A stretch of 64,000 bases of DNA from Luteolibacter ambystomatis. Its GTDB lineage: Bacteria > Verrucomicrobiota > Verrucomicrobiia > Verrucomicrobiales > Akkermansiaceae. Where the stretch lies: the NCBI RefSeq assembly GCF_018137965.1, contig NZ_CP073100.1, positions 4,847,754 through 4,911,753 of the forward strand. Reading direction: 5' to 3'. Numbering within the stretch: position 1 is the first letter of the stretch; each line of letters begins with the position of its first letter. The notes beneath the pieces were generated by a model. That model did not search any database, was not told the origin of the DNA, and saw nothing but the letters and a program-made list of their open reading frames with translations. Of this stretch, positions 1 through 64,000 are shown one piece after another. The position numbers and the translations under genes are program-made.

Positions 1-437
1 GCTGTGGCGTGGTGGTGATGCACATGCAGGGCACCCCGGGAACGATGCAGATCGCTCCACATTATGAGGACGTGGTGGAGGAAGTCCGCGCCTTCTTTGC
101 GGAACGGCTGGAGACATTGGCGGCGGGAGGATTGGACCCGGCGGCCTTGTGCTTCGATCCCGGCATCGGCTTTGGGAAAAGCCATGAGCACAATCTGGCT
201 TTGCTTCGGAATCTCCCGCGCCTTGCACCGGATGGCTTCCCGCTGCTGCTGGGAATCTCCCGGAAATCCTTCATCGGGCGCATTCTGGGCAGCAGCTACA
301 TCGGAGAACGGGACTGGCCCACGGTCGCGATCACCGCGTACACCCGCAGGATGGGCGTGATGCTGCACCGCGTGCATGAGGTGCGGCCGAATGTCGAGGC
401 GCTGCGGATGATCGAGGCCATTCTCGGCCCGCAGTGA
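1..437 (+). CDS. folP: Dihydropteroate synthase, C-terminal part (cut by window edge)
   Basis: Folate biosynthesis: the enzyme condenses p-aminobenzoate with hydroxymethyl-dihydropterin diphosphate in the cytoplasm. The reading frame is open from the first base, so the start lies outside the window and about half of a usual ~280-residue protein is visible. Family landmarks are MHMQGTP near the left edge, the DPGIGFGK motif, LGISRKSFIG (the sulfonamide/pterin-binding SRK region) and a terminal HRVHEV close to the usual RVHDV. The gene ends 24 bp before the convergent amidase gene. Identity is secure from these motifs. Confidence 0.95.
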   Translation, partial: CGVVVMHMQGTPGTMQIAPHYEDVVEEVRAFFAERLETLAAGGLDPAALCFDPGIGFGKSHEHNLALLRNLPRLAPDGFPLLLGISRKSFIGRILGSSYIGERDWPTVAITAYTRRMGVMLHRVHEVRPNVEALRMIEAILGPQ

Positions 438-461
438 GTGGCCGGAGGATCTCCCGTCCGT

Positions 462-1481
462 TCAAGGAGCGGGCTTCTGGCTGACGGCGTAGCGGTATTT
501 CACCACCGCGTCCACCAGACCGGCGGCCACCGCAGTGCGATAGTCGTCGTTTTCGATCAGGCGTGCCTCGTAAGGATGCGTCACGAATCCGCATTCCACG
601 AGAATGGCGGGATGAAGCACACCGCTGAGTACGCTCCAACGGGCGCGCTTGATGCCGCGGTCGAAGGTGTTGGTGCCGAGCCGGCGCAGTACGGACCCAT
701 GCGCCGCGGTCGCCAGCGCGATGTTGGCGGAGTCGTGCTCGTTGCCATTGAACATGCTGTAGTCGCTCGACTTCAGGCCCTTGCCGTAGTGGGCCACGCC
801 TTGCGGGGAAAGTGCGAAGGTCTCGATGCCACGGGCGGCACGTCCGCCGGAATTGAAATGGATGCTGATGTAGATCGCGTTTTCCTTCACCGCATTGGCC
901 ACGTTCACCCGCTCCTGGAGCGAGAGATACACGTCGCTGTTGCGGGTCATGACCACCTTGAAGCCTTTGGCCTCCAGCATGGTCTTGACCTTGGAGGCGA
1001 CCATCAGGGTGTAGCCGGCTTCAGTGCCGAGTGGATTGGTGGCGCCGTTGTCCTTGCCGCCGTGGCCGGCATCGAGGATCACCGTGCGGAAATCACCGCC
1101 GTTCTGGATGTAGTTCGGACGCAGGACCGGGTCGATGAGTTTCGCCAGATCCATCCGTGAAACCACGGCCTTCGCGCCGGAAGTGGCGACCGGATAGCTG
1201 AAGACGAACTTCACGCCGTTCATCACGCATTCCTGTGAGCCGACCTTCAGTTCCATGATGACCTTCGCATTCTCCAGCCGGATGGCATCTCCGGTACGGG
1301 TCATCTTGCCGAAGTTGTAGAACCCCTTCAGGCTGTCCACCGTCACGTAGTCGCGGTCATTCATCTTGATGACCTCCCATGGGCCTTGCATCTCGGCCCG
1401 TGCGGATGGGATGAATCCCAGCAACACGGCGGCCGCAAGGCAGCAGGGCTTGATGGCGGAGAGGAGGGATTTTCGCGGCAT
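462..1481 (-). CDS. N-acetylmuramoyl-L-alanine amidase (Amidase_3, AmiC-like)
   Basis: A secreted zinc amidase of 339 residues that should cleave the bond between MurNAc and L-Ala of the stem peptide. The N-terminus has a Sec-type signal peptide with a hydrophobic core ending near ARAE, residues ~1-30. A beta-rich region of ~100 residues follows (AMIN-like position, not firmly assigned). The catalytic Amidase_3 domain covers about residues 130-330. It contains ILDAGHGGKDNGA (first zinc His), a Glu in GTEAGYTLM, YISIHFNS (second zinc His) and the catalytic Glu in ILVECGFVTHP. The gene is monocistronic and convergent with folP. It could act in daughter-cell separation or wall recycling; the sequence does not decide. 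Confidence 0.9.
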   Translation of the reverse strand: MPRKSLLSAIKPCCLAAAVLLGFIPSARAEMQGPWEVIKMNDRDYVTVDSLKGFYNFGKMTRTGDAIRLENAKVIMELKVGSQECVMNGVKFVFSYPVATSGAKAVVSRMDLAKLIDPVLRPNYIQNGGDFRTVILDAGHGGKDNGATNPLGTEAGYTLMVASKVKTMLEAKGFKVVMTRNSDVYLSLQERVNVANAVKENAIYISIHFNSGGRAARGIETFALSPQGVAHYGKGLKSSDYSMFNGNEHDSANIALATAAHGSVLRRLGTNTFDRGIKRARWSVLSGVLHPAILVECGFVTHPYEARLIENDDYRTAVAAGLVDAVVKYRYAVSQKPAP

Positions 1482-1641
1482 GGCGGCAGGGATTTTCGCG
1501 ATCGTCGCTGAGGGGCCGTATACGCCGATTCCCCGGCCATGACAACGTCATTTCCGCGGTCCTTCGGATGAACGAAACAACAGGTCAGGGAATGCCATCC
1601 AGCTCTCGACTTGGCAGCGGGCCGTCGCCTAGGCTGCCCTC

Positions 1642-2493
1642 ATGCTGCATATCGAACCCGTTTCATCCGTCCGCGCCCGCTGGGGCGAGGGTGCGATCTG
1701 GTGGAAAAACGCTCTCTACTACGTGGATATCGAGGGCCACCAAGTCCATCGCTACGATCCCGCCAGCGGTGAGGAACGCTCTTGGAATGTCGGCCAGCGG
1801 GTCGGCACCGTGGTGCCAAGGGACGGCGGCGGACTAGTCATCGCCGGAGATCATGGATTGCTTTTTTTGACCGAGGAAACCGGTGAATTGACCCCCATCG
1901 CTGATCCGGAACCTGACAAACCGGACAATCGCTTCAACGACGGCAAGTGCTCCCCGGACGGCCGCTTTTTCGCTGGAACGATCAGTTTGGTGAAGAAAAC
2001 CGGGGATGCCCGGCTCTACCGTCTCGATCCGGACCTGTCCCTGCACGAAGCCTTCGGGCCGGTCACGAATTCCAATGGCATCGTCTGGTCCGGTGACAGG
2101 AAGACTGTCTATTATATTGATACGCCACGCCGCGAGGTTCTGGCCTTCGACTATGACAAGGGCCATCTCCGGAACCTCCGCAGCGTGGTTTCCACCGAGG
2201 CGATCGACGCTTCTCCGGACGGCATGACCATCGATTCCGGGGACCGCCTGTGGGTGGCCTTTTGTCACGGCGGCTGTGTGGTCTGCTACGATCCGACGAC
2301 TGGCGGGGAAGTGCGCCGCGTGGAGATCCCCGCTCTGGAAACCACCTCCTGTGCGTTTGGTGGACCGGGTCTGGCGGATCTCTACGTCACCACCGGCATT
2401 CACAAATCCGTGGAGGAGGAGCACGGCGGCCGCCTGTTCGTCGTCCGCGGGCTGGGGGTGAAGGGCGTGGAGGCCAATGCCTTTGCTGGATGA
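1642..2493 (+). CDS. SMP-30/gluconolactonase family protein
   Basis: A 283-residue six-bladed beta-propeller of the SMP-30/LRE family, which usually hydrolyses sugar lactones (gluconolactone, arabinolactone) with a divalent metal. Visible family features are the N-terminal WGEGAIWW segment with its metal-binding Glu, RFNDGKCSPDGRFFAG (Asn and Asp ligands), TNSNGIVWS, and SPDGMTIDSGDRLWVAF near the catalytic Asp. There is no signal peptide, so it is cytoplasmic. It begins an apparent plus-strand sugar operon, 97 bp before the sugar-binding lipoprotein. This context supports a role in oxidative catabolism of the imported sugar. The exact lactone cannot be read from sequence. Confidence 0.88.
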   Translation: MLHIEPVSSVRARWGEGAIWWKNALYYVDIEGHQVHRYDPASGEERSWNVGQRVGTVVPRDGGGLVIAGDHGLLFLTEETGELTPIADPEPDKPDNRFNDGKCSPDGRFFAGTISLVKKTGDARLYRLDPDLSLHEAFGPVTNSNGIVWSGDRKTVYYIDTPRREVLAFDYDKGHLRNLRSVVSTEAIDASPDGMTIDSGDRLWVAFCHGGCVVCYDPTTGGEVRRVEIPALETTSCAFGGPGLADLYVTTGIHKSVEEEHGGRLFVVRGLGVKGVEANAFAG

Positions 2494-2590
2494 GGTCAAC
2501 TCATCACCCAAGCTCCTACCGATGATTTTGCTTGATGTCTCGCGCTGAAAAAGCGGTCTTAAACCCCGATTTCCAAATTTTCCCAAATCC

Positions 2591-3565
2591 ATGAAGAAGG
2601 TTTCCCTCATTGTGACCCTGATGGCCTTGGCCGGTCTGGTGGCGTGCAAGCCCTCCGGCTCCTCCGGAAAAACCCGCGTGGCGGTGATCCCGAAAGGCAC
2701 CACCCACATCTATTGGAAGTCGGTTGAAGCCGGTGCCAAGAAGGCTGCGGACGAGCTGGGCATCGAGATGACCTTCATCGGGCCGCAGAAGGAAGACGAC
2801 CGCTCCCAGCAGATTGACTTGGTTCGCAACCAAGCCCTTCAGAACGAAGCCATCGTCCTCGCCCCGCTGGATGCCACCGCGCTTCGTGACGCGTCCAAGG
2901 AAGTGGCGGACTCCGGCAAACCGGTGGTCATCATCGACTCCAGTCTCGCGGACAGCGCCTCCTTCATCACCAGCTACGTGGCCACGGACAATGTCGAGGG
3001 CGGCCGCATCGCCGCACGCCGCCTCTCCGAGGTGCTCGGCGGCAAGGGCAAGGTCGCGGTGCTCCGCTACATGCAGGGCAGCGCTTCCACCGAGGACCGT
3101 GAAAAGGGATTCTTGGAGGAAATCAAGAAATTCCCAAATATTGAGGTGGTCAGCTCGGAGCAGTTCTCCGGAGCTACGGCCAGCACCGCACAGGACACCG
3201 CCACCAATATCCTCACCCGCTTCGCGGAAGGGGATGCCCTCTCGATCCAGGGCATCTTCTGTTCGAACCAGACCAACACCTTCGGGATGCTCCAGGCGCT
3301 GCGTGGCAAGAACGTCGCGGGCAAGGTGAAGTTCGTCGGCTTTGACTGCGATGCCACCTTCTTGGATGCGCTCAAGAAGGGCGAGATGAACGGCACCATC
3401 CTGCAGGACCCCGTCAACATGGGCTACCTCAGTGTGAAGACCGCCGTGGCCAAGCTCCGTAATGAAGCGGTCAAGCCGCTGATCGACACCGGCGCGACGC
3501 TGGTGACTCCGGAGAACCTTTCCGATGAGAAGGTGGCCGCCCTGATCAAGACCCAGGTGCCCTGA
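2591..3565 (+). CDS. Sugar ABC transporter substrate-binding lipoprotein
   Basis: A 324-residue periplasmic binding protein of the ribose/galactose type (Peripla_BP_4). The N-terminus is a lipoprotein signal: MKK, a hydrophobic stretch and a lipobox GLVAC with Cys19 as the lipidation site, so it is membrane-tethered. Typical features follow: VAVIPKGTTHIYWKSVEAG, a first lobe with IVLAPLDATAL, then VATDNVEGGRIAARRL and KFVGFDCDATFLDALKKGEMNGTI, the usual C-lobe signature. It lies 53 bp before the ATPase gene and is its partner. The ligand is probably a pentose or hexose, given the RbsA/RbsC-type companions and the SMP-30 enzyme. Confidence 0.92.
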   Translation: MKKVSLIVTLMALAGLVACKPSGSSGKTRVAVIPKGTTHIYWKSVEAGAKKAADELGIEMTFIGPQKEDDRSQQIDLVRNQALQNEAIVLAPLDATALRDASKEVADSGKPVVIIDSSLADSASFITSYVATDNVEGGRIAARRLSEVLGGKGKVAVLRYMQGSASTEDREKGFLEEIKKFPNIEVVSSEQFSGATASTAQDTATNILTRFAEGDALSIQGIFCSNQTNTFGMLQALRGKNVAGKVKFVGFDCDATFLDALKKGEMNGTILQDPVNMGYLSVKTAVAKLRNEAVKPLIDTGATLVTPENLSDEKVAALIKTQVP

Positions 3566-3618
3566 TTGATCCCCTTTCGGATCTGGTCGAATCCCCGGCA
3601 TTCATCCATCGTCGCCCG

Positions 3619-5139
3619 ATGTCGAACGAGTCCCATCCGCGTCTGCTGATGCGTGGCATCCGCAAGACCTTTGGTTCCACCATCGCGCTCGGGCGGGTGG
3701 ATCTGGAGGTGCTGCCGGGTGAGGTTCATGCCCTTGTCGGCGAGAATGGCGCGGGGAAGTCCACCCTGATGAAGGTGCTGTCCGGCGCGCACTCGCCGGA
3801 CGAGGGTGAGATGCTTCTCGATGGCCAGCCATACTCTCCGCGTAATCCGCTTGAGGCGCGCGCGCGTGGAGTGGGGATGATCTATCAGGAGCTTTCGGTG
3901 GCTCCCCACCTGACGGTGGAGGAGAACATCGTGCTCGGCATGGAGCCCGTGCTCGGTCCTTTCGTGGACCGCCGCACGATGCGAGCCAAGGCCTTGGAAG
4001 CGCTGGCCCGCTTCGACCATCCGGATCTCCGTCCGGACATGCGCGCGGGGGATCTCTCCGTGTCCGCCCAGCAGTTGATCGAAATCGGCCGCTCGCTTGC
4101 AATGGGCTGCAAGCTGCTGGTGTTCGACGAGCCGACCTCATCGCTTGCCCAGAAGGACATCGAGCGCCTGTTCCAACTCATCGACAAGCTCCGCGACCAA
4201 GGCATCTCCATCATCTACATCTCCCACTTCCTGGAGGAAGTGAAACGCCTCGCCAGCCGCCTCACGGTCCTGCGTGACGGCTCCGTGGTGGGCACCCGTG
4301 ATGTGGCCACTTCATCGCCGGATGAAATCGTGTCGCTCATGGTGGGCCGCGACGTGGAGGACCTCTATCCGCGCACGCCGCGCACGCCCGGCGATACGCT
4401 CCTGAAGGTGCAGGGCCTCGCCGGAAACAAGAAGCCGGTCTCGGCTGGATTGGAACTCCGCCGTGGTGAGGTCGTGGGCATCGCGGGTCTCGTCGGCTCC
4501 GGCCGCACCGAGTTTGTGCGCGCGTTGTTCGGCCTTGATCCGATCCGTTCCGGTGAAGTGGTGATGGCCGGCGCCTCTGGCGCCGCCAACCCCCGCAAGC
4601 GTTGGGGACAGGGCATGGGCATGCTCAGCGAGAACCGCAAGGAAGAGGGCCTCGCATTGAATCTTTCCATCGCCGATAACATCACAATGACCTGTCTGGA
4701 GCGGTTCGGCTCGGCGGGCAGCGTGATCCCGTCGAGGCAGAACGCCGCTTCGAAGAAATGGATCGAGCGTCTCGGTATCAAGTGTCAGGGACCGTCGCAG
4801 AAGATTGGCGCTCTCTCCGGTGGAAACCAGCAGAAAGCCGCCTTCGCGCGGTTGCTCGAGCATGATGTCGACGTGCTGCTTCTCGATGAGCCGACGCGCG
4901 GCATCGACATCGCGGCGAAGGCGAAGATCTACGAGGCCATCAATGAGATCGTCACCGATCCGGTGCGCCCACGGTCCGTGATCATGATTTCCAGCTACCT
5001 GCCGGAGCTGTTCGGCACCTGCGACCGCATCGCGGTCATGAGCCAGGGCCGCCTGACCCGTGCCGTGCCGGTGGCCAATCTGAAGCCGGAGGACGTCATG
5101 CGCGTCGCCACCGGCAAAGCCGATGACCTTCCCGGTTGA
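3619..5139 (+). CDS. Sugar ABC transporter ATP-binding protein (RbsA/MglA type)
   Basis: A 506-residue double ATPase that powers carbohydrate import. The N-terminal cassette has Walker A in GENGAGKSTLMK (~residues 38-49), the signature region LSVSAQQLIEIGRSL, and Walker B LLVFDEPTSSL. The second cassette has the degenerate P-loop GLVGSGRTEF, the signature LSGGNQQKAAFARLL, and Walker B LLLDEPTRGID. Unequal cassettes like this are normal for the CUT2 family. The 3' end overlaps the longest possible permease frame, so translation is likely coupled. It acts on the inner face of the membrane with the binding protein and permease on either side. Confidence 0.95.
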   Translation: MSNESHPRLLMRGIRKTFGSTIALGRVDLEVLPGEVHALVGENGAGKSTLMKVLSGAHSPDEGEMLLDGQPYSPRNPLEARARGVGMIYQELSVAPHLTVEENIVLGMEPVLGPFVDRRTMRAKALEALARFDHPDLRPDMRAGDLSVSAQQLIEIGRSLAMGCKLLVFDEPTSSLAQKDIERLFQLIDKLRDQGISIIYISHFLEEVKRLASRLTVLRDGSVVGTRDVATSSPDEIVSLMVGRDVEDLYPRTPRTPGDTLLKVQGLAGNKKPVSAGLELRRGEVVGIAGLVGSGRTEFVRALFGLDPIRSGEVVMAGASGAANPRKRWGQGMGMLSENRKEEGLALNLSIADNITMTCLERFGSAGSVIPSRQNAASKKWIERLGIKCQGPSQKIGALSGGNQQKAAFARLLEHDVDVLLLDEPTRGIDIAAKAKIYEAINEIVTDPVRPRSVIMISSYLPELFGTCDRIAVMSQGRLTRAVPVANLKPEDVMRVATGKADDLPG

Positions 5140-5161
5140 ATCCGCATTCCCCACTCATTCC

Positions 5162-6097
5162 ATGTCTCTCCGTTCCGTCTTCACTCTTCTCGGCCCGTTC
5201 CTGGCTCTGATCGTCATCTACTCCATCTTCGGGGCGATGAGGCCGGTCATGTTCTCGTCCGATGTCATGCTGAGCGTGCTGACCCAGACCGTGATCGTGG
5301 CCACTGCCGCCATCGGGATGACGCTCATCATCATTTCCGGAGGCATCGACCTCTCGGTGGGATCGATCATCGCATTCGCCTGCGTGGTCGCGGCGACTTT
5401 GATCACGAAAGGCTATCCACCGGTGGCGGTGTTTGCGGCGACGATCGGCTTCGGCGCACTCTGTGGTTTGTTCAATGGCAGCCTCACGGTGGGCCTCAAG
5501 CTGCTGCCCTTCATTGTCACGCTTGGCACGATGCAGATCTTCCGCGGCGGTGCGAAGGTGTATTCCCACGGCTCTCCGGTGAACCTTCCTTTCGATGTTA
5601 CCGTTTACAAGGCATGGATGGGTGGCAAGGGTCTGCCCTACGGCGTGTGGATGATGATCGGGCTTGTGGTGTTGTTCACCGTGATCCTCCGCTACACCCG
5701 CTTCGGCCGCTATGTGTTCGCCGTCGGCTCGAATGAAAACACCGCCACGCTCTGTGGCGTGAATGTGCCAAAGGTGAAACTGCTCGTTTACACCATCGGT
5801 GGTGCGATGGCCGGCCTTGCCGCGATGATGAACGTGGCGAAGTCCTCGCAAGGCGATCCGACCACGGCGATGGGCCTGGAGCTCGATGTGATCGCCGCGG
5901 TGGTGATCGGTGGTGCCAGCTTGTCTGGTGGTGAGGGATCGGTGCTCGGTGCCTTGATCGGCGCGCTGCTGATGACCACCATCCGCACCGGTTGCGTGCT
6001 GCGTGGCATCCCGACACCTTGGACGGAGATCATCACCGGCGCCATCATTGTCATCGCCGTGATCATCGACCGCCTGCGCCACCGCACGGCGGCCTGA
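5162..6097 (+). CDS. Sugar ABC transporter permease (RbsC type)
   Basis: An inner-membrane permease of about 311 residues with some eight to ten hydrophobic segments, BPD_transp_2 family. Family marks are GGIDLSVGSI early, FIVTLGTMQIFRGG in the middle, and VIAAVVIGGASLSGGEGSVLGALIGALLM near the end. The ATG at 5162 is preferred because it gives a clean membrane N-terminus; an in-frame ATG at 5123 would overlap the ATPase gene by 17 bp. It closes the operon, and the next gene downstream is on the other strand. The transported sugar is unknown. Confidence 0.92.
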   Translation: MSLRSVFTLLGPFLALIVIYSIFGAMRPVMFSSDVMLSVLTQTVIVATAAIGMTLIIISGGIDLSVGSIIAFACVVAATLITKGYPPVAVFAATIGFGALCGLFNGSLTVGLKLLPFIVTLGTMQIFRGGAKVYSHGSPVNLPFDVTVYKAWMGGKGLPYGVWMMIGLVVLFTVILRYTRFGRYVFAVGSNENTATLCGVNVPKVKLLVYTIGGAMAGLAAMMNVAKSSQGDPTTAMGLELDVIAAVVIGGASLSGGEGSVLGALIGALLMTTIRTGCVLRGIPTPWTEIITGAIIVIAVIIDRLRHRTAA

Positions 6098-6188
6098 AGT
6101 CATCTCAGCAATTCCTCCCGCCAGGCGTCATAGTCGTCCGGCGCGGATCGGGGAGATTTCGGCCTCCTCGGATGGGACGAGAGCGGGT

Positions 6189-7007
6189 TCATTTCGCCGG
6201 CCCGTTGAAGGGATTGCGATGGGACGATGCATCGGTGGGCGCGTCCTTCGCGGGGGTGCTTTCCGCCGTGCCTGGCGTGGCAGTCGTCGTGACGGGCTTC
6301 TGGCTTTCGCCGATCCAATCGCCCCAATGGCCGAGGAAGAACTTTTTCTCCTGCGTCAGGAACTTGTCCGAGTGACCGAGGATCGGTCGCAGCGAGGTGG
6401 TCATCTGCAGCGTGACCAGTGCGAAGACTCCGCTCCAGATGACGAGCGGTCCCTTGCGGTTCGCGCCGGTGGAAAACACGGCGGTCTTGAGAAAGCGCAG
6501 TCCGAAGAGCAAGGCCACCAGCCATGCTCCGATACCGAGCGCGCCGACGAAGCCATATGAGTCGGTCGATTCGGCGAAGATCCACACGGCCGGTGCGAAG
6601 CCGAGCAACAGGAGTCCCGCGAGGGCAAGCGCTCCCGCGAAGCTGGCGGCGAGCTGCTGGACCGAAAGTCTGCCACCCGCCAGCGTGGAGAAGATATAGA
6701 GGCTGGGGAAACAAATCGCAGCGGCGATAGCCACACCCGCGGTGATCTTCAGCGGCGCGGCCCAGAGTTGCTCATGCTTGTGGAAGCAGCCGATGACCAC
6801 GCCGAAGAGCAGGAACGACACCAGCATGATCCCGGCAAAGCGGCCCGTGGCCCCATGGCCGGGTTTGGCGAGGCGGTGGACGAGTTCATACGGACGGCGC
6901 AGCAATGCTTCGAAAAGCGTGCGGAGATCGAGCTTGTCCGGCAGCGGTGCATCCAGCGGCGGCGGAGTGGCGGGCTCGGGAGCGGGTGGAATTTCAGGCG
7001 TTTCCAT
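6189..7007 (-). CDS. Multi-pass membrane protein, possibly YIP1-like; last gene of exosortase operon
   Basis: A 272-residue membrane protein whose function I do not recognise with certainty. A Pro-rich cytoplasmic-looking head (~residues 1-25) precedes a short amphipathic stretch and then five hydrophobic segments: around GIMLVSFLLFGVVIGCF, ITAGVAIAAAICFPSLYIF, FAGALALAGLLLLGF, ALGIGAWLVALLFGL and WSGVFALVTLQM. The layout resembles YIP1-domain proteins. The tail is polar, with a Thr/Ala-rich stretch. The ATG at 7007 is chosen because it sits 8 bp after the upstream gene; a longer frame to 7088 would run into that gene. Co-directional tight packing suggests it works with the exosortase system. 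Confidence 0.6.
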   Translation of the reverse strand: METPEIPPAPEPATPPPLDAPLPDKLDLRTLFEALLRRPYELVHRLAKPGHGATGRFAGIMLVSFLLFGVVIGCFHKHEQLWAAPLKITAGVAIAAAICFPSLYIFSTLAGGRLSVQQLAASFAGALALAGLLLLGFAPAVWIFAESTDSYGFVGALGIGAWLVALLFGLRFLKTAVFSTGANRKGPLVIWSGVFALVTLQMTTSLRPILGHSDKFLTQEKKFFLGHWGDWIGESQKPVTTTATPGTAESTPAKDAPTDASSHRNPFNGPAK

Positions 7008-7015
7008 GGTGGTGG

Positions 7016-7825
7016 TCAGTTGGAGGGTTGGGTGCGGAAGGCGGAGAAAACCGGTACGCCGATCACGATGATCGCGAGCGTCAGCCAAATGCCGGCGGTG
7101 AATCCATCGCCGGCGATGTGGACGAGGGAACCCCAGATCGTTTCGTAGAAATTTCCCTTCAGTGGCTGTGGCCGCAGGAATTCAACCTCCATCCCGGGCA
7201 GTCCGAAGAACGGGCGCAACACCCACGAGAACTGGGCGCCGAGAAAGCCATTGCCCGCCAGCCAGGCGATGAGCGTGGCGCGGGCGGCGGCGCGTGTGGG
7301 CGCACGGGCTGCGAGCAGCCGGTAGAGGTGGGAGTTCGCCACCACGCCCGCGAAGCCGATCAGGAAGGTGTGGATGACCTGATACGCGGCGTAGGCCGTG
7401 TCCGCTTCCGGAGTCCCCGGCACGGGTGCGTTCCACGCGAGGAAGAACGTCACCGGCGCCAGCGATCCGAGAATCAGTGCGGACACGGCCGTGGCCATGA
7501 GGAGAGCCAGAAACGATTGCCGGATGCCCAGGCCGGTGCCGAGCAGCAGGGCTAGCAGGCCATTGAGCAGTCCATTGCATCCCAGCGTGAGCGCCACCAG
7601 CAGCGGCATCTTCACCGCCACGTATCCCGCCATCAGCGGCGAGCGCCACCAGCCGACGGTGAAGCCATAGAAAGCGAGGCCGATCACCGTGACCATCGCC
7701 GTCTGCCACACGCGCCGCGAGCCCGGCTCATCAAGCCAGGAAGCGTCGGGTTGGAGAAACGAACGCAGGGTCACGGCTTCAATGAAACGGAGCGTGGTGA
7801 AGGCTTCATTCGTACTCCGTGGCAT
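7016..7825 (-). CDS. Multi-pass membrane protein of unknown function in exosortase operon
   Basis: A 269-residue protein with about six hydrophobic helices, for example around MVTVIGLAFYGFTVG, VALTLGCNGLLNGLLALLLG, LLMATAVSALILG, VIHTFLIGFAGVVAN and IWLTLAIIVIGVPVFSAF. Its N-terminal ~35 residues are polar and probably cytoplasmic. I do not recognise the family. It lies 24 bp after the exosortase gene and 8 bp before the next membrane protein gene, so all are probably on one transcript. A role in membrane insertion or export of the sorted substrate is possible but is only inferred from position. Confidence 0.6.
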   Translation of the reverse strand: MPRSTNEAFTTLRFIEAVTLRSFLQPDASWLDEPGSRRVWQTAMVTVIGLAFYGFTVGWWRSPLMAGYVAVKMPLLVALTLGCNGLLNGLLALLLGTGLGIRQSFLALLMATAVSALILGSLAPVTFFLAWNAPVPGTPEADTAYAAYQVIHTFLIGFAGVVANSHLYRLLAARAPTRAAARATLIAWLAGNGFLGAQFSWVLRPFFGLPGMEVEFLRPQPLKGNFYETIWGSLVHIAGDGFTAGIWLTLAIIVIGVPVFSAFRTQPSN

Positions 7826-7849
7826 TTGCGTGAAGATTCGGAGAATGCC

Positions 7850-9223
7850 TCACCGATCTTCGATCACGGTTTCAGCGCGCCAGGGGCTGTTGAGCGGATG
7901 AAAAAGAGCGGACCAGAACCACGGCGAAACGTCGGTCCACGTTTGGCCATTGGCTTCGCTCACGATCCGCTCGCGGATGGTGAGGTCCTGCCCCGGACGG
8001 CTTGCATTGAAACGCGACCAACGGCTGCCATCGCCGTGTTCCTCCACGATGGCATCCGTGGTGAGAAACCCGGCGGCACGCAGGCAGTCCCGCGAAGGAT
8101 GAAGGCGGCGGGTCGCCTTGGTGACGCGACGCAGGATCACCTGCCGGTCGCTCCAGGTGAAGCTGCCGAGTGTGCCCGGAAACCCATTGGCGAAAGCTTC
8201 TTCCACCGGCGTGGCAGGCAGCGGTTGCAGCGGAAGCGTCACTCCCGCGAAGGAAAAGACCGCAGGCGGGCTGGAAAGCGGTGCGGGCGAAATGTCGCGA
8301 TGAGAGAGGATCGACAACCACGGCCCGGCCATGGCGGCGAACACCAGCACCACCACGTCATGACGATGGATGGGAAGGACTGGTGCGGATGAAGAAACCG
8401 CGCCACGGCTTCTTGCCGCGAACCACCACATCACGCCGAGCACCATGGAGGTGCAGAGGAGTCCCGCGCCTTCATGGAAGATTCCGGCGGAAGGGAGCTT
8501 GCCGCAGGTTTCCGCCACCAACAGGAGCGCCCGCAGCATGTTCGCGGGAATCGCGAGCATGGCGGCCATTGCCAGCAGTGCTATCGAACGGTCGATGGAC
8601 AGCCGGTGAAAGGCGGAGAGAGCGGCTCCGGCCGCGAGGATATGCCACAGCATGCGGATGCCGCTGCACGCGGGATCGACATTGATCGTTTGCCCGTCGG
8701 TGAGGATTCCGGTTCCCGCGCGGGAGGCCGTCACGCCACTGAGATGCAGGATCTCCACCACGCCCGCGGCGGACAGCGCCCGCAGCGGATACCCGGCCCA
8801 GAATTGCAGCGAGGCGATGACCGGCAGGGACAGCATCAACAGCGCGGTGATGCCAGGCCTACGATGCATGCCGTAGAAAAGAGCGACTCCGGCGACTGCG
8901 GTCGCGGCGCGCAACAGCGGTGGAAGCCACGGCGTGGCCAATGCGCTGGCCAGCAACAACAATGCGCCGCCGCCACGCGAGAGGGGGGTGGGGCGGATCG
9001 AACGGCGGTCGCGCCATGCCAGTAACAGGGCCAAGCCGAGCGCGGCAAGGCCGAGCGGTTCATCGCTGCCATCGTCCAGCCGCCGGATGAACCAGACGAT
9101 TACCGGCAGCAGCGAGGCGGCAATCAGCCACACGGTGAGCCAACCGCGCGATGGCTTGTCCGGCGCTGGCGCGGTATGACCTTCCGTGATCATGGCCGGT
9201 GGCAGGGAAACCAAGGCGTTCAT
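7850..9223 (-). CDS. Exosortase/archaeosortase-family protease-transpeptidase with C-terminal extension
   Basis: A 457-residue membrane cysteine enzyme predicted to cut PEP-CTERM tails from exported proteins. The first ~300 residues are very hydrophobic. The three expected active-site residues are present: Cys186 in DPACSGIR, Arg231 in PANMLRAL and His250 in FHEGAG. After the last helix (~residue 310) there is a soluble region of about 150 residues containing LHPSRDCLRAAGF. It resembles in position the EpsI/DUF3485 domain fused to some exosortases, but I cannot confirm homology. Its start codon is 5 bp after the stop of the VIT/VWA gene, whose product carries the matching sorting signal. Identity as an exosortase is strong; the subfamily is not assigned. 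Confidence 0.9.
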   Translation of the reverse strand: MNALVSLPPAMITEGHTAPAPDKPSRGWLTVWLIAASLLPVIVWFIRRLDDGSDEPLGLAALGLALLLAWRDRRSIRPTPLSRGGGALLLLASALATPWLPPLLRAATAVAGVALFYGMHRRPGITALLMLSLPVIASLQFWAGYPLRALSAAGVVEILHLSGVTASRAGTGILTDGQTINVDPACSGIRMLWHILAAGAALSAFHRLSIDRSIALLAMAAMLAIPANMLRALLLVAETCGKLPSAGIFHEGAGLLCTSMVLGVMWWFAARSRGAVSSSAPVLPIHRHDVVVLVFAAMAGPWLSILSHRDISPAPLSSPPAVFSFAGVTLPLQPLPATPVEEAFANGFPGTLGSFTWSDRQVILRRVTKATRRLHPSRDCLRAAGFLTTDAIVEEHGDGSRWSRFNASRPGQDLTIRERIVSEANGQTWTDVSPWFWSALFHPLNSPWRAETVIEDR

Positions 9224-9228
9224 AAGAT

Positions 9229-11235
9229 TCAGCGGCGGCGTTGAAGGGCCAGCAGGGTGACCAGCAATGAGATCAAACCAATGGCGTCCGGCTCGGGGAC
9301 GGAGCCGTTGACCACGATGGGCTTTGGCGTGGTGCCAATCGCGCTGTTCGAGACACCTGCGGGAAGCGGCAGCGGTTGCTTCACGGTCTGGGCCAGTCCG
9401 TCGAATCCGCGTGGCGTTTCATCCACCGCCACGAATGAGGTGTAGGGCGTGAGCAGTTGGTAGGTGAGACCCAGCGCGGTGACTTCGCGGATGCTCTCGG
9501 GGCTCGCGACGGGAATGCTACGATCCGAGGTTGGCACCAGTTCATCCTCCAGATGGCGCACACGTTCACGCGCCCACAATACCGGCAGCGCGGGGTGATC
9601 GGTGCCGCTGGCGGTGGCTTCCGCAAGATCGACGGATTTCTCGAATACTTCGCCGTGTCCCGCGATGCCGCGGATGATAATGCGGCCCTTTGCTTCTCCG
9701 CTCCAACGACCGGCGATCACCAGCGGGCGGTTGGCGAAGAGATCGGGATACGGCGAGGGTTCGATGCCGCTGAGTTCCACACCTTCGGCTTCCACGCGGA
9801 TCTTGGCCAGCACCGGGCTGGCGATTAGATCGCGGAAGCGGGTGACGGTTCCATTCACCTCGGAGGGCTGGGTGATCACGAACGGCTCGCCTTGTCCGGC
9901 GCGGGCCATGCCTTCGATCAAGTGGCGGTTCACCGACGAACCGATGCCGACGGAAAACAGGTTCGCTTGTCCGAGACGGGAGCGGATGCTGGTGAAGACC
10001 TCGCGCTCGAATCCCACAAAGCCATCGGTCATCACCACGATCGAACGAGAGCGACCTTCGCTCCCCGGCAGTGCGAAGGCGCGGTCCAGTGCCTGGCCGA
10101 GTTCGGTGCCACCTCCCGATTGCTGTTTGGTGATGAAGTTCCGGGCCTGCTCGACCATCGCCGGCGTGTTGGCCACCGGACTGAGCGAAAGCACCTCGCT
10201 GCCGCCGGAAAAGGTCACGATGTTGAACGTATCGTCGGGCCGCAGCACCGAGGTGAGCTGGGTGAGCAGATCCTTTGCGGTTTGCAGCGGGAAGCCCTGC
10301 ATCGATCCCGAGATATCGAGGACGAAGACATAGTCGCGCAGTGGGATGAGGTCGGGTGTGACGCGTTTCGGCGGTTCCACCTGGAGCAGGAAGTGGTTTT
10401 CCTTTTCACCCTTGTGCAGCAGCAGGCCTGCGTCCACGCGATCCTGGCCGAGCTTCCAGCGCAGGATGAAATCGCGGTTGGCAGCTTCTTCCCCGGTCTT
10501 TGTCACCAGCTTCACGGCGGCCGTGCTCTTCGATTGGAAGTCCACGTTCACCGGATGGCTGGTACACTTCACTTCCGCCAGAGGCAGCGCGGTGGAGAGA
10601 TTGACCGCGAGCTGGAAGCCTGCGGGCGAGGGCTTGCCTTCCTCCAGATGCGGATTGGCGGACCACGTTTCCGTGGCCCCGCCCATCTGATGACCGTAAC
10701 GCGGGCCGACCACCGTGGGAAAGACGAACTCGTAGGTGCCATCGGTGGCGGGAATGCTTTCCGACCACTGGACGGTGACGTGGATGTCATCCCCGGGCAG
10801 AATGTTCGCCACGGACATTTGGAAGACGTTCGGTCGCTGCTCCTCCAACAGCGCGGCGGTCCTCTTCTGCGACTTCGCCTGCTCGTATTCGGTCTTCGCC
10901 GCGGTCTTCTCCTTGATGCGTGCGGTGATCGTACGTCCGCCGGTAGCCAGCGTCATGCCATGGACGGCGGCGCGGGTGGAGGCGGGGAAGACGTAGATGG
11001 CCTCCATCGGCTTGTCGCCGGTGTTGGCATAGACTTGTTCCAGCGAGATGCGTGCGATGGTGCCGTCGATCCACACATCCGCCGTGCTCGATTTCAACGG
11101 CAGGTTGCCGCCGGACTTCTCGCCGCTTGCCGTAGTGGCGTGGAAGTACGGTGCGGCGGTGGTCTCGCCGGGAGACGCGGCGGCGAGGAAACCGAATACG
11201 GCGGCGAAATAGATCAGGCGGAGCAGGACTTTCAT
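9229..11235 (-). CDS. VIT and von Willebrand A domain protein with PEP-CTERM sorting signal
   Basis: A 668-residue exported protein. A signal peptide covers ~residues 1-27. A VIT (vault/inter-alpha-trypsin) domain follows at about 30-170, with YVFPASTRAAVHGM and AKTEYEQAKSQKRTAAL typical of the family. A VWA domain spans ~300-470 with a metal-ion-dependent adhesion site, VLDISGSM starting near Asp307, and VMTDGFVGFE. The C-terminus, residues 646-668, is VPEP followed by a hydrophobic helix and QRRR, a classic PEP-CTERM tripartite signal. The exosortase gene follows after 5 bp, so this is very probably its substrate, and perhaps its only dedicated one. The role is likely surface adhesion or a protein scaffold. 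Confidence 0.9.
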   Translation of the reverse strand: MKVLLRLIYFAAVFGFLAAASPGETTAAPYFHATTASGEKSGGNLPLKSSTADVWIDGTIARISLEQVYANTGDKPMEAIYVFPASTRAAVHGMTLATGGRTITARIKEKTAAKTEYEQAKSQKRTAALLEEQRPNVFQMSVANILPGDDIHVTVQWSESIPATDGTYEFVFPTVVGPRYGHQMGGATETWSANPHLEEGKPSPAGFQLAVNLSTALPLAEVKCTSHPVNVDFQSKSTAAVKLVTKTGEEAANRDFILRWKLGQDRVDAGLLLHKGEKENHFLLQVEPPKRVTPDLIPLRDYVFVLDISGSMQGFPLQTAKDLLTQLTSVLRPDDTFNIVTFSGGSEVLSLSPVANTPAMVEQARNFITKQQSGGGTELGQALDRAFALPGSEGRSRSIVVMTDGFVGFEREVFTSIRSRLGQANLFSVGIGSSVNRHLIEGMARAGQGEPFVITQPSEVNGTVTRFRDLIASPVLAKIRVEAEGVELSGIEPSPYPDLFANRPLVIAGRWSGEAKGRIIIRGIAGHGEVFEKSVDLAEATASGTDHPALPVLWARERVRHLEDELVPTSDRSIPVASPESIREVTALGLTYQLLTPYTSFVAVDETPRGFDGLAQTVKQPLPLPAGVSNSAIGTTPKPIVVNGSVPEPDAIGLISLLVTLLALQRRR

Positions 11236-11333
11236 GGCGGTCGTCTGTGTGGACGACGCGATGAAGAGGTCCGTGTGTGAAACGCTGGTCCGGCTCCGGT
11301 GAAAGCTTCGTGAAACCCGTGTGAACGTGGTGG

Positions 11334-12752
11334 TTAGACGAGGATATCCTTCACCACCTTGCCCGCCACATCGGTCAGTCGGAAATGGCGGCCTTGGTGG
11401 AAGAATGTCAGCTTGGTATGATCGAGCCCGAGCTGGTTGAGGATGGTGGCGTGGAGATCGTGTACATGCACGGGATTCTCCGTGATGTTGTAGCCGAAGT
11501 CATCGGTCGCTCCGTGGATGATGCCAGGCTTGATGCCGCCGCCCGCCATCCACAGCGAGAAGCACCGGGGGTGATGGTCGCGGCCGTAGTTGCTGGCAGT
11601 GAGAACGCCTTGTGAATAGGCGGTGCGGCCGAACTCGCCGCCCCATACCACCAGCGTGTCCTCGAGCATGCCGCGTTGTTTGAGATCCCTCAACAGGCCC
11701 GCGCAGGGCTGGTCGATTTCCTTGGCGAGGCCGGGCAACTGTCTCGGCAGGTTGGCGTGGCTGTCCCAGCCGGGATGGTAGAGCTGGATGAAGCGCACGC
11801 CGCGCTCGGCGAGGCGGCGCGCCTGCAGGCAATTCGCGGCGAAGGAGCCGGCCTGCGCCACATCCGGTCCGTAGAGATCGAGCACCGATTGCGACTCGTT
11901 CGCGATGGTGGTGGCCTCCGGCACGCTGGTTTGCATACGATAGGCCATCTCGTATTGGGCGATGCGCGATTCGATCTCGGGATCGAGTTCCTTTTCGAAC
12001 GAAGCGCGGTTGAGGTCGCCGAGCTTGTCGAGCAGCGCGCGCCTGCCGCTGCCGCAGATGCCATCGGGATTGGTGAGGTAGAACACCGCGTCCTGGCCGG
12101 GCGAGAAGCGTACGCCCTGATAGCGTGAGTCGAGGAATCCACTGCCCCAGAGGCGGGCGTAGAGCGGTTGATCGGTCATCTTCTTGGTCACCAGCACCAC
12201 GAACGCGGGCAGGTTCTCATTCATGCTGCCGAGGCCGTAGTGGATCCACGAGCCCATGCTAGGCCGGCCGGCAATCTGGGAGCCGGTCTGGAAGAATGTC
12301 ATCGCCGGATCGTGGTTGATGGCCTCGGTGAACATCGACTTCACCAGACAGATGTCATCGATCATGGCGCCGGTGTGCGGCAGCAGTTCGCTGACCATGG
12401 TGCCGTTCTTCCCCATCGGCTTGAATTTGAAGTGGGAGCCAGCGAGCGGGAGGATCGCCTGGCTTCCGCTCATACCGGTGAGGCGCTGGTTGCCGCGCAC
12501 GGAATCGGGGAGGCCTTCACCGTTGCGTTCGCGCAGGAGTGGCTTGTCATCCCAAAGGTCATGCTGCGCGGGGCCGCCGCTCATGAAGAGATAGATCACG
12601 CGTTTCGCCTTCGGTGCGTAGCCGGGGAGAAGTGGCGACACGTTCTCTCCAAGCGCGCGGTTGCCGAGCAATGATCCGAGCGCGAGGCCGCCGAGGCCTG
12701 CGGACATGCGCGAGAAGAAATGACGGCGGGTGATGAAGAAGGGATCGGCCAT
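11334..12752 (-). CDS. DUF1501 domain-containing protein
   Basis: A 472-residue protein of the DUF1501 family, which is abundant in Planctomycetes and Verrucomicrobia and has an alkaline-phosphatase/sulfatase-like fold. The N-terminus ITRRHFFSRMSAGLGG carries a twin-arginine signal, so it is probably exported folded. Family marks include FMSGGPAQHDLWDDKP, FFQTGSQIAGRPSMGSW, VRFIQLYHPGWDSHANL, and VVWGGEFGRTAYSQG near the C-terminus. It begins 2 bp after the PSD1 gene ends; this gene pair is a standard unit in these phyla. The biochemical reaction is not established; involvement in complex polysaccharide breakdown has been suggested for such pairs. Confidence 0.92.
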   Translation of the reverse strand: MADPFFITRRHFFSRMSAGLGGLALGSLLGNRALGENVSPLLPGYAPKAKRVIYLFMSGGPAQHDLWDDKPLLRERNGEGLPDSVRGNQRLTGMSGSQAILPLAGSHFKFKPMGKNGTMVSELLPHTGAMIDDICLVKSMFTEAINHDPAMTFFQTGSQIAGRPSMGSWIHYGLGSMNENLPAFVVLVTKKMTDQPLYARLWGSGFLDSRYQGVRFSPGQDAVFYLTNPDGICGSGRRALLDKLGDLNRASFEKELDPEIESRIAQYEMAYRMQTSVPEATTIANESQSVLDLYGPDVAQAGSFAANCLQARRLAERGVRFIQLYHPGWDSHANLPRQLPGLAKEIDQPCAGLLRDLKQRGMLEDTLVVWGGEFGRTAYSQGVLTASNYGRDHHPRCFSLWMAGGGIKPGIIHGATDDFGYNITENPVHVHDLHATILNQLGLDHTKLTFFHQGRHFRLTDVAGKVVKDILV

Positions 12753-12754
12753 GG

Positions 12755-15700
12755 TCAGCGGAGGGTGATGGCTTCGTCCAGATTGAGCACGGCGTTCGCC
12801 AGCGCGGCGGATGCGGCGAGTTCGGGAGCAGGCAGGTCCGCGGGAGCTTTGAGATCACCGACCTTGAGATAGGCTTCCGCCTGCTTCGGGTCGGCTTGGA
12901 AGGTTTCGAGCTGGGAGGCATAGAGCTCGTCCAGCAGCTTGCTTTCCCGGGCGTCCGGTTGCCGGTCGAGCGTTTCACGGAAGACCCATGCGGCACGCGC
13001 GGCGGGATCGCCGCCGCCTTCCTTCATCATGCGGATGGCGAGCGCGCGGGAGGCTTCCACGAACTGCGGATCATTGAGCATCACCAGCGGTTGCAACGGC
13101 GTGTTCGTCTGCTGGCGTTTGACCACGCACACCTCACGGCCGGGTGAATCGAACGCGAGCATGCCGGGTGGGGGGGCGGTGCGGCGCCAGAAGGTGTAGA
13201 GGCTGCGGCGGTAGATCGCGGGCGCGGCGTCGCGTTTGTATTCCGGGAGGAAGTTGTTGAGCGCGCGCCAGGTGGCGGCATCGGGCAGATAGGGCTTCAC
13301 CGAGGGGCCGCCGATGGTGGCCTGCATGAGGCCGGAAAGCGCGAGGGCCTGATCGCGGAGTTCTTCGGCAGGCAGGCGCTTGGCCGGGCCGCGGGCGAGC
13401 AGCACGTTCGAGGGATCGCGCTCGCGGAGGGGACGTGATGTTTTCGAATCCTGGCTGTAGGTGGCGCTGAGCACGATCTGGCGGCAAAGGCGTTTCATGT
13501 CCCAGCCGTGGGCGATGAAATCGCGCGCGAGCCAGTCGAGCAGTTCGGGGTGCGAAGGCAGTTCGCCCTGCGCGCCGAAGTTTTCCGAAGTCGCGACCAG
13601 ACCGCGTCCGAAGAAGTGCTGCCACACACGGTTCACCTGCACGCGGGCGGTCAGCGGATGATCCGGCTGTGTGAGCCAGCGCGCGAGGCCGAGGCGGTTG
13701 CGCGGAAGATCGGCGGACATCGGTGGCAGGGCCGCGGGAGTTTCACGCGGGAGAGCATCACCTTGCGGTGCATCGTAGGTTCCGCGGGAAAGAATGTAGG
13801 CCGGGCGCGCCTCTTTCATTTCCTCCATGACGGGGAGTTCCTTCACGCCGTCGAGGGTCTTGCGGAGCGCGCTGCGGAGACCTTCAAGATCGGCCGTGGC
13901 TTTGCGCAGATCCGGATCAATGGCGGAGAAATAGAAGTCGCGGAGCTTGGCCAGCCCTGCATCATCCTTGGGTTGTCCGGCGATCTGATCGGAGAGCGAC
14001 TTGTCCTCGGCAAGAGCTTCCACTTCAAAGGGGGTGATGGCGCGCTTGTAGAGGCGGATGTCATCGACGGCACCATCGCGCAGTCCGGAATCGCGGACGC
14101 GCTCGCCGAAGGCGAAGCCGCTGCCACTGCCGCTGTTCTTCGAGAGATGATCGCGCACGGTGTCCAGCGGAGCGGCCTGGCCATTGAGGAAAACCTTCAA
14201 TCCGGCGGCGCGGGAGGAACCATCGTAGGTCACCACCACATGAGTCCATTGCCCGGAAGGAACGATCGGTTGCGACCGCACGGAAATGCAGTTACCCGGC
14301 CATTCGCGGGAAACCTGCCAGCGCAATCTGCCGTCTTCCAGCAGCAGCTCGAAACCATTGTAGCCGGGATCATAGCCGGCGCAGTTGTGGAAGACGACCT
14401 GACGCTTCGAGACGGGTCCGGGCTTCAACCAGAAGGCCATCGAAACGGGGTCCTCGCGGTTGGTGATACCGGGGTTGCCGAGGTTCAGCGGATCATCGCC
14501 AGTGAAGGACAACGCCTGGCCGCGATGGCCCGGCACCAGCTTGTTCTTGGGATCGGTGGTCGCGGGTTTCTTCGGATCGGCGGTGTTGTCGAGATTGTTC
14601 CGATCCAAGGCATCCAGATCACAGGAGACCATGAGATCCACAGTGGGGCCGGAAGGTGCGGCGAGCCATGCCTGGAACGCGGCTTCCTTTTCCGCACGCT
14701 GTTTTGCGAGAGCCGCTTCCGCCTGCGTGATCGCGGCGGTTTGGGCGGCAATGGCGTTGTCCTGCGTGACGGTGGTGAGCAGCAGCGAGGGATTCGGCTG
14801 GATCGAGCCATTGCCATGAAGGAGGCCCCACTCGTCGATCGAGTTGAAGAACGCCCCAAGCGAATAGTAGTCGTGCTGGGTGAGCGGGTCGTACTTGTGA
14901 TCGTGGCAGCGGGTACACTCCATCGTGAGGCCGAGGAAAGCCGTGCCGACGGTGTGGACACGATCCGAGACACCTTCCTGCCGGAATTCCTCTTCCACGC
15001 TGCCGCCCTCCTGGGTCTTGCGGTGGACGCGGTTGAAGGTGGTGGCAATGCGTTGCTCGCGGGTGGGGCTCGGCAGCAGGTCGCCCGCGAGCTGCCAGGT
15101 GATGAACTGGTCCCAGGAAAGATTGCGGTTGAGCGCATCGATGACCCAATCGCGATAGGGCCAGGCATTGGTATCGAGGTCGGACTGATAGCCATAGGAG
15201 TCCGCATAGCGCGCGACATCCAGCCAATCGACGGCCATCTTCTCTCCGTAGTGGGGGGAGGCCAGCAATCGTTCCACGGCCCGCTCTCTCGCTCCGTTCT
15301 CCTTGTCGGCGAGGAAGGCATCGAGTTCCGCACGTGTCACCGGCAGACCCGTGAGGTCGAAAGTCACGCGCCGCAGCCAACGCTCCGGAGACGCAGGCGT
15401 GGATGGCGTGAGGCTTTCCTGGTCGAGACGGGCGGCGATGAAGCGGTCGAGATCCTCCTTTGGCCAGGCGGCGTCTTTCGGAGTGGGAACCGCAATCGAG
15501 GCGGGCAGCGGTGAAAAGGACCAGTGCTTCTCATAGACCGCACCTCCGGCGATCCAGCGGGCGAGCAGATCACGCTCGTGATCGTTGAGTTGGCGTGGCG
15601 ATTCCGGCGGAGGCATGACCTCCTTCGGGTCCTTCTCATGGATACGCTGGATCAGATGACTTGCGGCTGGGTTGCCAGGCACGAAAGCTTTTGCGGCGAG

Positions 15701-15895
15701 CGCATCTTCGCGTCTGTCGAGCCGCAGATCCCCCTTCCTTCCCGCGGAATCCGGGCCATGGCACTGGATGCACTTGTCGGAAAAGATCGGCCGGATATCC
15801 TTGTTGTAGGTGGGCACCGGCTCGGCGGCATCCGCAAGCATCGCACCGGCGAGGAGGCCGGGTGCGAGCGCGATGGGATGGAAGGATCTGGGCAT
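12755..15895 (-). CDS. PSD1-type protein: Planctomycete cytochrome c, DUF1549, LamG-like, DUF1553
   Basis: A 1046-residue exported protein. A signal peptide occupies residues 1-24, then a Planctomycete cytochrome C domain with heme-binding CIQCH at 42-46. DUF1549 follows (about 150-350, including [14 protein letters not shown] and [13 protein letters not shown], another CxxCH). A concanavalin/LamG-like insert is at about 440-630 ([21 protein letters not shown]), and DUF1553 runs from ~720 to the end ([31 protein letters not shown]). The ATG at 15895 gives the signal peptide; the frame is open back to 16000. It is the first gene of the pair with DUF1501. The LamG insert hints at sugar binding. 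Confidence 0.92.
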
Positions 15896-16049
15896 GACAG
15901 GAAGGCCGCCTTTGTATCCCATCGTGAATTCGGAGGCGTTCGGTTGTCCGCATGAGCGGATTTCAAACACGACGATCGGAGACAAAATGCGGCGTAGCAT
16001 TCAACGCCGGGACATCGCCCGGACTATCAAGCTGACGCATTTGTGGGGT

Positions 16050-17486
16050 TCAGACGAGGGGCAGGCTGAACGTGGCGGTGGTGCCTCCCTCTTCGGCAGG
16101 CTCCAGTGTGATCAGCCCCCCGTGCAGCTCTGCGGCCTCCCGGACCAGCGTCAGGCCCAGGCCGGTCCCCTTCCGACCCATCGTATGATGGCGCAGGGAG
16201 TAGAAACGGTCGAAGATCCGTTCCTGGGCATAGTCGGGGATACCGGGGCCGTGATCGCGGATCGTAAGGGAGACCCGATGATCGGAAATGGTGGTGTTGA
16301 TCTTCACCACCGATTCATCGGGCGAGAAGTCGATGGCATTCTCCAGCAGGTTGGTGACCGCGGCGCGCAGGATGAAGGCATCGCCGCGCACGGGAATGGC
16401 TTCTTCCGGAGGCGACCAATCGAGCCGGACACCGGCGAGTTCCGCCAGCGGCTTCGCCTGGTCGATGGCTTGGGCCACCACCTGGTTGAGGTCGAGCGTT
16501 TCGGCGGAATCAAGCCGTACCTTGCTTTCGATGGCGGAGAGTTCCAGCAGGCGGTTGATGAGCCGCTCGGTGCGGGCGGATTCGGCACGGATGTTTTCGA
16601 GGAAGCGATGGCGGGTTTCCGCGGGCATGTCTTCGTCCAGCAGCTCTGCCGCACCACGGATGGCGGCCAGCGGACTTTTCATCTCGTGGGTCAGGGTCTG
16701 GATGTAGTGCTCGACGTAGGCGCGTCCTTCCAGTGCTTCCCTCATCGATTCCAACGCGTGGGACAGGGTATTGACCTCGCGGCCGATGCCGATCTTCGGC
16801 CGCTTCGGGCGCTCGCCGCGTTCGATCGCGCGGGCATACTCCGTGATCTTGCCGATGGGGCGGTAGAGCCAGAGGAATACCACGGTGATCAGAAACAGGG
16901 TGCCGCCGCCGATCAGGATGAAGGCGCGGTAGATCACCTGCTTGCGCTCCTTGATCATCGGGAGCGCGTCGGCCTGGGGCTTGAAAACCGTCAGCACACC
17001 GGAGGGATGCGCGGGATCACCCACCGGAGCGGCCACATAGAGGATCGAGGAGTTGGAGTCGGCCTGATCGTTGCGGCTGCTGCGGGCTCCGTACTCTCCT
17101 CGCAAGGTGAGTGCGACGTCCCGGCGCTTGGAATAGTCCTGACCTTCGCGCTTCCCGCCTTCCGAGTCGAAGATGACCCTGCCCAGGGCATCGGTGAGAT
17201 AGACGTTCGTTCCAACGTTGTGCTTCGTGTGCTCGAAGATGGTTGCGACGAACGTCCGCTCATGCGCGCCATCGAACACCTCGCGGAGGTGGTCGGTGTC
17301 GAGCTTGCCGTGCTCCATTTCATTTTCCACCAGCTCCGCGAGCAGGTGCGCGGAGTCCACCATCACTTCCTCGGTGGCTTGGAACGTCTGGGGCTCGACT
17401 CCGGACAGGAAGTAGGTGGCGAGCTGGTAGAACCCCAGCACCATGATGAAGCCGATGAAGAAGAGGGTGACCCGGGTGAAACGCAC
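16050..17486 (-). CDS. Two-component sensor histidine kinase, CreC-like
   Basis: A 478-residue membrane kinase. The first helix is at ~5-27; a periplasmic sensor region runs to ~185 and includes HNVGTNVYLTDALGRVIFDS; the second helix is at ~188-210. A linker leads to the HisKA domain with His267 in THEMKSPLAAIRG, then an ATPase domain with N-box NLLENAIDFSP, DHGPGIPDYAQERIFDRFYS and GTGLGLTLV. Overall length and the sensor region fit CreC, which in enteric bacteria responds to carbon state. The regulator gene lies 57 bp upstream on the same strand, so the two are cotranscribed. No creD-like gene is nearby. The signal sensed here is unknown. Confidence 0.85.
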   Translation of the reverse strand: MRFTRVTLFFIGFIMVLGFYQLATYFLSGVEPQTFQATEEVMVDSAHLLAELVENEMEHGKLDTDHLREVFDGAHERTFVATIFEHTKHNVGTNVYLTDALGRVIFDSEGGKREGQDYSKRRDVALTLRGEYGARSSRNDQADSNSSILYVAAPVGDPAHPSGVLTVFKPQADALPMIKERKQVIYRAFILIGGGTLFLITVVFLWLYRPIGKITEYARAIERGERPKRPKIGIGREVNTLSHALESMREALEGRAYVEHYIQTLTHEMKSPLAAIRGAAELLDEDMPAETRHRFLENIRAESARTERLINRLLELSAIESKVRLDSAETLDLNQVVAQAIDQAKPLAELAGVRLDWSPPEEAIPVRGDAFILRAAVTNLLENAIDFSPDESVVKINTTISDHRVSLTIRDHGPGIPDYAQERIFDRFYSLRHHTMGRKGTGLGLTLVREAAELHGGLITLEPAEEGGTTATFSLPLV

Positions 17487-17543
17487 TGGCTCAAATCCTA
17501 AGGTGCAAATTCAAAATCCGGAAAGAACATCCGCAGCCGTGGT

Positions 17544-18254
17544 TCATGCCGTGAAGGAAAGCAGGTAACCGAGGCCGCGGCGGGTTTGGATATAGTCCTC
17601 GGCCCCGATCCGGGCGGCGCGGAGTTTCGAGCGGATGGACTTCACGTGGGCGTCCACGGTACGGTCGGTGACGGCGCCCGGATCTTCCCAGGCACGGTCG
17701 AGGAGTTGGTCGCGGGTGAACACGCGTCCCGGGTGGGAGAGGAGCACCAGCAGCAGCTTGTACTCATGGGCGGTGAGATCGAGCGCCTTGCCGTGGCAGT
17801 GGATGCGCATCGCCGAGGTGTCGTGATGCAGGGCGGTGGCGGGAGCGGCAACCGTGGGCGCGGTGCCGGACGGGGCGGTTGTTTCACCGTTTCCACCGGC
17901 GCGGCGGAGGATCGCCCGGACACGGGCGACGATCTCGCGGGGAGAGAAAGGCTTGGTCACATAGTCGTCCCCGCCGAGTTCCAAGCCGAGGATGCGGTCG
18001 ATTTCCCCGTCGCGCGCGGTCAGGAAGAGGATCGGGACCGTGCTGCTTTCGCGCAATTTCCGGCACACATCGAGGCCGGTGATGTCCGGCAGGCCGATAT
18101 CGAGGATCACGAAGTCGTGCTTTTTTTCCGCGAAGGCATCGAGCGCCTCGCTGCCGGTCAGCGCGTGCGTGACCTCCAGTCGTTCTGTTTCAAGGGCATA
18201 GACGAGAGTGTCGGCGATCGCCGGTTCATCTTCGACAAGGAGGACGCGGGGCAT
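17544..18254 (-). CDS. Response regulator, OmpR/PhoB family, CreB-like
   Basis: A 236-residue regulator. The receiver domain is at residues 1-120 with acidic pocket Glu8/Asp9, phosphorylation site Asp52 in VILDIGLPD, Thr in FLTARDGE and Lys in DYVTKPFSP. After a linker rich in Ala, Thr and Pro (~125-145) comes a winged-helix DNA-binding domain (LDLTAHEYKLLLVLLSHPG to YIQTRRGLGYLL). It precedes the CreC-like kinase gene, its evident partner. Its promoter should lie in the 199-bp divergent gap shared with lpxB, so it might influence that operon, but no operator could be picked out there. Confidence 0.88.
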   Translation of the reverse strand: MPRVLLVEDEPAIADTLVYALETERLEVTHALTGSEALDAFAEKKHDFVILDIGLPDITGLDVCRKLRESSTVPILFLTARDGEIDRILGLELGGDDYVTKPFSPREIVARVRAILRRAGGNGETTAPSGTAPTVAAPATALHHDTSAMRIHCHGKALDLTAHEYKLLLVLLSHPGRVFTRDQLLDRAWEDPGAVTDRTVDAHVKSIRSKLRAARIGAEDYIQTRRGLGYLLSFTA

Positions 18255-18453
18255 GAGGTTATTCCAACCTCCTTCCGTGAAATGCCAATGAAGAATGGAC
18301 GAATTCGACCTGCCTAACGAGGCGCGTGAGGGCTTGATCCCTTGCGGTCCGGTCCGGTAGTGTCACCCGAGTGAGCCGCTGCGTATTTTCCCTGATCCAC
18401 CATCCGCCTGCCGGATTCGGGAGCTTCGGACCTCGAACCGAGCCAGAAAACCG

Positions 18454-19650
18454 GTGATGCAGCACTCCATGGGAGCACGTCCGCTGAAAATGTTCCTGTC
18501 CGCCGGTGAGGTGAGCGGCGATTTTCAGGCGGCCCAACTGGCGCGGACGCTCCAGCGCATCCACCCCGGAGTGGAACTCGTCGGCTACGGTGGTGATCAC
18601 ATGCGGTCCGCTGGGGTGGAAATCCGCTGCGACACCGCGGGCTGGGGCTACGTGGGCATTCAGGAATCGCTGCGATTTCTCCCGGAAATGCGCCGCGCCC
18701 GGGCCAAACTGGCGGAACTGCTCAAGACCGAGCGCCCCGATCTGGTGGTGCTGGTCGATGGCGAGGCTTTCAATGAGCGCCTGGTCGCCGTGCTCCAGCG
18801 CGAGCGGATTCCTTTCGTCCACTATTTCGTGCCGCAGGTTTGGTTCTGGGGCCGCTGGCGTGCCCGCCGGATCGCCCGGCAAGCCTCGCTGGTGATCCCA
18901 GCCTTCCCGAAGGAGCTGGAGATTTTCCGCGAATGTGGTGCCCGCGCCGAGTGGTTCGGTCATCCCTTGCTGGATCTGGTCGAGAAGTCGGAAGAACCCT
19001 GCAACGAGGGTGGAGAGGATCGCCGCCCGGTGGCTCTCATGCCGGGCAGCCGGGTGCAGGAGATCGAAAGCCACGCGCCCACTCTCATTGCCTCCGCCAA
19101 ACAACTGCGGAAAAAGAATCCGGGAATGAAATTCCTGCTTCCGGTCGCAGCCCAGCACCTCCGCGCGCCGCTGCTGCGCATGATCGAAGCTGCGGACATG
19201 ACCCACGCCATCGAGCTGCGCCCCGGCTGGTCCGAGCGTGTGGTTTCGAAGTGCCGTCTGGCACTGGTGGCCTCCGGTACCGCCACGCTGGAAACCGCCC
19301 TCGCAGGCGTGCCGATGGTGGCCTTCTACAAGGTCCGCAAGTTGACCTTCTGGGCGGCGAAGCTGCTGGTGAAGAGCCGCTTCGTGGCGATGCCGAACAT
19401 CCTGCTGGACGAGTCCGTGGTGCCGGAACTGCTGCAGGAAAATTTCACCGTCGATTCGATCGTCTCCGAAGCATCCGCCCTGCTGGATGATCCTGCTCGT
19501 GCTGCGGAAATGCGCCGGAATCTGGCCCGCATTCCTGCGGTGTTGGGTGGTCATGGCGCCATCGAGCGCGCGGCGTGGGCGCTGGTGCATCTCACTGCCG
19601 AGCACGAAGCGGTACCCGTGGGCGTGCCCTGCCAACTGAAATCCGCCTGA
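18454..19650 (+). CDS. lpxB: Lipid-A-disaccharide synthase
   Basis: A 398-residue GT19 enzyme. It joins UDP-2,3-diacylglucosamine and 2,3-diacylglucosamine 1-phosphate into the lipid A disaccharide at the inner membrane. Diagnostic segments are FLSAGEVSGDFQAAQLARTL at the start, VLVDGEAFNERLVAVLQ (usually DxPDFN), YFVPQVWFWG, FVGHPLLDLV-like AEWFGHPLLD, VALMPGSRVQEIE, and LVASGTATLETALAGVPMV near the nucleotide site. In-frame ATGs at 18454, 18457, 18469 and 18490 leave the start uncertain; the conserved region begins at the last. It is the first gene of a long operon with acyltransferases and P450s. That is not the usual lpxD-fabZ-lpxA-lpxB neighbourhood, so this copy may be specialised. Confidence 0.9.
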   Translation: MMQHSMGARPLKMFLSAGEVSGDFQAAQLARTLQRIHPGVELVGYGGDHMRSAGVEIRCDTAGWGYVGIQESLRFLPEMRRARAKLAELLKTERPDLVVLVDGEAFNERLVAVLQRERIPFVHYFVPQVWFWGRWRARRIARQASLVIPAFPKELEIFRECGARAEWFGHPLLDLVEKSEEPCNEGGEDRRPVALMPGSRVQEIESHAPTLIASAKQLRKKNPGMKFLLPVAAQHLRAPLLRMIEAADMTHAIELRPGWSERVVSKCRLALVASGTATLETALAGVPMVAFYKVRKLTFWAAKLLVKSRFVAMPNILLDESVVPELLQENFTVDSIVSEASALLDDPARAAEMRRNLARIPAVLGGHGAIERAAWALVHLTAEHEAVPVGVPCQLKSA

Positions 19651-19661
19651 GGAGCCGCGCC

Positions 19662-20606
19662 GTGTCCCGCTCCCGCCGGCTGCTGATAGGAGTCATCACC
19701 GCGTGCCTCATCCAGCTCGCGAGGCTGGTGGTGCGGACCAATTTCTTCCTGGCCCGCTGGCTTCCCGACCGCTGGTTGGCGAGACTCGGCCATCCCGTTG
19801 CCGTTTTCATGCGGCATAGTCACAAGGACAAGATCCTGTCGCGGATGGAGCAGGTGCTGGGGCCGTTCGAGTCGGAGGGTGGGCGGGAGCGCGTTTGGCG
19901 GCTTCATTTGGAACACATCGGCCGCTGCGTGTTCGAGCCGTTCCAGATGTACTGGTCCACCGATGAGGAGCTGGTGGCGAACATCACGATTTCCGGTGAA
20001 GATCTCCTTCAACAAGCTTTGGCGGAGGGAAAGGGCGCGGTGCTGTTCCTCGATCACATGGGGAATCCCGGCTCGTTGGTCGCGGCCTTCGGTCTCCGTG
20101 GCTACGACGTGGCCATCGCGGGCAATCCGGTGATCGCCGTGGAAGACATGGTCGCGCGGTTGTTCAAGCGCGGGCGGGTGGAACGCGTGCTGCTGGGGGA
20201 CCGCATGCCCGCCCGCATGGCGGAGATTCTCAAGCGCAACGGACTCTTCGGCATCTTCATCGATTTTCCGGTGGTGCTGAAACACAATGTCATCCTCCCC
20301 TTCGGCCGGACCGGTGCGAGCGTGAACCTCGGCCCTGGATTGCTGGCTCTGCGGCAGGGATCGCCCGTTTTCAGCGTCACCAGCACACGGACCGGCCCGA
20401 ACCGGCATGAGGTGGTGGTGAAACCCCTTGCCCGGCCCAATCCCGCGCCATTGCGCCCGGCTGCGGCCGAACTGGTGGGAAATGCTTTTGATTCCATGGT
20501 CGAAACCCTCCGCGTTCATCCCGATCAGTGGTGGCCGTGGGACGAGGTTTGTCTTGAAAACCCTCCTGCTTCCTGTCTCTCAAACGAGCAATCCGCCCCG
20601 ATATGA
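19662..20606 (+). CDS. LpxL/HtrB-like lysophospholipid acyltransferase (first of three)
   Basis: A 314-residue membrane-associated acyltransferase of the lipid A late-acyltransferase superfamily. The GTG at 19662 is taken as start, with GGAG at 19651-19654 ahead of it; an earlier frame would overlap lpxB. A hydrophobic N-terminal segment is at ~8-30. The catalytic-type His132 lies in FLDHMGNPG, followed by GIFIDFPVVLKHNVILPFG and the family ending HPDQWWPWDEV. The classic motif has His, four residues, then Asp/Glu; here the acid position is Gly, so the active site is atypical. It lies 11 bp after lpxB and overlaps the first P450 gene by 4 bp. The acyl donor and acceptor are unknown. Confidence 0.8.
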   Translation: MSRSRRLLIGVITACLIQLARLVVRTNFFLARWLPDRWLARLGHPVAVFMRHSHKDKILSRMEQVLGPFESEGGRERVWRLHLEHIGRCVFEPFQMYWSTDEELVANITISGEDLLQQALAEGKGAVLFLDHMGNPGSLVAAFGLRGYDVAIAGNPVIAVEDMVARLFKRGRVERVLLGDRMPARMAEILKRNGLFGIFIDFPVVLKHNVILPFGRTGASVNLGPGLLALRQGSPVFSVTSTRTGPNRHEVVVKPLARPNPAPLRPAAAELVGNAFDSMVETLRVHPDQWWPWDEVCLENPPASCLSNEQSAPI

Positions 20607-21952
20607 GCGCCACCCAGACCCCTGCCCGCACCCCGGGGCCCTCGCGCCTGGACCTTCTGAAGCATTTCTTCCGTTCCGGCTTCCGTTTCGTGGAGGCTCT
20701 CACGGAGGAGGCGGAAAAACACGGTGACACCTTCGTCCTGCCGCTGGAGGTGCCGACCTATATCCTCCGCAATCCGGATGACATCAAACACATCCTCGTC
20801 TCCAACCCGCTGAACTACCACAAGACCGGTGGCCTGACGGTGGGTGAGAAGGTGATCGGCCAAGGACTGGTGAGCAGCGAGGAGCCGTTGCACGGCAAGC
20901 AGCGCCGGACGATGCAGCCGATGTTTCACAAGGCATCGATCTCGAAGTTCACGGAGATGATGCTGGAGTCCACCGCGTCCCACACCCGGGATTGGAAGGA
21001 CGGCGACTCCATCGACATGTCGCTGGAGATGATGCACCTCACCATCACCATCGTGGGGCTGTCGCTCTTCAACGTGGACCTCTATCGCGAAGGCCGCGAG
21101 CTGGGCATGGAATTCAACCGCGCGCTGAATCTGGTCACGCGCATCCAGCTCATGCCTTTCCTGCCGAAGTGGGCGATGGGCTCGCTCCAGCGCAAGCTTG
21201 ACGACAGCATCTCGAAGATCGACGAGGCGATGGCAAAGATCATCTCCGACCGACGCAAGCTGCCGGAAAGCGAGTGGCCTCACGACCTGCTCAGCATGAT
21301 CCTCGCATCCCGCTACGAGGATGGCTCGCCGATGCCGGACAAGCTGGTGCGGGACGAGGTGGTGACCATCATCCTCGCCGGTCATGAGACGGTGGCGAAT
21401 CATCTCAACTGGACGTGGTACCTGCTGGCCCGCCACCCCGAGGTGCATGACAAGCTGCTCAAGGAATGGGACGAGGTGCTGGGAGGTGAAGAACCTTCCA
21501 TGGAGCACATGGGACGCCTGCCCTACACGCTGATGGTGCTGGCGGAATCCATGCGCCTTTATCCACCGGCGTGGACGTTGGCGCGTCGCGTCGTTGCCCC
21601 GGAGAAGCTGCCCAGCGGGCTGGAGCTGAAGGCGGGCGACGAACTACTAATTATGCAGTACGTCTCGCACCGGAATCCGGCGTATTTCCCGGAACCGGAG
21701 AAGTTCATTCCCGAACGCTTCTCGGCGGAGAACAAGGATTCCATCCCGAAGTATGTGTACTATCCCTTCGGGCTCGGGCCGCGCTTTTGCATCGGCGAGG
21801 GTTTCGCCCGTTTGGAAGCGCTGCTGTTGCTGGTGAAGATGGGGCGTCGCTTCCGCTTTGAAATGGCGCGGTCGGGCGAGGTGCGGCCGGAAACCCTGAT
21901 CGCCCTGCGTCCGCGCAAGGGCCTGCCCATGATCGTCCGCAACGCCCGCTGA
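20603..21952 (+). CDS. Cytochrome P450 (first paralogue)
   Basis: A 449-residue P450 with all the core signatures. These are the I-helix oxygen-binding AGHETVAN, the K-helix ExxR in ESMRLYPPAW, PERF, and the heme loop PFGLGPRFCIG with Cys396 as the heme thiolate. There is no N-terminal membrane anchor, so it is probably soluble or peripheral. Overall features recall bacterial fatty-acid or terpenoid hydroxylases. ATGA overlap with the preceding acyltransferase suggests translational coupling. It strongly resembles the second P450 at 23906. No ferredoxin or reductase gene is in the window. A plausible substrate is an acyl chain handled by the neighbouring acyltransferases; this is inference. 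Confidence 0.93.
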   Translation: MSATQTPARTPGPSRLDLLKHFFRSGFRFVEALTEEAEKHGDTFVLPLEVPTYILRNPDDIKHILVSNPLNYHKTGGLTVGEKVIGQGLVSSEEPLHGKQRRTMQPMFHKASISKFTEMMLESTASHTRDWKDGDSIDMSLEMMHLTITIVGLSLFNVDLYREGRELGMEFNRALNLVTRIQLMPFLPKWAMGSLQRKLDDSISKIDEAMAKIISDRRKLPESEWPHDLLSMILASRYEDGSPMPDKLVRDEVVTIILAGHETVANHLNWTWYLLARHPEVHDKLLKEWDEVLGGEEPSMEHMGRLPYTLMVLAESMRLYPPAWTLARRVVAPEKLPSGLELKAGDELLIMQYVSHRNPAYFPEPEKFIPERFSAENKDSIPKYVYYPFGLGPRFCIGEGFARLEALLLLVKMGRRFRFEMARSGEVRPETLIALRPRKGLPMIVRNAR

Positions 21953-21969
21953 CCCCGGTTCGTTTCCGC

Positions 21970-22938
21970 ATGTCGCAGAAGCCTGAAAGCCGGATGCCAG
22001 CAGGGGTGCCGGATCCGCCGTGGCGGATTTCAGCAGCCTGCTGGCTGGTGATCGTGCTGTTTCATCTGCTGCGCTGGATGCCGCGGCGTTGGATGTACGG
22101 GCGGGTCTCGAAGCGGCTCGGTTTGGCCGCCCGCCATCATCTCAAGGAGCGCGTGATGGATCACGTGACCCAGGTGCTCGGTGAATTCGAGTCGGCGGAT
22201 GCGCGGGAAAATTTCTGGGAATCCCATGTCGATCATCTCGGGCGCTGTGTGCTGGAGCCCATCGACCTGAGCTGGATGCCGCGCGCGGAGATGTTGGAGC
22301 GGATCGAAGTCGGTGGTTGTGAAATCCTCGATGAAGTCCGGAGCGAGGGCAGGGGAGCGGTGTTGTTTCTCAACCATCTCGGTAATCCTGCGACGGTCGT
22401 CGGTGCGCTGGGGCCCCGTGGGTATGATCTGGCCATCGCGGGCAATGCGATCAACTACGCGGACTCGAAGGGCATGTACCGCCTTGACCGGTTGGAGAAT
22501 CTCATCCAGCGGATGTTCCGCAGCGTGGATGTGGAGCGCGTGTTGCTCGGTGAGGAACTGCCGGCAAAGATGGCCCGGGTGCTGGCGCGGAACGGTTTCT
22601 TCGGGATGTTCATCGATTTTCCGGTGGAGGAGAAACACAACGTTGCATTGCCTTTTGGCGGACGGCTGATGGACGCGCACATCGGTCCCGCCCTGTTGGC
22701 TTTGCGCCACCGCGTGCCGGTGTTGATGGTGACCTCCCATCGGACGGGTGAAAACCGCCACCGCCTGGAGATCACGCGGGTGCCACTGCCGCCTCCGGAG
22801 CTGCGGTTGCAAAAGGCGGCTGAAGAATTGCTTCGATCCGCGCTGGGCCAGATGTTGAATTCCGTCCGGCAGCATCCCGATCAGTGGTGGCCGTGGGACG
22901 TCGTCCGCCTTTCCCCTTTTCCTTCTTCCGAATCATGA
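21970..22938 (+). CDS. LpxL-like acyltransferase (second of three)
   Basis: A 322-residue paralogue of the enzyme at 19662. They share the N-terminal membrane segment, FLNHLGNPATVVGALGPRGYDLAIAG-type active-site region (catalytic-type His136), GMFIDFPVEEKHNVALPFGG, a run ending TGENRH, and the C-terminal HPDQWWPWDVVRL. The position expected to be Asp/Glu five residues after the His is Ala. It starts 17 bp after the first P450 gene and overlaps the third acyltransferase by 4 bp. The duplication of an acyltransferase-P450 unit in one operon suggests two parallel substrates or successive acylation steps. Confidence 0.8.
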   Translation: MSQKPESRMPAGVPDPPWRISAACWLVIVLFHLLRWMPRRWMYGRVSKRLGLAARHHLKERVMDHVTQVLGEFESADARENFWESHVDHLGRCVLEPIDLSWMPRAEMLERIEVGGCEILDEVRSEGRGAVLFLNHLGNPATVVGALGPRGYDLAIAGNAINYADSKGMYRLDRLENLIQRMFRSVDVERVLLGEELPAKMARVLARNGFFGMFIDFPVEEKHNVALPFGGRLMDAHIGPALLALRHRVPVLMVTSHRTGENRHRLEITRVPLPPPELRLQKAAEELLRSALGQMLNSVRQHPDQWWPWDVVRLSPFPSSES

Positions 22939-23909
22939 CCGAACCCATCAAGCCGAATGGACGCGCCGGCGAGCCAGTGCCCGGCAGGCTTGAGATGGCC
23001 GCACGGCATTTCTTCGGGTGGGTTTACACCTCGACGTTCGCTTGGTTGAGGAGCCTGCCGGATGACCGGGCCATCGTCCGCGCACGGAAGTTCAGCAAGC
23101 TCTTCATTCACGCGGAGGAAGTCTTCGCGCGGCGGAATGTGCCGCTGGCCAATGATCCCGCGCTTGCGGAGGAAATTCATGCGGGCCGCTTCGAGTATCT
23201 GAGCCGCCTCCATGTCCACATCGCCAAGCTGCAAGGAGCGGGTCCGGAAGGTGTGCTCTCGCAGGCGGTGGTTTCGGGAGAAGAACATCTCGTGGAAGCA
23301 TTGGCTCAGGACAAGGGCGTGCTGATGGTTTCCGCACATGCGGGAACGTGGTGGCATGCTCCCGCGGTGGCGGCCTCGCTGGGGCATCCGGTTTCCTCGG
23401 TGCTCACGCAGCATTTGCCGAATGCCATCGTCCGTTATCTGGAACAGGTCGCACGTGAACTCCACTGCGCGCTGACCTTCGTGCGCATGGGAGCTTACGA
23501 AGGGGCGAAGGCCGCCTTCCGTCAGAAAGGCATCTTCTATCTCTCCTTCGACTTCGCCTCGCGCTCCGACCGCAGCATCTGGATGCCGGTGGGGAATCAT
23601 GGCGTGTTTCCGGTGGATACCGGCCCGGGGGTGATGGCGGTGCGTCATCAGGTGCCCGTCGTGTGGGTGGATACCTGGCACGATGAACAAGGGCGGTCCA
23701 ACATCCGCTTCCTGCCCGCGATCCAGGCAGGCAAGGGGACCGGATATTCCGCACCCGGTCTGGTGTTGGAGTATTTCCGGAAGCGCCTCGCCGACCAACT
23801 CTCGCGGAATCCGCAGCAGTGGTGGTTGCTTGGCCACGGTCATTTGAAGGCGCGCTCCGAGATTCCTGCGGATCCCGTGTTTTCCTCCTCCCAATCGCAT
23901 TCCGCATGA
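22935..23909 (+). CDS. LpxL-like acyltransferase (third, divergent)
   Basis: A 324-residue protein related to the other two acyltransferases but clearly divergent. ATG 22935 overlaps the previous stop by 4 bp. The likely active-site His135 is in VSAHAGTWWHAP, followed by FYLSFDFASRSDRSIWMPVGNHGV, and it ends near NPQQWWLLGHGHL. The Asp/Glu five residues after His135 is replaced by Trp. There is no obvious N-terminal transmembrane helix, in contrast to its paralogues. It also overlaps the second P450 by 4 bp. It may be an acyltransferase of altered chemistry, or use a different acid residue. Confidence 0.72.
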   Translation: MTEPIKPNGRAGEPVPGRLEMAARHFFGWVYTSTFAWLRSLPDDRAIVRARKFSKLFIHAEEVFARRNVPLANDPALAEEIHAGRFEYLSRLHVHIAKLQGAGPEGVLSQAVVSGEEHLVEALAQDKGVLMVSAHAGTWWHAPAVAASLGHPVSSVLTQHLPNAIVRYLEQVARELHCALTFVRMGAYEGAKAAFRQKGIFYLSFDFASRSDRSIWMPVGNHGVFPVDTGPGVMAVRHQVPVVWVDTWHDEQGRSNIRFLPAIQAGKGTGYSAPGLVLEYFRKRLADQLSRNPQQWWLLGHGHLKARSEIPADPVFSSSQSHSA

Positions 23910-25252
23910 CCCAGTCCACCCAACGGCGCGCACCCGGACCCGGCATCGCCGCCTTTGTCGGCAATGTCCTCCGGCACAAACTCAACTTCGTCGACTATCT
24001 CGTCGAACTCGCGTCGCGTCATGGCCATCTCTATTCGCTGCCCATGGCGGTGCCGACCTTTGTGATCCGTGATCCAGCGGACGTGAAGCATTTGCTCGTC
24101 AGCAATCCACTGAACTATCACAAGACCGGCAGCTTGACCGTGGGGGAGAAACTGTTGGGCCAGGGGCTCGTCAGCAGCGAGGAACCGCTTCATGGCAAGG
24201 AGCGGAAGATGATGCAGCCGATCTTCCACAAGTCGTCCATCGCCGGATTCGGCGAGATGATGGCCGGCGCGACGGAACGCCACATCGCGAATTGGAAGGA
24301 TGGCGACCACCTCGACATGGCGGAGGAGATGATGCATCTCACCATCTCCATCGTCGGCCTGTCGTTGTTCAGCATCGATCTCTATCACGAAGGCCGTGAA
24401 CTGGGGAACGAGTTCGGGCGTGCGATGAAACTCGTAACCCGTATACAACTGCTGCCGCCGCTGCCGTCATGGATCACCGGCGGTATCCACCGTCGTTACG
24501 ATGAATCCATCGCCATCATCGATGCGGCGATGACGAAGATCATCTCCGATCGCAAGGCACTGCCGCAGGAACAGTGGCCGAACGACCTGCTCTCGATGCT
24601 ATTGTCCGCGCGCTATGAGGATGGCTCCCCGATGCCGGACAAGCTGGTGCGTGATGAGGTGGTGACCATCATCCTCGCCGGTCATGAGACGGTGGCGAAT
24701 CATCTCAACTGGACCTGGCACCTGCTCTCGAAGCATCCCGACGTTCACGGGAAGATGGCCGCTGAATGGAATGAGGTGCTCGGAGACCGGGTGCCCGCCA
24801 TTGAGGATGTCGGTCGCCTCGCCTACACCAGCGCGGTGCTGGCAGAGTCGATGCGCCTCTATCCGCCGGCATGGACGCTGGCGCGGCGGGCGGTGGGCGA
24901 GGACCGTCTGCCATCCGGCATGGAGGTGAAGCCGAAGGACGAGTTCCTGATGCTCCAGTACGTCTCTCATCGTAATCCGGACTGGTTCCCTGACCCGGAA
25001 GCATTCCGGCCGGAGCGCTTCGAAGCCGGGAACAAGGAAGCGATCCCGAAGTTCGCCTACTATCCCTTCGGGATGGGGCCGCGCTATTGTATCGGCGAGG
25101 GCTTCGCCAAGCTGGAGGCGATGATCGCGGTCGTGCTCATCGGCCGCCGCTTCCGCTTTGAGATGGCGCGGAGCGGTCGCGTTGGAAAGGAAACCCTCGT
25201 GACCCTGCGGCCGCGGAAGGGGCTTCCCATGATCGTCCGGAAACGCTCCTGA
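23906..25252 (+). CDS. Cytochrome P450 (second paralogue)
   Basis: A 448-residue P450 closely similar along its whole length to the one at 20603, including NPLNYHKTG, QGLVSSEEPLHGK, AGHETVAN (I-helix), ESMRLYPPAW (ExxR), and the heme loop PFGMGPRYCIG with Cys395. ATG 23906 gives a 4-bp overlap with the preceding gene; the frame continues upstream but lacks a sensible start. One 59-nt stretch is identical to the first P450 gene, including third codon positions. Retention of two full P450s suggests different substrates or positions of oxidation. Redox partners must come from elsewhere in the genome. Confidence 0.93.
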   Translation: MTQSTQRRAPGPGIAAFVGNVLRHKLNFVDYLVELASRHGHLYSLPMAVPTFVIRDPADVKHLLVSNPLNYHKTGSLTVGEKLLGQGLVSSEEPLHGKERKMMQPIFHKSSIAGFGEMMAGATERHIANWKDGDHLDMAEEMMHLTISIVGLSLFSIDLYHEGRELGNEFGRAMKLVTRIQLLPPLPSWITGGIHRRYDESIAIIDAAMTKIISDRKALPQEQWPNDLLSMLLSARYEDGSPMPDKLVRDEVVTIILAGHETVANHLNWTWHLLSKHPDVHGKMAAEWNEVLGDRVPAIEDVGRLAYTSAVLAESMRLYPPAWTLARRAVGEDRLPSGMEVKPKDEFLMLQYVSHRNPDWFPDPEAFRPERFEAGNKEAIPKFAYYPFGMGPRYCIGEGFAKLEAMIAVVLIGRRFRFEMARSGRVGKETLVTLRPRKGLPMIVRKRS

Positions 25253-25261
25253 TAGTGTCCG

Positions 25262-25984
25262 ATGATCCCCCCTCGTCATTTCGTGCCCGAGATCCACGAT
25301 GTCCATCCGGGCATGGAGCGGGAACTCGATCTGCTGCTGAATGCATTCCCGGAAGCCGCGCGTCCGATGGCGATGATGCTGGTGGTGCCGGACTGGTCGG
25401 GAAGCTTTCCGCTCGACCGGCATCCGGGATTCGTCCGGCGGCTGAAGGAATTTCCGGGGCGCAAGGTGCTCCACGGCTACACCCACACGCTGGGGCGGAA
25501 TCTCTTCAACACGCTCTTCTACGGCACCGAAAATCATTCGGAGTTTGCTTCGCTCTCTCCGGCGGTGGCGAAGGAACGCCTTGCGCGGTCGAAGGCGCTT
25601 TTTACGGAAGCCTTTGGTGAGGAGCCTTCGTGGTTCTGCGCTCCCCGGTGGGAGCAGAATGCCGCCGCGCGCGAAGCATTGGGTGAACTGGGCTTCGAGG
25701 GTTTCATGCTGTCCGGGCGCTATGAAACCCTGTCCGGACAAAAGGTGGAAATACCCGCCGTATGTTTCGATGACGGAGACTTGGGATGGCGGCATGCCGT
25801 GAACCGGGCGATCCGCCGTGGTCAATTCCGCCGCTGGCTGGCGGATGGCACCACCTTCCGGCTGACCCTTCATCCCGCCGAATTGTCCGTGCCGGAAACC
25901 TGGCGCCAGGTGACCGACCTGATGAAGACCCTTCAGGACGAGGGCTGGCAGCCGCTTGAATTCAGCGAAACGTGGTTCTCATGA
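25262..25984 (+). CDS. DUF2334-type polysaccharide deacetylase-like protein
   Basis: A 240-residue protein resembling DUF2334, a divergent branch of the NodB/polysaccharide deacetylase fold. Metal- or substrate-binding candidates are VPEIHDVHPG (His-Asp near residues 11-12), VLHGYTHTLG (two His), FCAPRWEQN and LTLHPAEL. There is no signal peptide. It starts 9 bp after the second P450 and overlaps the glycosyltransferase by 4 bp, so it belongs to the lipid operon. A role in removing an acetyl or acyl group from an amino sugar of the glycolipid would fit, but is inferred from fold and context. Confidence 0.75.
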   Translation: MIPPRHFVPEIHDVHPGMERELDLLLNAFPEAARPMAMMLVVPDWSGSFPLDRHPGFVRRLKEFPGRKVLHGYTHTLGRNLFNTLFYGTENHSEFASLSPAVAKERLARSKALFTEAFGEEPSWFCAPRWEQNAAAREALGELGFEGFMLSGRYETLSGQKVEIPAVCFDDGDLGWRHAVNRAIRRGQFRRWLADGTTFRLTLHPAELSVPETWRQVTDLMKTLQDEGWQPLEFSETWFS

Positions 25985-26976
25985 ATGCCGATCCGCGGGT
26001 TTCCATCGTGGTGGCTTCTTATAACGAAGCCGGGAGCATCGCCGCCTGCGTTCGTTCGTTTGCAGCCCAGCGTTGTGATGGAGGTTTCGAGATCATCATC
26101 GTGGATGACCGCAGCACCGACGAAACCGGTGAAATCCTCGCCTCCCTGAATCTCGATCTGCTGCGGGTGATCCGAATTGATCGCTTCGAGCATGCGGTAC
26201 TGACTTCGCGACAGGTGGCGCTCGATACCGGTTTTCGCGAAGCGCGCGGAGAGATCCTGGTGGTCACGGATGCGGATGCGATCGTGCCGGAGGATTGGGT
26301 CGCGGGATTGTGCGCGAGGCTGGATGAAACTAGAGCGGACTTGGTTGGCGGTCCTGTGCGCTTTGCCGCCCGGTCGGACGGGGGCAACCGGTCGAACGCG
26401 CTCATGCAGACGGTGGACGGAATGTTTTACATCGGCGTCTGTTCGGTGCTCAACCGGCTTGGATTCAACTCGGGCTTCGTCTTCGGCAACTGCGCGTTCC
26501 GGAAGGACGCCTACTTCAAGATCGGCGGCTATGAGGCGATGGGCTTCGGGCTGACCGAGGATCTGGTGTTCGGGAGAGCGTTGAGAAAAGCCGGTGGTCG
26601 TATCGCGTTCGTGGCACAGCCAGCGGTTTCCGTCCGGGCTTGTAGCTCCTGGCGGGTGCTGCTGGATCGTGCCCAGCGTATCAGTGCGGGCGGCTGTTCC
26701 GCGCTGTCGGTATTGCTGGGAGTCTGGATGCTGCTGTGGGTGATCACCGCCGTGGGCGCGATGATTGCGCCCGCATGGTTTTTGATCCCGTTTGTCATCC
26801 GCTGGCTGGCGGGGGCCGCATTTGTCGCCTGGTGGCTGGCGCGCGGCGGTTTGTGGAGATTGCTTCCCGCGGCGTTGATCTTTGAACCGGCGGCGATCCT
26901 GACCGGCCTCGCGGTGATGTGGCGCGGACGGAGGGTGAAACGGGTCGAGTGGGGCGGCCTGACCTACGACCGCTGA
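25981..26976 (+). CDS. Membrane-associated family 2 glycosyltransferase
   Basis: A 331-residue GT2 enzyme with a GT-A fold: VSIVVASYNEAGSI at the start, IIIVDDRSTDET, the metal-binding VVTDADAIVPEDW, and FGNCAFRKDAYFKIGG and GLTEDLVFGRAL in the acceptor region. Two or three hydrophobic helices near the C-terminus (~240-315) would anchor it in the inner membrane. The ATGA junction couples it to the DUF2334 gene and it closes the lpxB operon. Its stop lies inside the 3' end of the convergent GT32-type gene (13-bp overlap). It probably adds a sugar to the lipid made by the operon; donor and acceptor are unknown. Confidence 0.85.
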   Translation: MNADPRVSIVVASYNEAGSIAACVRSFAAQRCDGGFEIIIVDDRSTDETGEILASLNLDLLRVIRIDRFEHAVLTSRQVALDTGFREARGEILVVTDADAIVPEDWVAGLCARLDETRADLVGGPVRFAARSDGGNRSNALMQTVDGMFYIGVCSVLNRLGFNSGFVFGNCAFRKDAYFKIGGYEAMGFGLTEDLVFGRALRKAGGRIAFVAQPAVSVRACSSWRVLLDRAQRISAGGCSALSVLLGVWMLLWVITAVGAMIAPAWFLIPFVIRWLAGAAFVAWWLARGGLWRLLPAALIFEPAAILTGLAVMWRGRRVKRVEWGGLTYDR

Positions 26977-27845
26977 TGCTTCGGCTTGCTGGAGCCGGCA
27001 TGGATTTTCCGCCACATGAAGCTGGGACGGTGGATCCAGTGTTTCCAAGTGCCGGCGAAGCGATGATAGACGTGCCCTCCGCTGAAGGCCTTTTTCCGGA
27101 GCAAGCGCAGGCCGTGTGAAACCACCGCGTCCTTGTCCATCACCTCCTGGAAGCTGTGGCCGCCTTTCTCCACGAATTCGATCAACGCATTCGTGAACAC
27201 CACCGGGCCGGTGCGTGACAGGGTGGCATAGCGGTCCGATCCCTTCACATTCAGGATGCTGGCGGCCACGTGTTGGAGTACGAGTGCGAGGAACGGATGC
27301 CGTGCCTCCGCGGCGAAGGTCCATTGGCAGTACTGCGTGGGATGATCGCAGCGGAAGCGCTCGAATCCGACCAGCGCCCGGTCCTCCTCCCGGATCCAGT
27401 GATCGCAGGGCTCCAGGCATGCGGTGTCCGCATCGGTGTAGAGACCTCCGCGGGTGTAGATGGTGACGTAGCGCCACAGGTCGGTTTTCTCCACCTGCTT
27501 GTCGAGGCGGTGATAGAGATCCACGATGTCGATCCCGAGATCATCCAGCACGCCTTGGCGCTCGCTTTCGAAGAGCTCCTCGCAGTCCCGGTCGTCGAAG
27601 AGATGGAACCGGTAGCCGGGATTCATGCTCTGCCAGCCGTCGAGATACTCGCGCATCCACTTCGGCCACGTTTCCGGGGCTTTGTTTTTCCAGGTTACGT
27701 AAATGTCGCGCGGGATCACGGGGCGGATTGGAGTATGGCGAGGTTCCGCGGCGTGCGCAGGCCCGTCAAGGGTTGAGCAAGGAACCGGCGGGATGAATTT
27801 TGCAACTTTTTCCACACCGGCTGTTTCATGTGCGAACGGAAGCAT
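26964..27845 (-). CDS. GT32-like glycosyltransferase with DXD motif
   Basis: A 293-residue protein of the Gly_transf_sug/OCH1-like family. Signatures are IPRDIYVTWKNKAPETWP, KTDLWRYVTIYTRGGLYTDADTACLEP with the DAD (DXD) metal site, and the C-terminal HRFAGTWKHWIHR. There is no signal peptide. The ATG at 27845 gives about 40 residues before the conserved region, so a later start is possible. The gene is convergent with the lpxB operon and overlaps its last codons by 13 bp. Shared theme, not operon structure, suggests it also works on the surface glycoconjugate. Confidence 0.82.
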   Translation of the reverse strand: MLPFAHETAGVEKVAKFIPPVPCSTLDGPAHAAEPRHTPIRPVIPRDIYVTWKNKAPETWPKWMREYLDGWQSMNPGYRFHLFDDRDCEELFESERQGVLDDLGIDIVDLYHRLDKQVEKTDLWRYVTIYTRGGLYTDADTACLEPCDHWIREEDRALVGFERFRCDHPTQYCQWTFAAEARHPFLALVLQHVAASILNVKGSDRYATLSRTGPVVFTNALIEFVEKGGHSFQEVMDKDAVVSHGLRLLRKKAFSGGHVYHRFAGTWKHWIHRPSFMWRKIHAGSSKPKHQRS

Positions 27846-27866
27846 CCGTCATCCCATCCTCAATTC

Positions 27867-28214
27867 ATGAAACAACACCTCACGATCCTCGCGGGATTCT
27901 CCGCCCTCGTCATCAGCACCCAGTCGGCCCGCGCCGAGGGGGAAACCGAAAAGCCAGCCGAGCAGCGCGGCGGCGGCGCGGCCAAGGAGCGCATCCTCGG
28001 CAAGTTCGACACCAACAAGGACGGCGCCCTGTCGAAGGACGAGGTGGCTGCCATGCCCGAGCGCCTCTCCAAGCGCTTGCTCGAGCAATGGGACACCGAC
28101 AAGAACGGCGAGCTTTCGAAAACCGAGATCGACGCCATCAAGCCCCCGGCGGGTGGCGGCGAGCGCCCGAATCGTCCGAAGCGCGACGGTGGCGAGCCGA
28201 AGAAGGAAGGCTGA
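27867..28214 (+). CDS. Secreted EF-hand protein
   Basis: A 115-residue exported protein. ATG 27867 begins a signal peptide ending near ARAEG (residues 1-24). A low-complexity Gly/Gln/Arg segment leads into two EF-hand loops, DTNKDGALSKDE and DTDKNGELSKTE, each with Asp/Asn at positions 1, 3 and 5 and an acidic residue at 12, so both should bind calcium. The tail is Pro/Gly/Lys-rich. A strong terminator follows at 28241. It is probably a small periplasmic or surface calcium-binding protein; similar short EF-hand proteins are frequent in Verrucomicrobia and their roles are unknown. Confidence 0.85.
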   Translation: MKQHLTILAGFSALVISTQSARAEGETEKPAEQRGGGAAKERILGKFDTNKDGALSKDEVAAMPERLSKRLLEQWDTDKNGELSKTEIDAIKPPAGGGERPNRPKRDGGEPKKEG

Positions 28215-28240
28215 CCCAATCTCCAACAGAACGACTGCGG

Positions 28241-28275
28241 AACGCCGGACGGTGACGTCCGGCGTTTTGTTTTGG
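28241..28275 (+). terminator. Rho-independent terminator after EF-hand gene
   Basis: A perfect 9-bp stem (arms 28242-28250 and 28257-28265, ACGCCGGAC with its complement) around a 6-nt loop, followed by TTTTGTTTT. The stem is identical to that of the terminator after the next gene. Confidence 0.88.
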
Positions 28276-28356
28276 TGAAAAGAATCCCGCGCAACTTTTC
28301 GCTGTTGGAGCGCTTTCATCGGCAGACGGGCGATCCCCGTCGTTCCACCATCCACC

Positions 28357-28524
28357 ATGAAACGATACCTCATGCTGCTCGTTGGTTCCACCGTGTTGCT
28401 GGCGGTTTCCCCTCTGGCCTCGGCCGCGGAGGGTGCCGGCCATCACAAGCATCACCGCCACGCGCACAAGCACCACAAGCATCGTCATCACAAACACCAC
28501 CATCATCACAAGCATCACGCGTGA
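28357..28524 (+). CDS. Small secreted histidine-rich protein
   Basis: A 55-residue protein, too short for many gene finders. ATG 28357 begins MKRYLMLLVGSTVLLAVS, a clear signal peptide with likely cleavage after ASA at about residue 23. The remainder is almost only His, Lys and Arg: 18 of the last 27 residues are His, arranged as HH, HHK, HHHHH and similar clusters. This should bind Zn, Ni, Cu or Co in the periplasm or outside the cell. It has its own start context, a stop TGA at 28522-28524 and a terminator 40 bp later, which support it being real. It resembles no named family that I recognise. Confidence 0.75.
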   Translation: MKRYLMLLVGSTVLLAVSPLASAAEGAGHHKHHRHAHKHHKHRHHKHHHHHKHHA

Positions 28525-28562
28525 CGGATGAAATGACGCCACTTTGCAAGTGGTGCGTATCT

Positions 28563-28596
28563 CACGCCGGACGGCAACGTCCGGCGTTTTTGTTTT
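28563..28596 (+). terminator. Rho-independent terminator after His-rich gene
   Basis: Arms 28564-28572 and 28579-28587 form a perfect 9-bp stem with loop GGCAAC, followed by TTTTTGTTTTT. Same stem sequence as the terminator at 28241. Confidence 0.88.
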
Positions 28597-28790
28597 TCAG
28601 AACCGGCGGGTTTATTTCCTGCAATTCCAATCGATCTACGTGATTCATCGTATAAGCAAAGGGGCCACCGGAAAACCACGTATCTATTTGCGAACGATTG
28701 GAGGCAAATCCGGGAATGGCTCCTTGACCGGGCGGAGCTGCGGGCTTAGCGGATGCCTGCCTTTTAGGAAATATCCGTGTCTATAATTGC

Positions 28791-31700
28791 ATGAAACTCA
28801 AGAAACGAGCTTTGTTTGTGGCCCTTGGCCTGATTCTCCCTGCTTCCGCATCCACCTACAACTGGCAGGTCGCCGGAACCAACGACAACTGGAGCACCGG
28901 TGGTGTGGATGCCAACTGGTTTGTCGATGCGGGCACTGTTCTCTCTCCATGGGTGGATGCGAATGACGCCGTCTTCAGCGCCGCCACCGGTGAGACCGTC
29001 GCATTGAACGGCACCGTGGCACCTACTACGACCACCGTAGGATCTTCCAACGGAAGCTGGACCTTCAGCGGCACCGGCGTGCTCGGCGGCACCGGCACGC
29101 TCGTCAAGAATGGCACCGGCACGCTGACACTGGCGAACACCACCGTGAACACCTACAGTGGCGGCACGACGATCAGCGGCGGTACGCTTTCGATCGGCAC
29201 CGGCGGCACCGGTGCGGCCACGTCCACCGTCGGCGCGCTCGGCACGGGCGCGGTGGCGATCAACGGTGGCGCCACGCTGAAATTGTGGATCAAGAACGAC
29301 AACGCTGCGACCGCTCCCTGGACCTTTGCCAATGCCATCAACATCGACGGTGGCAACATCCTGAACGAGGACGGCATCAGCACGGTTTCCGGTGCGGTCA
29401 CGGTCGGGGCTTCCGGCGCGACCTTCCGCAGCAAGTGGAATGGCAAGGCGCTCAAGCTTTCCGGCGTCATCTCCGGTGCCGGCGCGGTGACCGCCGCTCG
29501 TGCTGCGGATGGCGGCGGTGAGGCGGGAGCCACCGTGATTCTTTCCGGCGCGAGCACCTATTCCGGCGGCACCACCGTCGCTTCCGGGACTCTCCAACTG
29601 GGTGACAATGCCGCCACCGACTATGGTGGCACGGGCCGCATCGTCGGCACCCTCACGGCGAACACCGGCACCACGGTGATACTCGCGGGCAGCAACGTCT
29701 TCGGCTACAACACCGGCGCCAAGGTCAATGCGGTCAACCTCAACGGCGCCACGCTCAACCACACCGGCAGCGCCGACAATGGCTGGGGGGTCGCCTACAC
29801 GCTTACCGGCGCGACCATGCAGACCACCGTCGCGGGAGGCAGGTTCTCCTTCGGCAACAACACTTCGGTCACCACCGTGGCCTCCGCGAACGCTTCGACC
29901 ATCTCGGGGCAGATCAATTTCCGGGAGAACAACACCGGCAACACGGTGCCCTTCAATGTGGACGATGGCGCTGCTGCCACCGATCTGCTCGTGAATGCGA
30001 ATATCCAGGGCGGAGCGGTTGGTCTGACCAAGTCCGGCACCGGCACCATGGTGTTGAACGGCGCGAATACTTTCACCGGTCCGTCAACGATCAATGCAGG
30101 CTCGCTGGTGCTCGGATCCGGGGGTTCGCTGGCATCTTCCGCGGTTACGGTGAATACCGGAGCCGGGTTCCAGGTGGCCGCCACGGGGAAAACGCTTCCG
30201 GCGCTGACCGCCAATGGCACCACCACCCTTGGTCTTGCCGCGCGGACAGCCGCGACCACGACGGTGACGGGCGCCGTGACTTTCGGAGCGGGAGCCGCCA
30301 CGACGGTCAACGTGCTGCCCTTGAACGTTCTCCAGGTCGGCCAGGTATATGACCTCGTCACTGCGGGGAGCATCACAGGTTCCTCCACTTTCACCACCGC
30401 GCTGCCGGCTGGTTCCCGCGCCGCCGGTACCACCGCCATCAACGGCAACAAGATCCAATTCACGGTCACAGCGGGCACGGGCAATCTGGTCTGGAACGAC
30501 GCAGCCGCCACCGGCGTGTGGGATCTGAACACCACGGCAAACTTCAACAACGGTGGCTCGAACGACGTGTTCAAGGTCTCCGATGCCGTTACGTTCGATG
30601 ACACCATCGGAGCAGGCACCCGGAACATCACGTTGACCGGGGCTCTCTCGCCCGCCCAGGTCACGGTCAACAATTCCTCCGGCGACTATACCCTGGCGGG
30701 TGCCGGCAGCCTCACTGGCGGCGGAGCTCTCGTGAAGAGCGGCTCATCGAAGCTCACCCTCGGCTCGGCGGTCTATGGCCTGACCGGTGCGGTTACGGCA
30801 GGTGGTACCGGCACGTTTGACCTCGGAGCCAAGACGATCACGCCCTCCTCGCTCACGCTTTCCGGTGCGACTCTCGCCAATGGCACCGTTTCCAGCGCGA
30901 GTGTCGATGTGCAGTCGGGCACGTCCACCGCGGTGATCTCCGGCTCCGGTACGCTTGCGAAGACAACGGGCGGAACGGTGACGCTGAATGCCGCGAACAC
31001 CTACACCGGCGGCACCACCGTCTCGGGCGGCACATTGGTGGCCGCGACCGGAAACGCTTTGGGAACCGGTACCGCCACGATCAACGCGGGAGGCACGCTC
31101 GATCTGGATGTCGGCTACGGGCTCTCCAATACGATGACCGTCAATGGCGGCACGGTGGCGATCAAGCGGGGCACGACTTTCACGGTGGATGCACCCACGC
31201 TCGTATTCGCGGGCACCGGTGGCACGGTGACTTCCTACGCCGGAACGGGTGACACCGCGACCCTCCAGGGCTTCGATGTCAACAGCACCGATATCCAGGT
31301 GAACACCGCGTCCACCGGCACCATCGACTCCAGCGTCGTGATTTCCACCCGCACCTATGGCTTCCGCTTCGATGTCAATGGTACGGGCAATCTTGTGGTG
31401 GCCGGTCCCATTACGGGAACCGGAGCCGCGGCAGGTGCAGTGGAGGCCGGCACCATGATCGGCACGGACAGCACGGCGATTTGGAAGCGCGGCTCGGGCA
31501 ACCTCACCCTGACGGGTGCGAGCACGTTCACGGCGGGCACGAGCGTGCCCATGACCAGCATCCAGGATGGCTCCCTCACCCTTTCGGGGGGGAGCAACCG
31601 TTTGCCGGTGAACTCCGCGGTTTATCTGGGCAACACCGCCAACACGAGCGGCAAGCTCATCCTGAACGGCGTCGACCAGACCATCACGGGTCTTGCGAAG

Positions 31701-32612
31701 ATCGGCACGGGAACCGCTTCCGCCGTTGTCGGCGCCTCCGCGGCGACCTCCACTCTCACGGTCAACAACACCAACGACTACGTCTTTTCGGGCAGCATCG
31801 GTGGAGCGACTCCGACCGAGAAAAACATCGCCATCGTGAAGAGCGGCACCGGCAAGCTCACGCTGTCCGGCACCAACACCTACTCGGGCGATACCACCGT
31901 CAGCGGTGGCATTCTCTCGCTGGGTGCGCCCTCGCTCGGCGATGCATCGAACCTGCGGGTCAGCGATGGCTCGGTCCTGGACCTCAATTTCTCCGGCACC
32001 GATACCGTCGGCAAATTGTATATCAATGGTCTCGAAACCACCGCGGGCACCTGGGGAACCAGCCTGTCCGGCGCCACGAACAAGGATGACATCCACTTCA
32101 CGGGCACCGGCGTGCTGAATGTGACCGGGCTCGCGGCCGCCGCCTATGACAACTGGGCAACCCTCAAGGGGCTGGACTCCGGTAACAACGGCAAGACCCA
32201 GGACCCGGACAATGACGGTGTGAACAACTTCGAGGAGTTCGCCTTCGATGGCGATCCGAAGTCCGGTGTCTCCGACGGCAAGACCGTGGTGAAGGTGGCA
32301 ACGGTCAACGGGCAGTCCGTTCTGACTTTGACGATGCCGATCCGCACCAACGCGGTGTTCCCCGGTCCGGTCAACCCGGGTGAACTGGTTTCGGCGAGTG
32401 TGGATGGTGTCATCTATCACATCCAGGCCGGATCGAATCTTGTGACCTTCCCGTTCGGAGTGGATCAGGTGTTAGGGTCCGATGTGACAAGCGGATTGCC
32501 AGCGAACCTGCCGCCGCTCACCTCGGGCTGGAGCTATCGCTCGTTCTATGTGCCGGGTTCCGATCCGGCGGGCAATCCGCGTATTTTCATGCGCGCGAAG
32601 GTCAACGAATGA
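28791..32612 (+). CDS. Autotransporter-associated beta-strand (PATR) repeat surface protein
   Basis: A 1273-residue exported protein. The signal peptide is ~residues 1-21 (MKLKKRALF to ASAS). Most of the chain is a Gly/Thr/Ser-rich right-handed beta-helix with PATR repeats such as NTYSGGTTISGGTLSIG, STYSGGTTVASGTLQLG, NTYTGGTTVSGGTLVA and NTYSGDTTVSGGILSLG. Near residue 1115 a calcium-loop-like segment DPDNDGVNNFEEFAFDGDP begins a ~150-residue C-terminal domain common in verrucomicrobial secreted proteins, ending FMRAKVNE. No autotransporter barrel is present, so export uses another route. It is probably an adhesin or extracellular fibre. The many internal repeats are coding and not a mobile element. 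Confidence 0.88.
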   Translation: MKLKKRALFVALGLILPASASTYNWQVAGTNDNWSTGGVDANWFVDAGTVLSPWVDANDAVFSAATGETVALNGTVAPTTTTVGSSNGSWTFSGTGVLGGTGTLVKNGTGTLTLANTTVNTYSGGTTISGGTLSIGTGGTGAATSTVGALGTGAVAINGGATLKLWIKNDNAATAPWTFANAINIDGGNILNEDGISTVSGAVTVGASGATFRSKWNGKALKLSGVISGAGAVTAARAADGGGEAGATVILSGASTYSGGTTVASGTLQLGDNAATDYGGTGRIVGTLTANTGTTVILAGSNVFGYNTGAKVNAVNLNGATLNHTGSADNGWGVAYTLTGATMQTTVAGGRFSFGNNTSVTTVASANASTISGQINFRENNTGNTVPFNVDDGAAATDLLVNANIQGGAVGLTKSGTGTMVLNGANTFTGPSTINAGSLVLGSGGSLASSAVTVNTGAGFQVAATGKTLPALTANGTTTLGLAARTAATTTVTGAVTFGAGAATTVNVLPLNVLQVGQVYDLVTAGSITGSSTFTTALPAGSRAAGTTAINGNKIQFTVTAGTGNLVWNDAAATGVWDLNTTANFNNGGSNDVFKVSDAVTFDDTIGAGTRNITLTGALSPAQVTVNNSSGDYTLAGAGSLTGGGALVKSGSSKLTLGSAVYGLTGAVTAGGTGTFDLGAKTITPSSLTLSGATLANGTVSSASVDVQSGTSTAVISGSGTLAKTTGGTVTLNAANTYTGGTTVSGGTLVAATGNALGTGTATINAGGTLDLDVGYGLSNTMTVNGGTVAIKRGTTFTVDAPTLVFAGTGGTVTSYAGTGDTATLQGFDVNSTDIQVNTASTGTIDSSVVISTRTYGFRFDVNGTGNLVVAGPITGTGAAAGAVEAGTMIGTDSTAIWKRGSGNLTLTGASTFTAGTSVPMTSIQDGSLTLSGGSNRLPVNSAVYLGNTANTSGKLILNGVDQTITGLAKIGTGTASAVVGASAATSTLTVNNTNDYVFSGSIGGATPTEKNIAIVKSGTGKLTLSGTNTYSGDTTVSGGILSLGAPSLGDASNLRVSDGSVLDLNFSGTDTVGKLYINGLETTAGTWGTSLSGATNKDDIHFTGTGVLNVTGLAAAAYDNWATLKGLDSGNNGKTQDPDNDGVNNFEEFAFDGDPKSGVSDGKTVVKVATVNGQSVLTLTMPIRTNAVFPGPVNPGELVSASVDGVIYHIQAGSNLVTFPFGVDQVLGSDVTSGLPANLPPLTSGWSYRSFYVPGSDPAGNPRIFMRAKVNE

Positions 32613-32639
32613 TCCGCCGACCGGCCGTTTGAATGATTC

Positions 32640-32673
32640 AGCCCGCTCCGTTCGCCCGGAGCGGGCTTTTTTT
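32640..32673 (+). terminator. Rho-independent terminator after PATR gene
   Basis: GC-rich stem with arms GCCCGCTCCG (32641-32650) and CGGAGCGGGC (to about 32666), a short TTCGCC-like loop and a run of seven T. It lies 28 bp after the PATR stop codon. Confidence 0.9.
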
Positions 32674-32737
32674 GTGATCGCGGTGGGTAATTGGCATGGA
32701 ATAAAGGGAGGCGTCTTTTCGTAGACCCCTCATCTGC

Positions 32738-34921
32738 ATGTTTAAGCCCGTCCTCCTGTCTCTTGCCGTTTCCGCCGTGCCCCTTGTGGCCAAGGAATCC
32801 TATGAATTGTCCGCTCCCGTGGCCGAAGGCCTGGATGATCCCATCGAACTGACCGTCCTGCCGAACGGCGATCTGTTCGTGATCGAGCGCGAAGGCCGCG
32901 TCCTGCGTGTTTGTCCGACAACCGGCGGCACTTTCGAGATCGCGAAATTCGATGTTTCCGCCCTGCGTTCCAACGACCCGGACAGCCCGGTCGCGCGCGA
33001 GGAAGGATTGCTCGGCATCACGCTGGATCCGAAATTCGCAGCCAACGGTCGTCTCTACATCTACTACAGCGATCCGGTCAAAACCATCAACCGCTTGTCC
33101 CGCTTCGTATATCGCGATGGCAAGATCGACCGGACTTCCGAGAAGATGCTGTTGGAGATCCCTGTCGAGCGGGACCGCAAGGTCTGTCACCAGGGCGGTT
33201 CGCTGGCTTTCGGGCCGGATGGCCTGCTCTACCTCAGCACCGGGGACAATACCAATCCGTTTGAAAGCAACGGCTACGCGCCGATCGACAACCGGCCGGA
33301 CCGCGTCCAGTTCGATGCACAGCGCAGCTCGGGCAATACCAACGATCTCCGCGGCAAGGTGCTGCGCATCCGCCCGACGGAGGATGGCTACGAGATTCCC
33401 GCCGGGAACCTTTTTCCGAAGGGCACGGCCAAGACCCGGCCGGAGATCTACGTGATGGGCTGCCGGAATCCCTACCGCATCTCGCTCGATCCGAAGGTGG
33501 GCACGCTCTACTGGGGTGAGGTCGGTCCCGATGCGGGAGACAATGGCCCGCGTGGGCCGCGAGGCTATGATGAGGTGAACCAAGCCCGCAAGGCGGGCAA
33601 CTACGGCTGGCCCTTTGTGATCGCGAACAACCTGCCGTATCCGATCGTGGATTTCACCACCGGCCAGCCTGGCGGGATGACAGATCCCGCCGCGCCGAAA
33701 AATCCCGGCGCGCGCAATACCGGCCTGCCGGTGCTGCCGCCCGCGAACTCCGCCTTCATCTGGTACCCCTACGCGGACAGCCCGGAATTTCCCGTGATGG
33801 GGAAGGGCTCGCGCAATGCCATGGCGGGTCCGGTGTTTTACTACAACGCTTCCCGTAAATGGAACATCCTCGGCAAGGAGGACGACCACACGCTGCTCAC
33901 CTACGATTGGGCCCGCGGCCGGATCTGGAAGGCCAAGCTGGGCGAAGGCGAGAAGCTCGTTTCGCTCACGCCCTTCGCCGACAAACTGGTGCATCCCATC
34001 GACATGGAGCAGGCTGCGGACGGCACGATCTGGGTGCTCGAATACGGCACCAACTGGTGGTTCAACAAGGATGGCCGCGTCCGCCGTCTGCGCCCGGGTA
34101 CCGACAATCGAGCTCCTGAGCTCGCTGCGGAGGCCGTGGCGGGACAGCCGGGCACCTTCACCGTGAAAAACACGTCGGATGCGGACGGAGATACGGTGTT
34201 CGTGCATTGGTTCCTCACCACCGGAGCGGGCGAAAAGGATCTCGGTACGGAAGCCACGGTGAAAGTGGCGGAGGGCTCCGGCACCGAGTTGCGGGCGGTG
34301 GCCGCGGATGGAAAGGGTGGGGTGACGATCAAACGCTTCCCGCTGGTGAAGCAGGACGCACAGCCCGCATTGGCGCTTGAGTTGGAAGGAAAGCCGAAGT
34401 CGCTTGGTTTCGGGGAGACCGTGAAGTTCCAGGTGAAAGCTCCCTCCGCACCGGATGCGAAAACGGTGTCGGTCCGTGCCCGCTATATCCCACCCACGGG
34501 GCATGATGCGGGTGGTCCGGAGTTCGCGCCCGGGATCCAGGAACTGGTGACCTCGCGGCTGTGCCTTGCCTGCCATCAGGTGGATCAGGCTTCCGTGGGG
34601 CCGAAGTATGTGGACGTCGCCCTGCGCTACCGCGATCGCGCCGATGCTGTGAATTATCTCAAGGATCGTGTGCTGAAAGGCAGCACCGGCGATTGGGGCG
34701 AGGTGCCGATGCCGGCCCAGGCGATCAGTGAGGCGGAAGCGGACAAGATCGTGAAGGCGATCCTGCATCTCGGTGATGGGATCTCCGCGACGAAGGGCAC
34801 GCTTTCCGGCGAGCTGAAACTTCCCGCAGCTCCTGCCAATGCAGCGCCGGGTGGAGCATGGGAGATCACTGCGGAAGCCACCGGCTATCTCACCACCCGC
34901 GCGCGCGTGAACGCGAAGTGA
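32738..34921 (+). CDS. PQQ-type sugar dehydrogenase-like protein with C-terminal cytochrome c
   Basis: A 727-residue exported protein. After a signal peptide (~1-18) comes a beta-propeller of the GSDH/soluble aldose sugar dehydrogenase family at ~25-450, with VLPNGDLFVIEREGRVLRV, KVCHQGGSLAFGPDGLLYLSTGD, RGKVLRIRP and YVMGCRNPYRISLDP. An Ig/PKD-like domain lies at ~460-590. A class I cytochrome c domain at ~600-690 has heme motif CLACH and a distal Met in EVPMPAQ. Electrons from sugar oxidation could pass straight to the fused heme. The PQQ ligand set was not checked residue by residue. It stands alone between terminators. Confidence 0.88.
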   Translation: MFKPVLLSLAVSAVPLVAKESYELSAPVAEGLDDPIELTVLPNGDLFVIEREGRVLRVCPTTGGTFEIAKFDVSALRSNDPDSPVAREEGLLGITLDPKFAANGRLYIYYSDPVKTINRLSRFVYRDGKIDRTSEKMLLEIPVERDRKVCHQGGSLAFGPDGLLYLSTGDNTNPFESNGYAPIDNRPDRVQFDAQRSSGNTNDLRGKVLRIRPTEDGYEIPAGNLFPKGTAKTRPEIYVMGCRNPYRISLDPKVGTLYWGEVGPDAGDNGPRGPRGYDEVNQARKAGNYGWPFVIANNLPYPIVDFTTGQPGGMTDPAAPKNPGARNTGLPVLPPANSAFIWYPYADSPEFPVMGKGSRNAMAGPVFYYNASRKWNILGKEDDHTLLTYDWARGRIWKAKLGEGEKLVSLTPFADKLVHPIDMEQAADGTIWVLEYGTNWWFNKDGRVRRLRPGTDNRAPELAAEAVAGQPGTFTVKNTSDADGDTVFVHWFLTTGAGEKDLGTEATVKVAEGSGTELRAVAADGKGGVTIKRFPLVKQDAQPALALELEGKPKSLGFGETVKFQVKAPSAPDAKTVSVRARYIPPTGHDAGGPEFAPGIQELVTSRLCLACHQVDQASVGPKYVDVALRYRDRADAVNYLKDRVLKGSTGDWGEVPMPAQAISEAEADKIVKAILHLGDGISATKGTLSGELKLPAAPANAAPGGAWEITAEATGYLTTRARVNAK

Positions 34922-34939
34922 GGCTTGATAGCTATGGTT

Positions 34940-35017
34940 GGAGCGCGGACTTCAGTCCGCTTTTGAATGTGGCAGCGAAGCTGCTGAACAACAGATGCGG
35001 ACTGAAGTCCGCGCTCC
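34940..35017. repeat. Long perfect inverted repeat (REP/BIME-like)
   Basis: Arms 34940-34960 and 34997-35017 are perfect 21-nt reverse complements. Each arm is itself nearly palindromic (GCGGACT-TC-AGTCCGC). The 36-nt loop contains a second hairpin, GCAGC-GAA-GCTGC. It lies between convergent genes, where it may also end transcription from both sides. No T-tract follows, so it is not a standard terminator. Confidence 0.85.
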
Positions 35018-35034
35018 GACTACAGCGAACGACC

Positions 35035-37251
35035 TTAGGAGAAATTCTGCGCGTCCATATCGAAGACCACCGTCACGTCATCCGGTAGCGAGGTCTTTTC
35101 CAAGACCTGCTGCACGTGACGGGACAGCGGTCTCGCCGCCGGGCCGCGCAGGGTGATCTGGAATCGGAATTGGCCATGGGATTTCACCAGTGGTGACGGC
35201 AGCGGTTCGCCGATGTTCAAATGCGGTGGTGCATTCTCCAGCAAGCGCCGGTGCAATGTCTGGAGCGTGAACTCCGCGCGCCGTTCATGCGTGGATCGTG
35301 CCGTGAGCACCGCGCAGTGGGCGAAGGGCGGGAAGGAGAACTGCTGGCGGAACTCCAGTTCCTGATCCGAGAAGCCATCGAAGTCATGCTGGCGCGCGTA
35401 CTGGATGGAAGGCGAATGCGGCGTGAAGGTCTGCACGATCACTTCGCCTTCCAGTTCGCCACGGCCCGCACGCCCCGCCACCTGGGTGAGCAGTTGGAAC
35501 GTGCGCTCGCCCGCGCGGAAATCCGGCACATGCAGGCCCACGTCTGCATTGAGGATGCCTACCAGCGTCACGTTCGGGAAATGCAGCCCCTTCGCGATCA
35601 TCTGCGTGCCGATGAGGATGTCGATCTTATGGGCCTTGAAAGCATTGAGCGTGTCGCGAAGCGCGTGCTTGCGACGCATCGCATCCGCATCGATGCGCGC
35701 GAACTTCGCCTTGGGCAGCAACCGCTGCAACACGTCCTCCACCTTCTGGGTGCCGTAGCCCTGCAGGACGATTGAGGGATCATGGCACTCCGGGCATTTG
35801 CGTGGTACTACCGCCTGATGGCCGCAGACGTGGCAGACGAGGCGGTCATCGGTGCGATGATACGTCAGCGCCACGGCACAATGCGGACATTGGCAGACAT
35901 GGCCGCACTTCGGGCATTGCAGCGACCGCGCGAAACCGCGGCGGTTCAGGAACAGGATCGATTGCTCGCCTTTTTCGAGACGTCGTTCGAGCGCGGTACG
36001 GAGCCGGTCGGACAGGATCGGATGCGGCCCTTTCTGCTTCATCGCCTCCAGCTTCATGTCCACCACGCGCACCAGTGGCATCGACTGCCCATCGGCGCGC
36101 TGGTCGAGACGGACGAGGTGATACTTCCCGCTGCGCGTGTTCTGCCACGACTCCAGCGAGGGCGTCGCGGAGCCCAGCACCACCGCGCAGGGCTCGAAAG
36201 CGGCGCGCAGCACCGCCACATCGCGGCCATGGTATCGCGGCGGATTCTCCTGCTTGTAGGAATTCTCGTGCTCTTCATCGACGAGGATCAGCCCGAGGTC
36301 CGGCAGCGGCGCGAATACCGCCGAGCGCGCGCCGATCACGATCCGTGCGACACCCTTGCGGATACGGTGCCATTCATCGAAGCGTTCGCCTTGGGAAAGG
36401 TTCGAGTGCAGCACCGCCACCTTGTCCTGCATCCCGGCGAAGCGCGCCTTGAAGCGCTGCACCGTCTGCGGGGTCAGGGAAATTTCCGGCACCAGCACCA
36501 GCACCGTCTTGCCGAGATCGAGCGCGTGCTGGGCGGCCTGCAGATACACCTCGGTCTTGCCGGAACCGGTCACGCCGAGCAGCAGGATCGGTTTGCCCGG
36601 TGTGGCGATGGATTCGTTGATGACTTCGAGTGCCTTCGCTTGTTGGGGTGTCAGCACGAGCGGTTTGGATTCCAGGATTTCCTCCACACCATCGGCTTCC
36701 GGATCGCGGCGGACCTCTTCGGTTTCGATGCGCAGCAGCCCGGCTTTTTCCAAGGCTTTGAGGGCGGCATTCGAGCCCTCGCCCAGATCGGCCACGGCCA
36801 GCCTTCGATCCGGAGCATGCATCAGCAGGCTCAGCAAAGCATGCTGACGGGCCGCGCGTTTCTCCAGCTTCGCCAGGACATCCTCGGCAGGCGGAGCATC
36901 CAATACGGCGATGCGACGGGTCTTCGCGGAATTCTCTTCCGTGCGGACCGCTTCCGGCAGCAGCGACCGAACCACCGACTCCAAACTGGATCCATAGTAG
37001 TCCGCGATCCAGCGTCCGGTTTTCAGCAGCACCGGCGTGATCAACGGCTCCGGATCCACCAGCGATTCCAGTTCTCGCAGGGCGAAATCCTCCTGCGGAC
37101 TTTCCGCAAGCGAGAGCACGGTGCCGGTGGCGGATTTTTTCCGCAGCGGAACCCGCACGCGGCAACCCGGCTGGACGGGAAATCCGGCGGGAATGGCGTA
37201 GTCGAAGACGAGCTCGGAGGGGCCGTCGATCAGGACGCGGGCATTGGGCAT
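35035..37251 (-). CDS. priA: Primosomal protein N' (replication restart helicase)
   Basis: A 738-residue DNA helicase that reloads the replisome at stalled forks. The N-terminal 3'-end-binding domain begins FDYAIPAGFPVQPGCRVRVPL. Helicase motifs are LLLGVTGSGKTEVYLQA (Walker A) and VDEEHENSYKQENPPRYHGRDVA (DEEH box). The zinc-binding insert has eight Cys: CPKC, CQCPHC, CHVC and CPEC. Motifs V/VI include GTQMIAKGLHFPNV and TQVAGRAGRG. Length and order are standard. The start MPNARVLIDG lies just inside a 71-bp gap from the next minus-strand gene. Confidence 0.96.
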   Translation of the reverse strand: MPNARVLIDGPSELVFDYAIPAGFPVQPGCRVRVPLRKKSATGTVLSLAESPQEDFALRELESLVDPEPLITPVLLKTGRWIADYYGSSLESVVRSLLPEAVRTEENSAKTRRIAVLDAPPAEDVLAKLEKRAARQHALLSLLMHAPDRRLAVADLGEGSNAALKALEKAGLLRIETEEVRRDPEADGVEEILESKPLVLTPQQAKALEVINESIATPGKPILLLGVTGSGKTEVYLQAAQHALDLGKTVLVLVPEISLTPQTVQRFKARFAGMQDKVAVLHSNLSQGERFDEWHRIRKGVARIVIGARSAVFAPLPDLGLILVDEEHENSYKQENPPRYHGRDVAVLRAAFEPCAVVLGSATPSLESWQNTRSGKYHLVRLDQRADGQSMPLVRVVDMKLEAMKQKGPHPILSDRLRTALERRLEKGEQSILFLNRRGFARSLQCPKCGHVCQCPHCAVALTYHRTDDRLVCHVCGHQAVVPRKCPECHDPSIVLQGYGTQKVEDVLQRLLPKAKFARIDADAMRRKHALRDTLNAFKAHKIDILIGTQMIAKGLHFPNVTLVGILNADVGLHVPDFRAGERTFQLLTQVAGRAGRGELEGEVIVQTFTPHSPSIQYARQHDFDGFSDQELEFRQQFSFPPFAHCAVLTARSTHERRAEFTLQTLHRRLLENAPPHLNIGEPLPSPLVKSHGQFRFQITLRGPAARPLSRHVQQVLEKTSLPDDVTVVFDMDAQNFS

Positions 37252-37322
37252 CGGTGCCCGGGAGTTCTAAACGCGGATCGGCCCGCTGGGGCGCGAAAAA
37301 TTCAGAAGGATGCGGGAACCTG

Positions 37323-39776
37323 TCAGGCGGAGGGAGCCACCAGGAAACACTCGGCATCCAGCGTGGTGCCTGCGGGCAGCGCCAGACCACCTTCCGGCAG
37401 GGCCGGGCCATGGACGGAAACCGCGCCATGGTCACCGTGCCGCAGGTAGAAGCCCGGCAGCAGTTTGCCCCACGTTCCGGCCTTGCGTCCGGCCTGCGGC
37501 TCGCTGGTGGCGTAGGCGAGCGGTGGGTCCGGCATCGACATCGCGATGATCGTGCCTTCCAGCGCCAAGCACGGGCAGTGGACCAGTCCCGGTTTTTCGA
37601 CGGAAATAAGGGCTTCCGGGCTGAAATCGTAGAACACCACCGAGGCATCGGCCGCATGCTGGATCGCCTCCCGCAGGACCTGTCCTCCGATCCAATGCTG
37701 GATAAACCGGGCGCTGAAGGTCGGTTCGAGTCGGCAAGTGGTGTCGAATTGCTCCGGGAACGCGGTGGTCAGGGCAAACAGTTCGTCCGGCAGTGGATCT
37801 CCGGCGAGCGTCGCATAGCTGCCGCGGCGTTGCAGCGCGTTGATCTGGCCGAGCTGGTAGCCATTCGCCCACAGCAGCCCGTGGCGGGTGTCCACGCCTT
37901 CTTCCTGGAAATGAATCCCCACGGCGGCGGCGGAAGCCTCCAGCATCGCATCGCGGACCTCTTCGAGATCCGTGGTTTTCGCATCCAGCGCCGGGCCGAA
38001 GGCGACATTGACCGCGTGAGGCAGCTTGTGCGGCAGCTTGCGGAAGAAACGTCCGCCTTCGAAGGAAAAGATCGATCCCCAGGCTCCGGCCGTCCACACC
38101 GGCACCAGCGGACACTTCGCCATCCGTGCGATCAATTCGAAGCCGCGCTGGAGCTCGGACAGCGTGCCGGTGCGGGTCAGTTGGCCCTCCGGGAAGAGGC
38201 ACAGCACGTCGCCTTCCTTCAGGGCATCGGCGGCGGTGCGCAGCGCCTCGCGGGCATTGCCGCGTTCGATCGGCACGGTTTGGAAAACCTTGCAGAACGC
38301 GCCCACCCACGGGTTGTCCATGAAGGTCGCGTCCATCACGAAGCGGACCTTGCGCGGACACGCGGCGGAGAGGAAGAAGGCGTCCGCCCAGGTCACGTGG
38401 TTCGGCAGCAGCAGCACGCCGCCGTGTTTCGGGACGTTGTCCTCGCCCGCCACGCGGACGCGGTAGATCGTTTTGATCAGCGCCAGACCGATCAGGCGGA
38501 TGAAATCCGCTCCGAAGTGGCGGAACGTGATCGCCGCCATGAACAGCGAGAACGCGGTGATGAACAGGAACTGGACCGCGAACGAGACATGCGCCGCCTC
38601 CAGCACCAGTTGCAGCGCCACCGCCACGATTCCGGCGAGACTGTTCAAGAGATTCGACGCGGAGATCACCGCGCCGCGGCGCTCGTCGGATGGCTTTTCC
38701 TGCACCATCGCCTGCAGCGGCACCAGGAACACGGCACCGGACGCGCCCGCAATGACGAGCATCACCAGCATCAGGATCGACTGTGGATCGGCGAAGGCGA
38801 GGATGGCCGAGGAAATCGCCATCAACGTGGCACCCAGCGGTGCAAGGCCCAGTTCGATGTTCCGGCGGCTGATGAAGCTCGCCAGCACGCTGCCGCCGAT
38901 GATGCCGATACCGGGCATCGCCCACAGCCCGGCGAAGGCACCGCCGGTGCCCGCTCCGCCATGGAACATGTGCTCGGCGATGGAGAGGATCACCAGATTG
39001 ATGAACCCGCCGAAGCCCCAGAAATAGGCCACGCCCAGTCCGTAGAGCAGCAGCGAGCGGTCTTTGAAAAACTCACCGAGGTCACGCAGGTGGCTGATGG
39101 CTTCGTTGAAAGAAAACGGTCGGTTGGAGTTCGGCTGGCTCTTTTGGGTGACGTGGGCGAGACCGATGGACAGAAGGCACAGCCCGATGAGCGTCCACAT
39201 GGGTACCAGTGCCGCATCCCAGCCGTGATCGTGCTGTTTCAGCCCGTGGTCGAACCACGCACCCCCTGCGATCTGTCCGGCCAGGATGGCCAGGACCACC
39301 GTCCCTTCCATCACCCCGCTGGCGAAGCCGAGGCGGCGTGCGCCCACGTATTCCTTCACCACGCCGATTTTCGAGGGACTGAGCAGCGCCGCCTGGAGGG
39401 AAATGAAGAAGAAGGCGGTGATGCAGAGATCGAGGTGCTTCAGCTTCAGGGAAAAGATCAGGAAACCCAGCACCGCGAGCTGCATCCATGAGGTCCAGCG
39501 GATCACGGAGGTTTTGGCGAAACGGTCCGAAAGCCAGCCGGCGGTGGGCGCGAAGAGCACGTAGGGCACCACCAGGCAGAGGGCGATGATGTGCTTGCTG
39601 GTGTCTGTCAGATTCGGGTCGAGGGCGACTCTCTTGGAGAAGATCCACGCGGCCAGCGGCATCAGTACGAACTTCGCCGCGTTGACGTTGAAGGACTGGA
39701 GGATCTGGAGGAAGACCAGGGACCAGAAGGAGGCCCACTCCCGGCGGGTCGGTTGCTTGATGTCGTCTTCCAGCAT
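37323..39776 (-). CDS. MFS transporter fused to PlsC acyltransferase (LplT-Aas-like)
   Basis: An 817-residue inner-membrane protein. Residues ~10-425 form a 12-helix MFS domain like the lysophospholipid flippase LplT. A PlsC 1-acylglycerol-phosphate acyltransferase domain follows at ~440-640, with NHVTWAD (His460, Asp465) and LFPEGQLTRTG. The last ~175 residues contain KAGTWGKLLPGFYLR and HGPALPEGG, which look like the end of an AMP-binding acyl-ACP synthetase, but the ATP-binding core is missing. Full-length relatives combine all three parts to retrieve and re-acylate lysophospholipids. ATG 39776 is chosen because the upstream extension overlaps the neighbouring gene and lacks homology signals. 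Confidence 0.88.
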   Translation of the reverse strand: MLEDDIKQPTRREWASFWSLVFLQILQSFNVNAAKFVLMPLAAWIFSKRVALDPNLTDTSKHIIALCLVVPYVLFAPTAGWLSDRFAKTSVIRWTSWMQLAVLGFLIFSLKLKHLDLCITAFFFISLQAALLSPSKIGVVKEYVGARRLGFASGVMEGTVVLAILAGQIAGGAWFDHGLKQHDHGWDAALVPMWTLIGLCLLSIGLAHVTQKSQPNSNRPFSFNEAISHLRDLGEFFKDRSLLLYGLGVAYFWGFGGFINLVILSIAEHMFHGGAGTGGAFAGLWAMPGIGIIGGSVLASFISRRNIELGLAPLGATLMAISSAILAFADPQSILMLVMLVIAGASGAVFLVPLQAMVQEKPSDERRGAVISASNLLNSLAGIVAVALQLVLEAAHVSFAVQFLFITAFSLFMAAITFRHFGADFIRLIGLALIKTIYRVRVAGEDNVPKHGGVLLLPNHVTWADAFFLSAACPRKVRFVMDATFMDNPWVGAFCKVFQTVPIERGNAREALRTAADALKEGDVLCLFPEGQLTRTGTLSELQRGFELIARMAKCPLVPVWTAGAWGSIFSFEGGRFFRKLPHKLPHAVNVAFGPALDAKTTDLEEVRDAMLEASAAAVGIHFQEEGVDTRHGLLWANGYQLGQINALQRRGSYATLAGDPLPDELFALTTAFPEQFDTTCRLEPTFSARFIQHWIGGQVLREAIQHAADASVVFYDFSPEALISVEKPGLVHCPCLALEGTIIAMSMPDPPLAYATSEPQAGRKAGTWGKLLPGFYLRHGDHGAVSVHGPALPEGGLALPAGTTLDAECFLVAPSA

Positions 39777-39880
39777 GTCGGGCCGGAAGCTAACGGTTTC
39801 GGGCCGGGGAGGAACCCAAAATTGGCTCCCACCACCCACCCGGCCTGCGATTCCGGCCGGGCGGGCGGGGGAAATCCGCT

Positions 39881-40636
39881 TCAGCGGGTGGTATAGCCGC
39901 CGTTCGCGAAGATCGTCTGGCCGGTGATCCACCAGCCATCCGTGACCAGGAATTTCACCAGCGGCACGATGTCTTCGATCTTGGTCAGGCCTCCCAGCGC
40001 TGAGGCGGACTGGTGATAGGCCACGGCTTCGGGGGATTCCTGTCCGTAGAAAAACGGCGTGTCCATGGGCCCGGGGGCCACTGCGGTCACGGAGATTCCC
40101 CGCGGGCCGAACTCCTTCGAGGCCGCCCGGGTGAAGTGTTCCACCGGGGCCTTCATGCCGCCGTAGGTGGAATACCCGCCGGTATAGGCGGCGAGCAGGG
40201 AGGTGACGATCGAACAGATCTTCCCTCCATCCTCCAACTGGCGTCCTGCCTCCTGGATGAAGAAATAGGCGGCCTTGGAATTGATGGCGGACATCGAGTC
40301 ATATTCTTCCTCGGTGGTTTCCACGAAGGGCTTTTTCAACACCTTGCCGACCGTGTTCACCGCGATGTCGATGCGGCCATAGTGCCGCTTGCAGGCTGCG
40401 AAAACGGCCCGGACGTCTTCGACCCGGGTGAAATCGCCTTGGAAGGCGAAGGCTTCGCCTCCAGCGGCCTGAATATCGGCCACGGTTTTCCCGGCGTCAG
40501 CCCGGGTGGCATCGCTGTTGTAGTGGACGAGGATTTTCGCGCCTGCGGCAGCGAAGGTGCGGCTGATCAGGCCTCCGAGGTTTTTGGCACCTCCGCCGAT
40601 CAGGGCGACTTTTTGATCAAGGGTATGGGGGGACAT
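39881..40636 (-). CDS. SDR-family oxidoreductase
   Basis: A 251-residue classical short-chain dehydrogenase. The cofactor-binding loop is GGGAKNLGG, a variant of TGxxxGxG. VNTVGK replaces the usual NNAG, Ser is in IVTSLLA, the catalytic Tyr and Lys are in STYGGMKAP, and PGPMDTPFF follows. The end WWITGQTIFANGGYT is the usual C-terminal glycine region. The unusual GGGAKN loop often marks NADPH-using members. It is monocistronic as far as can be seen, 104 bp upstream of the MFS-PlsC gene on the same strand. Substrate unknown. Confidence 0.92.
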   Translation of the reverse strand: MSPHTLDQKVALIGGGAKNLGGLISRTFAAAGAKILVHYNSDATRADAGKTVADIQAAGGEAFAFQGDFTRVEDVRAVFAACKRHYGRIDIAVNTVGKVLKKPFVETTEEEYDSMSAINSKAAYFFIQEAGRQLEDGGKICSIVTSLLAAYTGGYSTYGGMKAPVEHFTRAASKEFGPRGISVTAVAPGPMDTPFFYGQESPEAVAYHQSASALGGLTKIEDIVPLVKFLVTDGWWITGQTIFANGGYTTR

Positions 40637-40761
40637 ATGATTTCAAGGGATTCGGCCACTTTCTATCATCTCATGGAATCGTCCACAGGAAAGGTGGATG
40701 AAATTCATCTGCTGGAGTCATGCGGGATTGGCCGGAGCCGTCATGAGTTCCACACTCGGGT

Positions 40762-41013
40762 ATGAAACTGGTGGTCTTGGCCGTTCCCAATGCCTCCCGC
40801 AGCGAGATCAGCGGCTGGGAGGATGATCCACGCGCCGGGCGGGTGCTGCGGGTCCGGATCGCCGCGCCGCCGGTGGAGGGGAAGGCGAATGCCGCACTCC
40901 GCGATTTCCTCGCGAAATCCCTTGGTCTGTCGAAAGCCGCCGTGGTGCTGGAAAAGGGCGATGGCTCACGGGTGAAGACCTTCCGGATTCCGGATGGCAC
41001 CGCTTTGCCTTGA
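40762..41013 (+). CDS. DUF167/YggU family protein
   Basis: An 83-residue cytoplasmic protein of the DUF167 family. Recognisable elements are VVLAVPNASRSEISGW at the start, RVRIAAPPVEGKANAALRDFLAKSLGL (the most conserved stretch), and LEKGDGSRVKTFRI. Members are single-domain proteins of about 80-100 residues with unknown function. It is divergent from the SDR gene and lies 102 bp before the TonB receptor gene. Confidence 0.9.
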   Translation: MKLVVLAVPNASRSEISGWEDDPRAGRVLRVRIAAPPVEGKANAALRDFLAKSLGLSKAAVVLEKGDGSRVKTFRIPDGTALP

Positions 41014-41115
41014 GCGGGGCTTTGGCATCCGCTCCAAAGCTTTCGGCATTTGGAACAATCCGGTCACTATTCGGGACTTGGCTTGGCCGGAAAAGCTCCG
41101 CGGTATCCGGATTGA

Positions 41116-43182
41116 ATGCGCTCCCTCTCCACTCCCCGTCGTGTCCTGCTTCTGTTGGCCGCGGCTTCGTTTGTCGCCTCCGCCCATTCGGACAGTGTCC
41201 TGGGCATGCTCGATGATGTCCTGGTGACGGGAAAGGCCGAGGACGTGATCGGCGAGGCCACCACCTCGTCCTCCGGTTATGCCAGCCATGAGGAATTGAT
41301 GGAGCGGCCCTACCTGCGCCGCGGCGAGCTCTTGGAAACGGTGCCCGGAATGGTGGTCACGCAGCACAGCGGTTCCGGCAAGGCGAACCAGTATTTCGTG
41401 CGTGGTTACAACCTCGATCACGGTACCGACTTCGGCGTGTTCGTGGATGGCATGCCTGCCAACATCCGCTCCCACGCCCACGGGCAGGGATACTCGGACA
41501 TCAATTTCCTGATCCCGGAATTCATCGGCCGCCTCGACTATACCAAGGGTCCCTACACTGCGGAAAATGGCGACCTGACCACCGCGGGTACCGCGAAGTT
41601 CGGCCTCGTTGATTCGCTGGAGCACGGTTTCCTGTCTCTCACCGCGGGGGAGGATTCCTATTTCCGCTCGGTGCTCGGGGATTCGTCCAAGGCGGGTTCC
41701 GGAGTCCTCACCTTCGGCCTGGAAGCCAGCTACAACGAGGGTCCGTGGGTGCTGCCGGAAGATGCGCATCGCCTCAACGGCTTGCTGAAGTGGCATCAGC
41801 ACGAAGGTGACGACGAATTCTCAGTCACACTGATGGCGTCCGATGGCAAGTGGCGCTCCACCGACCAGATCCCGCAGCGTGCGGTGGACATGGGCCTGAT
41901 CGACCGCTTCGGCTACATCGATCCCTCCGATGGCGGGGATTCCCAGCGCTACAGCTTGTCCGCGAATTTCAAGCACCGCGAAGGCCGGGTGCTGTGGGAG
42001 GGCAATGTCTATGCCGGGTTCTACCACCTCGATCTTTTCTCGGACTTCACCTACTTCCTGAATGATCCGGTGAATGGCGACCAATTCCGCCAGAGCGATG
42101 AGCGGATCTTCGGCGGCGCGAACATCAAGGCGACCCTCGACGATCTGTCCTGGTTCGGCCACGAGACCCGTGTCAGCGGCGGCTTCCAAACCCACAACGA
42201 CTGGATTCTCGATCTGGGCCTCGCCAATACCTACCGCCGTGCGGACCTCTCGGTGGTTCGCGAGGACGATCTGTATTCCGGCAACTACTCGATCTGGGGC
42301 GAGGCGGAGACGAAGTGGACGCCGTGGTTCCGCTCCGTGGCCGGGCTTCGCGCGGATGCCTTCGCCTTCAGCGTGAACAGCAGCCTGCCCGCAAACAGCG
42401 GCACCGAGACCGACTTCATGGTCAATCCGAAGCTCAGCCTGATCTTCGGCCCGTGGGACAAGAACGAGTTCTATGTGAACGCCGGTACCGGCTTCCACAG
42501 CAATGACGCCCGCGGCACCACCCTGCACATTGATCCCTCCACCGGCCTGCCGGCTTCGCCGGTCGATCCGCTGGTGCGGACCTTCGGCGCGGAGGTCGGC
42601 TGGCGCGCGCACCCGACCAAGACGCTCGCGACCTCGCTGGCGCTGTGGACGATCAAGAGCGACTCGGAACTGATCTACGTGGGCGATGCCGGAAACGTGG
42701 AGGCCGGTGGCGCGACCACCCGCATCGGTGTGGAAGCCACCGCTTACTGGCGTCCCACCGATTGGGCGTCGTTCGATGGCGAGCTGGCTCTCAGCCAAGG
42801 CCGCTACGACGATCCGAATCTCAGCGGCGGGCCATGGATCGAGAACCAGGTGCCGGTGGTGCTTTCCACCGGGATGACGCTCGGCGGAAAAACCGGCTGG
42901 TTCGGCGCGCTGCGCTCGCGCTGGTTTTCAGCGCGCCCGCTCACGCCGGACAAGCGTTTCGAATCGAGCGAATCGTTCCAGGTGAACGCGCGCGCCGGTT
43001 ATCGCACCGAGTGCTGGGAACTGGCGCTCGATGTATTCAACCTGCTCGACCGCGCGGACAACGACATCGAATACTACTACACCTCCCGTCTTCCCGGCGA
43101 ACCGCTCGGAGGCGTGGATGACTACCACATCCATCCCGCGGAACCACGGTCCGTGCGTGTGACGGCGACGTACCGCTGGTAA
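41116..43182 (+). CDS. TonB-dependent outer membrane receptor
   Basis: A 688-residue outer-membrane receptor. A signal peptide is at ~1-25 (ends near SAHS). The plug domain follows, with LVTGKAEDV, ELLETVPGMVVTQHSGSGKANQYFVRGYNLDHGTDF and DGMP, all standard. The barrel fills the rest and ends VRVTATYRW, the aromatic terminus used in barrel assembly. An early HAHGQGYSD loop is His-containing. It is the only receptor in the window and has no SusD, siderophore or metal gene next to it, so the substrate cannot be named. Length is typical for the family. Confidence 0.92.
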   Translation: MRSLSTPRRVLLLLAAASFVASAHSDSVLGMLDDVLVTGKAEDVIGEATTSSSGYASHEELMERPYLRRGELLETVPGMVVTQHSGSGKANQYFVRGYNLDHGTDFGVFVDGMPANIRSHAHGQGYSDINFLIPEFIGRLDYTKGPYTAENGDLTTAGTAKFGLVDSLEHGFLSLTAGEDSYFRSVLGDSSKAGSGVLTFGLEASYNEGPWVLPEDAHRLNGLLKWHQHEGDDEFSVTLMASDGKWRSTDQIPQRAVDMGLIDRFGYIDPSDGGDSQRYSLSANFKHREGRVLWEGNVYAGFYHLDLFSDFTYFLNDPVNGDQFRQSDERIFGGANIKATLDDLSWFGHETRVSGGFQTHNDWILDLGLANTYRRADLSVVREDDLYSGNYSIWGEAETKWTPWFRSVAGLRADAFAFSVNSSLPANSGTETDFMVNPKLSLIFGPWDKNEFYVNAGTGFHSNDARGTTLHIDPSTGLPASPVDPLVRTFGAEVGWRAHPTKTLATSLALWTIKSDSELIYVGDAGNVEAGGATTRIGVEATAYWRPTDWASFDGELALSQGRYDDPNLSGGPWIENQVPVVLSTGMTLGGKTGWFGALRSRWFSARPLTPDKRFESSESFQVNARAGYRTECWELALDVFNLLDRADNDIEYYYTSRLPGEPLGGVDDYHIHPAEPRSVRVTATYRW

Positions 43183-43243
43183 TCGTCATCTTCTCCACCA
43201 GCCATCTTGCGTTTTTGCGGACGCGGTGCTAACCAACGGTTCG

Positions 43244-43837
43244 ATGAGCCGATGGTTGAGGCAGCTCGATCTGCGATGGAATTCCTGGCTGAGTGCCAGG
43301 CCCTCGGCCGACGCTGAAAAGGGGCCACTTCCCCATGAGGATACCGGCCTTACGGCCTGGTGCCAGGAGACCGCGAAATCGCTCGATCTGCCGGAGCTCG
43401 CGCGGCGTGTCCGGGTCACTTGGAACGGCCGCATGCAGACAACCGCAGGTCGCGCATGGTGGCCGGATCGTCTCATCGAGATGAATCCGAAGCTCAAGGA
43501 CTTCGCTCCGGAGGAGCTCTGGCGCACGCTCCGTCACGAGCTGGCGCACCTCATCGCCTACGAGCGCAGCGGCCGCCGCCGTATCGAGCCACATGGCGAG
43601 GAATGGCGCGTCGCGTGCGCCGAGCTGGGGATTCCCCATGAACAACCGTATCACTCGCTGCCGCTGAAGCGCCGCCGGATGAAGCGGAATTTCGCCTACA
43701 CCTGCCCGTGGTGCTTGGAGACCTTCCGCCGCGTGCGCCGCATCCGCCGGGTGGTGGCCTGCTATCCCTGTTGCCAGAAGCACAGCGCCGGAGCCTTCGA
43801 TCCGCGCTTCAAACTGGTGGAGCAGAAGCTGAACTGA
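43244..43837 (+). CDS. SprT-like zinc metalloprotease-domain protein
   Basis: A 197-residue protein. The zincin motif RHELAHLIAYE starts at His98, and a third ligand candidate His is in PHGEEWR. A C-terminal zinc ribbon has CPWC and CYPCC pairs around residues 155 and 180, as in SprT/SPRTN. ATG 43244 is favoured over an upstream in-frame codon at 43226 because it matches the short N-terminus of relatives. Eukaryotic homologues cleave DNA-protein crosslinks; the bacterial role is unclear. It stands 61 bp after the TonB receptor gene. Confidence 0.85.
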   Translation: MSRWLRQLDLRWNSWLSARPSADAEKGPLPHEDTGLTAWCQETAKSLDLPELARRVRVTWNGRMQTTAGRAWWPDRLIEMNPKLKDFAPEELWRTLRHELAHLIAYERSGRRRIEPHGEEWRVACAELGIPHEQPYHSLPLKRRRMKRNFAYTCPWCLETFRRVRRIRRVVACYPCCQKHSAGAFDPRFKLVEQKLN

Positions 43838-43942
43838 GGCCGTTCCCGCCTGTCGGCCGGGAGCTCTGTTTCCTGATGGGCCTAGGGTTCCACGGCGGAT
43901 TAACACCTTGCCACTGAACCCTTTCCCCTTTTGTCTCCCCCC

Positions 43943-44896
43943 ATGCCGACCGACTCGATCCTCTCCACCGCCCGACAGTACCTCGGCGTGGACCCGACCG
44001 TTTCCGTCACGCTGGAACCCATCAAGCGCGGGGCGTCCGGCCGAACCATCGTGCGGGTGAAAACTCCCGGCCGCGATCCGTTCATCGGCGTCCATTGGAC
44101 CGACGAGCGCGCGGACAACGCCAATTTCGTCCCCGTCGCCCGGTTCCTGAAGAAAGCGCGCATCCGCGTTCCAGAGATTTTCCATGAGAATGCCAAGCGC
44201 CATGTCGCGCTGGTGGAGGATCTCGGCGACATCGATCTCTATTCGCTCCGGGAGCAACCGTTTGCGGAGCGCGAGCCGCTGTACCGCTCGGCGCTGGGGC
44301 AGATCGACCGGCTGTTTTATGCGAAGGCTCCGAAGGAGTTCGAGTTGATGCCGCCATTCGATGCCGCGCTCTACCGTTGGGAGCAGGAGTATTTCTTTGA
44401 TCACATGGTGGAAGGCCACCTCGGACTCGATGCTGGTGTCCTGCGCGAGGACCCGGCTTTCATCGCGCTGGCGGAGCGCCTCGGCTCGGGTGCCCGCCAT
44501 CTCGTCCACCGCGATTTCCAGTCCCAGAACCTGATGGTCAGGGATGGGGAAACCTGGCTGGTCGATTTCCAAGGCCTGCGCCGCGGTCGCCAGGAATACG
44601 ACCTCGCCTCGCTGATCTTCGATCCCTACCTCGACCACTCCGCGGAGGAGCGTGAGCGGCTGCTGGAGATCTGGGAGGAGATCGCCGATGAGCGCCCGGA
44701 GACGTCCATTTTCCACGAATGCGCCGCCCAGCGGCTGATGCAGGCGCTGGGAGCCTACGGCAATATCCTCAAACGGCGCGGGGACGAGTGGTACCGCCCG
44801 CACATCGCGGTGGCCTCGCGGCTGCTGATGGAAGTCGTCACCGGCACGCCTCTGGAAAAACCGCTCTCCGGCGTGCTGGCGGCTGCCGTGGCCTGA
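43943..44896 (+). CDS. APH-type sugar kinase, AmgK-like
   Basis: A 317-residue phosphotransferase with the aminoglycoside-kinase fold. The nucleotide-binding region is at ~25-95 (VALVEDLGDIDLYSL is the hinge). The catalytic loop is HLVHRDFQSQNLMV, and the metal site is WLVDFQGLRRG. This DFQ-RG ending with EYDLASLIFDPY is typical of AmgK, which phosphorylates the anomeric carbon of MurNAc/GlcNAc in cell-wall recycling. ATG 43943 is used; a TTG at 43931 is in frame. The usual partner MurU is not adjacent. The next gene starts 12 bp later, suggesting cotranscription. Confidence 0.82.
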   Translation: MPTDSILSTARQYLGVDPTVSVTLEPIKRGASGRTIVRVKTPGRDPFIGVHWTDERADNANFVPVARFLKKARIRVPEIFHENAKRHVALVEDLGDIDLYSLREQPFAEREPLYRSALGQIDRLFYAKAPKEFELMPPFDAALYRWEQEYFFDHMVEGHLGLDAGVLREDPAFIALAERLGSGARHLVHRDFQSQNLMVRDGETWLVDFQGLRRGRQEYDLASLIFDPYLDHSAEERERLLEIWEEIADERPETSIFHECAAQRLMQALGAYGNILKRRGDEWYRPHIAVASRLLMEVVTGTPLEKPLSGVLAAAVA

Positions 44897-44908
44897 TCCT
44901 TTTCCGCG

Positions 44909-46429
44909 ATGGTGAAGCTGTTCCAACGCCGGTTCCGGGTGCTGCTTGCAGCGGCTCTTGCCGGATTCGGCGTGTGGAAACTCTCGACCGACACCCCTTG
45001 GCTGCGGCCGGTGGACCGGGCCTCCTTCCAATCGGTGGCGGGTGCTTTTGCCAATCCGCCGTTTTTCATTTCAGGGGAGGGGACCTACCAGCAGCCCTGG
45101 GGGCTCCGCACGCTGGCCGCCCCGGACCGCAAGGCGAAGGGAACGCTGCCGGCGGCGCTCTCCATTGGCGATGACAAGGACGGTGTTTTCCAAGCCTCGC
45201 CACCGTCACCGGTGGACTACGCGGTGATCCTGCGGAACCTGGACCGGCTGGGCGTGAAGCACGTCGCGATCGGCGCGGTGATGGCGTGGGACTCGTCCGA
45301 TCCCTATGCGAGGGAGGCGTTTTCCTCCCGGCTCAAGGCTTTCGAATCGGTGACGGCGGTTTCGCCGCTGAGCCGCGCGCCCACGGAGGATCCGATGCCC
45401 GCGGAATTCGCCCGGAGTTCCATCCCCGTGGACCGGGTCCGGGGTGATGTCAGCAAGCTGCCGGTGGTGAATCATCTGCCGGTGCCGCGCACGGTGCTGG
45501 GAGATGGCGCGAATTTCGCCGGATTCTCGGAATTGGAGTCGGAGCCGGCATCCGAAGCCCGGCCTTTGGCGGCACGCTGGGGTGACCGGGTCGTGTTCGC
45601 CTTTCCAGTGGTGGCGGTGATGGCGGAAAGGGGGCTTGAAGCCGAAGGCGTGGATCTACGGCTTGGCTCGTACTTGAAGCTCGGTCCGGAAGGCCCGGTG
45701 ATCCCCGTGGACGAAAGCGGGCGGGCCACGGTCGCTTTCGCAGAGAAGACCGATGCCACTCCTGTCGAGTTCGTGCTGGATGCGGAATCTCTCGCTTCGG
45801 ATGGCAGCGTGCTCATCCGGGATGACCGCACGGTGGCGGATCGTTCGGCAGCGCGCTTCTCCGCCGCCGTGGCGCCGTTCATGGCCGCGATCCGTTCCGA
45901 GGCCGGGCTTTCCCCGCCCCGGGAATTCCGGCGGCTGTCTTGGGAAGTGGAGATTGGTCTGATTTCCCTGCTGGTGGTTTTGCTCGTGATCGCGGCGGCA
46001 CCTGGCAGCTTCCGGGTGAAACTGTGGTTTGGCATTTTTCTCGGCCTCCTGCTCGCGGCGCAGATCATCACGATGAATTTCTCGGTGTGGCTGCCGGGCT
46101 TGTCCTTTCTTGGTGCTCTGGCCGGAGGGTTCATCGCCGCATGGCCGTTCGAACGGAGTCGGAAGACGGGTGCGGCCGTGGTTTCCGCAGCGGTGGTTGA
46201 GCCCTCCATGCCCGTCCATGCGGAGAAAAAGCCCGTGCCGGTGCAGGAGGAATTCCACTTGGAAGCGGAGGCGGTGACCATTCCACCGGAGCCCGCCGCG
46301 AAGCCCGTTCCGGAGAAGAAAGCCGCCCGCAAGAAAGAGACAGCCTCACCGCCGCCTGCTCCCGCCAAGAAGGCAGCCAAAAAGGCCGCGAAGAAGGTGG
46401 CCAAGAAAGCACCCAGGAAGAAAAAGTAA
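44909..46429 (+). CDS. CHASE2-like membrane protein with lysine/alanine-rich H1-like tail
   Basis: A 506-residue protein. There is one helix near residues 8-24, then an extracytoplasmic domain (~50-335) resembling CHASE2. Supporting features are YAVILRNLDRLGVKHVAIG, FAGFSELES and a later PVIPVDESGRATVAF. Three hydrophobic helices follow at ~345-415. Where CHASE2 receptors normally carry a kinase or cyclase, this protein has ~95 residues rich in Pro, Glu and Lys ending in repeated KKAAKKAAKKVAKKAP, like histone H1 tails. The tail should be cytoplasmic and strongly basic, able to bind nucleic acid or phospholipid. It is cotranscribed with the AmgK-like gene. The CHASE2 call is moderate. Confidence 0.65.
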   Translation: MVKLFQRRFRVLLAAALAGFGVWKLSTDTPWLRPVDRASFQSVAGAFANPPFFISGEGTYQQPWGLRTLAAPDRKAKGTLPAALSIGDDKDGVFQASPPSPVDYAVILRNLDRLGVKHVAIGAVMAWDSSDPYAREAFSSRLKAFESVTAVSPLSRAPTEDPMPAEFARSSIPVDRVRGDVSKLPVVNHLPVPRTVLGDGANFAGFSELESEPASEARPLAARWGDRVVFAFPVVAVMAERGLEAEGVDLRLGSYLKLGPEGPVIPVDESGRATVAFAEKTDATPVEFVLDAESLASDGSVLIRDDRTVADRSAARFSAAVAPFMAAIRSEAGLSPPREFRRLSWEVEIGLISLLVVLLVIAAAPGSFRVKLWFGIFLGLLLAAQIITMNFSVWLPGLSFLGALAGGFIAAWPFERSRKTGAAVVSAAVVEPSMPVHAEKKPVPVQEEFHLEAEAVTIPPEPAAKPVPEKKAARKKETASPPPAPAKKAAKKAAKKVAKKAPRKKK

Positions 46430-46487
46430 GCCGCCGCAGCTCCCGCTTTCCAATTCCCCGCCAACCTTTCAGATTTCCCGCCCGCTC

Positions 46488-47366
46488 ATGAGCCTCCAGC
46501 AAACCATCGACAAAGCCGACGCTCTCATCGAAGCCCTGCCGTATCTCCAGGCCTTCCGTGGCAAGACCTTCCTGATCAAGATGGGAGGCTCCGCGATGGA
46601 AGATCCGGATCTCGTCGCCAAGGTGATGCGGGACATCGTGTTCCTCGAAGTGGCGGGCATCAACCCGATCGTCGTTCACGGCGGCGGCAAGGCGATCTCC
46701 GCGGCGATGAAGGATGCCGGGCTGGAAGCGAAGTTCGTGGGTGGCTTCCGCGTCACGACCGATGAGGCGATCGACATCGTTTCGCGGGTGCTTTCCGAGG
46801 AATTGAATCCCGGCCTTGTCCGCATGATCCGTGATTTCGGCGGCAAGGCGGTCGGCATCGCGGGCACGGATGTGTTCATTGGCGAGAAAACGAAGGGCAT
46901 CGATCCGGAAGGCAAGCGCGTGGATATCGGTCGCGTGGGTGAGGTGGTCGGCTGTCACCTGGAGCACATGGATGCCGCCCACAACGCGGGCATCGTGCCG
47001 GTGATTTCGCCATTGGCGGCGGAACTGGCGACCGGCAAGCCGCTCAACATCAATGCCGACCTCGCCGCCGCCGCGCTGGCCAAGGAACTGCGCGTGGCAA
47101 AGCTCGTTTACCTCTCGGATGTGCCGGGCCTGATGAAGGACCCCTCCGATCCCTCCACGCTCATCAAGTCCGTCAACCGCAAGGAGGCCGACGAGCTGAT
47201 TGCAGATGGAACGATTTCCGGAGGCATGATCCCGAAGATCCGCAGCGCCGTGGATGCTCTGAATGCCGGTGTCCGCAAGGTCCACTTCGTGGACGGCCGC
47301 CTGCCCCATGCGTTGCTGCTGGAAATCTTCACCGATGGCGGCATCGGCACCGAAGTGGTGCGGTGA
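46488..47366 (+). CDS. argB: Acetylglutamate kinase
   Basis: A 292-residue amino-acid kinase for the second step of arginine synthesis: ATP-dependent phosphorylation of N-acetylglutamate. Signatures are FLIKMGGSAM (phosphate-binding Lys), PIVVHGGGKAISAAMK, VDIGRVGEV, NINADLAAAALAKEL, and GGMIPKIRSAVDALNAGVRKVHFVDG. Length is standard. The gene follows the CHASE2-like gene by 58 bp and converges with the hydrolase gene 11 bp away. Confidence 0.96.
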   Translation: MSLQQTIDKADALIEALPYLQAFRGKTFLIKMGGSAMEDPDLVAKVMRDIVFLEVAGINPIVVHGGGKAISAAMKDAGLEAKFVGGFRVTTDEAIDIVSRVLSEELNPGLVRMIRDFGGKAVGIAGTDVFIGEKTKGIDPEGKRVDIGRVGEVVGCHLEHMDAAHNAGIVPVISPLAAELATGKPLNINADLAAAALAKELRVAKLVYLSDVPGLMKDPSDPSTLIKSVNRKEADELIADGTISGGMIPKIRSAVDALNAGVRKVHFVDGRLPHALLLEIFTDGGIGTEVVR

Positions 47367-47377
47367 TCCATTCGGGG

Positions 47378-48058
47378 TTACCCGTCGCCGGAGTGATTGA
47401 AACTGCCTCGTTTGAGGAAGACCACAGTCTGGCGCATGGCCTCACGGTTGATCATGAGGAAGGGATGGGCGGTGGCGATCACCAGATGATCGGCCATTCC
47501 TTCCAGCCGCGTGCTGGTCACCGAGACTTTGCCATCATCGGGGCCGGGAATCATGAGGCTGTTGATCCAGTTGATCGAGCGGCTTCCGGCGATGATGCCG
47601 GCCCGGAAAGCCGGGGCTCCGAGTTTTTTGGGCACCGAAGCCTCCCGGGTGCCGAGCTGGCCGCCCGCCGGGCCATGGATCCAGGTGAAGAGTTTCCACC
47701 TGCCGAGCCGGTCAACGACCTCGCTGCCGGCGTTCGGTGGTCCCAGCATCACCACATTGCCAATCGGAGCGTCCGGATGCCTGGCCGCGTATTCACGCAC
47801 CAGAATCCCGCCGAGCGAGTGGCAGACGAAATGTACTTCCACCGCACCCATGGAGCGACAACGCTCCAAGGCACCGCCGACCACTTTCTCTCCCAGCATG
47901 CCGATGTCCGCCGAACGCGACGGGTAGCCGGCGTTCACGACCCGGTAGCCCGCGGCTTCAAGGAAGCGCTGCATCGGCCGCATCGAGCGCGGTGTCCTGC
48001 ACAGGCCGTGCAATAGCACGACCTGGACGTGTGCGGGCGGAGGAGAATCAGCGGGCAT
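47378..48058 (-). CDS. Alpha/beta hydrolase, lipase-like
   Basis: A 226-residue hydrolase. The strand before the oxyanion hole is VVLLHGLCRT, the nucleophile elbow is CHSLGG (Ser), and candidate acid and His are in PDDGKVSV and DHLVIATAHPFLM. This layout fits triacylglycerol lipase/PGAP1-like enzymes that act on esters. There is no signal peptide. It is convergent with argB. The substrate is unknown. Confidence 0.85.
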   Translation of the reverse strand: MPADSPPPAHVQVVLLHGLCRTPRSMRPMQRFLEAAGYRVVNAGYPSRSADIGMLGEKVVGGALERCRSMGAVEVHFVCHSLGGILVREYAARHPDAPIGNVVMLGPPNAGSEVVDRLGRWKLFTWIHGPAGGQLGTREASVPKKLGAPAFRAGIIAGSRSINWINSLMIPGPDDGKVSVTSTRLEGMADHLVIATAHPFLMINREAMRQTVVFLKRGSFNHSGDG

Positions 48059-48153
48059 GATCGCACGTCATGCTATGCCAGCTTCGGCAATCGGGATAAA
48101 TCGATAGTTTTCCGAGTATCATCGGCAGAATCAATGAGAGGAGGCAGTCCCCC

Positions 48154-49452
48154 TCAAATCGGATCCAAGCGCTTTTTGAATGCGACGGGGGCGATGGCGA
48201 TACAGGAAACGATCGAGATGACGATGAAGGCGACGAAGATGGAATCCCACCCCCAGCGCTCTTCCAGCCAGATCGGAACCTTGGCGGAGCAGAGGGCTCC
48301 GATCGATCCGATCCCATTGATCACTCCGGCGACGGAGGCGGTCTTGGCGGCTCCTCCCAGGTCCTGTGCGGCGGTGCCGGAGACGATGGAATCCGCGATG
48401 TAGAGAAACGCTCCGATTCCTGCGAGCCCCATGCCGTGGGCGAACAGGTTGCTGCCCGCGGCTCCACCGAGCTGCCGGTAGAGGACAACGACGAGGGTCA
48501 TGATGAGCAAGGCCACAAAGGCCAGCCGGGTGCGGTTGTCGGGGAACCAGCGTGCGGCGATGTAGCCGCTGGGGAGAAGGCCGATCACACCTCCGATCTC
48601 GAAGGCGAGCGAGGTATAGGCCGCGGTGTCATTGCCGGCTTTGGCAACCTCCCTGAGATAGAGTGGCAGCCAGGCGAAAAAGGTGTAACGGATGAACTTG
48701 ATGCCCGTGTAGGAGATGCCGAGCAGCAGCACCGAAGGATGGCGGATGACTTCGGAGAAGCTTTTCTCCCTCGCCTCCGGTTGCCGTGTGGCGCCAGGGC
48801 GGATGTCATCTTCTTCCTCGTCATAGCCGGCATCTTTCGGCCGGTTGATGAGGAACAAGCCCTGCACGATGCCGACCACCAGCACGATGAGTCCCGCGGC
48901 TTGGAAGAGGTGCTTCCAGCCATAGTGTTGGACGGTCCAGCCCGCAAGGGCGGTGGCGGAAAGGCTGCCGAAGATATAGCAGGTGAGCCAGAATCCCATC
49001 ACGCGGCCGCGCTTCAGCGGCGAGACCCATGAGGAAACGACCTTGCAGGTATTGGACCAACCGGTGGCTTGGAAGAAGCCATTGAGCGTGTAGGTCACGA
49101 TCAGCAGCCCCATGAGAGGGAACACGCCGAAAGCCAGAGTGGCCAAGGCGGACAGGATCATGCCGGCGCAGATAGTGATGCGGGGGCCGATCCGGTCGCC
49201 GAGATAGCCGCTCACGCCCTGCCCGATCATGTAGAGAAGACTGAAGCCGAAGTTGGCGTCCCCGATGAGTTGCTTGCTGTAGCCCGCGTCGATCAGGGCT
49301 CCGGTGGCCACGCCGAGGTGCTTGCGGGTGAAGTAGTAGAAAAAATACGCGAGGTAGGAGAGCACCACCATTCGCGTTTGCATGGAGAGCGGGGCGCGCC
49401 GTGCGGAACCTGCTTCCAAACCGGCGGGGGAAATCGAAACGCTCTGATCCAT
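48154..49452 (-). CDS. MFS transporter, organophosphate:phosphate antiporter-like
   Basis: A 432-residue 12-helix transporter. SYLAYFFYYFTRKHLGVATGAL in helix 1 and QLIGDANFGFSLLYMIGQGVSGYLGDRIGPR in helix 2 are typical of the GlpT/UhpT group, as is GFFQATGWSNTCKVVSSWVSPLKRGRVMGFW. A charged loop (YDEEEDD) separates the halves. ATG 49452 is chosen; upstream codons are in frame but carry a Cys/His-rich stretch unlike the family. Likely substrates are glycerol-3-phosphate or a sugar phosphate, exchanged for phosphate. It has no partner genes and faces the divergent large protease gene. Confidence 0.85.
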   Translation of the reverse strand: MDQSVSISPAGLEAGSARRAPLSMQTRMVVLSYLAYFFYYFTRKHLGVATGALIDAGYSKQLIGDANFGFSLLYMIGQGVSGYLGDRIGPRITICAGMILSALATLAFGVFPLMGLLIVTYTLNGFFQATGWSNTCKVVSSWVSPLKRGRVMGFWLTCYIFGSLSATALAGWTVQHYGWKHLFQAAGLIVLVVGIVQGLFLINRPKDAGYDEEEDDIRPGATRQPEAREKSFSEVIRHPSVLLLGISYTGIKFIRYTFFAWLPLYLREVAKAGNDTAAYTSLAFEIGGVIGLLPSGYIAARWFPDNRTRLAFVALLIMTLVVVLYRQLGGAAGSNLFAHGMGLAGIGAFLYIADSIVSGTAAQDLGGAAKTASVAGVINGIGSIGALCSAKVPIWLEERWGWDSIFVAFIVISIVSCIAIAPVAFKKRLDPI

Positions 49453-49812
49453 TGGAAACCCGTATCGTGAGTGGCGGCGGCGTTTCATACAATGGCAGGA
49501 ATGCAAGGACAATGGGTGATTTGACAATAGCCCTGTGAAAGGAATGCCAAGTGGTTAGTGGATTCGCCAAAATTCCATGGCCGAATTTGCGGCGGAATGT
49601 CCGTAAATGATCCATGTATATTTTTGATTATGAGTATTTTGCAACAAAAGTTAGTCTAACATTTTTGTTGCCAGAAGGCGGCGGATCTGGAGTTGTTTTG
49701 CGATTCCTGGGGTCTCCGTTTTGCAGGAGGAGATCGCGGGGATACTCCGCATCCGGTGCCATCGGTGCAGGTCATGCGGGGCGTTCGTTGCCCATCGTAT
49801 CCCAGAAAAACC
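49453..49812. other. 360-bp divergent intergenic region, AT-rich in the middle
   Basis: No gene is seen. The stretch around 49600-49675 is clearly AT-richer than its surroundings (runs such as TATATTTTTGATTATGAG). It should hold the promoters for the MFS gene (left) and the large protease gene (right), plus the dyad described separately. Confidence 0.6.
49642..49670. promoter_or_regulatory. Imperfect dyad in divergent promoter region
   Basis: CAACAAAAGTTAG and TCTAACATTTTTGTTG are near-perfect inverted copies (two extra bases in the right arm). The dyad sits about 140 bp before the start of the large protease gene in the AT-rich part of the gap. It could be an operator or a weak hairpin; a terminator for either gene is unlikely because both genes point away. 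Confidence 0.45.
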
Positions 49813-52800
49813 ATGAAAAACCCGTACCGGACGCTCGCATTTGCGGGCGCATGTGTCGGCGGCGCTGCCGTCGTCGCACTCTGGCCGCAGGCTGTCCGCC
49901 TGTGGCATTCGGAACCGGCCGTCCCCCTTGCGGACGCTGGTTCGATCCATCCCGCCGCTTCCACCAAAGCGATGGCTCCAACCTCCCAAGCGGCCAAACC
50001 GGTTGCGACGGAGCCGGTGAAACTCACCGATGTGGAGGGGCGGGATCTTTTCGCACGCCTGGGCGAACTGGAAAAGGGCGGCCACCTGTCGCTGCCGTTG
50101 CCGGGTGGTGCGACTCTCGGCGGTCGCATCGGCCATGTGCTGCATCACCCCAACGGCGCCGTCACCGTGGGTGGCGCACTCGATGATGGCAGCGGAAACT
50201 TCGAACTCGCCCGCGAGTTCTCGGGGCCGCGCGGTTTCATCCTCCAGCGGGGCCGGCGCACTTCGTACGAGTATGCGAATGATCCCTCGGGCAACCTCAC
50301 CGTTACCCAGGGATCGAGCGAGCGCATCCTTTGCGACACCATGCCGAAGCCCGTTGACCAACCGCCCGCCGATCCGAAGGAGAGCGCGGAGGGAGAGGCG
50401 ATCGCGATCTACAATGGCGGTGAGACCGTCGGCATGATCGGTGATCCGGTGCCGATTCTCCACAGCCGTCCGCAGGCAGCGGCGACCATCTATCTGGACC
50501 TCGATGGCCAGGTGGTGGAGAACAGCGGGTGGAGCTCCGGACGGATCGTGGCGAAGGCCCACAACATGACCACGGCCACGATGACGGACATGTGGCAGCG
50601 GGTTGCCGAAGACTACGCGCCCTTTGATGTGAACGTGACCACCGACCTGCAGGCCTATCTGAAGGCTCCGCAGGGCAAGCGCGTCCGCTGCGTGGTCGCC
50701 CAGAACGGGCCCGCCAGCGACAGCGCCGGCGGTGTCGCCTTTGTCGGCTCGTTCACCTCCTCCGGTGACGTCGTGTGCTGGGGCTACTACACGGGCAAGG
50801 CAGGGGCGGAAGTCTGCTCCCATGAAGTCGGACACACGCTCGGCCTGGGTCACGATGGAACCTCCACGGAGGGTTACTACGGTGGTTATGGTAGTGGCGA
50901 AACCGGCTGGGCTCCGATCATGGGTGTCGGCTACTACAAGGAACTCACGCAGTGGAGCAAGGGCGACTATCCCGATGCGAACAACACCCAGGACGACCTC
51001 GCGATCATCGCGGGCAAGGCTCCGATACGTGCGGACGACCATCTGCCGCTCGCCAATGCCCAGGATGCCAGTCCATTGACGCTCGATTCATCCGGCAATG
51101 TTTCCGCCTCCGGCGTGATCCAAAGCCGCGATGACGTGGATGCCTTCGTCTTCACGACAGGCGGTGGCGCGGTGACGCTGAACTTCAACCGCTTTCCGAC
51201 GAGTCCGAATCTCGACATCAGCGCCAAGCTCTACGACTCCTCCGGCACGCTGGCGGCGTCCTCGAATCCCTATGGCGATCTCGATGCATCGATCAGTGCC
51301 ACGCTGGCGGCGGGCACCTATACCGTGACGGTGGATGGTGTCGGCCAGGATACCTGGACCACCAGCGGGTACGATGACTACGATTCGCTTGGCCAATACA
51401 CGATCACCGGCACGGTGGCCGCGCCCGGGTGGCGCTTCCGCATTCCGGTGAGCGCGCTGGCGGGTGCATCCGTCGGCACCGTGGCTCCCGGTACTGGATC
51501 GGCGTATTCGATCACCGGAGGAAACACCGGCAGCGCCTTTGCGATCAATTCGGCCACCGGCAAGCTGACCGTCGCCACCGCGAGCGCGCTGGCTTCGCAA
51601 AAGGTCTTCACGCTCTCGGTGGCCTGCACCATCGGTGGCAGCGCCACCACGCTGACCGTTCCGGTGAGTGTGGCCCAGGATCGCGGCCTGAAGCGCGAGC
51701 TCTATACCGGCATCACCGGAACGAACGTGACCGATCTGACTTCGAATGCGGCTTACCCGAATTCTCCTTCGTCCACTTCGGTGGTGGAGATCTTCGAAGC
51801 TCCCACCAATGCGGCGGACAACTTCGGCGAGCGTGTTTCCGGCTATCTCGTCGCACCGGGTACCGGCAGCTACCAGTTCTGGATCGCCTCGGATGATTCC
51901 AGCGAGCTGTGGCTGTCCACCGATGCCAATCCGGCGAACAAGGTGAAGATCGCCTATGTGAACGGCTACACGCCCGCGAGAACATGGACCACCTATGCCT
52001 CGCAGGCTTCGGCCTCCATTTCGCTCACCGCCGGACAGCGCTACTACATCGAGGCGCTCCACAAGGAAGGCGGCGGCGGTGACAATCTCGCCGTGGCCTG
52101 GCAAGGCCCGGGTATCAGCCAATCGGTGATCGGCTCGGAGGCTCTGGAGTATCCCGGCGCCCGTCCGAACCGCGCGCCGGTGCTCACCAACTCGACCTTC
52201 CGGATTTCCGAAGGCGCGACCACTGGCACGACCATCGGCACGTTGCTGGCTTCGGACCCGGAAGCGGGTTCCGTGCTGAGCTACACCATCACCGCGGGCA
52301 ATACCGGCAGCGCCTTCGCGCTGAATTCGTCCACCGGGGTGCTCACCGTGAATGGAACGCTGGGCTTCGCCTCGCTGCCCACCTACGCGCTGACCGTGCA
52401 GGCGACAGACGCGGGCGGACTCACCTCCACCGCCGAGATCATCATCGAGGTCAGGCCGCTGGGCATCAAGCGCCAGGTCTGGACCGGCGTGGCCGGTTCC
52501 ACCGTCGCCGATCTGACGGCGCTGGGGACGTATCCCAACAGCCCGAACAGCACGTCCTACATCGACATCTTCGAGACGCCGGTGAATTCCGCGGACAGCT
52601 ACGGCCAGCGCCTCAGCGGCTATCTCCGGGCTCCGGATTCCGGAAGCTACACGTTCTGGATCGCTGCGGATGACGCCAGCGAATTGTGGCTTTCCACCGA
52701 CATCAATCCCGCGAACAAGGTGAAGATCGCCTTCACGACCGCCTGGACCAATTCGCGCGAGTGGTCGAAGTATGCCTCGCAGAAATCCGCGTCCGTCACG

Positions 52801-54813
52801 TTGGAGGGCGGGAAGTTCTACTACATCGAGGCGCTGCACAAGGAAGGCGCGGGCGGCGACAACCTCGCGGTCTCCTGGTCGGGTCCGGACTTCGGCCAGG
52901 TGATGCTCGGAGTTCCTCATGTCACCCAGCAGACCTACAACCACGGCGCTCCGGTGTTGAATGACCTGACGGTGAACACGTCCGATCTCAATACCACGGT
53001 GGCGACGCTGGAAGCGAAGGATTGGTCGGATCCCGGGACATCACTGGCCTACACGATCACCTCCGGAAACAGCGCGGGCTATTTCGCGATCGACTCGTCC
53101 GGTGCTCTGACGACGACCGTGCGCCCGGTGCCGGCGGGCACCTATGTGCTGACGGTGAACGTGGCGGACAACGGGCCGACATCGCTCTCCGATACGGCGA
53201 ATGTGACCGTGAACGTCTATCGCTCCACGCTGAAGCGCGAGCTGTGGGCCGGCCTGAGCGGCGGCAATATCACCGACCTCACCGGTGCGGCGGCGTATGC
53301 GGGCTCTCCGAACGCCATCGACTACCTCGGCGCGGCGGAATACAGCAACATCGGCGACAACTATGGAGCTCGTACCAGCGGTTGGTTCACCGCGCCGTCC
53401 ACCGGCAGCTACTACTTCTACGTGGCTTCGGACGATGCCAGCGAGTTGTGGCTTTCCACCAATGGCGACCCGGCGAACAAGGTGAAGATCGCTTCCGTGA
53501 GCGGTTACACCGGCGTCAAACAGTGGACGGCGCAGGCTTCCCAGAAGTCGGCTTCCATCGCCCTGACCTCCGGCACCAGCTACTATCTGGAGGTGCTGCA
53601 CAAGGAAGGTGGAGGCGGTGACCATGTGGCCATCGGTTGGCAGCCCACATCCGGCGGTTCCATCACGGATCTGCCGGCCGCGAATCTGGGCGTCTATCCG
53701 CCTGCGGGAACGGCGGCCAACGACCTCACCGGTGCGGACATCGGCAGCGTCGGAGCCGCCGGCAGCAGCAGTTACAACAACGGCGTCTATGCCGTTTCCG
53801 GCAGCGGTGCGGATGTGTGGGGAACGGCGGATGCATTCCGCTTCACCCGCAAGGCGATCACCGGTGACTGTGACATCCGCGCCCGCGTGACCTCGCAGAC
53901 CAACACCGATCCGTGGGCGAAGGCGGGAGTGATGATCCGCGAGACGCTCGCGGCGGATTCGAAGCACGCCGATGTCGTGGCCACTCCCGGCAATGGGTTT
54001 GCATTCCAGTACCGGACCACTGCGGGCGGAACCAGCACCCATGTCGCCGGACCGGCGCTCAATGCCAACCTGAACAACTGGGTCCGCCTGGTAAGGGCTG
54101 GCAATCTGTTCACCGCCTACTCTTCGGCGGATGGAGCAAGCTGGACGACCATCGGCTCAACCACGATCACGATGGGTTCGCCGGTTTACGTCGGCCTCAT
54201 GGCATGCAGCCATGTCAGCGCCACGCTGAGCGCCGCGACCTTTGACAAGGTTTCGGTGGTGGCCGTGCCAAGTCCCTGGCTGTCCTCGGACATTGGTTCC
54301 GTGGCCATCGCAGGCGGGGCGGTTCATGGCAGCGGCGTCTTCACGCTCAATGCATCCGGAGCGGATATCTGGAGTGCGAACGATGCCTTCCGCTACACCT
54401 ACCAGTCCGGCACCGGAGATTGCGAAGTCACGGCCCGCGTCACCGGTGTGGCGAACAGTGATGGATGGGCGAAGGCGGGTGTGATGATCCGGGAAACGCT
54501 GGCCGCCAATTCGGCGAACGCCACCATGCTCGTCACTCCGTCCAATGGAGCCTTGTTCCAATACCGGTCCGCCACCAGCGCGTGGTCGAGCAGCGTGCAG
54601 AACACCGGCGTCGCCGCGCCGCTGTGGGTGCGGGTGAACCGCACGGGCAACACATTCACCGCCTATCGTTCCAGCGACGGAACGACGTGGACGACGGTCG
54701 GCTCCACGACCATCACCATGGGTACGAATGTTTACATCGGCCTCGCCGAAACGAGCCACAACTACGGTGTGCTCGGTCAGGCGCAGGTGGACAACGTCAC
54801 GGTGACTCCGTAA
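49813..54813 (+). CDS. Giant secreted metalloprotease-like protein with PA14 and DUF1349-like arrays
   Basis: A 1666-residue exported protein. The N-terminal signal/anchor is ~1-25. A zinc protease domain lies at ~210-420 with [13 protein letters not shown] starting at His337 (HExxHxxGxxH) and a later Met-containing turn, [12 protein letters not shown]-like domain is at ~430-540 ([11 protein letters not shown]). Then three PA14/GLEYA-like domains start near 625, 884 and 1139, each with a GLKRELYTG-like start, [16 protein letters not shown] and [17 protein letters not shown]. Cadherin-like modules lie between them ([16 protein letters not shown]). Two DUF1349-like modules end the protein (~1310 and ~1493, [14 protein letters not shown]). 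It probably degrades or binds extracellular proteins and glycans. No C-terminal sorting tail. Confidence 0.85.
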
Positions 54814-54828
54814 CAGGCACCGCATTCC

Positions 54829-54866
54829 AGCGGGCGGTGGAGTGATCCGCCGCCCGCTTTTCGTTT
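54829..54866. terminator. Terminator between protease and moeB-like genes
   Basis: Arms AGCGGGCGGTGG (54829-54840) and CCGCCGCCCGCT (54847-54858) pair at 11 of 12 positions around AGTGAT, followed by TTTCGTTT. It ends the plus-strand protease gene and lies against the stop of the convergent gene. Confidence 0.8.
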
Positions 54867-55987
54867 CATGGCAGCTTTTGCCAGGCGTCGATGCCACCGG
54901 TGACGTTCAGCACGTTGCTGAATCCGGCATCAAGCAGCGATTGGACGGCGCGCGCGGAACGGCGGCCGGATTTGCAGTGGATCAGGATCTCGCGGTCGCG
55001 TGGCAGTTCGTTGATGGAATCATCGAAGGAACCGAGAGGGATCAGGCAGCTGCCGGGGATGCTGGCGGCGGCATATTCGTCCGGCTCGCGGACATCGACG
55101 AGGATGCCTTCGAAGCCGCTGTCGAGGCGGCGCTTGAGTTCCTCGGCGGAGATGGCGGGGAGTTCCGGATTCATGGAGCAGGAGGTGGAGGCAAGGGTTT
55201 CGGGATTGCGGATGGAATCGATGGATGGGTGGTCGCCGCAGAGCTTGCAGGCGGGATCGCAGCGCAGCGTCAGCGTCCGGAAGGAACTGCAGAGCGCGTC
55301 GTAGCAGGTGAGCTTGCCCAGCGGGACCTCGCCGATGCCGAGCAGCAGCTTGATGGCCTCCATGGCTTGGAGTGAGCCGATGATCCCCGGCAGCACGCCG
55401 AGAACGCCGGCCTCGTTGCAGGACGGAACCGCGCCGTCCGCAGGCAGCTCCGGGAGCATGCAGCGGTAGCACGGTCCGCCGAGATGCGGGGCGAAGACGG
55501 TCATCTGGCCATCGAAGCGGAAGATCGAACCATAGACGTTCGGCTTCTTCAGGAAGAAGGAGACGTCATTGGAAAGGAAGCGGGTGGGGAAGTTGTCGGT
55601 GCCGTCCACGATCACGTCGTAGGGGCGGGCGATGGCCTCCGCGTTGTCCGGCGTGAACATCTCCGGGTACAGGTCCAGATGCACATGCGGAGACAGTTCG
55701 CGGAGACGGGCGGCGGCGCTTTCGAGCTTGGGTTTTCCGACCCACGATTCGCCATGGAGGATCTGGCGCTGGAGATTGGAGCGGTCGACGGTGTCCGGGT
55801 CCACCAAACCGATGCGGCCCACGCCTGCTGCGGCCAGATACAGGGCTGCGGGACAACCGAGTCCCCCGGTGCCGATCAGCAGGACGGAGGAGGCCTTGAG
55901 CTTGCGCTGGCCCTCCTCGCCCACTCCCGGAATGAGAAGATGGCGCGAGTAGCGTTCGCGGTCGTCGGCGGTGAGCGGAGGAAGCAT
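54866..55987 (-). CDS. MoeB/ThiF-type adenylyltransferase with rhodanese domain
   Basis: A 373-residue E1-like enzyme. It adenylates the C-terminus of a small sulfur carrier (MoaD or ThiS type) and moves sulfur to it. The ThiF domain has YSRHLLIPGVGEEGQ, the nucleotide loop LLIGTGGLGCPAALYLA, DPDTVDRSNLQRQI and zinc Cys pairs CYRC and CKLC. A rhodanese domain at ~275-373 has VDVREPDEY and active-site loop HCKSGRRSA. This fused form is like MoeZ/MOCS3. ATG 55987 is chosen; an upstream start at 56077 would extend into the divergent promoter. A thioredoxin-like gene is divergent. Confidence 0.9.
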   Translation of the reverse strand: MLPPLTADDRERYSRHLLIPGVGEEGQRKLKASSVLLIGTGGLGCPAALYLAAAGVGRIGLVDPDTVDRSNLQRQILHGESWVGKPKLESAAARLRELSPHVHLDLYPEMFTPDNAEAIARPYDVIVDGTDNFPTRFLSNDVSFFLKKPNVYGSIFRFDGQMTVFAPHLGGPCYRCMLPELPADGAVPSCNEAGVLGVLPGIIGSLQAMEAIKLLLGIGEVPLGKLTCYDALCSSFRTLTLRCDPACKLCGDHPSIDSIRNPETLASTSCSMNPELPAISAEELKRRLDSGFEGILVDVREPDEYAAASIPGSCLIPLGSFDDSINELPRDREILIHCKSGRRSARAVQSLLDAGFSNVLNVTGGIDAWQKLP

Positions 55988-56096
55988 CGCTGGGGAGGAA
56001 TGAAGGCCTTTCCGGGGTCCGTGCAACCGTAATTTCCCGGCTCCAACAATCGGATTCCCCCTTTCGGAAACGCGCATCCGGGGTTATCCATATGCC

Positions 56097-56675
56097 ATGG
56101 CCGAAGTTCTTTCGACGTTCCTCCTGCAGCCGGGCGATCCGGCCCCCAATTTCTCGCTCCCGACACCCCGCGGGGAAATCCTCAGTCTGGGTGATGTCTT
56201 GGGAGCCAATGGCTTGCTGGTGGTGTTCGCCTGCAACCACTGTCCCTATGTCGTGCATCTGGCCGATGCGCTGGGCAATTTCGCCCGCGAGATCGAGGCG
56301 CGCGGCGTGGGTACGGTGGCGATCATGTCCAATGACTTGGAGAAGTATCCGCAGGATGCTCCCGACAAGATGTTGGAGTTCGCCCGCGAGCACTCCTGGG
56401 ATTTCCCGTACCTGGTCGATGAGGATCAGAGCGTGGCGCAGGCGTATCGTGCGGCCTGTACGCCGGATTTCTTTTTGTTCGATGCGGAACTCAAGCTCGC
56501 CTATGCAGGCCAGTTCGATGATTCGCGTCCGCGTGGCAGCCTCCAGCCGCATGGTGGCGACCTGGGTGAAGCGGTGCGCCGCATGATCGCAGGCGAGCCG
56601 CCGATGGCGCGCCCTTATCCGAGCAGCGGCTGCAACATCAAGTGGAAGCCCGGGAACGAACCGGCGTGGTTCTGA
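56097..56675 (+). CDS. Thioredoxin-like (AhpC/TSA-type) protein
   Basis: A 192-residue redoxin. PAPNFSLPTPRGEILSLGD is the peroxiredoxin-like start, VVFACNHCPYVVHL contains a CxxC pair (Cys46, Cys49), and AACTPDFFLFDAELKLAYAGQFDDSRP is the usual cis-Pro region. The CNHCPYV form marks a family of stand-alone bacterial thioredoxin-fold proteins of about 190 residues. There is no signal peptide, so it acts in the cytoplasm. It is divergent from the MoeB-like gene and followed by an inverted repeat. Confidence 0.9.
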   Translation: MAEVLSTFLLQPGDPAPNFSLPTPRGEILSLGDVLGANGLLVVFACNHCPYVVHLADALGNFAREIEARGVGTVAIMSNDLEKYPQDAPDKMLEFAREHSWDFPYLVDEDQSVAQAYRAACTPDFFLFDAELKLAYAGQFDDSRPRGSLQPHGGDLGEAVRRMIAGEPPMARPYPSSGCNIKWKPGNEPAWF

Positions 56676-56683
56676 GCCTTTGC

Positions 56684-56829
56684 ACGTAGTTCCTCCTTCA
56701 GGAGGGTGGGGAGGATTCCGAATGGAAAATCGAGCGTTCCTGTCGAAGGAGGCGATGTTCTTTTTCAGGACGGGGCCGCTGCGTGAATCTGGTTGGCTTC
56801 ACCCCGCCCGCCTGAAGGCGGAACTACGT
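56684..56829. repeat. Imperfect inverted repeat (REP/BIME-like)
   Basis: Arms 56684-56711 and 56802-56829 are reverse complements at 25 of 28 positions. Each arm carries an internal palindrome (CTCCTTCAGGAG; CGCCTTCAGGCG on the opposite strand). It sits between the thioredoxin-like gene and truA and ends 8 bp before the truA stop codon. A shorter related piece, CCCGCCTGAAGGC, recurs at 59576-59588. Confidence 0.8.
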
Positions 56830-56837
56830 ACGAAGAA

Positions 56838-57599
56838 TTACGATATGTATCGTACTTCCTGCAGGTAGAGCCCGTCGGAGGGCGCGCAGAGCGGGGATTT
56901 GCCATGGGGGAGGCCGGCGGGTTGGTCCAGCAGTTTCCGGAGGTCGTCCATGCGGATGCGGCCCTGCGCGGCATGCACGGCCGCGCCGGTCATCAAGCGG
57001 ACCATCTTGTACATGAAGCCATCACCGCACCAGGTGACGCGATAGCCATCCGGCAATGCCTCGAGCTCTGCGGCGGTGATGGTGCGGTGCCAATCCGTTT
57101 CCGGAGTCTCATTGCCACGGTTCGCGGCGAATCCTTGGAAATCGTGGCGTCCGGTGAACACTTGGAGCGCTTCCTGGAACACATCGGCGTCCAACAATCG
57201 CGGCACGTGCCATGCCAGACCGGCCTTGAAGGGGGACAGCACCGGATCGGTGCAGAGATCATAGCGATAGACTTTCGCGACTGCTGAAAAGCGTGCGTGA
57301 AAATCCGGAGCCACCTCTTCGCAGGAAAGAATGCGGATTGTTGCGGGCAGCTTGGTGTTCAGTGCCGGAACCCAGTTGTAGGGGTTCATCGTCAGATGCT
57401 CCGGAGCATCGAAATGCGCGGTCTGGGCCAAGGCATGCACGCCCGCATCGGTGCGACCGGACCCTTGCAGGGCGATGGGCTCCTTCGCGGTCAGTGCCAG
57501 CGCTTCCTTGATGTGGTCCTGGACGGTGTTGTTGCCGACCTGGGACTGCCAGCCTTCATAGGAACGACCGTCGTAGGCGATGGTGAGTTTCAGGCGCAC
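56838..57599 (-). CDS. truA: tRNA pseudouridine(38-40) synthase
   Basis: A 253-residue enzyme that makes pseudouridine in the anticodon stem-loop of tRNAs. LKLTIAYDGRSYEGWQ opens it, the catalytic Asp is in GSGRTDAGVHALAQ, and ALNTKLPATIRIL, FHARFSAVAKVYRY and DGFMYKMVRLMTGA are family blocks. The start is a GTG at 57599, 2 bp after the ruvX stop, which fits translational coupling. A much longer frame reaching 58280 is an artefact of reading through ruvX in another frame. Confidence 0.95.
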   Translation of the reverse strand: MRLKLTIAYDGRSYEGWQSQVGNNTVQDHIKEALALTAKEPIALQGSGRTDAGVHALAQTAHFDAPEHLTMNPYNWVPALNTKLPATIRILSCEEVAPDFHARFSAVAKVYRYDLCTDPVLSPFKAGLAWHVPRLLDADVFQEALQVFTGRHDFQGFAANRGNETPETDWHRTITAAELEALPDGYRVTWCGDGFMYKMVRLMTGAAVHAAQGRIRMDDLRKLLDQPAGLPHGKSPLCAPSDGLYLQEVRYIS

Positions 57600-57601
57600 G
57601 G

Positions 57602-58027
57602 CTAACAGGTTTCTTCCATCCAGAGGTTGAGGATTTCCACCGCCGCGGCCTGGTCGATGACCGACTTCTGCTGCCTCGCCTTGCGCCCTGCTTCGCGGAG
57701 TTTGCCAGAGGCGGCGCTGGTGGTGAGGGTTTCGTCCACGAACACCAGTGGCAGTTCCGGCAATTTCTCCTGAAGCTTCGCTGCGAAAGCCCGGACCTTT
57801 TCCGCGGACGCGCCTTCGCTGCCGTCCATCCGCACCGGCAGTCCCAGCACCAAGGTCTTGATGCGGCGTTGGGCGACGATCTGCGGAATCCGCTCGAGCG
57901 GATCGGTTTTCGTCCGGTCGATGGTTTCCACCGGATGGGCGAGGATGCCGAAATCGTCCGTGGCGGCGACACCGATGCGGGCGTCGCCGTGGTCGATGCC
58001 GAGGGCGGGATGGTGCGGGTCGCTCAC
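57602..58027 (-). CDS. ruvX: Putative Holliday junction resolvase / pre-16S rRNA nuclease
   Basis: A 141-residue YqgF-family nuclease with RNase H-like fold. ALGIDHGDARIGVAATDDFG holds the first metal Asp residues. LVLGLPVRMDGSEG is the conserved centre, and VFVDETLTTSAAS holds further acidic residues. It sits between the mannose-1-phosphate guanylyltransferase gene (9-bp gap) and truA (2-bp gap) in one minus-strand operon. Confidence 0.94.
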   Translation of the reverse strand: MSDPHHPALGIDHGDARIGVAATDDFGILAHPVETIDRTKTDPLERIPQIVAQRRIKTLVLGLPVRMDGSEGASAEKVRAFAAKLQEKLPELPLVFVDETLTTSAASGKLREAGRKARQQKSVIDQAAAVEILNLWMEETC

Positions 58028-58036
58028 GCGGAAAAT

Positions 58037-59119
58037 TCAGAGCAATTCCGGCGGTAGCAGGTCGACGAGCTTTTTGATGCCGTCCGCCTGATGGCGGTTG
58101 GCGATCAGGAGCGCGTCCTCGGTCTGCACCACGATCAGGTCGTCCACGCCGAGCAGCGCGATGCGGCTGCCTTTGCGCGCGTTGAAGACGATATTGTTCT
58201 CGGACTCGAGTTCGGTGATCGGCTGGTTGACACGGTTGTGCTCGCCGGACTTTTCGAGGTAGTTCGCGACAGACAGCCATGAGCCGACGTCATCCCAATC
58301 GAAGGTGGCCTCGATGTTCAGGACGCGGGCGGCTTTTTCCATCAGCGCGTAGTCGATGGAGATCGGGGTGAGCTTCGGGAACTGCGCGGCTACGGTGGCG
58401 GCGATGTCGCTGGAACCGCGCATTTCGGAAATGAAGCGCGCCAGCTCCGGCGAGTGCTTGGCCAGTTCGCGGATCACGGTCGGCAGGGACCAGACGAACA
58501 TGCCCGCATTCCAGGAGAAACCACCGTGGGTGAGGAATTGCTCGGCGAGCTCGGGCGCGGGCTTTTCGCGGAAGCGCTTCACCTCGCGCGGCTTGTGTTC
58601 GAGTTCCACGCCCGGGATCGAGGCGCGGTCGCCGCGCTCGATATAACCGTAGGACGGGCATGGCCAGGTCGGGCGGATGCCGATGGTGACGAGGCCGTCC
58701 GAATGTTCCGCCGCGGAGATGGCGTCCCGCATCACGGAGTGGTAGGCCTCCACGTCCTGGATGAGCTGGTCGGCGGGCAGTACCATCATGGTGGCGTCCG
58801 GATCGCGGGCGGCGACGAGACCGATGCCGAGGGCGACAGCCGGCGCGGTATCGCGCTTGGCGGGTTCGGCGAAGATGTTTTCCGCAGGCAACATCGAGGC
58901 GACTTCACGGACCCCGGCTTCCTGCTGCGAGTTGGTGAGGATCAGGATGTTTTCAAGAGGCACGAGGCCTTCGAGGCGGCGGATGGTTTGTTCGAGAAGG
59001 GTATCGTCTCCGAAAAGCTGGAGGAGCTGCTTCGGGCGCGTGTTCCGGCTCAGCGGCCAGAAGCGCGTGCCGGATCCTCCGGCGAGGATCAGGGCGTAGG
59101 TTGCACGGGAGGATGGCAT
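58037..59119 (-). CDS. manC: Mannose-1-phosphate guanylyltransferase
   Basis: A 360-residue nucleotidyltransferase making GDP-mannose for surface polysaccharides. ALILAGGSGTRFWPLSRNTRPKQLL is the pyrophosphorylase signature. VLPADQLIQD, TIGIRPTWPCPSYGYIERGD, FSWNAGMFVW and SIDYALMEKAARV are family blocks. It lacks the C-terminal isomerase domain, so it is the short monofunctional type. It heads an operon with ruvX and truA. GDP-mannose could supply the glycosyltransferases elsewhere in this window. Confidence 0.92.
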   Translation of the reverse strand: MPSSRATYALILAGGSGTRFWPLSRNTRPKQLLQLFGDDTLLEQTIRRLEGLVPLENILILTNSQQEAGVREVASMLPAENIFAEPAKRDTAPAVALGIGLVAARDPDATMMVLPADQLIQDVEAYHSVMRDAISAAEHSDGLVTIGIRPTWPCPSYGYIERGDRASIPGVELEHKPREVKRFREKPAPELAEQFLTHGGFSWNAGMFVWSLPTVIRELAKHSPELARFISEMRGSSDIAATVAAQFPKLTPISIDYALMEKAARVLNIEATFDWDDVGSWLSVANYLEKSGEHNRVNQPITELESENNIVFNARKGSRIALLGVDDLIVVQTEDALLIANRHQADGIKKLVDLLPPELL

Positions 59120-59219
59120 GGCGCGGCCATCCTACCGGCGGTCCGGCGATCGGGAAGCGGAAACGAGGTTCCTTCGTTTCCGGGGTTGTCGCGGGGTGAC
59201 AAGTTGCTAGATTGTCCGC

Positions 59220-59543
59220 ATGCAGACTGACTCCGCGGACACGCAGCGTGACTGGATCGAAACCACGGCCCTGGTGGCTCCCGGCCTTCTTGGTGCGGCG
59301 GCCGGGATGCTGTTGTCCGATCTGATGCACCGCAACGCGCGCCGTGGCGTGGCCATCGCCCTCGGCGGCCTTGGCATCGCGGCGCTGGTGCCGCTGCTTG
59401 TCGGCGGCATCGCCAACAAGGTCAACGGCCCGGAATCCGCACGTGGCGCGCGCCGCCGTCTCGCTGGCATCCGCGATGCCGGTGACGGCCTCTCCGATTT
59501 CCACGATGTGGATGAGGACTTGCGCGAGCAGGGCGTGATCTGA
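59220..59543 (+). CDS. Small membrane protein of unknown function
   Basis: A 107-residue protein I do not recognise. Two hydrophobic helices are visible (~18-35, VAPGLLGAAAGMLLSDL; ~44-62, VAIALGGLGIAALVPLLVGG), separated by a basic HRNARRG loop. An acidic tail ends FHDVDEDLREQG. Gly-rich helices recall small stress-related membrane proteins. It is divergent from manC with a 100-bp gap. Confidence 0.7.
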   Translation: MQTDSADTQRDWIETTALVAPGLLGAAAGMLLSDLMHRNARRGVAIALGGLGIAALVPLLVGGIANKVNGPESARGARRRLAGIRDAGDGLSDFHDVDEDLREQGVI

Positions 59544-59610
59544 TCAAGAAGCAAGGAAGGTTCCTCCTCCCTGAACCCGCCTGAAGGCTCAACTCCTTTA
59601 GAGTCCCGCC

Positions 59611-60690
59611 ATGCCGGTGCCGCCGCTGAGCCAGATCCCGTCCCACGTTGTCGCCTTGGACGACTACGAGGCGCTGGCTCGCGCGCACATGGACGAGGCC
59701 GCATGGGCCTACATCGCAGGTGCTTCCGCGGACGAATGCACGATGCGGGAAAACCACGAGGCTTTCTGCCGCCTGAAGCTTTCCCCGCGCGTGCTCGGCG
59801 ACTTCACCGGCGCGAGTACGAAGATTGAACTCTTCGGCCGCACCTTCGCCCATCCGGTGTTTCTCGCACCCACCGCCTTCCACAAGCTCGTCCATCCGGA
59901 TGGCGAACTCGCCACCGTGCTCGGAGCGGCGGCAATGGAGGCGGGCATGGTCGTCAGCACCTCCGCCACGGTGCTGTTGGAGGACATTGCCGCCGCGGCC
60001 CGGATGCCGCTGTGGTTCCAGCTCTACATGCAGCCGGATTCCGCTCACACGCTGGAGTTGGTGAGCCGTGCGGAAGCAGCAGGTTATGAAGCGTTGGTCC
60101 TCACCGTGGATGCCCCGGTCAGCGGCCTCCGCAACCGTGAACAACGCGCCGGATTCCAGATCCCCTTCGGCATCGAGCCGGTGAATCTCCGCAATCGCCC
60201 GGCGTTGCCATTGTGCGACTCCGTGTTCGATCCCGCCTACATCGCACATCTGCCGCGCTGGAAGGATCTCGCCTGGTTGCGATCCCACACGAAGCTGCCG
60301 ATTATTCTCAAAGGCATCCTCTCCGCCGCCGATGCCGCCCTGGCCTTGGATGCAGGAGTCGATGGCATCGTCGTGTCCAATCATGGCGGACGTACGCTGG
60401 ATGGAGTACCCGCTGCGATTGATATGCTCCCCGCGATTGCGGATGAAATCGGCGGGCGTATCCCGATCCTCATGGATGGTGGCATCCGCCGCGGCACGGA
60501 TGTGCTGAAGGCCCTCGCCCTCGGAGCCTCCGCCGTGATGGTGGGCCGCCCGATTCTCTACGGCCTCGCCGTTGCGGGTCCCGTCGGTGTCGCACACGTC
60601 CTGAAAATCCTCCGCACCGAATTGGAGGTCGCCATGCTTCTCAGTGGTTGCCCGACCATCGCCTCCATCTCGCGCGAGGTCTTGGTGTGA
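59611..60690 (+). CDS. FMN-dependent alpha-hydroxy-acid oxidase/dehydrogenase
   Basis: A 359-residue TIM-barrel flavoenzyme that oxidises L-2-hydroxy acids such as lactate or glycolate. FLAPTAFHKLVHPDGE, VSTSATVLLEDIAAA and LVLTVDAPVSGLRNREQRAGF bind FMN and the barrel core. PIILKGILSAADA, IVVSNHGGRTLDGVPA with the catalytic His and Arg, and ILMDGGIRRGTDVLKALALGA close it. The start MPVPPLSQIP is preceded by a degenerate repeat. It is convergent with the GT4 gene. Confidence 0.92.
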   Translation: MPVPPLSQIPSHVVALDDYEALARAHMDEAAWAYIAGASADECTMRENHEAFCRLKLSPRVLGDFTGASTKIELFGRTFAHPVFLAPTAFHKLVHPDGELATVLGAAAMEAGMVVSTSATVLLEDIAAAARMPLWFQLYMQPDSAHTLELVSRAEAAGYEALVLTVDAPVSGLRNREQRAGFQIPFGIEPVNLRNRPALPLCDSVFDPAYIAHLPRWKDLAWLRSHTKLPIILKGILSAADAALALDAGVDGIVVSNHGGRTLDGVPAAIDMLPAIADEIGGRIPILMDGGIRRGTDVLKALALGASAVMVGRPILYGLAVAGPVGVAHVLKILRTELEVAMLLSGCPTIASISREVLV

Positions 60691-60697
60691 CCGTGGC

Positions 60698-60715
60698 GGC
60701 GGTTTCCAACCCGCC
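60698..60715. repeat. Short GC-rich hairpin between convergent genes
   Basis: GGCGG and CCGCC arms with an inner TTTCCAACC loop lie in the 33-bp gap between the oxidase and the convergent glycosyltransferase. There is no T-tract. It may be a small palindromic remnant or a weak bidirectional terminator. Confidence 0.4.
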
Positions 60716-60723
60716 AAGCTCTG

Positions 60724-61755
60724 TCACTCTCCCAACACCCGCTCATACGCCCGGATCACCTTGCCGGTCATCGCCTCCAGCGTCACCTCTGTCGCCACCA
60801 GATCGAACGACGGCTGCAACCGCGCCTTCAGTCCCGGCAGATCCGCCAGCGCGTGCTTCAATCCGCGCTCCAGCTCATCCACCGAATACGGCTGCATCAG
60901 CGCCTCATCCGGCAGGAACTCCGCCGCGAAACCCACCCGTGTGGAAATGCACGGCACCTTCATGTGCAGCGCTTCCGCCAGCGTGTAGGGACCGCCCTCA
61001 TTCCGGGACGCCACCACGAACAGATCCGCGCAGCCCATCAGGCCCACGGCATCATCGCGATGCCCCGCCATCCACACCCGGTCATGGAGCGCATGCCTCT
61101 CAAGCAACGTCTCCAGCTCGGGCCGCTGCAGGCCCTCGCCCACCATCCACAAATAAAACCCCGGCACGCGGGCCATCGCCTCCAGCAGCAGATCCATGCC
61201 CTTTGCCGGAACCAAGCGGCCCACGGTGCAGAACACCGGCTGACCGTTGGCGGGAAAGGGGGGCTTCGTCGCCATCGCCGCCTCACGGGTTCCCGCAGGC
61301 GGGGGAGCGATCGAGTTCCAGATCACCGTGGCGGGCAGCCCCTTGAGGGATTCCTTCACCTGGGCGCTCGCGGTGATGATCGCATCGTAGCCGCGGAAGG
61401 GACGGTTGGTGGACTTCGTGTTCTGGACCGTCGCCACCCGCTTGATCCCCGGCAGGAAGCGGCGGATCGCCTTCACCAGCGCCCCGGCCTTGTTGGCGTG
61501 GGCATGGACGATCTGCGGCTTGCGGCTGAGAATGTTGTTCCGCAGCTCGAGGAGGTTGAAGGGATTGATCCGCCCGCGGTCCATCCGGTGCGGGACAAAG
61601 GTCACCTGCGGCGAAAAATGCGGGCGCATCGTCTCATCCGCCACCACTGAAACCTCATGGCCGATCGCGGCCTGGCGGTTCGCCAGTTCGATGACGTTCT
61701 TCTCCAGTCCTCCTTTTTCGCCGACGCTGGCGAGCACATGACACACGCGGATCAC
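60724..61755 (-). CDS. Family 4 glycosyltransferase
   Basis: A 343-residue GT-B enzyme. The N-terminal domain opens CHVLASVGEKGGLEKNVIELANRQA and has VHAHANKAGALVKAIRRFLPG. The C-terminal domain has FCTVGRLVPAKGMDLLLEAMARV, LWMVGEGLQRPELE and LFVVASRNEGGPYTLAEALHMKVPCISTRVG with the nucleotide-sugar-binding EX7E-type motif. It resembles lipopolysaccharide and capsule glycosyltransferases. It is a single gene, divergent from the methyltransferase-like gene. Donor and acceptor unknown. Confidence 0.9.
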   Translation of the reverse strand: MIRVCHVLASVGEKGGLEKNVIELANRQAAIGHEVSVVADETMRPHFSPQVTFVPHRMDRGRINPFNLLELRNNILSRKPQIVHAHANKAGALVKAIRRFLPGIKRVATVQNTKSTNRPFRGYDAIITASAQVKESLKGLPATVIWNSIAPPPAGTREAAMATKPPFPANGQPVFCTVGRLVPAKGMDLLLEAMARVPGFYLWMVGEGLQRPELETLLERHALHDRVWMAGHRDDAVGLMGCADLFVVASRNEGGPYTLAEALHMKVPCISTRVGFAAEFLPDEALMQPYSVDELERGLKHALADLPGLKARLQPSFDLVATEVTLEAMTGKVIRAYERVLGE

Positions 61756-61860
61756 GGGGGCAGGCTAGGAAACCCCGGCCGGATGCCAAGTTCCAACGCC
61801 GTTTGCAAATTGCCCCCTCCGAACTTGATCCCCGCGCCGCCGCCCCCCACGCTGCCCGCC

Positions 61861-62460
61861 ATGAGTCTGTTGCGTCGCTTCAAGGATTGGAACGAAATCC
61901 GCTGCTGGGAAAGCAAAGGCCGGCCTTCGCCGCCGCCGCATGCCATCAAGCAGCAGGTCCTCCGCGAGTTCGCGCAGCGCTACGGCCTCGAGGTTCTGGT
62001 CGAGACCGGCACCTTCAAGGGCGACATGATGGAGGCCATGAAAAAGGACTTCCGCCAGCTCTACTCCATCGAACTGGCCCCGCATTTCCACGAGCGCGCC
62101 GTCCAGCGCTTCGTCAGCGACCCGAACATCACCATCCTCAAGGGCGACAGCGGCAAGGTCCTCGAAACCCTCGTCCCCAAGCTGGAAGGCCCGACCCTGT
62201 TCTGGCTCGACGGCCACTATTCTAAGGGCGACACCGCCCGCGGTGACGAGGACACCCCGATCATGCATGAGCTGGCGCATATCTTCGCCCGCCCGGAATT
62301 GAAGTCCGTCATCCTCATCGATGATGCCCGCTGCTTCATGGGCCAGACCGAGCAGGTCTATCCCTCGCTGGAAAGTGTCCGCGAGTTCGTGGCGAAGCAC
62401 CGCCCGGACTTCACCTTCGACATCGATACGGACTCGATCCGCATCGCTCCGAAGTCCTGA
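61861..62460 (+). CDS. Class I SAM-dependent methyltransferase-like protein
   Basis: A 199-residue protein with a Rossmann-type core. EVLVETGTFKGDMMEAM replaces the usual glycine motif, LYSIELAPHFHERAVQRF ends strand 2 with an acidic residue, ITILKGDSGKVLETLV follows, and LFWLDGHYSKGDTARGDEDTPI and LIDDARCFMG supply Asp/His positions typical of the Methyltransf_24-like group. ATG 61861 is chosen because the upstream frame is non-conserved. It is followed after 8 bp by the Hsp15-like gene. Methyl acceptor unknown. Confidence 0.75.
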   Translation: MSLLRRFKDWNEIRCWESKGRPSPPPHAIKQQVLREFAQRYGLEVLVETGTFKGDMMEAMKKDFRQLYSIELAPHFHERAVQRFVSDPNITILKGDSGKVLETLVPKLEGPTLFWLDGHYSKGDTARGDEDTPIMHELAHIFARPELKSVILIDDARCFMGQTEQVYPSLESVREFVAKHRPDFTFDIDTDSIRIAPKS

Positions 62461-62468
62461 CCCAGGCC

Positions 62469-62864
62469 ATGAGCGAGAACGTCCGCGCGGACAAGTGGCT
62501 GTGGGCGACGCGTTTCTTCAAGACACGCTCCGCCGCCGCGAAGGCCTGCGAAGGCGGCAAGATCAAACGCGCGGGCCATCCGGTGAAGCCCGCCACCCCC
62601 CTGCATCCCGGGGATGTGCTGGAGGTGCCGTTTCATGATGGCCCGGGCATCCGCACCATCACCGTGACGGGCTTGATCGATCAACGCGTCGGCGCGCCCC
62701 AGGCTCAGGCCTGCTATATGGAAAGCACGCCTCCCGAAGTGATTGCGGCGAACAAGGAGTTCCTGAAGGAGAAGCACGAACGCCGCCTCGAAGGTGGCAT
62801 GCTCGGCCGCCCCACCAAAAAGGACCGCCGGGACATTCAGAAGTTCCGGGGATTCTTTGAATGA
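62469..62864 (+). CDS. RNA-binding S4-domain protein, Hsp15-like
   Basis: A 131-residue ribosome-associated protein. VRADKWLWATRFFKTRSAAAKACEGGKIKRAGHPVKPATPLHPGDVLEV is the S4 domain in the Hsp15 arrangement. The tail is basic (KEKHERRLEGG, RPTKKDRRD). Hsp15 rescues stalled 50S subunits carrying nascent chains after heat stress. It is cotranscribed with the methyltransferase-like gene. Confidence 0.9.
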   Translation: MSENVRADKWLWATRFFKTRSAAAKACEGGKIKRAGHPVKPATPLHPGDVLEVPFHDGPGIRTITVTGLIDQRVGAPQAQACYMESTPPEVIAANKEFLKEKHERRLEGGMLGRPTKKDRRDIQKFRGFFE

Positions 62865-62881
62865 GATACGGGGTCTGGCAG

Positions 62882-62987
62882 GTAGCGCGAAGCTGAGCTT
62901 CGCGTGCGTCTCATGGAGCTTTCCCCAAGAGGGATGCCCCGATTCGCAACGTCCCCCTCCCGCACGCGAAGCCAAGCTTCGCGCTAC
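62882..62987. repeat. Long inverted repeat (REP/BIME-like)
   Basis: Arms 62882-62908 and 62961-62987 are reverse complements at 25 of 27 positions. Pairing continues outward through GGCAG with a one-base bulge. Each arm is itself palindromic (GCGAAGCTGAGCTTCGC). It lies between the Hsp15-like gene and the csoR promoter, so it may shield one from the other. Confidence 0.85.
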
Positions 62988-63033
62988 ACTGCCGCGCGCC
63001 CGACGAAAGATCCGCGAAAATTTTCGATTGCCA

Positions 63034-63054
63034 ATATACCAATAGGGGGTATAT
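63034..63054 (+). promoter_or_regulatory. CsoR-type operator
   Basis: A perfect 7-bp dyad, ATATACC-N7-GGTATAT, with a G/C tract inside, 8 bp before the csoR ATG. Operators of the CsoR family have this ATACC...GGTAT form with a central G/C run. The position allows the repressor to control its own operon. Confidence 0.78.
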
Positions 63055-63062
63055 GTATATGC

Positions 63063-63338
63063 ATGAAGCGCGACGACAAATCCCGCAAACCCCTTCTCAC
63101 CCGCGTCAACCGCATCGCCGGGCAGGTGCAGGGCGTGGCCCGTATGATCGAGGAAGACCGCGACTGTGCCGAGGTGCTCAATACCATCTCCGCCATCCAT
63201 TCCGCCTTGCGCGGCCTTGAATCCACCCTTCTCGAGGATCACGTCCGCCATTGCGTCTGTGATGCCGCCAAGGAGCCGAAGCGACTCGAACAGCGCCTCG
63301 ATGAAATCATCACCCTCTACAAGCGCCGCTTGGCCTGA
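63063..63338 (+). CDS. csoR: Metal-sensing repressor, CsoR family
   Basis: A 91-residue all-helical DNA-binding repressor (DUF156). LLTRVNRIAGQVQGVARMIEEDRDCAEVL is the family opening. Metal ligands Cys35, His60 and Cys64 match the Cys-His-Cys set of copper(I)-sensing CsoR. Loss of DNA binding on metal uptake should switch on the operon. A dyad operator lies just upstream, and the efflux permease starts 5 bp after the stop. The ATG at 63063 is chosen over an earlier frame because the operator lies inside that extension. Confidence 0.9.
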   Translation: MKRDDKSRKPLLTRVNRIAGQVQGVARMIEEDRDCAEVLNTISAIHSALRGLESTLLEDHVRHCVCDAAKEPKRLEQRLDEIITLYKRRLA

Positions 63339-63343
63339 TTGCC

Positions 63344-64000
63344 ATGAAACAACCTTCCTGCCACACTCCTGAACCCGTGCCATCCTGCTGTGGTGGCAAA
63401 CCCCAACCGGTGGAAACTTCCGCGCCCAATCCCTCCTGCTGCGGTGGTGGTGGCGAAGAATCCGCTCCCTCCTGCTGCGCGCCTCCTTCTTCCGGGAAGA
63501 AGCGCATCGATTGGCTTTTCTGGGCGTCCATAGCTCTTGTGGCCATCGGCATGGCCGGGCACCTCTGGTTTCCCGCGGGGCCGAAGTGGTGGCACGAGTT
63601 CTCGCACGGCACCTATGAAATGATGATGAAGGCCTGGTGGGGGATTCTCGCCGGTATCATCGCCGTCGGGGTGATCGGTCGGCTGCCGCGTGAACTCGTG
63701 CTCGGCTTGCTCGGCAAGGGCGGCAGCTTCTCCGGCATTCTCCGCGCGACCTTCGCCGGTACGCTGCTGGACCTGTGCAACCACGGCATCCTGCTGGTAG
63801 CGATGCAGCTCTATCGCAAGGGTGCTTCGCTTGGGCAGACGTTGGCCTTCCTGATCGCCAGCCCGTGGAACTCACTCTCGGTCACGCTCTTGCTCGCGGC
63901 CATGATCGGCTGGAAATGGACCGTCGCCTTCCTGCTGCTGTCGATGATCATCGGCATCATCACCGGTTGGATCGTGGACAAGCTGGTGAAAGCCGGACGT
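63344..64000 (+). CDS. SO_0444-type Cu/Zn efflux permease, N-terminal part (cut by window edge)
   Basis: The frame is open to the last base, with 219 codons visible. The first ~50 residues are a Cys-rich cytoplasmic head: one single Cys and three SCC pairs (SCCGGKPQP, SCCGGGGEE, SCCAPPS), which look like metal-collecting motifs. Helices then follow: FWASIALVAIGMAGHLWF, WWGILAGIIAVGVIGRL, and later LLDLCNHGILLVAMQL and FLIASPWNSLSVTLLLAAMIG, typical of the permease/DUF318 family. Next to CsoR, export of Cu(I) or Zn is the best guess; arsenite export is less likely. Confidence 0.87.
   Translation, partial: MKQPSCHTPEPVPSCCGGKPQPVETSAPNPSCCGGGGEESAPSCCAPPSSGKKRIDWLFWASIALVAIGMAGHLWFPAGPKWWHEFSHGTYEMMMKAWWGILAGIIAVGVIGRLPRELVLGLLGKGGSFSGILRATFAGTLLDLCNHGILLVAMQLYRKGASLGQTLAFLIASPWNSLSVTLLLAAMIGWKWTVAFLLLSMIIGIITGWIVDKLVKAGR

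Follow-up and report, generated by a model that had tools for sequence, protein, structure and literature searches.

Few bacterial lipids have been studied as thoroughly as lipid A, and a compact operon of Luteolibacter ambystomatis, in which an lpxB gene is packed together with acyltransferase and cytochrome P450 genes, raises the question of what such a set of enzymes would make. The operon lies on the plus strand (18457-26976) of the window, the 64,000-nt stretch of contig NZ_CP073100.1 that was analysed. Open reading frames, Pfam and NCBIfam agree with an earlier sequence-only reading on its eight genes, their families and their order: lpxB, acyltransferase (AT), P450, AT, AT, P450, DUF2334 deacetylase and GT2 (Table 1). 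The junction spacings, from 5' to 3', are 11, -4, 17, -4, -4, 9 and -4 nt; 4-base overlaps are thus found at four of the seven junctions (AT1/P450a, AT2/AT3, AT3/P450b and DUF2334/GT2), just enough for the overlaps "at most junctions" of that reading. The first gene, lpxB2, starts at ATG 18457, with a GTG at 18454 as a possible alternative. None of the eight genes encodes a redox partner, an acyl carrier or an exporter, and the operon has no paralogue of LpxK or of a Kdo transferase. The reading that we favour, with a probability of roughly 0.55, is that the operon encodes a specialised and paralogous branch of the lipid A-type pathway, the product of which would be an acylated glucosamine lipid, a variant lipid A, with P450-oxidised chains.

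Table 1. Genes of the operon and its flanks, in window positions.
Feature	Position	Strand	Evidence
CreC-like sensor histidine kinase of the two-component system	16050..17486	-	NF008312 533 bits, cut-off 356
OmpR-type response regulator, divergent, upstream of the operon	17544..18254	-	PF00072 + PF00486
lpxB2, lipid-A-disaccharide-synthase paralogue, 397 aa	18457..19650	+	PF02684 266.7 bits; TIGR00215 252.3 bits
AT1, LpxL/PatA-superfamily acyltransferase, 314 aa, GTG start	19662..20606	+	PF03279 45.2 bits
P450a, 449 aa, soluble	20603..21952	+	PF00067 256 bits; FGLGPRFCIG, ESMR, AGHET intact
AT2, LpxL/PatA-fold acyltransferase, 322 aa	21970..22938	+	PF03279 57.1 bits; AlphaFold2 + Foldseek
AT3, divergent LpxL/PatA-fold acyltransferase, 324 aa	22935..23909	+	PF03279 30.2 bits; AlphaFold2 + Foldseek
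P450b, 448 aa, soluble	23906..25252	+	PF00067 236.6 bits; FGMGPRYCIG, ESMR, AGHET intact
DUF2334 / NodB-type polysaccharide deacetylase, 240 aa, HGYTH motif	25262..25984	+	PF10096 53.7 bits
GT2 glycosyltransferase, 331 aa, C-terminal membrane segments, DAD + ED motifs	25981..26976	+	PF00535 89.2 bits
DXD sugar transferase, convergent, downstream	26964..27845	-	PF04488 48.2 bits

All eight genes recur, in unchanged order and at 70-89% identity, in the congener G252. Between it and the window, dN/dS is 0.07-0.28 across the eight genes, figures that are approximate because dS is 0.7-1.3, and these values indicate that purifying selection acts on all of them. Scanning named genomes with an AT1/AT2 alignment returned nine loci, seven of which carry a four-gene form, lpxB2-AT-AT3-P450, in MAGs of Verrucomicrobiaceae, Akkermansiaceae, Verrucomicrobiales and Pedosphaera. 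Two of these seven (G173 and G108) were also recovered independently by the order search. The core lpxB2-AT-AT3-P450 is present in nine genomes in total, two of them with the full eight-gene form. Since the congener keeps eight genes and a further seven genomes keep the four of the core, the arrangement is more than chance; the expectation that gene order would be conserved outside this genome was borne out, and one co-evolving operon is supported. The unit is rare within the order. Its P450 type occurs in 4 of the 289 sampled genomes of the order and, among 388 genomes sampled across the phylum, in the window's genome alone. We conclude that the operon is real, conserved and under selection, and apparently undescribed.

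At one locus (L033) the contig begins at the AT gene, and lpxB2 lies on another contig of that genome. The AT alignment also gave weak matches in 17 other genomes across the phylum (92-119 bits); these matches were dropped, most being about equally close to canonical LpxL, and neither lpxB2 nor a P450 was present in the ten neighbourhoods inspected among them. The two scanned loci without a P450 belong to a gammaproteobacterial MAG, which has lpxB2-AT only, and to a Sumerlaeota MAG. In the former (L040:8581-10861), lpxB2 and AT are nested with the Pedosphaera copies in both trees, which probably reflects transfer from one phylum to another, or else a misbinned contig.

The host genome is a single contig of 5.32 Mb with two lpxB genes; the sequence-only reading had suggested looking for a second copy, and it is present at 334342 of this complete genome. 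One lpxC and one lpxK were found, both away from the operon. Three of the four PF03279 acyltransferases are AT1-AT3, while the fourth has the classical HMGNWE motif, adjoins a PF06258 gene and glycosyltransferase-like genes, and is likely the canonical LpxL. Both P450 genes of the genome are inside the operon. With its separate lpxB, its single lpxC and lpxK elsewhere and its classical LpxL, the host thus has a standard pathway to which the operon is added. A separate canonical lpxB was found in all nine operon genomes, and lpxC and lpxK are each single-copy in all seven that were tested for them; precursors can thus be shared between the branches. These observations support the view that the operon is paralogous to the canonical lipid A genes and does not replace them. 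One four-gene carrier, G173 (L058, L069), has three lpxB genes, and the two outside the operon branch at separate places in the LpxB tree.

LpxB2 passes the TIGR00215 equivalog (252.3 bits, cut-off 190.25), and E. coli LpxB aligns with it across 337 residues. Forty-four positions are common to LpxB2 and the canonical LpxB of the same genomes, including D101, N106, PGSR 196-199, E202 and N314. The operonic proteins have a 100/100 clade to themselves in the LpxB tree, apart from canonical LpxB, with eight nearly fixed differences, among them A to G64, P to E103, G to W134 and F to W166. Such clade-specific changes make another substrate possible and count against the lipid A branch. An LpxB2 with a changed substrate could instead make a separate storage, surfactant or signalling glycolipid, acylated, P450-oxidised and, in the long version, glucosamine-decorated, that never enters LPS. 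The deep LpxB2 clade with its fixed differences, the lack of an LpxK or Kdo-transferase paralogue in the operon, ATs as similar to the mycobacterial glycolipid enzyme PatA as to LpxM, and a rare, patchy distribution like that of a specialised metabolite pathway would all fit this alternative. However, LpxB2 exceeds the equivalog cut-off for lipid-A-disaccharide synthase and keeps the shared residues, and the Sumerlaeota LpxB2 shares its locus with an exporter of MsbA type and a protein resembling ArnT. We consider a lipid outside LPS unlikely, albeit the most serious competitor. In the Sumerlaeota MAG (L041:805-7382), an LpxL-like protein, LpxB2 (read as two ORFs, 1894-2944), an ABC exporter with the domain layout of MsbA, an AT1/2-like protein and an ArnT-like protein of the PMT family are encoded in a row, which has the look of a lipid A locus that uses the LpxB2 type of enzyme. 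We counted this row for the lipid A branch, as we did the core in nine genomes, the separate canonical lpxB with single lpxC and lpxK, the LpxB model match and shared residues, the LpxM/PatA folds, the invariant AT His and Asp aligned with the PatA relay, the apparent paired AT-P450 duplication and the selection.

The sequence-only reading described three LpxL-like acyltransferases, and as far as the superfamily is concerned this holds. All three exceed the PF03279 cut-off of 22.3 bits (45.2, 57.1 and 30.2), and the predicted structures of AT2 and AT3 (AlphaFold2 pLDDT 88.5 and 80.8) match only LpxM and PatA at E <1e-3 in Foldseek searches of the PDB. They are not, however, straightforward LpxL enzymes, because the acid of the HX4D/E motif is absent in every operonic homologue aligned (the window's three read HLGNPA, HMGNPG and HAGTWW) and none reaches an NCBIfam LpxL equivalog or subfamily cut-off, the best lipid A model giving 41.9 vs 273 bits (AT2). 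It could be argued that these homologues are catalytically dead and that the operon does no more than modulate lipid A synthesis by the canonical enzymes, for instance as a scaffold or regulator; E127A of Acinetobacter LpxM, the equivalent of the missing acid, is a catalytic-residue substitution according to its PDB description. Yet a His (AT2 H136, AT3 H135), aligned with PatA H126, is invariant, and so is an Asp (AT2 D216, AT3 D206), aligned with PatA E200 in a remote alignment that is not proof. The PatA relay is H126-E200, and the E200A mutant is inactive while D131A retains 37% activity (PMC4792965). Acyl transfer without the HX4 acid is therefore plausible, and the operonic ATs may well be active through a PatA-type His-Asp pair. 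Given also the purifying selection on all genes, we regard dead ATs as very improbable. The likeness to PatA, a mycobacterial phosphatidylinositol mannoside acyltransferase, extends to the fold and the His-acid relay (H126/E200 and AT2 H136/D216), but identity to the operonic ATs is ~15-18%, PatA keeps an acidic residue at HX4D, and its lipid context is different.

Both P450s have an intact haem Cys motif, ExxR and I-helix AGxET, and no membrane anchor (PF00067, motif reading). Their best NCBIfam models are terpene oxygenases, and their solved relatives, the best of which is 7wzl, include carotenoid and cholesterol hydroxylases and also, not as the best, the fatty-acid CYP102. With relatives so mixed, the sequence gives no pointer to fatty acids, and it is gene context alone that suggests the substrate. 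We counted the terpene-oxygenase models and the carotenoid and cholesterol relatives against the lipid A branch, along with two squalene/phytoene-synthase family genes in the host genome. The P450s might instead act on an isoprenoid (carotenoid or hopanoid), LpxB2 and GT2 being sugar transferases and the product an acylated, glycosylated and oxidised isoprenoid. The carotenoid hydroxylases are among the top solved relatives, GT2 is weakly similar to HpnB and HpnI, and squalene/phytoene-synthase family (PF00494) genes occur in all eight operon genomes tested, a presence that is not specific since these were operon carriers only. The HpnI and HpnB scores are far under cut-off, however, no recognised isoprenoid gene was found in or beside the operon at the loci read, and the core always has an LpxB and two LpxL-superfamily enzymes. 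We regard an isoprenoid product as improbable.

The P450s track the acyltransferases. AT1 and AT2 are 45% identical, P450a and P450b 66%, and each four-gene locus has one AT1/2-type AT and one P450. The P450 tree unites P450a and P450b inside the lineage of the window's genus (91/91); the AT1/AT2 fork lacks resolution, which we counted against the lipid A branch together with the missing redox partner, acyl carrier and exporter. The simplest reading of the sequences would be that an AT-P450 pair was duplicated within the genus. The association of P450s with acyltransferases, apparently even through duplication, is supported, and this apparent duplication would tie P450 function to acyl transfer. 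To our knowledge, the known hydroxylations of lipid A chains are carried out by non-haem enzymes; LpxO and similar lipid A hydroxylases are iron/oxoglutarate dioxygenases. The operon P450s would likewise hydroxylate lipid A acyl chains, but they are haem enzymes encoded with their own lpxB and acyltransferases. The open-access literature yielded no relevant publication on a P450 with lipid A, LpxB or LpxL, in line with the remark in the sequence-only reading that P450s are not known to be part of any described lipid A pathway. Other verrucomicrobial P450s, at 30-41% identity, were set aside, as they adjoin unrelated genes or a protein of sulfotransferase type and have no lpxB beside them. For example, four Verrucomicrobiales contigs (L029, L030, L031 and L032; P450 at ~7.2-8.9 kb) have a different P450, 30-36% identical, adjoining a conserved 373-379 aa protein, which in L030 is a PF13469 sulfotransferase. 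This is a second conserved P450 pair, unrelated to the operon.

The full set of eight genes read from sequence is present in the window and G252, but DUF2334 and GT2 are lineage-specific and outside the conserved core. As a general partner of the operon, DUF2334 was rejected: a single genome among the 240 sampled in the order has it, as does G252, outside the sample's hits. Its best NCBIfam model is NF053788, N-acetylglucosaminyl-phosphatidylglycerol deacetylase (68.2 bits, below the cut-off of 280), and it has an HxxxH motif in the form HGYTH. GT2 has hydrophobic windows at 234, 254 and 294. A membrane GT2 with an adjoining DUF2334 makes it a reasonable inference, by analogy, that an amino sugar would be added and then deacetylated. 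HpnI and HpnK, the hopanoid glucosamine pair, likewise combine a membrane GT2 with a deacetylase, but GT2 scores 48.3 against an HpnI cut-off of 310, its HpnB score is likewise far under cut-off, and no hopanoid gene was recognised alongside the operon. The closest described logic is that of gpgSDF, the Pseudomonas aeruginosa system for a glucosaminyl-phosphatidylglycerol, with a GT4 synthase, a deacetylase and a flippase (PMC12713373). There too a sugar transferase adjoins a deacetylase; GpgS, however, is a GT4 and the operon enzyme a GT2, the operon has no flippase gene, and the NF053788 score is far under cut-off.

Each of the five operon carriers seen in the genus has the two-component system next to lpxB2. 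However, 34 of 61 genomes in the genus encode this system, most of them without the operon, and it was therefore dropped as an integral part of the pathway and kept only as a candidate regulator. No sigma-70-like promoter was found, a result of little weight in this phylum. The convergent DXD sugar transferase is a possible, uncertain ninth member; in the congener (L025:5982-6788) a protein at the same place has a closely matching N-terminal sequence. Further downstream, on the plus strand at 28791-32612, the window encodes a 1273-aa repeat-rich, autotransporter-like protein, and a 2340-aa ORF of similar look is found elsewhere in the host genome (L024:10797-17819).

The analysis shows gene content, conservation, paralogy, selection, folds and motifs, and from these we infer a scheme in which the chemistry of each step, the disaccharide product, the substrate of the P450s, regulation and any export are putative. 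LpxA, LpxC, LpxD and a UDP-diacylglucosamine hydrolase, encoded elsewhere and shared, would supply acylated glucosamine precursors, two of which LpxB2 would couple into a disaccharide. AT1, AT2 and AT3 would add further acyl chains by the PatA-like His-Asp relay, and each P450 would hydroxylate or otherwise oxidise the chain handled by its neighbouring acyltransferase, either while it is acyl-ACP or once it is part of the lipid at the inner membrane. Where all eight genes are present, GT2 would add an N-acetylated amino sugar that DUF2334 would deacetylate, giving a more cationic lipid. The divergent CreBC-like two-component system may regulate the operon. Like the Raetz pathway (LpxA/C/D/H/B/K, WaaA, LpxL/M), this branch has an LpxB by the curated model and acyltransferases of the LpxL/LpxM superfamily and fold; it differs in its second lpxB besides the canonical one, in ATs without the HX4D/E acid, and in the added P450s, deacetylase and GT2. 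More tentatively, and with somewhat less than even odds, the operon could be a second lipid A assembly line for P450-oxidised chains, where each P450 is paired with one non-classical AT, the pair duplicates as a unit, and a distinct oxidised, glucosamine-decorated outer-membrane lipid is made beside ordinary lipid A.

No earlier description of P450s combined with an lpxB-acyltransferase unit was found in the open-access literature. The four-gene form is small enough for cloning and testing, and the operonic ATs, as members of the LpxL superfamily without the HX4D/E acid, allow the PatA-type relay to be tested directly in enzymes that are not mycobacterial. If the lipid A branch is true, it would show that bacteria can maintain, next to a full and separate lipid A pathway, a second branch devoted to a specialised lipid A.
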